Below, in pieces: positions 1-43,942 of a stretch of 43,942 bases of DNA; positions within the stretch are counted from its first letter, which is position 1; each line of letters begins with the position of its first letter. The notes under the pieces are model-generated. The model saw only the letters and a list, made by a program, of their open reading frames with translations, was not told the origin of the DNA and made no database searches. This stretch comes from Clostridiales bacterium. Its GTDB lineage: Bacteria > Bacillota > Clostridia > Lachnospirales > Lachnospiraceae. Location: positions 1 to 43,942 of the forward strand of contig JAQXIP010000012.1 in the NCBI GenBank assembly GCA_029007845.1, in the 5' to 3' direction. Made by a program: the position numbers and the translations under genes.

Positions 1-206
1 CATACGTTTCATGCTTGCATGAAAAAGTATGACATTGTGACCCGTAAAACATGAGAAAGTAGCCCGAACAGGGCGGATTTCGAATGTTTTAGAATTGCGA
101 GAGCACGAAGTGCGTAGCAATTCGTAGGCATCATGGGGTCAAAAGGTCATACGTTTCATGCTTGCATGAAAAAGTATGACATTGTGACCCGTAAAACATG
201 AGAAAG
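1..206. repeat. Tandem pair of 59-base repeats built from palindromes
   Basis: Bases 1-59 and 148-206 are identical, and the first copy probably continues off the left edge. The second copy sits in a nested inverted repeat: GGGTCA (136-141) with TGACCC (185-190), GTCATAC (146-152) with GTATGAC (174-180), and TTTCATGC (154-161) with GCATGAAA (164-171). Between the copies are two more hairpins, GCCC/GGGC at 62-74 and GAATTGC/GCAATTC at 92-123 with an inner GCAC/GTGC. The right end of copy two runs directly into the AAAGGA ribosome site of maf, so the repeat forms the 5' untranslated region of that gene. Confidence 0.85.
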
Positions 207-217
207 GAATCAACAGG

Positions 218-793
218 ATGAAGCTAATTCTTGCATCAGGTTCCCCAAGACGCAGGGAGTTATTAACCCAGGTGGGAATCGAATATGAAGTATGTGTCAG
301 TCATGTAGAGGAGCAGACCGATCAGACCGTTCCAGAGGAAGTGGTAAAGGATCTTTCCAGGCAGAAGGCGGAAGCAGTTGCCAGTGAAATAAAAGAAGGC
401 ATTATATTAGGAGCAGATACCGTAGTGGTAAACAAGGGACAGATTCTTGGAAAGCCAGAGGATGAGGAGGATGCAGTGAAGATGCTCTCCGGTCTGTGTG
501 GGCATGCCCATGAAGTCATTACCGGCGTTACCCTGATAAAACGTCAGGAGAATCAGACGAAAAAAAGCGTTTCCTTTGCTGTTCACACAAAGGTTCATGT
601 GGCCAGAATGTCCATGCAGCAGATCGAGGCATATGTAAAAACAAAAGATCCGCTGGATAAAGCAGGAAGTTATGGGATTCAGGGATTGTTTGCAAAGTAT
701 ATTACTGGAATAGAAGGGGATTATAACAATGTAGTGGGACTGCCGGTCTGTGAAGTATGCCGCCAGCTGGAGCTTTTTTTGGAGGAAGATTGA
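218..793 (+). CDS. maf: Maf-family nucleoside triphosphate pyrophosphatase
   Basis: The 191-residue product has the normal length for Maf/YhdE proteins, cytosolic enzymes that hydrolyse non-canonical or modified nucleoside triphosphates to monophosphates and were first linked to septum formation. The N-terminus LILASGSPRRRELL is the family's phosphate-binding signature. ADTVV near residue 67, with the catalytic-type Asp, and GKP follow as expected. The start has AAAGGA at 203-208, nine bases upstream. The gene is alone on its strand and converges with the 829-2238 gene, with only 35 bases between their stops. Which dNTP it prefers (dTTP/UTP or m7GTP subfamily) cannot be told from the sequence. 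Confidence 0.93.
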   Translation: MKLILASGSPRRRELLTQVGIEYEVCVSHVEEQTDQTVPEEVVKDLSRQKAEAVASEIKEGIILGADTVVVNKGQILGKPEDEEDAVKMLSGLCGHAHEVITGVTLIKRQENQTKKSVSFAVHTKVHVARMSMQQIEAYVKTKDPLDKAGSYGIQGLFAKYITGIEGDYNNVVGLPVCEVCRQLELFLEED

Positions 794-828
794 ATCCGTC
801 CAAAACAGCCCAGCTGAATATTCATTGG

Positions 829-2238
829 TTAGAAGGATGGCTGGCCGATATGCCGGATGTTCGTGTACTCGGCGATATCCCGGTCTGTTGTGGTAAGATT
901 ACGATAGGACAAGTCGTGGACAGAGTGACAGCCGGTAATCCGGGCAAACATTCGAAGTTCGTCCAGAGAAACATTTAGAAAGTTTGCGACTCTCTGGGCA
1001 GCGGCATCGATAGACAGTCTCTCCCTAAGCTCCGGGTTCTGTGTGGCAATACCTACCGGGCAGCTGCCGCTTCCACAAATCCGGTATTGCTGGCAGGCAG
1101 CAGCAATCAGTCCGGCACTGGCTATGGCAACCGCATCTGCACCCATGGCCAGAGCCTTGGCAAAATCAGCTGATATCCGGAGTCCGCCAGTGATAACCAG
1201 TGAGATGTCAGAATGAACAGAATCCAGATAAGTTCTTGCCCGGTGTAATGCATAGATCGTTGGAACCGATGTTGCCTCTCTTAAGAGAAGAGGACTTGAT
1301 CCGGTAGCTCCACCTCTGCCGTCGATGGTAATAAAATCCGGATTGGCAAAGACACAGTATTCGAGATCCCGCTCAATATTTCCAGCGGCGATTTTAATGC
1401 CGATCGGCCGGCCATCTGACCTTCTGCGCAGCATATCTACCATATCCCGGAGATCTTCTTTTGAGTTGAGTTCTGGGAACCTGCTGGGACTTTGTATGTC
1501 TTCTCCCGGTTTCTTTCCGCGGATTTGGGCAATCTCAGGTGTTACTTTCTCCCCTGGCAGATGTCCTCCCATTCCCGGCTTTGTCCCTTGACCGATTTTG
1601 ATCTCGATGGCATCGGAGGAACGCAGGTTTTCATCAGTCACACTATACTTATTTGGAATGTATTCAAATATGTATTTGTAGGATGCTTCTTTTTCTTCTG
1701 GTAAAATACCACCTTCACCGCTGCACATTGCAGTTTTTGCCATGGCAGAGCCTTTCGCCAGAGCAATCTTGATTTCTCTGGATAATGCTCCAAATGACAT
1801 ATGAGATATGTACACGGGATTGTTAAGAATCATTGGCCTCTTGGCGTGTTTTCCGATGACTGTGGTAGTAATTACATCATCGTCGTTGTTTAATGGTGGC
1901 GGGTTCAGCTGTGCCCCAAGCAGCAGGATATCATCCCAGTCGGGCATCTTCATCTTTGTGCCCATTGAGCCGCCAATGGACTTGCCGGTTACAGCCATTT
2001 CGTGGATTTCTTCCATGTAGCGGCAGGACGTATCGTGCCGTGCGGTGGAACGGTCATAGTCCAGTTTGTCCGGATTGGATGCTGGCAGCGGTTTGTCATA
2101 GTCTTTGGAATCCGTAACCGGCACCAGATTGGACACCGGAAGCTTGCATACCGGACAGCAGGCAAGCTCGCTTACTGGTGTTCCCTCTTTTTCTTCGTCA
2201 TAAATTGCACCACAGATTTTGCATTTGTAAATACCCAT
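829..2238 (-). CDS. Glutamate synthase-like FMN domain protein with N-terminal rubredoxin domain
   Basis: A 469-residue protein starting at the ATG at 2238, because GGAGGTG lies just upstream. A longer in-frame start at 2262 has no ribosome site. Residues 1-45 hold a rubredoxin-like iron site with two knuckles (CKIC and CPVC). The rest matches the FMN-binding domain of glutamate synthase large subunits: GGRGGATGSSP in the flavin barrel, and CGSGSCPVGIATQ, the usual [3Fe-4S] cluster region. There is no glutaminase domain and no small subunit beside it, as in the archaeal-type stand-alone GltB proteins common in Clostridia. The true electron acceptor or donor and substrate are uncertain. Glutamate formation is the family-based guess, and a redox or oxidative-stress role is an inference from the rubredoxin domain and the upstream Fur/PerR-like box. 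Confidence 0.85.
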   Translation of the reverse strand: MGIYKCKICGAIYDEEKEGTPVSELACCPVCKLPVSNLVPVTDSKDYDKPLPASNPDKLDYDRSTARHDTSCRYMEEIHEMAVTGKSIGGSMGTKMKMPDWDDILLLGAQLNPPPLNNDDDVITTTVIGKHAKRPMILNNPVYISHMSFGALSREIKIALAKGSAMAKTAMCSGEGGILPEEKEASYKYIFEYIPNKYSVTDENLRSSDAIEIKIGQGTKPGMGGHLPGEKVTPEIAQIRGKKPGEDIQSPSRFPELNSKEDLRDMVDMLRRRSDGRPIGIKIAAGNIERDLEYCVFANPDFITIDGRGGATGSSPLLLREATSVPTIYALHRARTYLDSVHSDISLVITGGLRISADFAKALAMGADAVAIASAGLIAAACQQYRICGSGSCPVGIATQNPELRERLSIDAAAQRVANFLNVSLDELRMFARITGCHSVHDLSYRNLTTTDRDIAEYTNIRHIGQPSF

Positions 2239-2317
2239 AAGACACCTCCATGTATTCCACATATTCTGTTACATTGATCCGTATTCCGCCTGCCTGATAT
2301 GTGCGGAATATAATCAA

Positions 2318-2338
2318 GATAATAGTAATCATTATTAT
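2318..2338. promoter_or_regulatory. Fur/PerR-like operator
   Basis: The near-palindrome GATAATAGTAATCATTATTA closely matches the classical Fur box (GATAATGATAATCATTATC) and resembles PerR boxes. It overlaps the -10 element and likely start point of the minus-strand promoter for the rubredoxin/glutamate-synthase-like gene, where a bound repressor would block transcription. Fur and PerR cannot be separated by sequence here. No fur or perR gene is in the window. Confidence 0.6.
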
Positions 2339-2362
2339 ACCAGCTGGAAATCATACTGTCCA
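2334..2362 (-). promoter_or_regulatory. SigmaA-type promoter for the 829-2238 gene
   Basis: Read on the minus strand: -35 TGGACA (2362-2357), a 17-base spacer, and a perfect -10 TATAAT (2339-2334). The leader to the ATG at 2238 is about 90 bases. Confidence 0.7.
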
Positions 2363-2373
2363 GAAAGAATAAC

Positions 2374-2402
2374 TTGATAAAATCCAGTCTCTATAGTATG
2401 AT
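2374..2402 (+). promoter_or_regulatory. SigmaA-type promoter for the HD-GYP gene
   Basis: -35 TTGATA (2374-2379), 17-base spacer, -10 TATGAT (2397-2402). It lies back-to-back with the minus-strand promoter, the two -35 boxes being 11 bases apart, so the two genes share one short divergent control region. Confidence 0.65.
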
Positions 2403-2444
2403 TTAGGAAGAATTTTTATATGATGTTAGGATGAATAGGAGCAT

Positions 2445-3746
2445 ATGATAGAGTTTTGCAAGTTACAGATCGGATGTCTGGTAATCGTTTTATATATTGC
2501 ATTTTGTTATTACAGGGAACGGAAAAGTCTTCCTATAAAGTACCGCAGTTCCACCTTTGATGGACTGCTGGTACTTGGCATAGTCAGCATATTTTTTGAT
2601 ATGCTGACTGCATATTTTGTAAATCATCAGGACGAGATCAGTCTGGCTGCAAACCGGCTGTTACATATGTGTTTTCTCATCGGTCTGGATGCGGTGGCAT
2701 TCTTTTTGTTTTGGTATACACTCTCAATTACGGATGGAATCCCAAAGAAAAAATCAAGACAGGCTTTGTTTTGGTTTCCGTTTCTTGTCAATATTCTGGT
2801 TGTTGTGTTTAATATAGGAACACTGGAATTCCGTAGAGGCAGCATTACCAATTATTCTATGGGAATATCTGTTTACACGTGTTTTATCATGGCAGCAGTA
2901 TACATTTTGCTGTCCATCGGAATCTTTTATTGGCGTTGGAGTTATATTGAAAGCCATAAACGGGTGATTATTTTTACCTATCTTTTAGTCATCGGCGGCA
3001 TTGCAGCGTTTCAAATGAAGTATCCGGAGTCCCTGATTAGCTGTATGGCTCCTACGATTGTAATCTTAGGTGTATATCTGAATCAGGAGAATCCAGCCAT
3101 GAAGAAGCTTTCCTATTATCACAGTGAGATGGTAATGGGCTTTGCGACGCTTGTGGAAAATAAGGATGATAGTACGGGAGGGCATATCAAACGGACTACC
3201 ATGTATGTGAAGCTGCTTGCGGAGGAACTGAGAAGAAGGGGAATCTACCGGAATATCCTCACGAAAGACTATATGAATGACCTTTTATTGGCTGCCCCGA
3301 TGCATGATATCGGAAAAATTGCGATACCGGATGCGATTCTGCAGAAGCCGGGAAAATTAACGGCGGAAGAATATGAGAAAATGAAACAGCATACGGTCAG
3401 TGGTGGGAAAATCGTACAGGATACGTTTGGGCATCTTGGAAGGGCACAGTATGGAGAGATCGTTTATCAGGTGGCCCGCTATCACCACGAGAAGTGGAAT
3501 GGAGCTGGTTATCCGGAAGGACGCAAAGAGAAAGAGATTCCTCTGTGTGCAAGAATTATGGCCATCGCGGATGTGTTTGATGCAGTATCGGAAAAACGGT
3601 GTTACCGGGATGCTATGCCGCTGGACAAGTGTTTTGCGATAATAGCAGAGGGCAGTGGAACAGATTTTGAACCGATATTGGTAGAAGTATTTCTGGATAT
3701 GCGTGAGAAAGTGGAGGAAATCCATAGCCAGATCAATGACTTGTGA
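2445..3746 (+). CDS. Membrane protein with HD-GYP domain (probable c-di-GMP phosphodiesterase)
   Basis: A 433-residue protein. Residues 1-215 carry six to seven hydrophobic membrane segments with no recognisable sensor fold. Residues ~225-425 form an HD-GYP domain with the metal-binding HDIGK motif and the signature HHEKWNGAGYP, both intact, so hydrolysis of c-di-GMP is expected at the inner face of the membrane. No GGDEF domain is attached. The start has AGGAG six bases upstream and follows the promoter at 2374-2402. The signal sensed by the membrane part is unknown. A protease gene follows after 62 bases and may be co-transcribed. Confidence 0.88.
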   Translation: MIEFCKLQIGCLVIVLYIAFCYYRERKSLPIKYRSSTFDGLLVLGIVSIFFDMLTAYFVNHQDEISLAANRLLHMCFLIGLDAVAFFLFWYTLSITDGIPKKKSRQALFWFPFLVNILVVVFNIGTLEFRRGSITNYSMGISVYTCFIMAAVYILLSIGIFYWRWSYIESHKRVIIFTYLLVIGGIAAFQMKYPESLISCMAPTIVILGVYLNQENPAMKKLSYYHSEMVMGFATLVENKDDSTGGHIKRTTMYVKLLAEELRRRGIYRNILTKDYMNDLLLAAPMHDIGKIAIPDAILQKPGKLTAEEYEKMKQHTVSGGKIVQDTFGHLGRAQYGEIVYQVARYHHEKWNGAGYPEGRKEKEIPLCARIMAIADVFDAVSEKRCYRDAMPLDKCFAIIAEGSGTDFEPILVEVFLDMREKVEEIHSQINDL

Positions 3747-3808
3747 TAGTGTCATTTCCGGCTTGTTTTCAATATACTGTTAATCAGAAGGAAACAGGTG
3801 GAAATGAT

Positions 3809-5602
3809 ATGGCGGCAGGTGAAGAGGAGAACCAGAAGATTGATCAGGAACTGAGACTGGCGGTCTCAATTCCGGAAGAGGAACGCTTAGAGACGCCGGA
3901 TCTTGCGGTTGGATATGAACCAGAGAAAAAGGAATGGGAGGTTCTGGTTCGCTTTTCCGGTTCGCTGGAACAGGTTCGTGAGGAACTGACAGACCAGATC
4001 ACCCTGTTATCCAATGGATATGCAGTGATCACGCTTTTGGAAAGCCAGATTCCTTTGTTAACCGGATATCCGGAGATTATCTTTGTGGAAAAGCCAAAAA
4101 GGCTGTATGAAATGCTGGATGTCGGGGTGGCAGTGTCCTGCGTGGCTCCACTTGTAAGACCGGATACGGCTTTATTTGGAAGAGGGGTGCTGATTGGCAT
4201 CATTGACAGCGGGATTGCATACAGCCATCCCGATTTTTGTGTCAGAGATGAAAATGGAAATTATCAGAGCCGGATATATGCCATCTGGGATCAGACTCTG
4301 TCCAAGGAGAGCAAAGGACTTACAGAGGAGGCCAGAGAGCTGCTTCCGCCCCCGCCAGAGGGGTTTGGGAATGGAGCACTATTTACCCGGGAACGGATTA
4401 ATGAAGCACTGCTTGTTACCGGACAGGAGCGTCTGAATCTGGTACCGGAGAGGGATATAAGCGGGCACGGAACACATGTGGCAGGGATTGCATGTGGCAA
4501 TGGGAACGCCAGCAGTGGACGTTACCGGGGAATGGCACCGGAGTCTACCCTGTTAGTGGTAAAAATGGGAACATCAATTGGTGATTCCTTTCCACAGACC
4601 ACAAGACTGATGGAGGGAGTGGAGTACTGTATCCGTACAGCCAATGAACTTAAGATGCCGCTTGTTTTAAACTTGAGTTTTGGTAATTCTTATGGTGGAC
4701 ATGACGGAAAGACACTGGTGGAGCAGTATCTGGATGAAGCTTTGGGACTGGGGCAGATTACTGTCGTAACGGGAAGTGGAAATGAAGGGGATACTGGAAA
4801 ACATCAAGGTGGAACGTTACAACAGGGAGAGGAAACGGTTGTGGAACTGGCAGTTGGACTAGGGGAATCGAGTGTCAGTTTCCAGATCTGGAAGTCTTAT
4901 GCAGATGAAATGCAGATTATTCTGGAGTCTCCATCGAGAGAACGATGGGTTATGACACCTGGAATCTCTAATTTTTCGATGGGTGATACAAAGATTTATG
5001 CACTGTATGGGGAACCAACTCCGTATCAATTGAGGCAGGAACTTTATCTTGTTTTGTCCGGATATGAGTCAGATGTTACGAATGGTGTGTGGCGGATTCA
5101 CTTTTACCCGCAAAGAATCGCAGACGGCCGGTATGATATCTGGCTTCAATCGGGAAATGTGCTGAATCCTGCTACACGTTTTCTATCACCGGTTCTTTCT
5201 GATACTTTGACGATTCCTTCTACGGCAGATGATGTGATCACCGTTTCTGCCTATGATCCCCGTACCAGTCAGTATGCTTCTTTTTCCGGAAGAGGACCGA
5301 CTGCCGGGAGACAGTTGAAACCAGATCTTTGCGCACCGGGTGTTGGGATTATGAGCGCTGCGCCAGGCGGGGGCTATCAGTCGAAGTCCGGAACATCCAT
5401 GGCAGCTCCTTTTGTAAGCGGAGGGGCAGCACTTCTGATGGAATGGGGGATTGTGCGTGGCAATGATCCATTTTTGTATGGGGAGAAGGTAAAGGCCTAT
5501 CTCATCCGTGGCGCAAGAAAACTTCCCGGGTTTCAGGAATATCCCAACAGCCAGGTGGGATGGGGGGCGTTGTGTGTGGCAGACAGTTTACCAAGGGGGT
5601 AG
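3809..5602 (+). CDS. Subtilisin-family (S8) serine protease, Csp-like architecture
   Basis: A 597-residue product starting at the ATG at 3809 (AGGTGG upstream). An in-frame start at 3743 overlaps the previous gene and lacks a ribosome site. The catalytic triad is intact: Asp ~133 (IIDSGIAYSHPDF), His ~220 (GHGTHVAG) and Ser ~530 (SGTSMAAPFVSG). Residues 1-110 resemble a prodomain. An insertion of roughly 130 residues (~345-480) between the His and Ser regions recalls the jelly-roll insert of clostridial CspB/CspC proteins, which process or sense signals in spore germination. No signal peptide is seen, which also fits Csp-type proteins. The germination role is only an inference from architecture, since many Lachnospiraceae have several such proteases. 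Confidence 0.85.
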   Translation: MAAGEEENQKIDQELRLAVSIPEEERLETPDLAVGYEPEKKEWEVLVRFSGSLEQVREELTDQITLLSNGYAVITLLESQIPLLTGYPEIIFVEKPKRLYEMLDVGVAVSCVAPLVRPDTALFGRGVLIGIIDSGIAYSHPDFCVRDENGNYQSRIYAIWDQTLSKESKGLTEEARELLPPPPEGFGNGALFTRERINEALLVTGQERLNLVPERDISGHGTHVAGIACGNGNASSGRYRGMAPESTLLVVKMGTSIGDSFPQTTRLMEGVEYCIRTANELKMPLVLNLSFGNSYGGHDGKTLVEQYLDEALGLGQITVVTGSGNEGDTGKHQGGTLQQGEETVVELAVGLGESSVSFQIWKSYADEMQIILESPSRERWVMTPGISNFSMGDTKIYALYGEPTPYQLRQELYLVLSGYESDVTNGVWRIHFYPQRIADGRYDIWLQSGNVLNPATRFLSPVLSDTLTIPSTADDVITVSAYDPRTSQYASFSGRGPTAGRQLKPDLCAPGVGIMSAAPGGGYQSKSGTSMAAPFVSGGAALLMEWGIVRGNDPFLYGEKVKAYLIRGARKLPGFQEYPNSQVGWGALCVADSLPRG

Positions 5603-5701
5603 TAAATGGAATTTGGAAATAAAGGAATATCATGATACAATATTCGATGTATTCTGATTGACGGGAATGGTGGTAATGTGAAAAAGCAAATCGTGCTATA
5701 A

Positions 5702-5742
5702 GGCGGTAGATGAATGCGTTCGTCACGGCTGAACTGTTACAA
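5702..5742 (-). repeat. Solitary end of a palindromic intergenic repeat
   Basis: GGCTGAACTGTTACAA (5727-5742) is the exact reverse complement of the left end of the repeat at 42327. Its extension inward, back to GGCGG at 5702, resembles the reverse complement of 43761-43794. No matching opposite end is seen between 5603 and 5700, so this appears to be a truncated copy. The remainder of 5603-5701 shows no gene or signal I can support. Confidence 0.7.
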
Positions 5743-5770
5743 ATATTGGAATAAAATTTGGTTTTTCTTG

Positions 5771-5799
5771 TTGACAGATAAAACATATGGTGCTATAAC
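5771..5799 (+). promoter_or_regulatory. SigmaA promoter for the T-box leader and cstA
   Basis: Perfect -35 TTGACA (5771-5776), 17-base spacer, -10 TATAAC (5794-5799). Transcription should begin near 5806, giving a leader of roughly 460 bases before the transporter gene. Confidence 0.75.
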
Positions 5800-5805
5800 A
5801 GTGGT

Positions 5806-6151
5806 TGGACAGAAAGAAATGCTATGAACAGAACAAGACATATCAGGGGGTATTCCTTGACAGAGAGTCATCGGCTGGTGTGAGATGACATGGAATCCTG
5901 AATGTTATCCTCTGCGAGCAGTGCACTGAAATTCTCCTGGAATCAGGGAAGTATAGGTGTCACCGGTTTTCTACCGTTATCTAGAAGCTTATTGCTGGCA
6001 TACAGATATGCTGTTATGCAAAGATAAGACAGAGTGGTTGCTGATTGATTGAATTGACAACAAGCAAAGTGGTAACGCGGAAGAACGATTTTTTTGGCTT
6101 TCGTCTTTGGGTATGTAAAAGAATGCATGCCTGGAGACGAAAGCCTTTTTT
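5806..6151 (+). promoter_or_regulatory. T-box riboswitch upstream of cstA
   Basis: T-box landmarks appear in order: AGAGAG at 5862-5867 followed by a TCATC/GATGA hairpin (Stem I), the conserved downstream element TGCGAGCA, and the T-box proper AAAGTGGTAACGCGG at 6066-6080 with its tRNA-acceptor bulge UGGU. A terminator at 6096-6151 competes with the antiterminator, whose AAAG can pair with CTTT at 6098-6101. The 3' side of the specifier loop reads GAATGTTATCC. I favour GUU (valine), because the codon is usually followed by A and because UGGU requires an A discriminator base, which valine tRNA has. Uncharged tRNA would switch the transporter on. Confidence 0.82.
6096..6151 (+). terminator. T-box intrinsic terminator
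   Basis: A perfect 10-bp stem, GGCTTTCGTC (6096-6105) with GACGAAAGCC (6136-6145), is followed by six T residues. The left arm overlaps the 3' half of the antiterminator. Confidence 0.88.
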
Positions 6152-6235
6152 GCTGTTCGGGGCACTGTTTATCTGTATGAGGTAATAAGAACCGGCTTTC
6201 TGCATACATAATGATGTATTACTTGATTATTAGGG

Positions 6236-6258
6236 AAAGGAGAAGTCTGCAAGCAGAC
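6236..6258 (+). promoter_or_regulatory. Ribosome site separated from the cstA start by a small hairpin
   Basis: The only strong ribosome site before cstA is AAAGGAG at 6236-6242, 27 bases from the ATG at 6270, which is too far if linear. Between them GTCTG (6245-6249) and CAGAC (6254-6258) can pair around CAAG. Folding it would bring the site to an effective distance of about 13 bases. Confidence 0.45.
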
Positions 6259-6269
6259 GGAAAAAGACA

Positions 6270-7955
6270 ATGAATGGATTAGTGATTGTTTTAATCGGAA
6301 TTGTAACACTAGGTGCTGGTTACCTTCTTTATGGACGGTGGCTGGCAAAAAAATGGGGAATTGATGAGACGGCAAAAACCCCGGCTTATACCCATGAAGA
6401 TGGAGAGGACTATGTACCTTCATCAAAATTTACGGTATTCTCCCATCAGTTTTCTTCGATCGCCGGAGCAGGACCGGTTACCGGACCAATTCTGGCTTCG
6501 GTATTTGGATGGGTGCCGGTATTGCTCTGGCTCATTATTGGAGGTTTATTCTTTGGTGCCGTCCAGGACTTTGGAGCACTGTATGCGTCCGTTAAAAATG
6601 AAGGAAAATCCATGGGGATGATTATTGAAAAATACATCGGAAAAGCTGGAAGAAAGCTGTTTATGCTGTTCTGCTGGCTGTTTACCCTTCTGGTCATCGC
6701 TGCTTTTACGGACATGGTTGCAGGAACCTTTGTCGGAGCTGGAAAAGAGGTTGCAGATTCAGAAACAGCATATGCACATTCTGCAGCAGCTTCCATCTCA
6801 ATGCTCTTTATCGTGGTAGCTGTTGTGTTTGGACTCATTCAAAAATATGTCGGAAAGATGAATGAAATCGTAAAAGCACTTGTTGCCATTGCTCTTTTAG
6901 TGGCTATGTTTGCAATCGGAATGAAGTTCCCGATCTATGCATCAAAAAATGCCTGGATCTATATTGTAATGGCATATCTGTTCCTGGCTTCCGTCATGCC
7001 GATGTGGCTTTTGATGCAGCCAAGAGATTACATGACAACTTTTATGCTTCTTGGCATGATTGCCGGTGCTGTAGTTGGTGTTGTCGCTGCACATCCGGTG
7101 ATGAAACTGAATGCCTTTAATGGATTTTCTGTAGGGGGAAACGGACTGTTCCCAACCCTTTTTGTAACGATTGCCTGTGGTGCGGTATCTGGTTTCCACA
7201 GCCTTGTTTCCTCTGGAACCTCATCGAAAACAGTAAGCAATGAAAAAGATATGCCGATGATCGGATACGGTGCCATGGTTGTGGAATCGTTATTGGGAAT
7301 TGTTGCACTGGTTGTTGTAGGTGCGGTGGCAGTGGATGGAACAAAGCCGGAGGGGACACCGTTTTCAATTTTTTCCGCAGGAGTTGCCGGATTCCTGGAA
7401 CAGCTGAATGTACCGGTTCAGGTTGCGACAGTGTTTATGACGATGTGTGTATCAGCCTTGGCTCTTACCTCTCTGGATTCAGTAGCAAGAATCGGTCGTA
7501 TGTCTTTCCAGGAACTGTTTTATGGAGATAGCACGGATCCGGCAAAGATGACTATGTGGCAGCGGGTTTTGACAAATAAATACTTTGCAACTGTGATTAC
7601 GTTATTCTTTGGTTATCTGCTTACTTTGGGCGGGTACAATAATATATGGCCATTATTTGGGTCTGCAAACCAGCTTCTTGCTGCACTTGTGCTTATTGCT
7701 CTTGCGGTATTCTTAAAAACAACCGGCAGAACGGGATGGACATTATACATACCAATGTTTCTTATGCTGGCGGTTACCTTTACTGCGTTAATCCAGAAAA
7801 CGATTGCGCTGGTTGGTAATGTGGCAAACCATACTGCAGTTTTTCTGGTAGACGGTTTACAGCTGATTGTTGCAGTGCTTTTGATGGTTCTTGGAGTTAT
7901 CGTAGCATTTAGCTGCTTAAAGAAACTCTTTGGAAAAGTGTCCAAAGCAGAGTGA
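6270..7955 (+). CDS. cstA: CstA-family transporter (carbon starvation protein A type)
   Basis: A 561-residue membrane protein with about 14-16 hydrophobic segments and the CstA family features: an N-terminal segment ending in YGRWLAKKWG, the SSIAGAGPVTGPI region near residue 65, and FGSANQLLAAL near residue 460. Family members import peptides (E. coli CstA) or pyruvate (BtsT). The length here is shorter than E. coli CstA (~700) and typical of Gram-positive forms. Placement behind a T-box points to an amino acid or peptide as cargo rather than pyruvate, an inference from regulation only. The gene is monocistronic, with its own promoter upstream and a terminator at 7983-8016. Confidence 0.9.
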   Translation: MNGLVIVLIGIVTLGAGYLLYGRWLAKKWGIDETAKTPAYTHEDGEDYVPSSKFTVFSHQFSSIAGAGPVTGPILASVFGWVPVLLWLIIGGLFFGAVQDFGALYASVKNEGKSMGMIIEKYIGKAGRKLFMLFCWLFTLLVIAAFTDMVAGTFVGAGKEVADSETAYAHSAAASISMLFIVVAVVFGLIQKYVGKMNEIVKALVAIALLVAMFAIGMKFPIYASKNAWIYIVMAYLFLASVMPMWLLMQPRDYMTTFMLLGMIAGAVVGVVAAHPVMKLNAFNGFSVGGNGLFPTLFVTIACGAVSGFHSLVSSGTSSKTVSNEKDMPMIGYGAMVVESLLGIVALVVVGAVAVDGTKPEGTPFSIFSAGVAGFLEQLNVPVQVATVFMTMCVSALALTSLDSVARIGRMSFQELFYGDSTDPAKMTMWQRVLTNKYFATVITLFFGYLLTLGGYNNIWPLFGSANQLLAALVLIALAVFLKTTGRTGWTLYIPMFLMLAVTFTALIQKTIALVGNVANHTAVFLVDGLQLIVAVLLMVLGVIVAFSCLKKLFGKVSKAE

Positions 7956-7982
7956 TTCTTTACCTATATTTTGCAGAAGAAA

Positions 7983-8016
7983 GATAGCCTCTTTACTTGT
8001 AAAGGGGCTATTCTTT
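7983..8016 (+). terminator. Intrinsic terminator after cstA
   Basis: Bases 7983-7996 (GATAGCC... to TTTAC) pair with 7999-8012 (GTAAAGGGGCTAT...) over 14 bp with one or two wobbles, followed by TCTTT. It sits 27 bases after the cstA stop. Confidence 0.8.
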
Positions 8017-8208
8017 ATGGTAGAAGGAAGACGGATGCATGAGGAAAACCAGGTTATTATTCCGCTGGCTGTTATTGAAGAACTGGATGGGCTGAAAAAC
8101 GAAGAAGGAGAAAATCTCACCTTTGATGCGCCCGATTATTGATAATCTGGAGCAGCTGATTGATTCGAATGAGGAAGGGCTGACGGCAAATGGAAGTAAG
8201 GTTCTGTA
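8017..8208 (+). pseudogene. Decayed fragment resembling the PIN domain of PhoH-like proteins
   Basis: One frame reads QVIIPLAVIEELDGLKNEEG, which matches the start of the PIN domain in PhoH2-type ATPases (usually V-x-I-P-x-x-V-L-E-E-L-D). It stops at 8142. The next frame continues with PIIDNLEQLIDSNEEG up to a stop at 8208, which also resembles the following part of that domain, so a frameshift has broken the gene. The upstream beta strand and the whole PhoH ATPase part are missing. I see no ribosome site that would make it a working short gene. The identification rests on short matches from memory. Confidence 0.45.
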
Positions 8209-8246
8209 AAAAATGGGTTGCCGAACCGGAAAAACTATGATACGAT

Positions 8247-8350
8247 GGTTCTGATATTAGGGAGTAGTTCGCATCCAAGTGAAAAAAGGGTGTTGTACTT
8301 TTCGTCATCACGTTATCAGTAACCGGAGAGTACACTGAAAGAAGAACAAG
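8247..8350 (+). promoter_or_regulatory. yybP-ykoY manganese riboswitch
   Basis: The two conserved Mn2+-binding loops are recognisable: GGGAGTAG at 8260-8267, and CGTCA (8303-8307) followed by a GTTA/TAAC stem and CCGG (8323-8326). The stem TGTACT/AGTACA encloses the second loop, and GTTCT (8248-8252) can pair with AGAAC (8344-8348) as the closing P1 helix. P1's 3' strand is also the outer left arm of the following terminator, so metal binding and termination would be mutually exclusive. Family knowledge: this class senses Mn2+ and turns genes on, often cation-exporting P-type ATPases such as Lactococcus YoaB, exactly the gene type that follows. A possible -10 (TATGAT) is at 8236-8241, without a good -35. 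Confidence 0.85.
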
Positions 8351-8397
8351 ACTTTTATCGCACTTTTTGTTGTGCGGTAAAAGTTTTTTTGTTCTTC
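8341..8397 (+). terminator. Riboswitch-controlled intrinsic terminator
   Basis: A perfect core stem ACTTTTATCGCAC (8351-8363) with GTGCGGTAAAAGT (8372-8384; one G-T pair) is followed by seven T residues. An outer GAAGAAC/GTTCTTC pairing (8341-8347 with 8391-8397) overlaps the P1 strand of the Mn2+ aptamer. It lies 52 bases before the ATPase start. Confidence 0.85.
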
Positions 8398-8448
8398 TTT
8401 TTCTTTTTTTCTGGAAAGCAGGTTTTAAGAAAGGAGTACATGTGTACA

Positions 8449-11073
8449 ATGAAAGAATGTTGGAATCAATCGGTACAGGAGTTAATGCAGGAGTATGAAG
8501 TAACAAGGGAAGGGCTTTCTTCAAGCCAGGCAGAAGCAATCCGGCTAAAGAAGGGAGAGAATGTACTGGAAGAGGGAAAGAAAAAGGGAATGATACAGAT
8601 CTTTTTTCAGCAGTTTTGCGATCTTCTGGTAATTATTTTATTGATTGCGGCGGGAATATCCATGTTTTCCGGCAATATGGACAGTACGATTGTAATTGTG
8701 GCAGTTCTCATTATGAATGCAGTAATTGGAACCGTTCAGCATGTGAAGGCACAGAAATCCCTGGACAGCTTAAAACAGCTTTCATCCCCAAGTGCAAAAG
8801 TAATCCGGGATGGAAGAAAGATAGAGATTGCATCCCGGGAAGTGGTGCCTGGAGATGTGGTGATCTTAGAGGCTGGCGATCTGATTGTGGCAGATGGACG
8901 GATTCTTCATAATTATTCCCTTCAGGTAAATGAAAGCTCTCTGACGGGAGAATCTGCCAATATTGAGAAAACCGACGGAGTGCTTGAGGGGGATGTGCCG
9001 TTAGCAGACCGGGTGAATATGGTGCATTCCGGAAGCCTTGTTACTCTTGGAAGAGCAGAGGTTCTGGTAACGCAGACCGGAATGGATACGCAGCTTGGAA
9101 AGATTGCAGGGCTTTTAAATGAGGCAAAAGAGCGTAAAACACCGCTGCAGAAAAGTCTGGATCAGTTTAGCGAACGGCTTGCTGTGCTGATATGCGGGGT
9201 ATGTCTTCTTGTATTTGCGTTATGTATGTACCGCCAGATGAATCTTCTGGATTCGTTTATGTTTGCGGTTGCCCTGGCTGTGGCGGCAATCCCGGAAGCA
9301 TTAGGTTCGATTGTGACGATTGTCCAGGCACTTGGAACGCAGAAAATGGCAAAAGAAAATGCCATTATCAAAGAGCTGAAGGCGGTGGAAAGCCTTGGCT
9401 GTGTATCTGTAATCTGTTCGGATAAAACGGGTACCCTTACCCAGAATAAAATGACGGTACAGGATATTTATATAGATGGAAAGGTATTAAAGCCTGAGGA
9501 GTTAGAGATGGGAAACCAGCTTCACCGGTATCTTCTATATGATGCGATCCTCTCGAATGATTCCAGTATTGTAGATGGAAAGGGAATTGGTGATCCGACA
9601 GAATATGCCCTTCTAGAGATGTTCCGTCAGGTTGTGCTGCAGAATGAAAAGGATCAAAAAGAATGTGGGATGAGCGAGGAGGATATCCGGGAGTCGGTGA
9701 AGCGCTTAGAAGAAATACCTTTTGATTCTGACCGTAAGCTGATGAGTATCAAATGCAGATTGCATGGAGTTTCTACCATACTTACGAAAGGAGCACTGGA
9801 TGTTTTACTGGAACGGTGCGATACAATCCGGGATTCTGGCGGTGTGCGGAAAATGACAGAAAAAGACCGCACGGATATCTTAATAAAGAACCGGGACTTT
9901 TCTGAGAATGGACTGCGGGTACTGGCATTTGCCTATAAGGAATCGGAGGAAGTGTTAAATGTAGAAGCCGAGGACGGGTTTACTTTTTTGGGGTTAATCT
10001 CAATGATTGACCCGCCAAGAGAGGAGTCAGCAAAAGCGGTGGAACAGGCCAGAGAGGCGGGAATCCGAACGGTAATGATTACGGGAGACCATAAGATTAC
10101 AGCGGTTTCCATTGCAAAGAAGATCGGCATCTTTAAGGAAGGAGATCTGGCGGTTACCGGAGCTGAACTGGATGGCTTTTCCCAGGAGGAATTCGATGAA
10201 AAAATCAGTCGGATATCGGTATATGCACGGGTATCACCAGAAAATAAAATCCGGATTGTGGAAAGTTGGCAGAGAAAAGGAAAGATTGTATCCATGACGG
10301 GTGACGGGGTAAATGATGCTCCAGCGCTGAAAAAGGCGGATATCGGTGTCGCTATGGGAATCACCGGGACGGAAGTATCAAAAGATGCAGCATCCATGAT
10401 TCTTTCCGATGACAATTTTGCCACCATTATCAAGGCAGTAACCAATGGACGAAATGTATACCGGAATATCAAAAACGCCATTCTGTTTTTGTTATCTGGA
10501 AACATGGCTGGTATTATTTCGGTCCTTTATGCCTGTCTTATGGGTCTTCCGATGCCGTTCGCTCCTGTTCATCTGTTGTTTATGAACCTTTTAACGGATT
10601 CTCTTCCGGCAATTGCTATTGGAATGGAACCATCGGATGAAACGTTACTGAAAGAGAAACCAAGAGATCCGTCTACGGGACTTTTGACAAAAGATTTTGT
10701 ATGGAATATGATTGTACAGGGAGCATTAATCGCAGCCGCTACGATGGCTGCGTTCCACATGGGATTAAGACAGAATGCTGCCACGGCATCCACTATGGCA
10801 TTTGCAACACTGACCATGGCAAGACTGTTCCACGGCTTTAACTGCCGCAACAGCCAGTCGGTCATCCGGCTTGGCTTTCGTTCCAATCCGTACAGCATTT
10901 TGGCATTTTTATGTGGAATTCTTTTATTAACGACCGTGCTGTATGTGCCGGTTTTACATGCAATGTTCAGCGTATCCACCATATCCCTCTCTGTGTTTTT
11001 CAAGGTGGTTTGTCTGGCTTTTGCACCAACGTTTGTAATTCAGATTGTGAAATTAATTCGGGAAAAGAAGTAA
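8449..11073 (+). CDS. P-type cation ATPase, probable Mn2+ (or Ca2+) exporter
   Basis: About 874 residues, P2-type ATPase of the plasma membrane. Order: N-terminal actuator region with LTGES (~residue 165), membrane segments M1-M4, phosphorylation motif DKTGTLT with Asp ~325, nucleotide domain with a KGA motif, TGDGVNDAPALKKADIG hinge, then six more membrane segments. M4 reads IPEALGSIVTIVQALG, not the IPEGLP of Ca2+ SERCA pumps, and M6 reads NLLTDSLPAIAIGMEP. From memory these variants occur in the YoaB/MgtA group linked to Mn2+ export. The Mn2+ riboswitch upstream supports manganese efflux. The start chosen has AAGGAG 12 bases upstream. An ATG at 8440 is too close to that site, and one at 8389 has none. 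Confidence 0.9.
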   Translation: MKECWNQSVQELMQEYEVTREGLSSSQAEAIRLKKGENVLEEGKKKGMIQIFFQQFCDLLVIILLIAAGISMFSGNMDSTIVIVAVLIMNAVIGTVQHVKAQKSLDSLKQLSSPSAKVIRDGRKIEIASREVVPGDVVILEAGDLIVADGRILHNYSLQVNESSLTGESANIEKTDGVLEGDVPLADRVNMVHSGSLVTLGRAEVLVTQTGMDTQLGKIAGLLNEAKERKTPLQKSLDQFSERLAVLICGVCLLVFALCMYRQMNLLDSFMFAVALAVAAIPEALGSIVTIVQALGTQKMAKENAIIKELKAVESLGCVSVICSDKTGTLTQNKMTVQDIYIDGKVLKPEELEMGNQLHRYLLYDAILSNDSSIVDGKGIGDPTEYALLEMFRQVVLQNEKDQKECGMSEEDIRESVKRLEEIPFDSDRKLMSIKCRLHGVSTILTKGALDVLLERCDTIRDSGGVRKMTEKDRTDILIKNRDFSENGLRVLAFAYKESEEVLNVEAEDGFTFLGLISMIDPPREESAKAVEQAREAGIRTVMITGDHKITAVSIAKKIGIFKEGDLAVTGAELDGFSQEEFDEKISRISVYARVSPENKIRIVESWQRKGKIVSMTGDGVNDAPALKKADIGVAMGITGTEVSKDAASMILSDDNFATIIKAVTNGRNVYRNIKNAILFLLSGNMAGIISVLYACLMGLPMPFAPVHLLFMNLLTDSLPAIAIGMEPSDETLLKEKPRDPSTGLLTKDFVWNMIVQGALIAAATMAAFHMGLRQNAATASTMAFATLTMARLFHGFNCRNSQSVIRLGFRSNPYSILAFLCGILLLTTVLYVPVLHAMFSVSTISLSVFFKVVCLAFAPTFVIQIVKLIREKK

Positions 11074-11093
11074 CATGTTTGTAGAAAGGGACT

Positions 11094-11270
11094 GGCTGCA
11101 GTTCGCTTATCAAACCGCATAAATGGATAGGCAGAAGGGTAGCACAGCTGAATCTCGGACAGGGAAAACTGGTGGTTATGATTGAGCGTGGGGATGATAT
11201 TGTTATTCCAAATGGAAGCACTGTGCTGGAAGATGGAGACGTACTGGTTTTAAAAGAAAATCAATCCTGA
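11094..11270 (+). pseudogene. Remnant of a TrkA-C domain (K+/H+ antiporter or Trk-type protein)
   Basis: An open stretch without a start codon encodes WIGRRVAQLNLGQGKLVVMI, then ERGDDIVIPNGSTVLEDGDV and LVLKENQS, ending at a TGA at 11270. This is the typical C-terminal TrkA-C ligand domain that closes CvrA/NhaP2-type antiporters or TrkA/K+ channel subunits. The upstream part is absent: the ATPase ends at 11073, and the only ATG between them is in another frame that stops after about 15 codons. I read it as the tail of a deleted gene. From 11271 to 11353 I see nothing. Confidence 0.55.
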
Positions 11271-11353
11271 CGGGAGTAAGAACGAAACAGAACAAAGGCC
11301 GCCTCCCTGAAAGAAAATCTGGCTGTGGGAATTGATTCGTTCCTGCTGTGTGG

Positions 11354-12148
11354 CTATTCGACTGTTACAATGCAGCTTTTGGTGACTCCGTCAATGGTAA
11401 CCGAGATGGCAGCACTGCCCCGCTTGATGGCGGATACGGTTCCGTTTACATCTACAGTGGCAACACTTTTTTTGCTTGTTTTCCATTTTGGCATGCTGCG
11501 GGAAGTAGAAGTGCAGGTTAGCTTTGTTGTTTCCCCACAGGATAGAGTGACCGAGGTGCTGCTTAACGTGACAATGGGGGATTTGACCCAGATTTTGCAT
11601 GTGATTTTCGTATCATCACAGCATACGGTCACAGTCGTGATACCTGGCTTTTTTGCAAAGATTTTTCCGGTAGAACTGATGGTTGCGATTGAAGAACGGC
11701 TAGAGCGGAATGTTACCGGATGTCCGTTCGAAGAAGATGCATCAAGCTTGGCATAGTACCCCACATCTAAAGAGATATTATTACTGCTTAACTGAATATT
11801 GGTAGGTGTTACGGTGATGCGGCAGCTGGCTTCTCCACCTGCATTTTTTGCAGTAATGACTGCAGTGCCTGATTTTTTTGCAATGACATGCCCGTAAGAA
11901 TTTACTGAGGCAACCGATGATTTGCTGCTTTTAAAGCTAATCCGTTTTGTACTTGATGAGACTGCAATCAGATCGAATTCGTCCCCGATGGCTAACGACT
12001 TGGAATAGTGCGACAAAATGATGATGGAATAACTTGATGCTTTTTTTGGTTTCGCATAGGCGGATTGTTCCGGAATTGGAAGAAACAGAGTGCCAAGCAG
12101 GCAGATTATGGATAATAAAGATCCAAGGAATGTTGTTGTGCGGTTCAT
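11354..12148 (-). CDS. Secreted protein with three bacterial Ig-like (Big_2) domains
   Basis: A 264-residue protein. Residues 1-32 form a signal peptide (charged N-terminus, hydrophobic core, SAYA cleavage region). The remainder is three repeats of about 75 residues, each containing the Big_2 hallmarks 'SS..S.A.V...G.V.AKK.G.A.IT' (for example SSKSSVASVNSYGHVIAKKS). It has no sortase motif, anchor or enzyme domain, so it should be released or held by binding another surface component. The ribosome site GGGAGG lies eight bases before the ATG on the minus strand. Big_2 domains mediate adhesion or act as spacers in larger surface proteins. No target can be named. It is divergent from arsR. Confidence 0.85.
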   Translation of the reverse strand: MNRTTTFLGSLLSIICLLGTLFLPIPEQSAYAKPKKASSYSIIILSHYSKSLAIGDEFDLIAVSSSTKRISFKSSKSSVASVNSYGHVIAKKSGTAVITAKNAGGEASCRITVTPTNIQLSSNNISLDVGYYAKLDASSSNGHPVTFRSSRSSIATISSTGKIFAKKPGITTVTVCCDDTKITCKIWVKSPIVTLSSTSVTLSCGETTKLTCTSTSRSMPKWKTSKKSVATVDVNGTVSAIKRGSAAISVTIDGVTKSCIVTVE

Positions 12149-12201
12149 AGATAATTCCTCCCTTTCTCATATGGCAGGAATACGAACCATCCACACAACC
12201 A

Positions 12202-12214
12202 GATTATCATTATC
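12202..12214 (-). promoter_or_regulatory. Possible Fur-like half-operator before the Big_2 gene
   Basis: On the minus strand the sequence GATAATGATAATC equals the first 13 bases of the classical Fur box, but the remaining part of the box is not conserved. It overlaps candidate -10 elements (TATGAT/TGATAA) for the secreted-protein gene. Weak; chance in an AT-rich promoter is possible. Confidence 0.3.
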
Positions 12215-12256
12215 ATAGCATAGATTGTGTAAGAAGTACAGGGGAAGTTTTGGTGC

Positions 12257-12285
12257 TTGACATATGAAGTAAGAAGATGTAACAT
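12257..12285 (+). promoter_or_regulatory. SigmaA promoter of the arsR-P1B ATPase-B12 gene run
   Basis: Perfect -35 TTGACA (12257-12262), 17-base spacer, -10 TAACAT (12280-12285). The operator follows immediately, covering the expected start point near 12292. It is the only clear promoter I found at the head of the run ending at 31968; internal promoters cannot be excluded. Confidence 0.75.
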
Positions 12286-12313
12286 AAACATATGAACACA
12301 TGTTAATATGTTT
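12286..12313. promoter_or_regulatory. ArsR/SmtB-type operator
   Basis: A 13-2-13 inverted repeat: AAACATATGAACA (12286-12298), CA, TGTTAATATGTTT (12301-12313), with one mismatch between the halves. It matches the ATATGAACA...TGTTCATAT type of operator used by SmtB/CadC/CzrA repressors. It starts right after the -10 box, so binding would block initiation and the downstream ArsR protein would be autoregulated. Confidence 0.8.
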
Positions 12314-12357
12314 GCATGATGCCAACGTCAAAAATATTCGGAAAGCGGGTGAAACGA

Positions 12358-12717
12358 ATGGCAATGAATGATGTGGAGTGCTGTGACACATTTTGCGTGC
12401 ATGAGGATTTGCTGGATGTTGTCAAGGATGTCATGCCGGATGAAGAAGAAGTATATGATCTGGCGGAATTATTTAAAGCATATGGAGACTCTACCCGGCT
12501 CAGGATCTTATTTGTACTATCCAAGGCGGAGGTATGCGTCTGTGATCTGGCACAGGCTCTTAATATGACCCAGTCAGCTATCTCTCATCAGTTAAAGATT
12601 TTAAAACAGTCCAAGCTGGTAAGCAGCAGGCGGGAAGGAAAGTCTGTCTTTTATTCACTGGCGGACGGTCACGTCAGCACGATTATTGCCCAGGGAAGGG
12701 AACACATTGAAGAATAA
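12358..12717 (+). CDS. ArsR/SmtB-family metal-sensing repressor, CadC-like
   Basis: A 119-residue winged-helix repressor (start at 12358; an upstream ATG at 12316 lies just beyond the operator and has no ribosome site). Two metal sites known in the family are both visible. The alpha3N site is formed by N-terminal Cys 8, 9 and 13 with VCVCD (Cys 60, 62), as in CadC of cadmium/lead resistance. The alpha5 site is formed by DGH...HIEE (Asp 103, His 105, His 116, Glu 119), the exact DxHx10HxxE signature of zinc/cobalt sensors SmtB/CzrA. The recognition helix spans ~70-83. It should release the 12286-12313 operator when metal binds. Which metal is the inducer is open: Cd/Pb/Zn by CadC likeness, Co also possible. 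Confidence 0.9.
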   Translation: MAMNDVECCDTFCVHEDLLDVVKDVMPDEEEVYDLAELFKAYGDSTRLRILFVLSKAEVCVCDLAQALNMTQSAISHQLKILKQSKLVSSRREGKSVFYSLADGHVSTIIAQGREHIEE

Positions 12718-12732
12718 GGAAAGAAAGAGGGA

Positions 12733-12957
12733 ATGATGATGAAAAAGAAATTTAAATTAAAGGATCTGGATTGTGCGAATTGCGCGGCAAAGATGGAGGA
12801 AGGAATCAAAAAAATACCAGGCGTCAGTGATGCATCGGTGAGCTTTATGACCCAGAAGATGACCATTGAGGCAGAAGAGGAGCAGTTTGATGAGATTATG
12901 AAGAAAGTGGTTTCTTTATGCGCAAAGATTGAGCCGGATTGTGAGATATTAATGTAG
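12733..12957 (+). CDS. Free-standing heavy-metal-associated (HMA) domain protein
   Basis: A 74-residue (or 72, if the third of three consecutive ATG codons at 12739 is used; AGAGGG fits that one best) ferredoxin-like HMA domain. Metal-binding Cys 14 and Cys 17 lie in LDCANCAAKME. The domain is the type normally fused to the N-terminus of CadA/ZntA ATPases. The ATPase that follows after 15 bases lacks it, so this protein likely acts in trans as the pump's metal-binding domain or chaperone. Position between sensor and pump makes a shared metal specificity likely. Confidence 0.88.
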   Translation: MMMKKKFKLKDLDCANCAAKMEEGIKKIPGVSDASVSFMTQKMTIEAEEEQFDEIMKKVVSLCAKIEPDCEILM

Positions 12958-12972
12958 CAGGGAGAAGAAGCA

Positions 12973-14856
12973 ATGACAAAAAAACAAAAAAAGATGTTGG
13001 CGCGTATCATTGTTACGTTTGTTGTATTGGCAGTTCTGGTGGTTGGCGAACACACAATCTGGCCGGATGGGACCGGTTCGAACTGGGCGGCAATTCTTAT
13101 TTATCTTGTTGTGTATCTGGTCATTGGATACGATATTGTCTATAAGGCGCTGCGGAATATAAGCCATGGACAGGTGTTTGATGAGAACTTTCTTATGATG
13201 ATTGCTACCTTTGGTGCATTTGGTGTGGGAGAGTATTCCGAGGCGGTTGCCGTTATGCTGTTCTATCAGGTAGGGGAATTGTTTCAGGGATATGCCGTTG
13301 GAAAATCCCGCCAGTCAATCTCGGATATGATGGATATCTGTCCGGAATATGCCAATATAGAAGTGGATCAAGAGCTCAGACAGGTGGATCCGGATGATGT
13401 GGAAGTGGGTGACATCATCATTGTGAAACCGGGAGAACGGATTCCACTGGATGGAGTGGTAATGGAAGGAGAGTCTCTGGTTGATACGGCGGCATTGACT
13501 GGAGAATCCGTGCCAAGGAAAGTCCAGGCTGGAAATGAGATCATCAGCGGTTGTGTCAATGGAAGCGGAACTTTAAAAGTGAAGGTGACGAAGGAGTTTG
13601 ATGACTCTACGGTTGCAAAGATTCTGGAACTTGTGGAAAATGCCAGCAGCAAGAAGGCAAAGGTGGAAAACTTTATTACCCGGTTTGCAAAGTATTATAC
13701 GCCGGTGGTAACGATCGGAGCCGTTCTTCTTGCCATCCTTCCACCACTTCTTTTCGGAGGAGTTTTTTCAGACTGGATACAGAGAGCCTGTATTTTTCTT
13801 GTAATCAGCTGTCCGTGTGCGTTAGTGATATCGGTTCCAATGGGATTTTTTGGAGGGATTGGCGCCGCTTCCAGGCTTGGAGTTTTAGTAAAGGGAAGCA
13901 ATTATCTGGAAGCTTTGGCAGAGATGACGACGATTGTATTTGATAAAACCGGAACTCTGACCAAAGGAGAGTTCAAGGTATCAAAAATGTATCCGAAAAA
14001 TGTGTTAAAAGAGGAATTATTGGAAATGGCGGCATTAGGGGAAGGATATTCGAATCATCCGATTGCCGGTTCTATTAAGGAGGCTTATGGGAAAACACTG
14101 GATCTTTCTAGAATATCGGATGCACAGGAGATCGCCGGACATGGAATCCGTGTACGGATCGATGGAAAAGAAACACTGGTTGGAAATGAAAAACTGATGA
14201 AAGAAGAAACAATTGATTATATTCCATGTAAGGAAAATGGAACGGTTGTATATGTGGCAAGACAGGGCGTATTTTTAGGAACCATTCTGATCTCCGACAC
14301 GGTAAAGGAGGGGGTAAAAGAAGCTATCCGGGATATGAAGAAAGTCGGGGTAAAACACTGCGTCATGCTGACCGGTGACCGGAAAGAAACAGCGGATCAG
14401 GTTGCAGGGGAGCTTGGAATTGATGAAGTGCATGCCGAGCTTCTTCCCCAGGATAAAGTTGCCAAAGTGGAACAGCTTCTAAAGAAAAAGAAGGGAAAAG
14501 AAAAACTGGCATTTGCAGGAGATGGAATCAATGATGCACCGGTGCTTACGAGAGCAGATATCGGTATTGCCATGGGAAGCATGGGATCGGATGCTGCAAT
14601 CGAGGCAGCGGATGTTGTTCTCATGGACGATGATGTGAGAAAAATTGCTTCGGTTGTGCGGATTTCCAGAAAAACCTTATCCATCGTGAAACAAAATATT
14701 GTATTTGCATTAGGGGTTAAGGCAGTTGTACTGATTCTTGGTGCCTGTGGCATGGCCAATATGTGGGAAGCGGTCTTTGCGGATGTAGGCGTTTCTGTGA
14801 TTGCGATTATCAATTCCATGCGGACGTTAAAAGTGAACCACAAAGCAGGAGGATGA
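12973..14856 (+). CDS. cadA: P1B-type heavy-metal ATPase (CadA/ZntA-like) without N-terminal HMA domain
   Basis: A 627-residue membrane pump. It begins directly with membrane segments. The LTGES actuator motif follows (~176-180), then the ion path motif SCPCALVIS with Cys 280 and Cys 282, the phosphorylation motif DKTGTLT with Asp 324, the HP motif of P1B pumps (NHPIAG, ~365) and GDGINDAPVL. The last membrane segment has ADVGVSVIAIINSMR, containing the D-x-G of the P1B-2 (Zn/Cd/Pb) group. Cobalt pumps of the P1B-4 group carry SPC instead of CPC, so zinc/cadmium/lead efflux is the best family-based call. The gene's final bases contain the AGGAGG that serves the next gene, which starts 4 bases after its stop. 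Confidence 0.9.
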   Translation: MTKKQKKMLARIIVTFVVLAVLVVGEHTIWPDGTGSNWAAILIYLVVYLVIGYDIVYKALRNISHGQVFDENFLMMIATFGAFGVGEYSEAVAVMLFYQVGELFQGYAVGKSRQSISDMMDICPEYANIEVDQELRQVDPDDVEVGDIIIVKPGERIPLDGVVMEGESLVDTAALTGESVPRKVQAGNEIISGCVNGSGTLKVKVTKEFDDSTVAKILELVENASSKKAKVENFITRFAKYYTPVVTIGAVLLAILPPLLFGGVFSDWIQRACIFLVISCPCALVISVPMGFFGGIGAASRLGVLVKGSNYLEALAEMTTIVFDKTGTLTKGEFKVSKMYPKNVLKEELLEMAALGEGYSNHPIAGSIKEAYGKTLDLSRISDAQEIAGHGIRVRIDGKETLVGNEKLMKEETIDYIPCKENGTVVYVARQGVFLGTILISDTVKEGVKEAIRDMKKVGVKHCVMLTGDRKETADQVAGELGIDEVHAELLPQDKVAKVEQLLKKKKGKEKLAFAGDGINDAPVLTRADIGIAMGSMGSDAAIEAADVVLMDDDVRKIASVVRISRKTLSIVKQNIVFALGVKAVVLILGACGMANMWEAVFADVGVSVIAIINSMRTLKVNHKAGG

Positions 14857-14860
14857 CATC

Positions 14861-15877
14861 ATGAGAAAGACAGAAAGCAGAGAAAGACGCTGTGGCACAA
14901 GAAAAAAAGGATGGCTGGTCATGCTGCTTGTGATCCTTTTGCTTATGTCGCTAGCAGTCAGTATCTGTATTGGTACGGTATCGGTATCCTTCGGGGATCT
15001 GATTCACGCTTTGGGAAGAGAACCTTATAGTATGCAGGAGAGGGTCCTTCGCTATGTCCGGATTCCACGGGTATGTGGGGCAGCACTGGCGGGAATGGGA
15101 CTGGCTGTTTCCGGTACGATCATTCAGACGATTCTTGGGAATCCTCTGGCAGGACCGAATATTATCGGGGTGAATTCAGGAGCTGGTTTTTCGGTTGTTC
15201 TATTTTCTGCGCTATTTCCGGATGCTTATAACGGAATGCCTCTTGCCGCATTTGCCGGAGCACTTATTACAGTACTTGTTGTATACAAAACCGCAGAAAA
15301 GACGGGGTCATCAAAGATTACGATTGTGCTGGCAGGAGTAGCGATTAACAGTATGCTAAGCGCAGCTACAGATGTGGTGTACACGTTTTGTTCCGAATCC
15401 CTGACCAGAAGTAATGGGTTCCGGATTGGCGGTTTGAACGGGGTGAATACAAAGGTATTGATTCCCGCCTCCATTGCAATATTGACAGCTGTTTTCCTGG
15501 CATTTTGTCTACATAATGAATTGGAAGTATTGTCTCTTGGCGAAGATACGGCGCATTCCCTTGGGCTTCCGGTTCGTTATTACCGGTTTCTGTTCCTGGT
15601 TCTGGCGGCAGTTCTTGCAGGAGCATCGGTGAGTTTTGCCGGCCTTCTTGGCTTCGTGGGACTGATTATTCCTCATGCAGCAAGGATTCTTTCCAGAGAG
15701 GAAGGCCGTTACCAGATTGTCATATCTGCACTTTTAGGAGCTGTTTTTTTAGTGATTTGTGACCTGTTGGCAAGAACACTTTTCCAGCCATTTGAACTTC
15801 CGGTTGGAATTGTTTTATCCTTTATTGGATCACCATGTTTTATTTATCTGTTATTTCGCCAAAGGAGAAGAAGCTAG
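14861..15877 (+). CDS. FecCD/BtuC-type ABC transporter permease
   Basis: A 338-residue inner-membrane permease with nine to ten hydrophobic segments after a basic 25-residue N-terminus. Family motifs: RIPRVCGAALAGMGLAVSG, GPNIIGVNSGAG, and GLLGFVGLIIPHAAR in the region that contacts the ATPase. This family imports siderophores, haem or corrinoids. With the ATPase 1 base downstream it forms the membrane core of an importer; no periplasmic-type substrate-binding protein is encoded in the window. Standing in front of the B12 genes, corrinoid (BtuC-like) or cobalt-complex uptake is the natural inference, but iron-siderophore cargo is not excluded. Confidence 0.88.
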   Translation: MRKTESRERRCGTRKKGWLVMLLVILLLMSLAVSICIGTVSVSFGDLIHALGREPYSMQERVLRYVRIPRVCGAALAGMGLAVSGTIIQTILGNPLAGPNIIGVNSGAGFSVVLFSALFPDAYNGMPLAAFAGALITVLVVYKTAEKTGSSKITIVLAGVAINSMLSAATDVVYTFCSESLTRSNGFRIGGLNGVNTKVLIPASIAILTAVFLAFCLHNELEVLSLGEDTAHSLGLPVRYYRFLFLVLAAVLAGASVSFAGLLGFVGLIIPHAARILSREEGRYQIVISALLGAVFLVICDLLARTLFQPFELPVGIVLSFIGSPCFIYLLFRQRRRS

Positions 15878-15878
15878 A

Positions 15879-16634
15879 ATGATTACCTATCAGCATATCG
15901 ATGCCGGTTATGGAAAAAAAATGAAAATCAGGGATGTCTCGGCAACTTTTAGGGAAGGAAGTTTATCGGTGATCATTGGACCAAACGGCAGTGGAAAAAG
16001 TACTTTCATTAAGGCTATGATGGGGATATCCCATGTAGGGAGTGGCAGGATTCTTCTGGATGGGAAAGAGCTCTTTTGTTTCAGCGAAAAGGAGCGGGCA
16101 AGAAAGATTGCTTATCTTCCCCAGAACCGCAATACTCCATCGATATCCGCATACCGGATGGTTCTCCATGGACGTTTTCCTTATCTTTCTTATCCAAGAC
16201 ACTATTCGGCAGAGGATTACCGGATCAGTATGGAGGCTATGGAGCGTATGGGGGTAGCCGGTCTGGCAGAAAAACCGGTGGCACAGCTTTCTGGTGGAGA
16301 ACGGCAGAAGGTGTATCTGGCAATGGCGCTGGCAGGACAGGCAGACCATCTTGTTCTCGATGAGCCATCGAACTTTCTGGATGTGAAGTACCAGCAGGAA
16401 CTGATGAAAGAATTAAAGCAGTTAACGAAGACGGGGAAAGCGGTGATTACCGTTCTTCATGATCTGAATGCTGCATTCCGCTATGCGGATCAGGTGCTTG
16501 TTATGGATGGCGGACAGCTGAAAAAAGCTGGAACGGTAAAGGAAATCTATGAAAGCAGTATCATTGAGCAGGTATTTGGGCTTGCAATAAAAAAAATAAC
16601 CGATGAGACGGGAATGGATTATTTTGTTTATTAA
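15879..16634 (+). CDS. ABC transporter ATP-binding protein (FepC/BtuD type)
   Basis: A 251-residue ATPase partner of the preceding permease. The start at 15879 follows AAAGGAG and begins one base after the permease stop; a longer frame from 15759 lies inside the permease gene. Motifs: Walker A GPNGSGKST (~34-42), Q-loop LPQNR, signature LSGGERQKV, Walker B LVLDEPSNFLD, and switch His in VLHDLN. All catalytic residues are present. The gene ends 15 bases before cbiD, so the importer belongs to the same transcription unit as the corrinoid genes. Confidence 0.92.
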   Translation: MITYQHIDAGYGKKMKIRDVSATFREGSLSVIIGPNGSGKSTFIKAMMGISHVGSGRILLDGKELFCFSEKERARKIAYLPQNRNTPSISAYRMVLHGRFPYLSYPRHYSAEDYRISMEAMERMGVAGLAEKPVAQLSGGERQKVYLAMALAGQADHLVLDEPSNFLDVKYQQELMKELKQLTKTGKAVITVLHDLNAAFRYADQVLVMDGGQLKKAGTVKEIYESSIIEQVFGLAIKKITDETGMDYFVY

Positions 16635-16649
16635 CCAGGAGGTGATGGC

Positions 16650-17756
16650 ATGTATGTGTGGAAAAACCAGAAAAAACTCCGATGCGGTTATACTACCGGG
16701 ACTTGTGCAGCGGCAGCGGCAAAGGCGGCAGCGATGGGGCTTTTTTTCGGTATGATTCCAGAAAGTATCGGGATTGTCACGCCTGCTGGAATCTCCCTTC
16801 AGCTTCCGGTAGTAGATCCGAAAATGGCGGATGGGGAAGCTTCCTGTGGAATTGTGAAGGACAGTGGAGACGACCCGGATGTGACGGATGGACTTACGAT
16901 CTATGCCCTGGTAAAAAGAATTCCGAAAGGAATTGAGATTGATGGAGGAGAGGGAATCGGCAGGGTAAGTGCTCCCGGTCTCTGGCAGGAACCGGGAATG
17001 GCGGCGATTAACCGGGTTCCCCGTCTTATGATTCAAAATGCAGTATCCGAGGTGATGGAAGAAGTGGATTACGAAGGGGGCATAAAAGTGCTGATCTATG
17101 CTCCTGGTGGAGAGGAGATCGCAAAAAAAACCTTTAATCCTCGTCTTGGAATTCAGGGTGGAATCTCCATTCTTGGTACAAGCGGAATCGTGGAACCGAT
17201 GAGTGAAAAGGCACTGGTGGATACGATTGAAGCGGAAATGAAAGTGATTGCCGCAAAAGGAAAAAAACAGCTGATTGCAGTGTTAGGGAATTATGGGGAA
17301 CGGTATGTAAAAGAACAGAAAGAACTGCCGGACTGGGAACTGGTGGTGTGCAGTAATTTTGTTGGTGAAACCATTGATCTGGCATCTTTATTGGAGTTTG
17401 AGGACTTACTGATCGTTGGAAATATCGGAAAACTGGTGAAGCTGGCAGCAGGGATTATGAATACCCACTCTAAGGTGGCAGATGGAAGGATGGAGATTAT
17501 TGGAGTCTATGCAGCCTTATCTGGTGGAGGAGCGGTCTTGGTACAAGAGATTCTCTCCTGTATTACAACGGATCAGGCTCTTTGTCTATGTGAGAAATCC
17601 GGAATCCTTAATCAGGTTCTTGAGGGAATTCTTCGTGCGATTGAGGAAAAGACGGCATACCGGGCAAAAGACGGGCTGAGAGTGGGAGTTGTTCTCTTTT
17701 CCGAGAAAATGGGTTATCTTGGAATGACAAAAGGTGCAGAAAGGATGTGTCGATAA
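16650..17756 (+). CDS. cbiD: Cobalt-precorrin-5B (C1)-methyltransferase CbiD
   Basis: A 368-residue cytosolic enzyme that adds the C-1 methyl group to cobalt-precorrin-5B from S-adenosylmethionine. The N-terminal signature GYTTGTCAAAAAKAA is characteristic of CbiD, which is unlike the other corrin methyltransferases and marks the anaerobic pathway. Length is normal. Start preceded by AGGAGG. The 3' end overlaps cbiF by 10 bases. Confidence 0.96.
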   Translation: MYVWKNQKKLRCGYTTGTCAAAAAKAAAMGLFFGMIPESIGIVTPAGISLQLPVVDPKMADGEASCGIVKDSGDDPDVTDGLTIYALVKRIPKGIEIDGGEGIGRVSAPGLWQEPGMAAINRVPRLMIQNAVSEVMEEVDYEGGIKVLIYAPGGEEIAKKTFNPRLGIQGGISILGTSGIVEPMSEKALVDTIEAEMKVIAAKGKKQLIAVLGNYGERYVKEQKELPDWELVVCSNFVGETIDLASLLEFEDLLIVGNIGKLVKLAAGIMNTHSKVADGRMEIIGVYAALSGGGAVLVQEILSCITTDQALCLCEKSGILNQVLEGILRAIEEKTAYRAKDGLRVGVVLFSEKMGYLGMTKGAERMCR

Positions 17757-18523
17757 AGGAAATGGTGTATTTTGTTGGAGCAGGGCCGGGAGCAGAGGAT
17801 CTGATTACGGTTCGGGGAATGGAATTATTAAAGAAAGCAGACGTCATTATCTATGCAGGGTCTTTAGTGAATCCGAAGCTTTTAGAATATGCAGACAAAA
17901 CCTGTATCATTCATAACAGTGCATATATGACGTTAGAAGAGGTAATAGGTGTGACGGCGGAGGCAGAAAAGGAAGGAAAAACTACGGTTCGCCTTCATAC
18001 GGGAGACCCGTGTCTTTATGGGGCAATCCGGGAGCAGATGGAAGAACTTTCCAAGAAAAAGATTCCATATGAAGTCTGTCCCGGAGTCAGTTCCTTTTGT
18101 GGCGCAGCTGCTTCCCTTCAGGCAGAGTATACCCTGCCGGGGGTGTCCCAGTCGGTGGTGATTACCCGGATGGCGGGACGGACGCCGGTACCACAGCGGG
18201 AAAGCATTGTAAGCTTTGCAGCACATAAGGCAACGATGGTAATCTTTTTAAGTACCGGAATGCTTGGGCAGTTATCCAGAGAGCTGATCCAGGGGGGATA
18301 CGAAAAAGACCAGAGTGCAGCGATTGTCTATAAAGCGACCTGGCCGGAGGAACGTATTCTTAGATGTACGGTAGGGACGTTGGAAGAAACGGCGAAGCGT
18401 GAGGGCATCTATAAGACCGCCCTGATTATTGTAGGTGATATCCTCAATGGGTTAAAGGAGTATTCCAGGCTGTATGCCCCGGAATTCACTACGGAATACC
18501 GGAAAGGAAGAAGTCCGTCATGA
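17747..18523 (+). CDS. cbiF: Cobalt-precorrin-4 C11-methyltransferase CbiF
   Basis: A 258-residue SAM-dependent tetrapyrrole methylase. YFVGAGPGAEDLITVRG at the N-terminus and LHTGDPCLYGA near residue 83 are the two substrate/SAM-binding motifs of the family, and AGSLVNP (~42) is typical of CbiF/CobM. The given start is a GTG inside the end of cbiD; AAAGGTG lies about ten bases upstream of it. An ATG five codons later would give the more usual N-terminus MVYFVGAGPG but has a ribosome site that is too close. The stop overlaps cbiG as ATGA. Confidence 0.95.
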   Translation: MSIKEMVYFVGAGPGAEDLITVRGMELLKKADVIIYAGSLVNPKLLEYADKTCIIHNSAYMTLEEVIGVTAEAEKEGKTTVRLHTGDPCLYGAIREQMEELSKKKIPYEVCPGVSSFCGAAASLQAEYTLPGVSQSVVITRMAGRTPVPQRESIVSFAAHKATMVIFLSTGMLGQLSRELIQGGYEKDQSAAIVYKATWPEERILRCTVGTLEETAKREGIYKTALIIVGDILNGLKEYSRLYAPEFTTEYRKGRSPS

Positions 18524-19548
18524 TAGTTGCATGCAGAGCATTTACCCGGTCCGGAATGGATGTGAAACACCGGATTGAAACAGGACTTTCCGGAAAGCAC
18601 CAGATCGAACAAAAGAAAATAGAGCCTTTGTCCCGGTGGACTCAATACTATATGGAAGAAAGAATGGACATGGACAGGCAGAATGCGCTCGTTTTTATTG
18701 GAGCAGTTGGGATTGCAGTCCGATGTATTGCTCCGTATATACGGGATAAATATACGGATCCTGCGGTTGTTGTAGTAGATGATATGGGGAAGCATGTCAT
18801 TCCTGTTCTATCCGGACATATGGGCGGTGCGAATGAACTGGCAAGAGAGATTGCACAAATCATTGGCGGAGAGCCTGTGATCACGACGGCTACCGATCTG
18901 CATGCTGTGTTTGCGGTGGACGAGTTTGCAAAGAAAAATAACCTGTGGATTACAAGCAGAGAACGGGCAAAACAGATCTCTTCTGCTCTTTTGTCGGGGA
19001 AGACGGTAGGACTATCTGCCGGTTGTCAATCGGTACAGGGTACAGTTCCAGAGGGAATTCATGTTCCTCCTCAAAAAATGGATTCTTACCAGATCTATAT
19101 CTCGGCATCTCTTCCAGAAAAAGGAAATGTGGCAGACGATTCCCTGCATCTTGTTCCGAAATCACTGGTTGTTGGGATGGGATGCCGTATAGGAGTTTCA
19201 GAAGAAAAGCTGGAGGCCTTTCTTAAGGAAACCCTGCATAAGAACCGGCTATGCCTTCGGGCGGTACGGGCCATTGCAAGTCTTGACCGGAAAAAAGAAG
19301 AACCGGGTTTAATCCTGCTTGCACAAAAATTAGGGATTCCTTTTTTGACCTATACAAAACAACAGTTAGAAAGGACTTTGGGGGAATTCCATGGATCGGC
19401 ATATGTAGAAATGGTCACCGGTGTAGATAATGTATGTGAGCGCTCTGCAGTGCTGGCATCAGAAGGTGGAACCCTTCTTGTTTCGAAAACGATTGGTGAT
19501 AAAATAACGTTGGCAGTTGCAGAGAAAGAATGGAGTGTGCGTTTTTGA
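18520..19548 (+). CDS. cbiG: Cobalt-precorrin-5A hydrolase CbiG
   Basis: A 342-residue protein that opens the lactone ring of cobalt-precorrin-5A and releases the C-20 carbon as acetaldehyde, the step that contracts the ring in the anaerobic pathway. The central region holds FIGAVGIAVRCIAPYI and VLSGHMGGANELA, and the C-terminal CbiG_C domain begins at VVGMGCRIGVSEEKLEAFL (~residue 214). Normal length, no fusion (in some species it is joined to cbiH or cbiF). ATGA overlap with cbiF before it. Confidence 0.95.
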   Translation: MIVACRAFTRSGMDVKHRIETGLSGKHQIEQKKIEPLSRWTQYYMEERMDMDRQNALVFIGAVGIAVRCIAPYIRDKYTDPAVVVVDDMGKHVIPVLSGHMGGANELAREIAQIIGGEPVITTATDLHAVFAVDEFAKKNNLWITSRERAKQISSALLSGKTVGLSAGCQSVQGTVPEGIHVPPQKMDSYQIYISASLPEKGNVADDSLHLVPKSLVVGMGCRIGVSEEKLEAFLKETLHKNRLCLRAVRAIASLDRKKEEPGLILLAQKLGIPFLTYTKQQLERTLGEFHGSAYVEMVTGVDNVCERSAVLASEGGTLLVSKTIGDKITLAVAEKEWSVRF

Positions 19549-20276
19549 GTAAAAGATGTTTTGTAGTGGGGATGGGACCGGGAAAGGAAAGCCAGATGAC
19601 AAAAGAGGCAGTCTCGGTCATTGAGCAGGTGGATTATGTCGTTGGGTATCCGGTCTATGTAGAGCTTTTAAAGAAAGCCTTTCCAGAGAAAGAATATGGT
19701 TCCACACCGATGCGGAAAGAAAAGGAACGGTGTCAGCTTGCACTTTCTGAAGCGGCCAAAGGAAAAGATGTTGCGGTCATCTGCAGCGGGGATGCAGGAA
19801 TCTATGGGATGGCAGGTCTTGTTCTTGAATTACAAAAAGACTATCCGGAAGTGGAAGTGGAGATTGTGCCGGGGATCACGGCGGCGGTATCTGGAGCAGC
19901 GGTGCTTGGTGCACCTCTGATGCATGATTTTGCCGTGATCAGTATGAGTGATCTTCTCACACCGTGGGAAAAAATAGAAAAACGGCTCCGGTTTGCTTCT
20001 GAAGCGGATTTTGTCATTTGTCTTTATAACCCGTGCAGCAAAAAACGGGCAGATTATCTAAAAAAAGCCTGTGATATCATGCTGGAATCAAAGACAGATG
20101 ATACGGTGTGCGGTTATGTAAGGCAGATTGGACGGGAGGGACAGGAAGCAGAGATTCTCACGCTAAAGGAACTTCGGGAAGCCAGAGTAGACATGTTTAC
20201 TACCGTATTTATTGGAAACAGCCAGACGGAAATCCGGAATGGAAAGATGGTTACAAAAAGAGGTTATCGATTATGA
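19530..20276 (+). CDS. cbiH: Cobalt-precorrin-3B C17-methyltransferase CbiH
   Basis: A 248-residue tetrapyrrole methylase with VVGMGPGKESQMTKEA at the N-terminus and CSGDAGIYGMAGLVLE near residue 88, the CbiH/CobJ form of the second motif. It methylates C-17 as part of ring contraction. Two starts are possible: the ATG at 19530 used here, with only a weak ribosome site, or a TTG at 19545 that overlaps the cbiG stop (TTGA) and has GGAG eight bases upstream; the second fits translational coupling better and would remove five residues. Confidence 0.94.
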   Translation: MECAFLSKRCFVVGMGPGKESQMTKEAVSVIEQVDYVVGYPVYVELLKKAFPEKEYGSTPMRKEKERCQLALSEAAKGKDVAVICSGDAGIYGMAGLVLELQKDYPEVEVEIVPGITAAVSGAAVLGAPLMHDFAVISMSDLLTPWEKIEKRLRFASEADFVICLYNPCSKKRADYLKKACDIMLESKTDDTVCGYVRQIGREGQEAEILTLKELREARVDMFTTVFIGNSQTEIRNGKMVTKRGYRL

Positions 20277-20989
20277 GTGGAACATTATATGGAGTCGGAG
20301 TAGGTCCTGGAAATCCGGAAGATCTTACAATCAGGGCATTAAACACGATAAAAAAATGTGATCTTGTTGCAATCCCTACCAAAGACAAGGAACAAAGCCA
20401 TGCTTACCGTATTATAAAACAGGCATGGCCGGAAATTGACAAAAAGGAAGTCCTTTGTCTGCCTTTCCCGATGATAAAAGACAAGGAAACGCTGGAAGCA
20501 CATTATGAGGAACTTCTTTTGCAGGTCTTAGATCTGCTGGATAAAGGAAAGAATGTGGCGTTTTTAACCATAGGAGATCCAACGGTGTATTCTACCTACC
20601 TGGCTCTTCATAAGAGAATCCGGCGGGAGGGGCATCCGGCGCAGATTGTCAGCGGAATCCCTTCTTTTTGTGCCGTTGCTGCCACTTTGCAGATTGGCTT
20701 ATCTGAGAAAGAACAGGAAGTTCATATTATCCCGGCATCCTATCAGGGAGAAGATGCCCTTTCCTATTCCGGAACGAAAATCTTTATGAAATCCGGCAGA
20801 ACGTTAAAGGGTTTCATTGAGAATCTGGAAAAATGGGAGAAGAACCATCCATGTGAGATCTATGCCGTATCCAACTGTGGAATGCAGGACGAGGTCTGTT
20901 ATGATGGAGTAGAAGAACTGGTGAAGAACAAGGAAATGATGCCTTATCTTACAACGGTAATTGTGAAGGAAGGAAACAAGGAACGATGA
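20273..20989 (+). CDS. cbiL: Cobalt-precorrin-2 C20-methyltransferase CbiL
   Basis: A 238-residue tetrapyrrole methylase catalysing the first SAM-dependent methylation after cobalt insertion. Motifs: LYGVGVGPGNPEDLTIRA at the N-terminus and TIGDPTVYSTY near residue 103, both typical of CbiL/CobI. The start at 20273 overlaps the cbiH stop as ATGA; a longer frame from 20108 runs inside cbiH. Its place after cbiH rather than first shows gene order does not follow pathway order. Confidence 0.95.
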   Translation: MSGTLYGVGVGPGNPEDLTIRALNTIKKCDLVAIPTKDKEQSHAYRIIKQAWPEIDKKEVLCLPFPMIKDKETLEAHYEELLLQVLDLLDKGKNVAFLTIGDPTVYSTYLALHKRIRREGHPAQIVSGIPSFCAVAATLQIGLSEKEQEVHIIPASYQGEDALSYSGTKIFMKSGRTLKGFIENLEKWEKNHPCEIYAVSNCGMQDEVCYDGVEELVKNKEMMPYLTTVIVKEGNKER

Positions 20990-23016
20990 ATCTGTTGTTA
21001 TTTGGTGGTACAAAAGAAGGACGGGAGCTGGCAGAAGAACTGGCAGAGTATGATGTTATCGTGCATTACTCCACAGCAACCGGGTATGGTGGGGAACTGT
21101 TGCCATCAGATCCAAACCTTCTGCTTCATACCGGGCGGATGGATGAAGAGGAAATGTGTACTTTTATGAAGGAGCATGACATTGACCAGGTTGTCGATGC
21201 TACCCACCCTTATGCTGTCATTGCCACGAGAAACATCCAGGCAGCCTGCAAGACACAGAATGTGCCTTATATCAGAGTTTGGCGGCCGGTTTCCTTTGAA
21301 GAGGTGGCCGGGATGGTGGTAGTGCCGGATGTCAGAGGGGCGGTGGAATACCTGTCTCATACGAAGGGAACGGTTTTTATAACAACTGGAAGTAAAGAAT
21401 TACGGGAATTTCAGAAACTTCCTGATTATAAAGAACGCTGCTATGCCCGGGTTCTGTCCACAAAAGAGGTGATGGATGCCTGCTGTGACATGGGATTTCA
21501 TGGAAAAAACCTATGCTGTATGCAGGGACCTTTTTCTATGGAGCTGAATCTTGCCCAGTTTCGCATGACACATGCCAGGTATCTGGTGACAAAAGCTTCT
21601 GGGAAAAATGGCGGCTTTCTGGAAAAAATCCAGGCAGCGAAAGAGGCTTGTATGACGGTTGTGGTCATTAAAACCCCGGAAGAGAACAACCCCGAATGCC
21701 CGGAAGAAAAAGGAGTATCGAAAGAGGAAGCCCTGAAACGGTTAATTACTACCTATCATCTTACACGGCAAAGAGAAGTGGTGCTTCTTTCTATCGGTCC
21801 GGGAGGGAACGATCAGTTTACTGTGGAAGCAGTCAAGGCACTATCCCGCTGCCAGGTCGTAATTGGTGCCGGACGCATGTTAGAAGCCTGTAAACGGTTG
21901 CTGGAGTTGTATGGCATCGAACAGGAGAAATGCTACGTTTCTCTTTATAAAAAAGAAGAGATTGTCTCATGGCTGGAATGTCATCCCCATTATAAAAATA
22001 TTGTACTTGCCTATTCCGGGGATTCTGGATTTTATTCTGGTGCGAACGGGATGGAAAGGCTGCTTAACGGCAAAGCTGGCACGTACCGGGTGAAAACCGT
22101 ATCCGGAATCGCTTCTCCCATCTATTTTCTTGGGCGGATCGGTGTACCATGGGAAGGGGTAACCTTTGAAAGTATCCACGGAAAAGACCTTGATGTGGCA
22201 GATACCCTAAGAAAGTCCCACAGGCTCTGTCTTCTGTTAAGTGATGGGGAAGATGGCGCACGGATTGCAAAAGAATTATGCCAGTATGGGTATGAAGATA
22301 CAAAAATGATATTGGGAGAAAGTCTGTCTTATCCGGATGAACGGATCACGGTTCACGTTGCAAAGAATTACAAGAGTCCGGAGAGGGTACAAAAACTGGC
22401 ACTGGTCTACCTGGAACTATCCCCGGAGAAGATCTGTGAGGAACAAAAACCGCTTGACGAGAGGATCCTGCGAAGTAAGGTTCCCATGACGAAAGAGGAA
22501 GTCCGTCTTGTTTCCCTTGGGAAACTTGCGTTAGAGAAAGGCTGTGTCGTGTACGATATTGGGGCGGGAACCGGATCGGTATCCATCGCCTGTGCGTTGT
22601 CTGGAAAACCTTCCGGTATCTATGCGTTGGAGAAGAAAGAAGAAGCACTTAAGCTTCTTCATAGCAATGTGGTGAAGTTTCATACCGACAGCATCCATGT
22701 CATTCCGGGTGAGGCACTTCATACGATGGAAGAACTGCCGGCACCAACCCATGCTTTTATTGGGGGAAGCGGTGGAAATCTGACCGGCATTTTAAAAAAA
22801 CTGGTGGCAAAAAATCCGTCTGTGCGGATTGTGGTGAACGCCATCACCCAGGAAACTGTGAGTACGGTGTTAGAAGCAGTCCGGGAAGGAATTGTGATAG
22901 AAAAGGACTGGGTGACCATTCAGGTTTCAAGAAGCCGGAAGGTTTCGGGATATCATATGATGAATGGGGAGAATCCGGTTACCGTGATTACCCTTACAGG
23001 AAAGGAGGAAACCTAA
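20986..23016 (+). CDS. cbiJET: Trifunctional fusion CbiJ-CbiE-CbiT
   Basis: A 676-residue single reading frame joining three enzymes. Residues 1-~255 are CbiJ, cobalt-precorrin-6A reductase (LLFGGTKEGRELA at the N-terminus, DATHPYA ~70). Residues ~263-470 are CbiE, the C-5 methyltransferase (LLSIGPGGNDQFT and AYSGDSGFYSGA). Residues ~485-676 are CbiT, the C-15 methyltransferase/decarboxylase, a Rossmann methylase with YDIGAGTGSVSIA near 521. Together they turn cobalt-precorrin-6A into cobalt-precorrin-8. CbiE-CbiT fusion is the well-known CobL arrangement; adding CbiJ in front joins consecutive steps in pathway order. No stop or frameshift occurs at either junction. ATGA overlap with cbiL. 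Confidence 0.95.
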   Translation: MNLLLFGGTKEGRELAEELAEYDVIVHYSTATGYGGELLPSDPNLLLHTGRMDEEEMCTFMKEHDIDQVVDATHPYAVIATRNIQAACKTQNVPYIRVWRPVSFEEVAGMVVVPDVRGAVEYLSHTKGTVFITTGSKELREFQKLPDYKERCYARVLSTKEVMDACCDMGFHGKNLCCMQGPFSMELNLAQFRMTHARYLVTKASGKNGGFLEKIQAAKEACMTVVVIKTPEENNPECPEEKGVSKEEALKRLITTYHLTRQREVVLLSIGPGGNDQFTVEAVKALSRCQVVIGAGRMLEACKRLLELYGIEQEKCYVSLYKKEEIVSWLECHPHYKNIVLAYSGDSGFYSGANGMERLLNGKAGTYRVKTVSGIASPIYFLGRIGVPWEGVTFESIHGKDLDVADTLRKSHRLCLLLSDGEDGARIAKELCQYGYEDTKMILGESLSYPDERITVHVAKNYKSPERVQKLALVYLELSPEKICEEQKPLDERILRSKVPMTKEEVRLVSLGKLALEKGCVVYDIGAGTGSVSIACALSGKPSGIYALEKKEEALKLLHSNVVKFHTDSIHVIPGEALHTMEELPAPTHAFIGGSGGNLTGILKKLVAKNPSVRIVVNAITQETVSTVLEAVREGIVIEKDWVTIQVSRSRKVSGYHMMNGENPVTVITLTGKEET

Positions 23017-23017
23017 G

Positions 23018-25450
23018 ATGCAGATCAATGTGCCAAGAATATTACTTGCAGCGCCGTCAAGCCAAAGTGGAAAAACAACGGTTACGATGGGAATTTTAAA
23101 GGCACTAAAAGATATGGGAAAAAAGGTGCTTGCCTGTAAATGTGGACCGGATTATATTGATCCGATGTTTCATAAGAAGGTACTAGGTATCGAATCGATC
23201 AATCTGGATACTTTTTTTACGGATGACAATACAACCAGATATCTGCTTGGCAGTCATGCACAAAAAAAGGATCTGGTTGTGATGGAAGGCGTCATGGGGT
23301 ATTATGATGGCCTTGCAGGAACGAATTTAAAGGCAAGTTCTTATGATGTGGCATGCGTTACCGATACCCCGGTTGTTCTTGTCGTTTATGCGAAGGGGTC
23401 GAGCCGGTCTCTGTTGGCGGTGATAAAAGGAATGCTCGAATACCAGAGTAAAAGCCGGATCTGTGGTGTGATTTTAAACCAGATTGCACCATCGATCTAC
23501 CCGGACATAGCCCGGATGATTGAGGAAGAGCTAAAGATTCCGGTATTTGGCTATCTTCCCAGATTGGATGACGCATTGATTGACAGCCGTCATCTTGGGC
23601 TGAAGACGCCGGATGAACTGGACGACCTCGACGAGAAAATAACCCTTCTTGGGGAAATGGCAAAGGAGTATCTGGATTTTGAGAAGCTTTTTTTCGCTGC
23701 CTCGAAAGCACCGGCTATCTCCTGTGAGGAGCCGGAACTTCCAAAGCTTCATAAGCCGGTTACGGTGGCGGTGGCAAGAGATGAAGCCTTCTGTTTTTAC
23801 TATGAAGATAATATGGAGCTTTTAAAAAAGATGGGGGCAAAGATTGTTTTCTTTTCTCCGTTAAAAGATGATGGTATTCCGGAAGATGCCGATGGTCTTA
23901 TATTGGGAGGAGGGTATCCGGAGCTTTATGCTAAGAAATTAGAAGAAAACAGCATGATGCGAAACAGCATCCGGACGAGCATCCGCCAGGCTATGCCATG
24001 CCTTGCGGAATGTGGCGGTTTTCTATATCTTCATGACCAGATGGAAGAACCTCAGGGAACGGTCTGTTCTATGGCAGGTATTGTGCCGGGAAAAGCAGTG
24101 ATGAAAAAACGATTGCAAAGATTTGGCTATGTATCCCTGACGTTAAAAAAGCCGGGAATTTTTGGAGAGGAAGGCCAGAAAATTCGGGGACATGAATTCC
24201 ATTATTATGACAGTACGAGAAATGGAGACTTCTTTTTGGCAAAAAAACCTGGGCGGGGAGAAGACGATACAGGCAAGTCCCGTGTCTGTTACGAATGTGG
24301 GTATGGAACCGGCACACTGATGGCAGGATTTCCACACCTTTATTATTACAGTAATCCTTCCATGATCTATGAATTTTTACGCCAGTGTGTTTCTTATCAG
24401 GCATACACCCAGAGTAAACGATACTGGGATCAGATTGCTAAGCCAATCGGAAGCCTTGGCAGGCTTGAAAAGATCGTATCAAAAATGGCTTATATAAACG
24501 GACAGGTTCATCCGGTGAAACAGGAAAAACGGGCACTTCTTATCATGTGTGCCGATCATGGTGTTGTAAAGGAAGGGGTAACCCAGACCGATTCTTCGGT
24601 CACTAAAACTGTCAGCGAAAATTTTGCAAAGGGAGCTTCCAGTGTAAACCAGATGGCAGATGTTGCTCATGTAGATGTATATCCCATTGATATTGGTATG
24701 GATACAGAGGAGTATCCGGAAAAGGAACTAAAGCAGCATGTGGTGGTGAACAAAAAGATTGCCCGTGGTTCAGGCAATATATTAAAAGAAAGCGCGATGA
24801 CGAAAGAGCAGTGCATCCGGGCATTGAGAACCGGTGTGGAATTAGTGGGCGCATGTAAAGAGATGGGGTATGATATCATTGCAACCGGAGAGATGGGAAT
24901 CGGAAATACGACTCCTTCGAGTGCACTGGCATCGGCATTACTGTCCATACCGGCAAATGAGGCAACCGGACGGGGTGCGGGACTTTCGGATGAGGCTTAT
25001 GCCCATAAAATTCAGGTTGTAAGGGATGCGGTGGCACGGGTTCCAAAAGATGCGGATGCATTTACGTTATTATGTGAACTGGGAGGATATGACATTGCCG
25101 GGATGGCTGGATGTTTTCTGGGCGCAGTCCGGTATCAGATTCCGGTTATCATAGATGGAGCCATCTCTTCGGTTGCTGCATTGGTGGCTGACCGTCTGGA
25201 CAACCGTACAAGACATTATGTGATTGCCTCCCATGAATCAGATGAAATCACAGGAAAACTGGCACAAAAAAGTCTTGGATTAAAACCGGTGATTCATGGA
25301 AAGATGCGGCTTGGAGAGGGAACCGGATCCATTGCCCTGATTCCGTTAATTGAGATGGCATGCCGGGTCTATGAGCAGATGGGAACGTTTGAGGCAAACC
25401 AGATTGCGGCATATGAGCGTTATGATACAGGAGAGGAAGTGGAACTGTGA
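23018..25450 (+). CDS. cbiA-cobT: Fusion of cobyrinate a,c-diamide synthase (CbiA) and DMB phosphoribosyltransferase (CobT)
   Basis: An 810-residue frame. Residues 1-~450 are CbiA: P-loop APSSQSGKTTVTMG near the N-terminus, KCGPDYIDPMFH (~46), and a class I glutamine amidotransferase half with nucleophile Cys ~332 in CLAECGG; it amidates the a and c side chains using ATP and glutamine. Residues ~460-810 are CobT: AKPIGSLGRLE, CADHGVVKEGVTQ, GEMGIGNTTPSSA and RLGEGTGSI, which contains the catalytic-type Glu; it activates the lower-ligand base as an alpha-riboside phosphate. The two acts belong to different branches (ring amidation and nucleotide-loop assembly). The frame passes the junction without interruption. 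Confidence 0.95.
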   Translation: MQINVPRILLAAPSSQSGKTTVTMGILKALKDMGKKVLACKCGPDYIDPMFHKKVLGIESINLDTFFTDDNTTRYLLGSHAQKKDLVVMEGVMGYYDGLAGTNLKASSYDVACVTDTPVVLVVYAKGSSRSLLAVIKGMLEYQSKSRICGVILNQIAPSIYPDIARMIEEELKIPVFGYLPRLDDALIDSRHLGLKTPDELDDLDEKITLLGEMAKEYLDFEKLFFAASKAPAISCEEPELPKLHKPVTVAVARDEAFCFYYEDNMELLKKMGAKIVFFSPLKDDGIPEDADGLILGGGYPELYAKKLEENSMMRNSIRTSIRQAMPCLAECGGFLYLHDQMEEPQGTVCSMAGIVPGKAVMKKRLQRFGYVSLTLKKPGIFGEEGQKIRGHEFHYYDSTRNGDFFLAKKPGRGEDDTGKSRVCYECGYGTGTLMAGFPHLYYYSNPSMIYEFLRQCVSYQAYTQSKRYWDQIAKPIGSLGRLEKIVSKMAYINGQVHPVKQEKRALLIMCADHGVVKEGVTQTDSSVTKTVSENFAKGASSVNQMADVAHVDVYPIDIGMDTEEYPEKELKQHVVVNKKIARGSGNILKESAMTKEQCIRALRTGVELVGACKEMGYDIIATGEMGIGNTTPSSALASALLSIPANEATGRGAGLSDEAYAHKIQVVRDAVARVPKDADAFTLLCELGGYDIAGMAGCFLGAVRYQIPVIIDGAISSVAALVADRLDNRTRHYVIASHESDEITGKLAQKSLGLKPVIHGKMRLGEGTGSIALIPLIEMACRVYEQMGTFEANQIAAYERYDTGEEVEL

Positions 25451-25995
25451 TACTAATCACTGGTGGCAGTGGAAGCGGAAAATCTGCCTATGCAGAAGCG
25501 GTTTCGGTGGACTTAAAACGAAGGGCAGGAACGAAAGAAACTCTTGTATACGTTGCAACGATGCGTCCGGTTACAAAAGAAGGACTGCAGCGGGTGAAGC
25601 GCCATCAGGCTATGCGGGAAGGAAAAGGGTTCTGCACGGTGGAGTGTTATGAAAACCTGGACAGTCTTCTTCTTTCGGAACATTCGGTTGTTCTTTTAGA
25701 ATGTATGTCAAATCTATTGTTAAATGAATGCGGAATGGGAACGCTGCCGGATGAAATGGCGGGAAAACGGATTCTTAGCCAGGTAGAAAGACTTGCTGAA
25801 CGTGTGGAAGCCCTTGTAATTGTTACAAATGAAATTTTTAGTGATGGGATCTGGTATGATGACTACACAAGAGAATACCAGGATCAGCTTGCCTGGCTGA
25901 ATAAAGCTCTTGCAAACCGTGCAGACAAAGTAGTGGAAGTGGTTTATTCCATCCCTTTGAGTGTGAAAGGAGAACTGCCATGTATTCTCTCATAA
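25447..25995 (+). CDS. cobU: Adenosylcobinamide kinase / guanylyltransferase CobU
   Basis: A 182-residue bifunctional enzyme that phosphorylates adenosylcobinamide and then links GMP to it. P-loop GGSGSGKSAYAE (~6-17), the region RVKRHQAMRE containing the His that carries GMP, LLECMSNLLLNE, and VTNEIFSDGI are all as in CobU. It starts with GTG overlapping the previous stop (GTGA). A second, truncated CobU-like protein is encoded two genes downstream. Confidence 0.95.
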   Translation: MILITGGSGSGKSAYAEAVSVDLKRRAGTKETLVYVATMRPVTKEGLQRVKRHQAMREGKGFCTVECYENLDSLLLSEHSVVLLECMSNLLLNECGMGTLPDEMAGKRILSQVERLAERVEALVIVTNEIFSDGIWYDDYTREYQDQLAWLNKALANRADKVVEVVYSIPLSVKGELPCILS

Positions 25996-26732
25996 TTGCA
26001 TTTTCTATGTATTCCAAGCTTCCTATGCCGCAGGTTTCCTGGACAAAAGAACGTTCCCGGTATGTGATGTGCTGCTTCCCTTTTGTTGGAGCTGTGCTTT
26101 CCCTGATTTCTTTTGCCGTATGCGCGATGCTGGACTGGGTGCATGCCGGAATCTTGTTAAAAAGTGCGGTATTAACGCTTTTACCTCTTTTTTATACTGG
26201 TGGAATCCATATGGATGGGTTTCTTGATACGGTGGATGCAAAAAGTTCCTATCAGTCGAAAGAAAGGAAGCTGGAGATTCTTAAAGATCCACATGCAGGG
26301 GCATTTGCCATTATCTGGGGCGTTGCCATTACCCTGTTTTCCTTTGGGTGTTTTAGTGAGATTACCGGAAAAGAAAGAACCATCGTCTTTCTGGGGTATG
26401 TGTTATCCCGTGTATTAAGCGCCATAGCGGCGGTGACGTTCCGGGGAGCAAAAGAAGGAGGCACTTTGGCGGCATTTGCAACTGCCTCAGAAAAAAAAGT
26501 TTCTTTGGCCGTGCTGGGTGTCGTGTGTTTATCTACTGTGTCTGCGATGCTTGTAATCAGTCCCCTGGCGGGAGGTCTGGTAGTTCTGGCTGCTTTTTCT
26601 ACGTTTCTATACTACCGGTTTATGTCATACCGGATCTTTGGCGGGATTACAGGGGATCTGGCAGGCTGGTTTGTGCAGGTATGCGAGAGTGCGATGCTAT
26701 TTGGGGCAGTTGTGTCTCACTGGATTGGATAA
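25980..26732 (+). CDS. cobS: Adenosylcobinamide-GDP ribazoletransferase (cobalamin synthase) CobS
   Basis: A 250-residue integral membrane enzyme that joins adenosylcobinamide-GDP with alpha-ribazole (phosphate) to give adenosylcobalamin (phosphate). The signature GGIHMDGFLDTVDA (~74-87) with its acidic metal-binding residues is intact, followed by DPHAGAFA and six or so membrane segments. It overlaps cobU by 16 bases with AAAGGAG before the ATG. Confidence 0.94.
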   Translation: MYSLIIAFSMYSKLPMPQVSWTKERSRYVMCCFPFVGAVLSLISFAVCAMLDWVHAGILLKSAVLTLLPLFYTGGIHMDGFLDTVDAKSSYQSKERKLEILKDPHAGAFAIIWGVAITLFSFGCFSEITGKERTIVFLGYVLSRVLSAIAAVTFRGAKEGGTLAAFATASEKKVSLAVLGVVCLSTVSAMLVISPLAGGLVVLAAFSTFLYYRFMSYRIFGGITGDLAGWFVQVCESAMLFGAVVSHWIG

Positions 26733-26750
26733 AGGAAAGGATGGTTTGCT

Positions 26751-27077
26751 ATGATTTTTATATTTGGAGGAGCCGGGCAGGGGCAGGAAGCCTATGCAAA
26801 GGAGCAGTATGGGGAAAAGCTGCTTTTTGACTTTCATTTAAAAGTCCGGGAGTGGATGAAGCAGGGAAAAGATCCGATGGAAGAAACGAAAAGCATTCTA
26901 AAGGAGCAGCCGGATGTTGTGATTGTCAGCACGGAAATTGGATGTGGGGTAGTTCCGGTGGATTCTTTCGAACGGGAATACCGGGAAGAGACCGGAAGAG
27001 CATGCTGTTATCTTGCCAGCCAGGCAAAAAAGGTAATCCGGGTGCTGTGTGGAATTGGAATGGTGATTAAGGAATGA
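26751..27077 (+). CDS. Short CobU-like protein with degenerate P-loop
   Basis: A 108-residue protein. The N-terminus IFIFGGAGQGQEAYAKE occupies the position of the CobU P-loop, but the essential Lys-Ser is replaced (GQGQ in place of GSGKS). The middle part that carries the guanylylated His in CobU is missing. The C-terminal part, IVSTEIGCGVVPVDSFEREY and the following ETGR, matches CobU's 'V-S-N-E-V-G-x-G-I-V-P' segment. It cannot be an active kinase by the known mechanism. Position between cobS and cobC, with a 4-base ATGA overlap with cobC and its own AAAGGA site, argues that it is expressed and kept. A regulatory or structural partner of CobU is possible; function unknown. Confidence 0.7.
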   Translation: MIFIFGGAGQGQEAYAKEQYGEKLLFDFHLKVREWMKQGKDPMEETKSILKEQPDVVIVSTEIGCGVVPVDSFEREYREETGRACCYLASQAKKVIRVLCGIGMVIKE

Positions 27078-27700
27078 ACGTATATTTAATCCGGCATGGA
27101 ATGACAAAAGGAAATATGGAAAAGCGGTATGTAGGCCGGACTGATGAGTCTTTATTAGAATCGGAGAAAAAAAGACTCTGTATGGACATCGGACCGCAAG
27201 TCCAGAAGTTGTATGTCAGCCCGATGCGCCGCTGCATTGAGACTGCTGACTGCCTATGGAATCAGGATAACCTGTATCCTGGAAAGCCAGAGAGAGTGAT
27301 CGTGCCAGCGTTTCGGGAATGTGATTTTGGAAGGTTTGAATATCATAATTACCAGGAATTAAATGGAACAAAGGAATACCAGGACTGGGTAGATAGTGGA
27401 GGAACCCTTCCATTTCCGGAAGGAGAATCGGTGGAAGCATTTAAGCGGCGGTGCCAGCGTGCCTTTTATCAGATTATGAAAGCCGAATGGAAACAAGAAC
27501 CCATTGACCGGATGATTGGGCTTGTGGTTCATGGTGGAACGATTATGGCAGTCCTGGATGGTTTTTCCAGTCCTCACAAAGATTATTTTGACTGGCAGTG
27601 TCCAAACCGGGAAGGTTATGTCTGTGAGGTGCTGTTTATGAAAGATACGTTAAGATTAACGCATATTGCTAAGATCGGAGGCGGCAGATGGAACGGATGA
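27074..27700 (+). CDS. cobC: Histidine phosphatase family protein, probable alpha-ribazole phosphatase CobC
   Basis: A 208-residue phosphoglycerate-mutase-like phosphatase. The catalytic RHG motif is in YLIRHGMTKGN (~4-14), the second catalytic His in VVHGGTIMAVLDG, and CDFGRFEYHNYQEL carries the acidic residue region. Sequence alone gives only the superfamily; its place inside the B12 run makes dephosphorylation of alpha-ribazole 5'-phosphate (or of adenosylcobalamin phosphate) the likely role. It overlaps cbiB by 13 bases. Confidence 0.88.
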   Translation: MNVYLIRHGMTKGNMEKRYVGRTDESLLESEKKRLCMDIGPQVQKLYVSPMRRCIETADCLWNQDNLYPGKPERVIVPAFRECDFGRFEYHNYQELNGTKEYQDWVDSGGTLPFPEGESVEAFKRRCQRAFYQIMKAEWKQEPIDRMIGLVVHGGTIMAVLDGFSSPHKDYFDWQCPNREGYVCEVLFMKDTLRLTHIAKIGGGRWNG

Positions 27701-28683
27701 TTGTGATTCTTTTGGGGGTGCTTTTGGATATCCTGATTGGGGATCCAAAAGGATTATGGCATCCGGTTATGGGGATTGGAAGCCTGATTGGGTGGCTGGA
27801 AAAAATCTTATGCAAGATTTTTTCTCTGGATCTTTCAAAACCTCTAAAAAACCGGTCTGGGGATAAGAGAAAGGAAATTGCTGTGGGAGGAATCCTTTCT
27901 ATCGTTACGATTGCGTTATCGGCTTTTCTTCCGGCACTGATTCTTTTTTTTGCTGGATGGATTCATCCATATCTGAAGCTTTTTTTATCGGTTGTAATGT
28001 GTGGGCAGATTCTTGCCGCCCGCTCCTTGTATGAGGAAAGCCGGAAGGTGTATGTAGCTTTGACAAAAAAAGAACTTTCGGATGCCCGCTATGCAGTCTC
28101 TATGATTGTTGGACGGGATACAAAAGAATTATCCAAAGAAGGGGTAACAAAAGCCTGTGTGGAAACAGTGGCAGAAAATGCTTCAGATGGAGTATTAGCA
28201 CCACTATTTTATCTTTTGCTGGGCGGACCGGTGCTTGGATTTTTTTACAAGGCAATAAATACTATGGATTCCATGATTGGATACCGGAATAACCGCTATG
28301 AGAATTTTGGTAAAATAGCGGCAAAGCTGGATGATGTGATCAATTATCTTCCTGCCAGAATCAGCGCTATTCTTTTTCTTATCGCGTCCTGTTTGTGCGG
28401 ATATGATTGGAGAGGCGCAATCCGGATCTGGAAAAGGGACCGCAGGAAACAAAAAAGCCCGAATGCCGGGCAGACGGAGTCCGTGTGTGCAGGTGCGCTT
28501 GGGATAGAACTAGCAGGAGATGCCAGTTATTTTGGAGTTGTCTGCCACAAAGAGCTAATTGGTGACAGGACACGGGATATTGAGCCAGAAGATATTCTAC
28601 GGGCAAACCGTCTGATGTTTGCCTCCGAAGGGCTGATGGTTTTATTGGCATTTTTGTTTTTTTCGTTATTGTATCAGTTGTGA
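27688..28683 (+). CDS. cbiB: Adenosylcobinamide-phosphate synthase CbiB
   Basis: A 331-residue membrane protein that attaches (R)-1-amino-2-propanol phosphate to adenosylcobyric acid. GDPKGLWHPVMGIGSLIGWLEK near residue 15 and AENASDGVLAPLFY near 160 are the family's conserved segments; NTMDSMIGYRN follows. The ATG at 27688 has GGAGG upstream; a second ATG at 27697 overlaps the cobC stop. The gene for its substrate, cobD, follows directly. Confidence 0.95.
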   Translation: MERMIVILLGVLLDILIGDPKGLWHPVMGIGSLIGWLEKILCKIFSLDLSKPLKNRSGDKRKEIAVGGILSIVTIALSAFLPALILFFAGWIHPYLKLFLSVVMCGQILAARSLYEESRKVYVALTKKELSDARYAVSMIVGRDTKELSKEGVTKACVETVAENASDGVLAPLFYLLLGGPVLGFFYKAINTMDSMIGYRNNRYENFGKIAAKLDDVINYLPARISAILFLIASCLCGYDWRGAIRIWKRDRRKQKSPNAGQTESVCAGALGIELAGDASYFGVVCHKELIGDRTRDIEPEDILRANRLMFASEGLMVLLAFLFFSLLYQL

Positions 28684-28693
28684 GGTGAAAAAG

Positions 28694-29791
28694 TTGAAAG
28701 AATACAAGCATCAAATGCTTCCCGAACACGGGGGAAACCGGTATCGTGCCGGTGTCCGGTATGATTTTAGTGCCAATATCAATCCCCTGGGAATGCCCGA
28801 ACCGGCAAAGAAAGCCTTTGCGGGGATGGCAGATATGCTGGAATATTATCCGGATCCGGACTGTACGCTTCTCCGGGAAGCCATCGGGGAATGGGAGAAA
28901 GTGCCGGCAGAGTGGATTCTTACAGGAAATGGTGCGGTAGAACTGATCTATGGACTGGTGTATGCCGTAAAACCGAAGAAAGCATTGCTTGTAGAGCCTT
29001 CATTTTCGGAATATGAGAAGGCACTTCGCAATGTGGATTGTGAAATCTGCTATTATAAGCTGGATAAGTCTGATGGATTTCAGGTAAATGAAGAGATTCT
29101 TAATTCGGTTACCACTGATCTTGATCTGGTGTTTTTATGTAATCCAAATAACCCAACCGGACAAACGATTGCAAGGGAATGCATGTATGACATTTTAAAG
29201 CGTTGTGAACAAAATCAAACACTTCTTGTGGTAGACGAATGCTTTCTGCCGTTTCTTTCCACGGAAGAAGAGCGTACGTTGAAACCATATCTGTTAACGC
29301 ATTCCTGTCTTGCCGTGCTTCGAGCTTATACAAAGTTGTTTGCCATGCCAGGAGTGCGGCTTGGGTATCTTCTGTCAGGCAATCCGGTTCTTCTAAAAAA
29401 AATAAGAAACGTTCTTCCAGAGTGGAGTACTTCCCAGGTGGCACAAATTGTTGGAAGGGAAGCAGCGAAAGATACGGGGTATCTGTTCCGTACCAGAAAC
29501 CTCATCGACAAAGAACGGCTTTTTTTGCGTGAGGAGTTAAAGGACAATCCCCTGATTGACTGCCTGTATGGGTCAGAGGCAAACTTTTTGTTTTTTAGGG
29601 GAGATACAATGCTTTATGAAAAGCTGTTACAACAGGGAATTCTGATTCGTGACTGTAGTAATTTTTTGTCACTAAAAAAAGGATATTACCGGATTGCGGT
29701 GCGGACACATGAAGAGAATATAAAACTGGTGAATGGAATGAAGAGACTGGCAGAAAAGGCCAGGGACCAGGAGGAAACATGGCAAAAGTAA
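28694..29791 (+). CDS. cobD: L-threonine-O-3-phosphate decarboxylase CobD
   Basis: About 365 residues, a PLP enzyme of the aminotransferase I/II fold. HGGN near residue 13 and FSANINPLG are typical of CobD; CNPNNPTGQTI (~152) and the PLP-binding Lys in AYTKLFAMPGVRLGY (~212) are intact. It makes (R)-1-amino-2-propanol O-phosphate from threonine phosphate. The start is most likely the TTG at 28694, with AGGTG six bases upstream; the GTG at 28685 lacks a ribosome site. It could be confused with histidinol-phosphate aminotransferase, but the neighbours decide for CobD. No threonine kinase (PduX) gene is nearby. Confidence 0.92.
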   Translation: MKEYKHQMLPEHGGNRYRAGVRYDFSANINPLGMPEPAKKAFAGMADMLEYYPDPDCTLLREAIGEWEKVPAEWILTGNGAVELIYGLVYAVKPKKALLVEPSFSEYEKALRNVDCEICYYKLDKSDGFQVNEEILNSVTTDLDLVFLCNPNNPTGQTIARECMYDILKRCEQNQTLLVVDECFLPFLSTEEERTLKPYLLTHSCLAVLRAYTKLFAMPGVRLGYLLSGNPVLLKKIRNVLPEWSTSQVAQIVGREAAKDTGYLFRTRNLIDKERLFLREELKDNPLIDCLYGSEANFLFFRGDTMLYEKLLQQGILIRDCSNFLSLKKGYYRIAVRTHEENIKLVNGMKRLAEKARDQEETWQK

Positions 29792-31968
29792 TTATGGTGC
29801 AGGGAACGATGTCTGGTGCGGGAAAAAGTCTTCTGGCGGCAGGGTTATGCCGTGTTTTTACCCAGGATGGTTACCGGGTGGCGCCCTTTAAGTCCCAGAA
29901 TATGGCACTGAATTCTTTTGTGACAAAAGATGGTCTGGAGATGGGACGTGCCCAGGCGATGCAGGCAGAGGCATGCGGGATTGAGCCATCGGTAAACATG
30001 AACCCGGTTTTATTAAAGCCTACATCGGATCAGGGCTCCCAGGTAATTGTGAATGGGAAAGTGCGCGGACAAAAAAATGCGGTGGATTATTTTGCAGAGA
30101 AAAAAAGCCTGATTCCAGATATTTTAAAAGCATATGAAGCACTGTCAAAAGAAGCAGATATTATTGTAGTAGAAGGGGCAGGAAGTCCGGCAGAGATAAA
30201 TCTGAAACAGGATGATATTGTGAATATGGGACTGGCTGAGCTTCTGGATGCTCCGGTTATTCTTGTGGGGGACATTGACCGGGGTGGTGTGTTTGCACAG
30301 CTTTATGGAACAGTTGCCCTGCTTGAGAAAAAGGAGCAGGCCCGGATAAAGGGACTTGTGATTAACAAATTCCGGGGAGACGAAAGTCTTCTTGATGATG
30401 GTCTTACGATGCTTGCCAATACTTGTCATACACCGGTTCTTGGGGTGCTCCCATATCTTATGGATGTCCATCTGGAAGAGGAAGACAGTCTGGCAGAGTG
30501 TCTTTACGATACGAATATTGCTTCTGGGAATTCGGAACCGGACACAGAAAAACTGTTTGACATAGTGGTTATCCGGTTCCCCAAGATCTCTAATTTTACT
30601 GATTACCAGGCATTGGAAATCTCGGAGGGCATATGCCTTAGATATGTATCCGATACGAAGCAGCTTGGGAATCCGGATATGGTCATACTTCCGGGGACAA
30701 AAAGCACTATGACGGATCTTTGCTGGCTGAAAAATAATGGACTGGATGCAGCGATTATCCGCCTTGCCAAAAAGGGAGTCCCGGTTTTTGGAATCTGTGG
30801 CGGTTACCAGATGCTTGGGACAAGACTGGAGGATCCAGAGGGAAATGATGGCGGCGGCAGCCTTATGGGGCTTGGACTTCTTCCAATGCGTACCTGTTTT
30901 ACGGGGGAGAAGCAAAGGACAAGGAGAGATGGAACCGTATGTTCCACAATACCGGGAATCTACCGGGAATTCTGCGGATGCAGGGTATCTGGTTATGAGA
31001 TTCACATGGGACAGTCGGTTCCGGATGGAGATCGTGCCGTGCCGTTTTTATCCCTGTCTGCATTTCAGAATGTAGAAGAGGGAAACGATGGTTTCGTGCT
31101 GGACAATGTGGCAGGAACGTACTTACATGGTTTTTTTGACTCCGAGGAAATCCGTGAGGCGTTATACACAATGTTATGCGAGAGGAAAGGGGTTAACCCT
31201 GGGAAAAAAACGGCTGCCAATTATAAGGCTTATAAAGAAAAACAGTTTGATCTTCTTGCGGATGCCGTACGGGTTCATCTGGATCTTAAGAAAATCTATG
31301 ACATTCTTGGAATGGGAACACCGGATCCGATAGAAAAAGAATACCATTGGGACACGATGCTTCCTGCCGAGATTGAAAAGCGAAGCTTTGAGATCATTGG
31401 GGAAGAGATGGGACATTATCCGGTTGCCCCGGAAAATCTTCTGGTCGTCAAACGGGTCATTCATACCAGCGCTGATTTTGATTATCTTAGAAATCTGGAG
31501 TTTTCCAAAGATGCAGTGGCAATTGCGAAGAAAGCCATCCGGGACGGTGCCGTGATTGTAACGGATACCCAGATGGCAAAGGCAGGTATTAATAAGAAAA
31601 AGCTGGCGGCATATGGTGGAGAAGTATTTTGTTTTATGAGTGACGAGGATGTGGCGAAAGAGGCAGTAAAAAATAAAACGACCAGAGCAGTGGCCAGTAT
31701 GGATAAGGCATGCAGGCTAAAGAAGGATGTCATCTTTGCAATAGGCAATGCACCGACTGCGCTGATTCATCTGTACGACCTGATTAAGGCGGGAAAGATA
31801 AAACCAAAGCTTATTATTGGTGTACCGGTGGGGTTTGTCAATGTGGTGGATGCAAAAGAACAGATTATGGAGGCAGGTGTTCCTTATATTGTGGCACGGG
31901 GCCGCAAAGGAGGAAGTAATATTGCCGCGGCAATCTGCAATGCGCTGCTTTATGGAATGAATGAATAG
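29779..31968 (+). CDS. cbiP-cbiC: Fusion of cobyric acid synthase (CbiP) and cobalt-precorrin-8 methylmutase (CbiC)
   Basis: A 729-residue frame. Residues 1-~505 are CbiP: MVQGTMSGAGKSLLAAGLCR P-loop, FKSQNMALNSFVT, GDIDRGGVFAQ, then an amidotransferase half with Cys in FGICGGYQMLG and His in YLHGFFDS. It amidates side chains b, d, e and g. Residues ~525-729 are CbiC: RVIHTSADFDY with the catalytic-type His ~561, GNAPTALIHL and GVPVGFVNV. It moves the C-11 methyl to C-12, giving cobyrinic acid. The fused steps are not adjacent: CbiA acts between them. The frame is uninterrupted at the joint; it ends the B12 run. Confidence 0.95.
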   Translation: MAKVIMVQGTMSGAGKSLLAAGLCRVFTQDGYRVAPFKSQNMALNSFVTKDGLEMGRAQAMQAEACGIEPSVNMNPVLLKPTSDQGSQVIVNGKVRGQKNAVDYFAEKKSLIPDILKAYEALSKEADIIVVEGAGSPAEINLKQDDIVNMGLAELLDAPVILVGDIDRGGVFAQLYGTVALLEKKEQARIKGLVINKFRGDESLLDDGLTMLANTCHTPVLGVLPYLMDVHLEEEDSLAECLYDTNIASGNSEPDTEKLFDIVVIRFPKISNFTDYQALEISEGICLRYVSDTKQLGNPDMVILPGTKSTMTDLCWLKNNGLDAAIIRLAKKGVPVFGICGGYQMLGTRLEDPEGNDGGGSLMGLGLLPMRTCFTGEKQRTRRDGTVCSTIPGIYREFCGCRVSGYEIHMGQSVPDGDRAVPFLSLSAFQNVEEGNDGFVLDNVAGTYLHGFFDSEEIREALYTMLCERKGVNPGKKTAANYKAYKEKQFDLLADAVRVHLDLKKIYDILGMGTPDPIEKEYHWDTMLPAEIEKRSFEIIGEEMGHYPVAPENLLVVKRVIHTSADFDYLRNLEFSKDAVAIAKKAIRDGAVIVTDTQMAKAGINKKKLAAYGGEVFCFMSDEDVAKEAVKNKTTRAVASMDKACRLKKDVIFAIGNAPTALIHLYDLIKAGKIKPKLIIGVPVGFVNVVDAKEQIMEAGVPYIVARGRKGGSNIAAAICNALLYGMNE

Positions 31969-32054
31969 TTTGAGAAAAAAGGGGCAATCTGACAGTTATA
32001 AGAGCATGTCTGATGATGCAGGCATGACTATGACAGAATTGTGAGGAGTTGCCT

Positions 32055-33929
32055 ATGTTTGAACCATATATTAAGGATGAGGAGAAAAAACCGGAATTTA
32101 CAGTGACATCCATTGTATCCGGAATTTTGCTGGCGGTTTTATTTGGTGCATCGAATGCGTATCTGGGATTGAAGGTTGGAATGACGGTTTCGGCGTCCAT
32201 TCCGGCAGCTGTGCTTGGAATGGGAATTATCCGGGTGCTTTGCAAGCGAAAATCGATCCTGGAAAGTAATATGATTCAGACAATTGGTTCTGCCGGCGAG
32301 AGTCTGGCAGCAGGTGTAATCTTTACGGTTCCGGCTATTTTTATCTGGGCAAAGGAAGGAAGAACCCATACACCGGGAATACTGGAAATCGCCGGAATCG
32401 CCCTTGCAGGAGGAATTCTTGGTATCTTATTTATGATTCCCCTTCGGAAAGCACTGATTGTCCGGGAACACGAGCGGCTGCCTTTTCCAGAAGGAACCGC
32501 ATGTTCAAAAGTCCTTATGGCTGGAGAAGAAAATAAGAATGAATCGTCTTTTGTCTTCCTCCCTATGGGAATCGCTGCTGCGGCAAAATGGATTACCGAT
32601 GGACTTAAGCTGGCATCCGGTGAGGTGAATGTGGTGCTTCGTTCGCTAGGCACAGAGTTTGGTGTGAGCGTATATCCGGCACTTTCGGGTGTTGGTTATA
32701 TATGTGGTGTCCGCATTTCTGCAATTATGTTTGCGGGTGGCGTGTTTGCATGGCTTGTCCTGATTCCGCTTATTGGGATATTTGGCGGGAATACGATATT
32801 GTATCCGGCTGATATTCCGGTATATGAGATCTGGAACACAAAAGGAGCTGCGGGGATCTGGAATGATTATATCCGGTATATCGGGGCTGGTGCGGTTGCA
32901 GCAGGCGGCATGATCAGTCTGATCAAATCTTTGCCTATGCTTGTGGGAATCTTTCGGGATTCGATGAAAGCATTAACCGGAAAGAAGACCGAAGGGATGA
33001 AAGAAGGACGTACCAGTCAGGAACTTTCCATGAAGGTAATTGTTGGAATCATAGTTCTTGTGGCAGCATTTTTGATCGTAACACCCCAGATTCCGGTGGG
33101 GATTACCGGGACAATCCTGATTCTTATTTTTGGTTTTTTCTTTGCGGTTGTAGCGGCCCGTATGGCGGGATTAGTAGGGAGCAGCAATAACCCTATATCG
33201 GGAATGACCATTGCCACACTCTTATTATCAGCCGGCATATTAAAGCTTTCTGGTAACACGGGGATCGGGGGAATGTTAAGTGCGATGGCCATTGGCTCGG
33301 TTATCGCCATCATTGCGGCGATTGCCGGTGATACATCCCAGGATTTAAAGACCGGATATCTTCTTGGGGCAACTCCGAAACGGCAGCAGATTGGTGAACT
33401 GATTGGAGTAATTGTGTCTGCTTTGACCATTGGAGGCGTACTCTATCTGTTAAATGCGGCATGGGGCTTTGGTTCAAAAGAACTGGCGGCACCCCAGGCA
33501 ACCTTAATGAAAATGATTGTTGAGGGAGTTATGGGAGGGAAGCTGCCCTGGAGTCTGATCTGGATTGGAGTCTTTATTGCGATTACCGCACAGCTTTTAG
33601 CCGTGCCGATATTGCCGTTTGCCATCGGGCTTTATCTTCCGGTGCAGACGAGTGCCTGTATTATGATTGGTGGACTTTTGCGGGCATATACAGAGAAACG
33701 GGGCTTGTCGGTAAGCCGTGGAATCCTGTGCAGTTCGGGACTGATTGCAGGAGAAGGACTGATGGGGGTACTCCTTGCGGTGTTTGAACTGATTCCATTT
33801 CAACAGGGAACCCTTGCGGAATGGTTTGCGATTGGAACCAGGTTTCATACTGGATGGATCGGAGGAATTCTTGTGCTTCTTGGATTGACTGGGACAATTT
33901 TAGTTTGTGTCAGAAAAGGGGATGCTTGA
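32055..33929 (+). CDS. OPT-family oligopeptide/metal-chelate transporter
   Basis: A 624-residue membrane protein with about 14-16 hydrophobic segments. Family features: NAYLGLKVGMTVSASIPAA near residue 35, ERLPFPEGTACSKVL (~140), and the C-terminal PFAIGLYLPVQTSACIMIGG. OPT proteins import peptides or metal-siderophore complexes by proton coupling. The start at 32055 has AGGAG six bases upstream. It follows the B12 run after 86 bases without an obvious terminator, so read-through is possible. Iron uptake genes come next, but they have their own promoter. Confidence 0.9.
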   Translation: MFEPYIKDEEKKPEFTVTSIVSGILLAVLFGASNAYLGLKVGMTVSASIPAAVLGMGIIRVLCKRKSILESNMIQTIGSAGESLAAGVIFTVPAIFIWAKEGRTHTPGILEIAGIALAGGILGILFMIPLRKALIVREHERLPFPEGTACSKVLMAGEENKNESSFVFLPMGIAAAAKWITDGLKLASGEVNVVLRSLGTEFGVSVYPALSGVGYICGVRISAIMFAGGVFAWLVLIPLIGIFGGNTILYPADIPVYEIWNTKGAAGIWNDYIRYIGAGAVAAGGMISLIKSLPMLVGIFRDSMKALTGKKTEGMKEGRTSQELSMKVIVGIIVLVAAFLIVTPQIPVGITGTILILIFGFFFAVVAARMAGLVGSSNNPISGMTIATLLLSAGILKLSGNTGIGGMLSAMAIGSVIAIIAAIAGDTSQDLKTGYLLGATPKRQQIGELIGVIVSALTIGGVLYLLNAAWGFGSKELAAPQATLMKMIVEGVMGGKLPWSLIWIGVFIAITAQLLAVPILPFAIGLYLPVQTSACIMIGGLLRAYTEKRGLSVSRGILCSSGLIAGEGLMGVLLAVFELIPFQQGTLAEWFAIGTRFHTGWIGGILVLLGLTGTILVCVRKGDA

Positions 33930-33954
33930 CAAGAAAAGCGTTAAGTGGTTTAAT
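33926..33954 (+). promoter_or_regulatory. SigmaA promoter of the feo genes
   Basis: Perfect -35 TTGACA (33926-33931) overlapping the OPT gene's stop codon, 17-base spacer, -10 TTTAAT (33949-33954). No convincing Fur box is visible between it and the start codon. Confidence 0.7.
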
Positions 33955-33997
33955 TTTTGCGCAGGAACACATATAGAAATGATTAGGAGTGATAAAG

Positions 33998-36358
33998 ATG
34001 ACTCTTGCCCAATTACAGATCGGAAAAGATGCGGTTATTTCGGAAGTATTATGTGAGGAAAAACAGCTTCGGAAACATATACTGGATATGGGGCTCACAC
34101 CTGGAACAGAAGTGACGTTAATCAAAGTAGCACCGATGGGAGATCCGCTGGAGATCCGGGTCCGCGGTTATGAACTAACGATCCGGAAAGCAGATGCTGC
34201 CCATATCATGCTGTTAGATGTCCATGATGCCCATGAGAGGAAAAAAGGAATTGACCGGGTGAAGTCCGTAGAACACCCGGGTGTGGGCGAGATGGGAAAG
34301 TATCACGTAAAGATCCGGGGAGAAGAGATCCGGGACGGAGAAATGATCAGTTTTGGTCTTGCCGGAAACCAGAACTGTGGAAAGACGACGTTATTTAACC
34401 AGTTGACCGGTTCAAACCAGCATGTAGGTAACTTTCCGGGTGTTACGGTAGACCGGAAAGACGGAATGATCCGGGGAAGAAAAGATACCAATGTAACCGA
34501 TCTTCCGGGAATCTATTCCCTTTCTCCGTATACCAGGGAAGAGATTGTGACAAGGGAGTTCTTTTTAAATAACCGTCCAAGAGGCATTATTAATATTGTA
34601 GATGCCACCAACATCGAGAGAAATCTTTATCTGACCATGCAGTTAATTGAACTGGATATTCCGATGGTATTAGCACTGAATATGATGGATGAGGTGCGGG
34701 AAAATGGCGGAACAATCATGATTAACCAGTTAGAGGCAATGCTTGGCATTCCCGTTATTCCCATATCTGCAGCGAAAAATGAAGGAATCGACGAATTAGT
34801 GGATCATGCGCTTCATGTGGCAAAATACCGGGAACGGCCTGGACGGATGGATTTTTGTGACGAACATGGAAAAGATGGTGGAGCGGTTCACCGATGCATC
34901 CATGCCATCATTCATCTGATTGATGACCACGCGCATCGGGCGAAAATTCCAGTCCGCTTTGCGGCCACCAAGCTGGTTGAGGGAGACAGTCTGATACTGG
35001 AAGCATTAAAGCTTGATGAAAATGAAAAAGAAATGCTGGAGCATATTATTTCCCAGATGGAAGAGGAAAGTGGGAAAGACCGGGAAGCAGCCTTAGCAGA
35101 CATGCGTTTTCAGTTTATTGAAAATGTTTGTGCAGCAACGGTTGTCCGGCCTCATGAGAGCAAGGAACATAAGCGGAGTGTTGCCATAGACCGGATTCTT
35201 ACCGGAAAGTATACGGCCATTCCTTCTTTTATCGGGATTATGGCGCTGGTCTTCTGGCTGACCTTTTCTGTAATTGGAAACTTTTTGTCCGGGCTGATGG
35301 AGCTGGGGATTGGCTGGCTTACTTCGGTATGTGATAAAGGGTTAACGGCATATGGCATTAATCCGGTAGTACATTCTCTTATAATTGATGGAATCTTTGC
35401 CGGAGTCGGAAGTGTGCTTAGCTTTCTGCCAATTATTGTCGTACTGTTTTTCTTTTTATCCATTCTGGAAGACAGTGGATATATGGCTCGAATTGCCTTT
35501 GTCATGGATAAACTACTTCGAAAAATTGGTTTATCCGGGCGGAGTTTTGTGCCAATGCTGATTGGATTCGGATGTTCGGTTCCCGCAATTATGGCAACGA
35601 GAACCCTTCCTTCCGACCGTGACCGGAAAATGACAATACTGCTGACACCATTTATGAGCTGTTCCGCAAAATTGCCGATTTATGCGTTGTTTACGGTGGC
35701 TTTTTTTCCAAAATACAGGGTTCTTGTAATGGTTGCTCTTTATTTTACCGGAATTGTGGTAGCTGTATTATTTGCCCTGCTTTTAAAAGGAACGGTATTT
35801 CGCGGAGAACCGGTGCCATTTGTTATGGAATTGCCGAATTACCGGCTTCCAAGTCCGAAAAGTGTCTGTCAGCTTATTGGGGAAAAGGCAAAGGATTTTA
35901 TTACAAAAGCCTTTACTGTCATCTTTTTAGCATCCATTGTTATCTGGTTTTTGCAGACGTTTGATACAAGACTGAATGTGGTGGCGGATTCTTCGGACAG
36001 TCTGCTTGCTTTGCTGGGCGGTCTTATCGCACCGGTTTTTGGACCGCTGGGATTCGGGGACTGGAGGATATCCACGTCTTTGATTACCGGATTTACGGCA
36101 AAGGAAAGTGTTGTCAGTACCTTGACGGTTTTAATGGGAGGTACGACAGATCCGTTAACAGCCTTGTTTACTCCTTTTACTGCAATTGTTTTTCTGGTCT
36201 TTTCGCTGTTATATACACCGTGTGTGGCAGCGATTACGGCAGTAAAGCGGGAACTGGGTGGAAAATCCGCAATCGCGGTGGTCATTGTGCAATGCGTGAT
36301 TGCATGGCTTGTGGCATTTTTGTTACATACGGCAGGGGTCCTTGCCGGATTCCGATAG
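33998..36358 (+). CDS. feoB: Ferrous iron transporter FeoB with fused FeoA domain
   Basis: A 786-residue protein. Residues 1-~75 are a FeoA (SH3-like) domain with HILDMGLTPGTEVTLIK. A G domain follows at ~115-290 with G1 GNQNCGKTT, G3 DLPGIYSLSPYTREE and G4 NMMDE, then the helical GDI-like region. Membrane segments begin at ~395, with the FeoB gate motifs GFGCSVPAIMATRTL and FMSCSAKLPIYALF. It imports Fe2+ under anaerobic conditions. The start at 33998 has AGGAG eight bases upstream. FeoA usually is a separate small gene; the fusion is known in some Clostridia and Bacteroidetes. Confidence 0.95.
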   Translation: MTLAQLQIGKDAVISEVLCEEKQLRKHILDMGLTPGTEVTLIKVAPMGDPLEIRVRGYELTIRKADAAHIMLLDVHDAHERKKGIDRVKSVEHPGVGEMGKYHVKIRGEEIRDGEMISFGLAGNQNCGKTTLFNQLTGSNQHVGNFPGVTVDRKDGMIRGRKDTNVTDLPGIYSLSPYTREEIVTREFFLNNRPRGIINIVDATNIERNLYLTMQLIELDIPMVLALNMMDEVRENGGTIMINQLEAMLGIPVIPISAAKNEGIDELVDHALHVAKYRERPGRMDFCDEHGKDGGAVHRCIHAIIHLIDDHAHRAKIPVRFAATKLVEGDSLILEALKLDENEKEMLEHIISQMEEESGKDREAALADMRFQFIENVCAATVVRPHESKEHKRSVAIDRILTGKYTAIPSFIGIMALVFWLTFSVIGNFLSGLMELGIGWLTSVCDKGLTAYGINPVVHSLIIDGIFAGVGSVLSFLPIIVVLFFFLSILEDSGYMARIAFVMDKLLRKIGLSGRSFVPMLIGFGCSVPAIMATRTLPSDRDRKMTILLTPFMSCSAKLPIYALFTVAFFPKYRVLVMVALYFTGIVVAVLFALLLKGTVFRGEPVPFVMELPNYRLPSPKSVCQLIGEKAKDFITKAFTVIFLASIVIWFLQTFDTRLNVVADSSDSLLALLGGLIAPVFGPLGFGDWRISTSLITGFTAKESVVSTLTVLMGGTTDPLTALFTPFTAIVFLVFSLLYTPCVAAITAVKRELGGKSAIAVVIVQCVIAWLVAFLLHTAGVLAGFR

Positions 36359-36368
36359 GAGGCAGAAC

Positions 36369-36545
36369 ATGAATGCAGAAAGTTATTTTGTACTTTTTAT
36401 AATAGGTATATGGATTGTGGCAGCGTTATGGTATATGAAAAAAGGAGGCTGCTGTGGGGGAGGCGGCTGCAAAAACTGCCAGAATGCTGGAAGCTGTGGG
36501 AATAAAAAGAAATCATTTCGCAAGAAGGAGAAGCAGGATGTTTGA
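36369..36545 (+). CDS. FeoB-associated Cys-rich membrane protein
   Basis: A 58-residue protein: one N-terminal membrane helix (~5-22), then GGCCGGGGCKNCQNAGSCGN with five cysteines and a basic tail. This is the small partner often found after feoB in Firmicutes, thought to help Fe2+ transport or assembly. AGGAGG precedes the ATG by six bases. It overlaps trxB by 8 bases. Confidence 0.85.
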   Translation: MNAESYFVLFIIGIWIVAALWYMKKGGCCGGGGCKNCQNAGSCGNKKKSFRKKEKQDV

Positions 36546-37461
36546 TATTATGATTGTAGGAGCCGGTACGGCAGGTCTTTCTGCGGCAATCTATGCTGCA
36601 AGGGCGGGAAAAAAGGTCTTGGTGCTGGAGGAAAAGACCTATGGAGGACAGATTATCAATACGCAGGAAGTAGAAAATTATCCGGGAATCAAGAAAATAT
36701 CCGGCTATGAGTTTGCAACCAATCTTTACGAGCAGGCAGCAGGACTTGGAGCGGATATTCGGTTTGAACAGGTAATGAAGATCGAAAGCATTCCTGATCA
36801 GGAAGGAAAAGAAGTAAAAAAGGTAGTAACCAATCAGGCGGAATACGAGGGTAAGAGCGTTATCCTTGCAACTGGGGCGAAAAACCGCCCGTTAGGACTG
36901 GACGGAGAACAGAGACTGATTGGTGCAGGAATCTCCTACTGTGCCACCTGTGATGGCGCCTTTTTCCGCGGCAGGACAGTAGCGGTAAATGGTGGAGGAA
37001 ATACAGCATTGGAGGATGCGGTTTTTCTTGCCGGAATCTGTCAGAAGGTTTACCTGATTCACAGGCGGAATACGTTCCGTGGGGAAGAGAAACAGGTAAC
37101 CCTTCTAAAAGAAAAAGAGAATGTGGAGTTTTTGCTGGATAGTCAGGTTACTGCATTATACGGAGAGAAAAAGCTAGAAGCCATCGAAGTGGCCAATACA
37201 GTCGATGGTTCATCGAAAAGGATTCCGGTGGATGCATTATTTGTTGCCATAGGCCAGATGCCGGATAATGAACGGTTTTCCGGACTGGTAGATGTGGATG
37301 AAAAGGGATACATTAAGGCAGAGGAGGACTGCCATACGAATGTTGCCGGAATCTATACAGCCGGGGACTGTCGTACGAAAAAAGTACGGCAGCTTGCCAC
37401 TGCGGCAGCGGATGGGGCAGTGGCCGGTCTGGCTGCATGTGAATATCTGGAGGAGTGGTAG
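36538..37461 (+). CDS. trxB: Thioredoxin-disulfide reductase
   Basis: A 307-residue flavoprotein starting at the ATG at 36538 (AGGAG upstream). The FAD-binding GAGTAGLSAAIYAARAGK is at the N-terminus, the redox-active pair Cys 135/Cys 138 in CATCDG, the NADPH-binding GGGNTALEDA (~155), and GIYTAGDCR near the C-terminus. All are as in TrxB. No thioredoxin gene is adjacent. Its overlap with the Cys-rich Feo protein links it to the iron operon; it may keep those cysteines reduced, which is an inference. Confidence 0.93.
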   Translation: MFDIMIVGAGTAGLSAAIYAARAGKKVLVLEEKTYGGQIINTQEVENYPGIKKISGYEFATNLYEQAAGLGADIRFEQVMKIESIPDQEGKEVKKVVTNQAEYEGKSVILATGAKNRPLGLDGEQRLIGAGISYCATCDGAFFRGRTVAVNGGGNTALEDAVFLAGICQKVYLIHRRNTFRGEEKQVTLLKEKENVEFLLDSQVTALYGEKKLEAIEVANTVDGSSKRIPVDALFVAIGQMPDNERFSGLVDVDEKGYIKAEEDCHTNVAGIYTAGDCRTKKVRQLATAAADGAVAGLAACEYLEEW

Positions 37462-37471
37462 GAATTATCTG

Positions 37472-37555
37472 CTAAAACTTCCAATAAGGATTTTCCCGCA
37501 GCCCTCTCCTGCCAGATGAACTCTTCCGGTCTGGAGTCCGCCTGGGAAGTTTTAG
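37472..37555 (-). repeat. Structured ~80-base element, copy 1 (inverted relative to copy 2)
   Basis: Bounded by a perfect 11-bp inverted repeat, CTAAAACTTCC (37472-37482) and GGAAGTTTTAG (37545-37555). Read on the minus strand its interior contains CCCAGGCGGACT, CAGACCGG, GGCAGG and GGGCTGCGGGAAAATCC, which recur in the same order and spacing at 39121-39198 on the plus strand (about 80% identity by eye). The hairpin may also end trxB transcription, though there is no T-tract. Confidence 0.75.
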
Positions 37556-37565
37556 TTATATGCTA

Positions 37566-37610
37566 TTGGAAAACAGATGATTTTGTGGTATGGTATAAGC
37601 ATGGTATAAA
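37566..37610 (+). promoter_or_regulatory. Candidate promoters of the CoA-transferase gene
   Basis: Two overlapping possibilities with 17-base spacers: TTGGAA (37566-37571) with TATGGT (37589-37594), and TTTGTG (37582-37587) with TATAAA (37605-37610). Either would give a short leader before the AGGAGG site at 37636. Confidence 0.4.
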
Positions 37611-37647
37611 AATGTTACAACTGTTTGGTTATACTAGGAGGTTAGTT

Positions 37648-38988
37648 ATGAGTTTTCAAGAAGAATATCAAAAAAAATTAACAACTGCGCAGGAAGCGGT
37701 AAAAGTAGTAAAATCCGGGGACTGGGTTGATTATGGATGGTGTGCCGCACATCCAAGAGTTCTGGATGAGGCACTGGCAAAACGTTATGAAGAACTGGAA
37801 AATGTGAAATTACGGGGTGGAATCTGTATGTGGAGACCTGCCGTTTTTGATGTGCCGGATGCAAAAGATCATTTTATCTGGAACTCCTGGCATATGGGAG
37901 GAATCGAGAGAAAAGCAATCAATGAAGGAATCGCTTTTTATTCACCAATCCGGTATTCGGAGCTCCCACGTTATTACCGGGAGCATATTGAGCCAAATGA
38001 TGTGGCAATGTTCCAGGTTGCTCCGATGGATGAACATGGGTACTTTAATTTTGGCCCAAGTGCTTCCCATATGGCTGCCGTGTGTGAAAAATCCAAGGTC
38101 ATTATCGTTGAAGTGAATGAGAATATGCCTCGCTGTCTTGGCGGCATGGAAGAGGGAATTCATATCTCCCAGGTTGATATGATCGTGGAAGGAAATAATG
38201 ATCCGATGGCAGAACTTGGCGGTGGCGGTCCGGCTTCTGAGGTAGATAAAGCAGTGGCAAAACTCATTGTGGAAGAGATTCCGGATGGTGCCTGTCTGCA
38301 GCTTGGAATCGGTGGCATGCCAAATGCGGTTGGTTCCCTGATTGCACAATCCGATCTGAAAGATCTGGGTGTCCATACGGAAATGTATGTAGATGCGTTT
38401 GTGGATATTGCAAAGGCAGGAAAGATTACCGGAAGAAAGAAGAACATTGATAAAGGACGCCAGGTATTTGCATTTGCAGCTGGTACACAGAAATTATATG
38501 ACTATATCAATGATAACCCGGCCGTAATGAGCGCACCGGTTGACTATACGAACGATATCCGGAGCATTTCGGCATTGGATAATTTTATGTCCATTAATAA
38601 TGCCGTGGATCTCGATCTCTTTGGACAGGTTAATGCTGAGAGTGCGGGAATCAAACAGATCAGCGGTGCTGGCGGCCAGCTGGATTTTGTTTTAGGTGCT
38701 TATCTGTCAAAGGGCGGAAAGAGCTTTATCTGCTGTTCCTCCACCTTTACCACGAAAAACGGGGAAGTAAAATCGAGAATTGTGCCAACCTTAAATCCTG
38801 GTTCGATTGTAACAGATACACGGGCAAATACCCATTATCTGGTAACCGAATATGGAAAGGTATGTTTAAAAGGACTGTCTGCATGGGAGAGAGCGGAGGC
38901 AATTATTTCCATTGCCCATCCGGATTTTCGTGATGATCTGATTAAAGAAGCGGAGAAGATGCATATTTGGAGACGTTCGAATAAATAA
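37648..38988 (+). CDS. but: Butyryl-CoA:acetate CoA-transferase
   Basis: A 446-residue class I CoA-transferase (acetyl-CoA hydrolase/transferase family). [15 protein letters not shown] at the N-terminus, [20 protein letters not shown], the [18 protein letters not shown] motif and catalytic-type Glu 245 in HTEMYVDAF match But enzymes of gut butyrate producers. There it exchanges CoA between butyryl-CoA and acetate in the last step of butyrate formation. 4-hydroxybutyrate or propionyl CoA-transferase is the main alternative. The start at 37648 follows a strong AGGAGG; a longer frame from 37516 runs through the repeat and promoter. The rest of the butyrate pathway is not in the window. The gene stands alone between two copies of the ~80-base element. 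Confidence 0.88.
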
Positions 38989-39013
38989 TCCAGGCTTTGC
39001 ACATGAGCCTATT

Positions 39014-39064
39014 GGGCACGGGAAATACAAACGCGCTTCGCTTGAACATGTATTTCCCGTGCCC
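39014..39064 (+). terminator. Long hairpin, probable terminator after but
   Basis: A perfect 16-bp stem, GGGCACGGGAAATACA (39014-39029) with TGTATTTCCCGTGCCC (39049-39064), around a 19-base loop, followed by GCTTTTGTG. It lies 25 bases after the but stop. The stem is longer than normal and the T-tract short, so it may instead be part of a repeat element. Confidence 0.6.
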
Positions 39065-39118
39065 GCTTTTGTGTATAGAGGCATTAACTCGCACACGGTT
39101 CGGCATAAATCGAGTGTC

Positions 39119-39198
39119 TGTCCCAGGCGGACTACAGACCGGGAGAATCCAGGTGGCAGGTGGGGGGCTGCGGGAAAATCCATGTGGGAAGCTTGAGT
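39119..39198 (+). repeat. Structured ~80-base element, copy 2
   Basis: Contains TCCCAGGCGGACT (39121-39133), CAGACCGG, GGCAGG and GGGCTGCGGGAAAATCC, the same blocks as copy 1 at 37472-37555 but on the opposite strand. GTCTGT/ACAGAC (39115-39120 with 39134-39139) can form a hairpin that copy 1 has lost; GCAG/CTGC can form another. Just upstream ACTCG (39087-39091) can pair with CGAGT (39111-39115). It ends about 37 bases before the next promoter. I could not match it to a riboswitch class I know. Confidence 0.72.
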
Positions 39199-39235
39199 AA
39201 CTAACCCTGTTACCCTGTAAGGGAAAATTCCTGGG

Positions 39236-39264
39236 TTGCAATTCCCAAAAGACTGTGTTAGTAT
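39236..39264 (+). promoter_or_regulatory. Promoter of the ACT-protein/hom gene block
   Basis: -35 TTGCAA (39236-39241), 17-base spacer, -10 TAGTAT (39259-39264). The leader of about 95 bases shows no threonine attenuator or riboswitch that I can recognise. Confidence 0.55.
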
Positions 39265-39366
39265 ATCTTTCTAGGGAAAACAAGTGTATTTCCTGCGCAT
39301 ACAGTCAAAGGAAAAGAATAACCGTCAGGGAAAGGGTATGAAGTAATACAGGTTTAGGTAGGTAAT

Positions 39367-39816
39367 ATGACAAGGAAAGATGACGAGAAATATTACATGG
39401 TTAAGAAAAGAGCGCTTCCCGAAGTTCTTCTGAAAGTAGTGGAGGCAAAGCGCCTTTTAGAGACAAAAAGCTCTCTGAGTGTGCAGGAGGCCACAGAAGC
39501 GGTGGACATCAGCCGAAGTTCGTTTTATAAGTACAAAGACGATATTTTTCCATTTCATGACAATGCCAGAGGAAAGACCATCACATTTATGATTCAGATG
39601 GAAGACACTCCCGGATTACTATCCGTGGTGCTGAATCAGGTGGCCAGACATCTGGCAAATATTTTGACCATTCACCAGAGTATTCCGGTAAATGGTGTGG
39701 CTTCGCTGACACTGAGTGTGGAAATCTGTCCGGATACGGGGGATGTTACGAAAATGCTCGATGACATTGAGTCGCTGGACGGTATCCATTCACTAAAAAT
39801 CCTGGCAAGAGAGTAA
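39367..39816 (+). CDS. ACT domain-containing protein (UPF0735/PheB type)
   Basis: A 149-residue protein. Residues ~12-60 resemble a helix-turn-helix (SVQEATEAVDISRSSFYKYK), and residues ~70-147 form an ACT amino-acid-binding domain (TFMIQMEDTPGLLSVVLNQV). PheB-type proteins are commonly next to hom or pheA in Firmicutes and are thought to sense an amino acid and regulate these genes. Here it precedes homoserine dehydrogenase by 39 bases, so threonine or a related amino acid is the likely ligand. Regulation of the neighbours is an inference. Confidence 0.9.
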   Translation: MTRKDDEKYYMVKKRALPEVLLKVVEAKRLLETKSSLSVQEATEAVDISRSSFYKYKDDIFPFHDNARGKTITFMIQMEDTPGLLSVVLNQVARHLANILTIHQSIPVNGVASLTLSVEICPDTGDVTKMLDDIESLDGIHSLKILARE

Positions 39817-39855
39817 GCAGTTACAAAGGTAAAACATAAGGAGGAAAAAAAGGAA

Positions 39856-41073
39856 ATGATTCATGTAAGTGTGTTAGGTTATGGTACGATTGGTTCAGGT
39901 GTGGTAGAAGTGTTAAGCACCAATCAGGAAAGCATCGATAAAAGGGCAGGTCAGCCAATCCGTTTAAAATATGTACTGGATCTGAGAGATTTTCCGGGAA
40001 GTCCGATCGAGGACAAGCTGGTTCACGATTATTCGATTATTGCCAATGATCCGGAAGTCCAGGTTGTGGTAGAAACGATGGGAGGAGTACATCCGGCATA
40101 TGAATTTGTAAAAGAAGCACTGGAAAAAGGAAAAAGCGTTTGTACTTCCAACAAGGAATTAGTAGCAGCCCATGGTGCTGAATTACTGGCACTTGCAAAA
40201 GAGAAAAACGTAAACTTCTTATTTGAGGCCAGTGTAGGTGGCGGAATTCCGATTATCCGTCCGTTAAATCAGTGTTTAACCGCAGATGAGATTGAAGAAA
40301 TCACCGGTATTCTCAATGGAACAACCAACTACATACTGACAAAGATGACAGATGAAGGCTCGGAATTTGAGACCGTATTAAAAGACGCCCAGGATAAGGG
40401 ATATGCAGAGCGCAATCCGGAGGCAGATGTGGAAGGATACGATGCCTGCCGCAAAATCGCCATCCTTACTTCTCTTGCATATGGAATGCAGGTGGATTAT
40501 CAGGATATTTACACCGAAGGAATAACCAAGATTACAGACGTGGATATTAAATATGCCAAGGCATTGAATGCTGCGATTAAGATTTTTGGAACAAGCCGGA
40601 AGGTGGATGGAAAAGTATATGCGATGGTTGCTCCTATGATGATTAACCAGAGCAGCCCGTTATTCAGCGTAAATGATGTATTTAATGCCATCTTTGTGAG
40701 GGGTAATGTATTAGGAGATGTGATGTTCTATGGCCGTGGAGCAGGAAAACTGCCAACTGCCAGCGCTGTTGTAGCTGACGTGGTAGATGCCGTAAAACAT
40801 ATGGGCAAGAATATTATGACGATCTGGAGTACAAAAAAACTGGAACTTGCCAGCGTAGATGAAGCATCACACCGGTTCTTTGTCCGCCTGTCCGGAGAGA
40901 AAGCAGCCAATGAAGCGTTGGCAGCAGAGTTATTTGGAGAAGTGGAAGAAGTAACGGCAGAGGGTGTTACCGGAGAATATGCATTTATTACGAAAGAAAT
41001 GACGGAAAAAGCATTTAAAGATGCTTCATGTAAACTTCCATCCATGATATCCAGAATCCGTGTGAATTTCTAA
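39856..41073 (+). CDS. hom: Homoserine dehydrogenase
   Basis: A 405-residue enzyme reducing aspartate semialdehyde to homoserine. NAD(P)-binding VLGYGTIGSGVVEVL at the N-terminus, SNKELVAAHG (~100), EASVGGGIPII and GILNGTTNYILT (~140-165), and the catalytic region EADVEGYDACRKIAIL (~193-208) are all present. A C-terminal ACT domain (~325-405) suggests threonine feedback. AGGAGG-like site upstream. Followed after 41 bases by the ApgM-type gene. Confidence 0.95.
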   Translation: MIHVSVLGYGTIGSGVVEVLSTNQESIDKRAGQPIRLKYVLDLRDFPGSPIEDKLVHDYSIIANDPEVQVVVETMGGVHPAYEFVKEALEKGKSVCTSNKELVAAHGAELLALAKEKNVNFLFEASVGGGIPIIRPLNQCLTADEIEEITGILNGTTNYILTKMTDEGSEFETVLKDAQDKGYAERNPEADVEGYDACRKIAILTSLAYGMQVDYQDIYTEGITKITDVDIKYAKALNAAIKIFGTSRKVDGKVYAMVAPMMINQSSPLFSVNDVFNAIFVRGNVLGDVMFYGRGAGKLPTASAVVADVVDAVKHMGKNIMTIWSTKKLELASVDEASHRFFVRLSGEKAANEALAAELFGEVEEVTAEGVTGEYAFITKEMTEKAFKDASCKLPSMISRIRVNF

Positions 41074-41114
41074 TAAACAGGGAAGAATAACGAAGAGAAA
41101 AGAGGAAACATAAA

Positions 41115-42317
41115 ATGAAGTATATTGTTGTACTTGGCGATGGTATGGCAGATGAGCCAATCGATGCCATTGGAGGAAAGACACCACTGGAATATGCCAA
41201 TACACCGGTGATGGATGAGCTGTCAAAAAAATCAGAGATTGGTCTTGCGAAAACCATTCCGGATGGCATGAAGCCGGGAAGTGACACGGCCAATCTTGCT
41301 GTAAGCGGATATGACCCGGAAAAATATTATACCGGACGTTCTCCACTGGAAGCGTTAAGCATTGGCGTGGACATGAAAGATACCGATATTGCAATCCGCT
41401 GCAACATTGTCACAGTATCTGACGATGATCTTCCGTATGAGGAAAAAACCATTGTTGACCACAGCTCCAGTGAGATTTCCACTGAGGATGCCGCTGTCTT
41501 ATTAGAAGCAGTCCGGAAAGAGCTGGAGACCGATGTATACAAATACTACCTTGGAACCAGCTACCGCCACTTGACGATCTGGGATAAAGGGGAAGTGGTG
41601 GAGCTGACACCGCCTCATGATATTCTCGGCAAAGTAATCGGAGAATACCTGCCGAAGCAGGAAGCACTTCGTGAGATGATGAAAAAAAGCTATGACATTT
41701 TAAATAATCATCCGTTAAATGTGGAACGTGCGAAAAAAGGCTTGAATAAGGCTAACTCCATCTGGTTCTGGGGCGCAGGGACAAGACCGGCTCTGGATTC
41801 TTTTGAAGAGAAACATCATAAGAAAGGTGTCATGATTTCGGCCGTTGATTTATTAAAAGGAATTGCGGTTGGTGCCGGTCTTACCAATATTGAGGTGGAA
41901 GGTGCAGATGGAACACTGGAGACCAATTATGAAGGAAAAGCAGAAGCAGCCGTTCAGGCACTGACGAAGGATGGATATGATTTTGCATATATTCATGTAG
42001 AAGCACCGGACGAGATGGGACATCAGGGCAGCTTAGAGCGCAAGGTAAAGGCGATTGAGAATCTGGACGGACGGGTAATCCGTCTGGTAAAAGAAGGAAT
42101 GGAAGCAGCAGGTGAACCATTCCGTATGCTTGTAATGCCGGATCATCCGACTCCGATTGCATGCCGTACCCATACTTCGGATCCGGTTCCATATATGCTG
42201 TATGACAGCACAGATCCAAAAGAGGAGTCCTGGGACTACAACGAAAAAGAAGCTAAGAAGAGTGGTAATTACACAGATTTGGGTTATACACTGATCAATC
42301 ATCTGTTTGAAAAGTAA
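41115..42317 (+). CDS. ApgM-family phosphoglycerate mutase-like protein, putative homoserine kinase
   Basis: A 400-residue metalloenzyme of the alkaline phosphatase superfamily, cofactor-independent phosphoglycerate mutase (ApgM) branch. Metal/phosphate motifs: VLGDGMADEP at the N-terminus, GSDTANLAVSGYDP (~56-69), HVEAPDEMGHQG (~297) and MPDHPTPIACRTH near the C-terminus. Family members placed between hom and aspartokinase have been proposed to replace ThrB as homoserine kinase. The position here, and the lack of a thrB in the window, fit that proposal. True mutase activity remains possible. Confidence 0.85.
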   Translation: MKYIVVLGDGMADEPIDAIGGKTPLEYANTPVMDELSKKSEIGLAKTIPDGMKPGSDTANLAVSGYDPEKYYTGRSPLEALSIGVDMKDTDIAIRCNIVTVSDDDLPYEEKTIVDHSSSEISTEDAAVLLEAVRKELETDVYKYYLGTSYRHLTIWDKGEVVELTPPHDILGKVIGEYLPKQEALREMMKKSYDILNNHPLNVERAKKGLNKANSIWFWGAGTRPALDSFEEKHHKKGVMISAVDLLKGIAVGAGLTNIEVEGADGTLETNYEGKAEAAVQALTKDGYDFAYIHVEAPDEMGHQGSLERKVKAIENLDGRVIRLVKEGMEAAGEPFRMLVMPDHPTPIACRTHTSDPVPYMLYDSTDPKEESWDYNEKEAKKSGNYTDLGYTLINHLFEK

Positions 42318-42326
42318 ATAGCGAAA

Positions 42327-42474
42327 TTGTAACAGTTCAGCCTACGCCATTCGCAAAGCCGCACCTTTGGTGTTTTCTCACTGCTGTGCAGCTAGCTTTG
42401 CTCATAACCTGTGTGACAGGTGAGTTCATGCAAGCATGATTCGCTTGTCATACAGGATGGCTGAACTGTAACAA
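42327..42474. repeat. Complete palindromic intergenic repeat
   Basis: Ends TTGTAACAGTTCAGCC (42327-42342) and GGCTGAACTGTAACAA (42459-42474) are inverted copies with one mismatch. Inside are nested stems: GCAAAGC with GCTTTGC, GCAC with GTGC, and a hairpin around TCATGCAAGCATGA closed by GTGTGACAGGTGA with TCGCTTGTCATAC. It fills almost the whole gap between the ApgM-type gene and aspartokinase, ending about 15 bases before the ribosome site. No open frame of note is inside. Confidence 0.8.
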
Positions 42475-42500
42475 AAATACAAAATGTTTAGGAGGCAGCT

Positions 42501-43718
42501 ATGTTAATAGTAAAAAAATTCGGCGGTACTTCCGTAGCCGATAAAGAAAGAATCTTGAATGTTGCCAGAAGATGTAAAGAAGAATACGATAAGGGCAACG
42601 AAGTAGTTGTGGTATTGTCTGCAATGGGTAAACAGACAGACGTATTACTGGATATGGCAAAGGACATCAATCCAAATGCATCCAAGCGGGAAATGGATAT
42701 GCTGCTTACGACAGGTGAGCAGACTTCGGTTGCATTAATGGCTATGGCTCTGGACTCCATGGGGGTTCCTGCAGTATCGTTAAATGCATTCCAGGTGGCA
42801 ATGCATACAACATCCGATTACAGCAATGCCAGATTAAAACGGATTGACAGCGAGCGGATCCGCATGGAACTGAACCAGAAACGGATCGTGGTGATTACCG
42901 GATTCCAGGGAATTGATAAATATGATAATTACACTACACTGGGACGGGGTGGTTCGGATACAACAGCGGTAGCACTGGCAGCAGCCCTTCATGCAGATGC
43001 CTGTGAGATCTATACGGATGTGGATGGAGTATACACAGCAGATCCACGTATCGTTAAGGATGCAAGAAAACTCAAAGAGATCACTTACGATGAAATGCTG
43101 GAACTGGCTTCTCTTGGTGCCGGGGTGCTTCATAACCGCTCGGTAGAGATGGCGAAGAAATATGGCGTACAATTAGTTGTCCGCTCTAGTCTGAATAATA
43201 ACGAAGGAACCATTGTTAAGGAGGAAACAAAAATGGAAAAAATGCTTGTAAGCGGTGTTGCTTGTGATAAAAATACAGCTCGTATTGCGGTAATCGGTCT
43301 GGAAGATCAGCCAGGTGTTGCATTCAAATTATTTAATCATCTGGCACATCATAACATTAACGTCGATATTATTTTACAGTCCGTTGGCCGTGACGGCACA
43401 AAAGATATCAGCTTTACCGTATCAGAGGATAACGCAGATGAGGCAGTTGAAATCATTGAAAGACACCGGGAAGGCAGCCTGAGATGTCAGAAGGTAGATC
43501 TGGATAAGAATGTAGCGAAAGTTTCAGTAGTAGGTGCTGGTATGATGACCAATGCAGGCGTTGCAGCTAAGATGTTCGAAGCATTATTTGACTGCGGCGT
43601 AAACATTAAACAGATCGCTACTTCTGAGATCAAAGTAACCGTGCTGATTGATCAGAAATATGTAGAGAAAGCTATGGAAGCAGTGCATGATGCATTCAGC
43701 CTTGGAGATGGAAAATAA
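42501..43718 (+). CDS. lysC: Aspartokinase (class II, alpha subunit)
   Basis: A 405-residue kinase making aspartyl phosphate, the entry to lysine, threonine and methionine. KFGGTSVAD at the N-terminus, MLLTTGEQTSVALMA (~75), TTLGRGGSDTTAVALAAAL (~147) and the TDVDGVYTADPR motif form the catalytic domain to ~245. Two ACT domains follow (~262-330, ~340-405) for feedback control. Length and layout equal Bacillus subtilis aspartokinase II. AGGAGG precedes the ATG. An internal start (next entry) would give the separate regulatory beta subunit. Confidence 0.95.
   Translation: MLIVKKFGGTSVADKERILNVARRCKEEYDKGNEVVVVLSAMGKQTDVLLDMAKDINPNASKREMDMLLTTGEQTSVALMAMALDSMGVPAVSLNAFQVAMHTTSDYSNARLKRIDSERIRMELNQKRIVVITGFQGIDKYDNYTTLGRGGSDTTAVALAAALHADACEIYTDVDGVYTADPRIVKDARKLKEITYDEMLELASLGAGVLHNRSVEMAKKYGVQLVVRSSLNNNEGTIVKEETKMEKMLVSGVACDKNTARIAVIGLEDQPGVAFKLFNHLAHHNINVDIILQSVGRDGTKDISFTVSEDNADEAVEIIERHREGSLRCQKVDLDKNVAKVSVVGAGMMTNAGVAAKMFEALFDCGVNIKQIATSEIKVTVLIDQKYVEKAMEAVHDAFSLGDGK
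43233..43718 (+). CDS. Aspartokinase beta subunit from an internal in-frame start
   Basis: Inside lysC, a perfect ribosome site AAGGAGG (43218-43224) lies eight bases before an in-frame ATG at codon 245. The product, 161 residues starting MEKMLVSGVA, contains exactly the two ACT domains. In Bacillus subtilis the lysC gene makes an alpha and an in-frame beta subunit of the same size that assemble as alpha2beta2. The sequence strongly suggests the same here. Confidence 0.75.
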   Translation: MEKMLVSGVACDKNTARIAVIGLEDQPGVAFKLFNHLAHHNINVDIILQSVGRDGTKDISFTVSEDNADEAVEIIERHREGSLRCQKVDLDKNVAKVSVVGAGMMTNAGVAAKMFEALFDCGVNIKQIATSEIKVTVLIDQKYVEKAMEAVHDAFSLGDGK

Positions 43719-43760
43719 AAAGAAGTGTCCAGTAAGACATTAAAACTTCTCTGGTGGCAG

Positions 43761-43942
43761 GTAACAGTTCAGCCGTGATGAGCGCACAGCCGCCGGAAGC
43801 TCGCAAAATATCAGGTACCATAAAATATCCCTTTGAACACGTCGGCATTTGGTTTTGCGTTTTTTGCAAAACCTTAGTACCGCTACGTGTTCAATGGAGC
43901 GAAAGCGGGTATTTCATGGTACCTGATATTCTGCGAGCTTCC
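43761..43942. repeat. Large palindromic repeat running off the right edge
   Basis: Begins with the shared end GTAACAGTTCAGCC (43761-43774). Within it, 43795-43831 (GGAAGCTCGCA... to CCC) is nearly the reverse complement of 43907-43942. Inside these arms GAACACGT pairs with ACGTGTTC, and GGTTTTGC with GCAAAACC (43867-43873 area). The nested hairpin is about 150 bases. If it follows the pattern at 42327-42474, the other end (GGCTGAACTGTTAC type) lies roughly 35 bases beyond the window. 43719-43760 holds only a weak AGAAGT/ACTTCT stem after lysC. Confidence 0.8.

Follow-up and report, generated by a model that had tools for sequence, protein, structure and literature searches.

The cstA gene in the window, a stretch of 43,942 nucleotides that makes up contig JAQXIP010000012.1 of a gut bacterium of the Lachnospiraceae (Clostridiales), is preceded by a genuine T-box leader, and the specifier codon of this T-box is AUC, for isoleucine. 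One clade within the CstA family, from Lachnospiraceae and, here and there, from other Firmicutes, has the same Ile/Leu device. Computation establishes the presence of the T-box, the identity of its codon, the terminator and the conservation across the clade. CstA proteins occur widely, and whether they carry peptides or pyruvate is in dispute. Control of this cstA by tRNA-Ile is very probable. We further consider it likely that the leader is a class I transcription-attenuating tRNA-Ile T-box and that the clade imports branched-chain amino acids or peptides as a starvation response.

The T-box family RF00230 matches the region upstream of cstA over the full length of the model (1-219 of 219) with 81.2 bits and an E-value of 6.1e-18 (cmscan, 721 nt searched), see Table 1. 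The curated cut-off is 93 bits, and a default Rfam scan therefore misses the T-box. Six out of the nine T-boxes found in the genome score below 93 bits, including those before ileS, thrS, trpE and metG. An nhmmer model built from cstA leaders gives the leader 199.5 bits, the window being one of the 24 training rows. The end of the leader and the start of the cstA ORF are separated by 158 nt. The full-length match, the UGGU bulge, the terminator and the intact PF02554 ORF bear out the earlier note, which had placed a T-box in front of a CstA gene.

Near relatives, for example L011, L013 and L014, also have an arrangement TTGAC(A)...GTGCTAT ahead of the leader. A consensus promoter scan does not return the likely promoter of the window, because the final base of its -10 element is a C. 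The terminator hairpin at 6096-6145 has a predicted energy of -35.3 kcal/mol (z -9.1), and none of 200 shuffles is as stable. For the antiterminator alone the value is -10.1 kcal/mol, and shuffles are equally stable. The two structures share the strand at about 6096-6110, which is the 5' strand of the terminator. A small hairpin, GUCUGC-AA-GCAGAC at 6245-6258 (-5.7 kcal/mol, z -2.0), sits between the AAGGAG and the cstA ATG, which stand 27 nt apart, and might make their effective spacing shorter. The gene immediately preceding the cstA unit, at 3743-5602, encodes a CspB-like subtilisin protease (CspB_prodomain, Peptidase_S8), a protease of the spore-germination type.

Table 1. Features of the cstA unit, in positions of the window.
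Feature	Position	Strand	Basis
Likely sigma-A promoter, TTGACA, 17-nt spacer, TATAAC	5771..5799	+	Read from the sequence
T-box leader (RF00230), stem I through antiterminator	5815..6111	+	cmscan and nhmmer leader model
Stem I lower helix, 5' strand CAGA	5829..5832	+	Pairs with 5911-5914 in the MFE fold; covaries
GUU trinucleotide, not the specifier	5904..5906	+	Paired with GAC (5837-5839) in the MFE fold
Specifier AUC (Ile)	5907..5909	+	Specifier loop, 1 nt before the lower helix; alignment of relatives
Stem I lower helix, 3' strand UCUG	5911..5914	+	MFE fold and covariation
Antiterminator, mutually exclusive with the terminator	6065..6110	+	Rfam alignment and fold
T-box bulge UGGU, complementary to 5'-ACCA-3' of tRNA-Ile	6070..6073	+	Sequence
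Intrinsic terminator, 22-bp stem then U6	6096..6151	+	Terminator scan and folding
Shine-Dalgarno-like AAGGAG	6237..6242	+	Sequence
cstA, 561-aa CstA-family (TC 2.A.114) secondary transporter	6270..7955	+	PF02554

The specifier was read with a column rule, according to which the codon is followed, after a single nucleotide, by the lower, covarying helix of stem I. TBDB prefers the same frame, with one nucleotide between the codon and the lower helix (PMC7778990). The rule is right for all six other T-boxes of the genome whose target gene fixes the amino acid: UUC (Phe) for aroG, the DAHP synthase gene, CUC (Leu) for leuA, AUG (Met) for metG, UGG (Trp) for trpE, ACU (Thr) for thrS and AUC (Ile) for ileS. 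In the Rfam alignment the codon columns hold AUC in the cstA leader, and T-boxes elsewhere in the genome have UUC, CUC, AUG and UGG there. In the predicted fold the specifier loop has AUC and one C on its 3' side, and GUU lies in the helix above. Among 67 readable cstA leaders, which represent 52 distinct contexts as some genomes are present in both collections, the codon is AUC in 55 and CUC (Leu) in 12, with none other, so that codon bases 2 and 3 (U and C) are invariant. AUC and CUC are one base apart, and the CstA tree needs about five changes between them. The first pair of the lower helix varies between C-G, A-U, U-A and G-C across the relatives, i.e. the changes are compensatory. All four pairs of this helix form in 38 out of 43 cstA leaders, a set used for the helix and S-turn counts that leaves out 17 rows and in which row L016 is offset by one base.

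These data also decide between the other codons that might be read from the loop. The earlier note had taken the specifier to be GUU, with the T-box sensing valine. This trinucleotide does stand one nucleotide after a GAA, as in some T-boxes, and a UGGU bulge fits the discriminator A of tRNA-Val. However, the information content of the GUU columns in the 67 leaders is 0.46, 0.01 and 0.52 bits, i.e. they are near random, every leader has AUC or CUC in the three bases that follow, and GUU is the codon in none of them. With GUU paired in the predicted fold, and a different codon, AUC, in the specifier position of the RF00230 alignment, valine is refuted, and we see practically no chance that it is sensed. 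The bulge had been cited both for valine and against a cysteine codon, UGU, and only the second use of it stands. The tRNA-Cys of the genome has discriminator U, and this together with the alignment of the 67 leaders rules out cysteine. UGGU cannot single out valine, because the tRNAs for isoleucine and leucine also carry A: so does tRNA-Leu, like tRNA-Val, in the genome of the window, and so does tRNA-Ile(GAU) in three relatives, the gene for the latter being absent from the incomplete assembly of the source genome itself. The two T-boxes of the genome whose bulge has a different fourth base fit their tRNAs too, UGGC before trpE with the G of tRNA-Trp and UGGA before thrS with the U of tRNA-Thr. 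If the codon were instead one base later, UCC or UCA, the T-box would sense serine, and since U and C are invariant and followed by C or A, the +1 frame always gives a serine codon. This frame is rejected mainly by the discriminator G of the genome's tRNA-Ser, which would need UGGC, whereas the readable leaders have UGGU. It would also put the codon directly against the helix, which is not so in the calibrating T-boxes, and the first base of AUC/CUC is only ever A or C, giving isoleucine or leucine. Serine is thus a very improbable signal, and we read the codon as AUC, for isoleucine.

The specifier loop of the cstA leaders is unusual. The S-turn of stem I (AGUA/GAA), a common but not defining feature of T-boxes, is absent above the specifier in the leader of the window. 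In the same 43 leaders AGUA occurs in one and GAA in two, and the S-turn is present in seven out of the eight other T-boxes of the genome. Immediately 3' of the codon, 32 of the 52 contexts have C and 20 have A, and a purine is preferred there in other T-boxes (PMC7583486). The variant loop probably explains the modest Rfam score, and it is one reason why the codon is easily misread.

A few more RNA elements were seen. Positions 1-133 of the window contain a Clostridiales-1 RNA (RF01699) cut by the contig end, and the same sequence is present at L006 1282-1434, on another contig; this repeated RNA may therefore have broken the assembly. On the minus strand of L006, at 1501-1822, there is a T-box (80.5 bits) with an AAC-like specifier and UGGU. 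No ORF of 100 aa starts within 500 nt downstream of it, and it may be an orphan or broken leader. A T-box at L002 1501-1767 precedes leuB, the gene of 3-isopropylmalate dehydrogenase, with a GUA (Val) specifier where leucine is expected.

For comparison, CstA genes were gathered from genome contigs and a sample of 200 Lachnospiraceae genomes, and T-boxes were sought with the profile of cstA leaders in the clade members having enough upstream sequence. A T-box is found upstream of 61 out of 89 members of one CstA clade (aLRT 100). None is found for the 23 tree rows outside the clade, in 35 upstream regions of paralogues with about 45% identity, or in 29 upstream regions of cstA loci from a phylum-wide sample. 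The clade members lacking a T-box, e.g. in Oribacterium and Lachnospira, look like losses. In L038, a near relative, the element ahead of cstA is a TwoAYGGAY RNA (RF01731, 86.3 bits, 2159-2322). It stands in the place of the Ile T-box of close relatives, and one cis-regulator may have replaced the other. No gene is conserved downstream of cstA; the neighbour varies and is often on the opposite strand, and thus cstA itself is the target of the T-box. The control of this CstA branch by a T-box responding to an amino acid, as the earlier note had proposed, is therefore well supported. The T-box might be a relic of another transcription unit, without control of cstA, and the transcriptome of Bacillus methanolicus indeed showed a break between the T-box and cstA1 (PMC4342826). 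Across the clade, however, the T-box is kept beside cstA while the genes further downstream change, and it is absent from the paralogues searched, which indicates conserved regulation. We regard a relic as highly improbable.

The cstA ORF is intact and matches PF02554 with 494 bits (cut-off 27, E 8e-148), and it is the only close CstA in the source genome. The AlphaFold model of the protein (pLDDT 84, pTM 0.85) has a LeuT/APC fold. Its best match is SLC7A10, with a Z-score of 27.8, and amino-acid transporters are among the top matches. A search of solved structures with the CstA sequence gave no match. A predicted fold of this type does not by itself name a substrate. The identity to E. coli CstA and BtsT is 31-32%, and the clade shares two motifs with both E. 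coli proteins, IAGAGPxxGP in TM1 and SGFH.

A different reading accepts that Ile or Leu tRNA is sensed but takes the imported compound to be pyruvate, from which all the branched-chain amino acids are made, so that precursor supply would be raised under isoleucine starvation. CstA and BtsT of E. coli, which have been characterised, carry pyruvate with a narrow specificity (PMC7730263, see also PMC5847655), and the motifs shared by both groups agree with such a substrate, as does the presence of ilvC in 30 out of 30 clade genomes versus 153 out of 170 others in the Lachnospiraceae sample (p 0.08). On the other side, the partner YbdD/YjiX (PF04328), reported as essential for pyruvate uptake by E. 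coli CstA (PMC5847655), is absent from all 200 Lachnospiraceae genomes and from the source genome, while the E. coli control was found. Residue 60, at the start of the predicted TM1, is Gln in 61 out of 61 T-box CstAs but His in E. coli CstA, in BtsT and in all 17 paralogues. One MAG (L047) has a Leu T-box before cstA and lacks ilvC and ilvD, although gaps in the MAG could explain this. A pyruvate signal would also allow an alanine codon, which occurs in none of the leaders of the 67 relatives. On this balance pyruvate import behind an Ile/Leu T-box is unlikely.

The missing PF04328 partner and Gln60 give moderate evidence that the clade carries something else than pyruvate, in the simplest case branched-chain amino acids or peptides. 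As the characterised CstA and BtsT carry pyruvate, we can only infer this uptake. Free branched-chain amino acids are the leading candidate, with a nearly even chance; peptides are a distinctly weaker one, pyruvate ranks slightly lower still, and branched-chain 2-oxo acids are improbable. Some other possible clues to the substrate were set aside. BrnQ is the usual branched-chain carrier. It is not depleted in the clade genomes (7 out of 30 versus 23 out of 170 others, p 0.17), and its functional replacement by the clade CstA was rejected on this basis. The absence of ilvC or ilvD as proof of salvage is uninformative, because nearly all genomes have ilvC, and operon partners give no clue since none is conserved.

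By analogy with T-box biochemistry, from which the tRNA-dependent switching is deduced, the leader would work as follows. At isoleucine shortage the anticodon of uncharged tRNA-Ile(GAU) would pair with the AUC specifier and its 3' ACCA with the UGGU bulge, the antiterminator would be stabilised, and RNA polymerase would continue into cstA. With charged tRNA-Ile, the terminator would form and cstA would be off. T-box logic implies that the cstA product would relieve a shortage of isoleucine (or leucine), and an Ile/Leu device on this clade would most likely mean import of branched-chain amino acids or small peptides holding them.

The leader resembles class I T-boxes of RF00230 (B. subtilis tyrS type, Ile/Leu) in that it has a kink-turn motif, a long stem I whose apical motif is AG-rich, a specifier loop, stem III, a UGGN bulge and an antiterminator/terminator switch. 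Unlike the usual class I T-box it lacks the AGUA/GAA S-turn, often has C in place of the purine 3' of the codon, and has a CstA transporter as its target. The transporter families reported under T-box control are MFS, APC, NSS, DAACS, LIVCS, NhaC and ABC (Wels et al. 2008, PMC2494555). Like those transporters cstA would be induced by starvation, with a specifier that hints at the substrate, and LIVCS carriers have Ile T-boxes in several Firmicutes; CstA (TC 2.A.114), however, is not among the seven families listed. The clade belongs to the same Pfam family as the E. coli pairs CstA-YbdD and BtsT-YjiX, from which it differs in lacking the partner, in Gln60 and in having a T-box instead of CRP or BtsSR. 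A T-box has been annotated upstream of cstA1 in B. methanolicus (PMC4342826), but there no specificity was given and it was thought a leftover, whereas here it is conserved in a clade and has Ile/Leu codons. Among the papers searched, no report of a CstA clade with an Ile/Leu T-box turned up apart from this dismissed case. More tentatively, the clade could be an Ile/Leu importer whose substrate differs from that of CstA and BtsT, with leaders that form a T-box subtype decoding tRNA without the S-turn.

Reading the codon as isoleucine corrects a misreading that would direct experiments to the wrong amino acid, and the cstA leaders point to T-boxes with an unusual specifier loop. The conservation in the clade suggests that the single earlier case of a T-box before cstA, in B. 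methanolicus, was no accident. For a transporter family with a disputed substrate range, the Ile/Leu T-box conserved in one clade is a direct and testable pointer to the substrate in common gut Lachnospiraceae.
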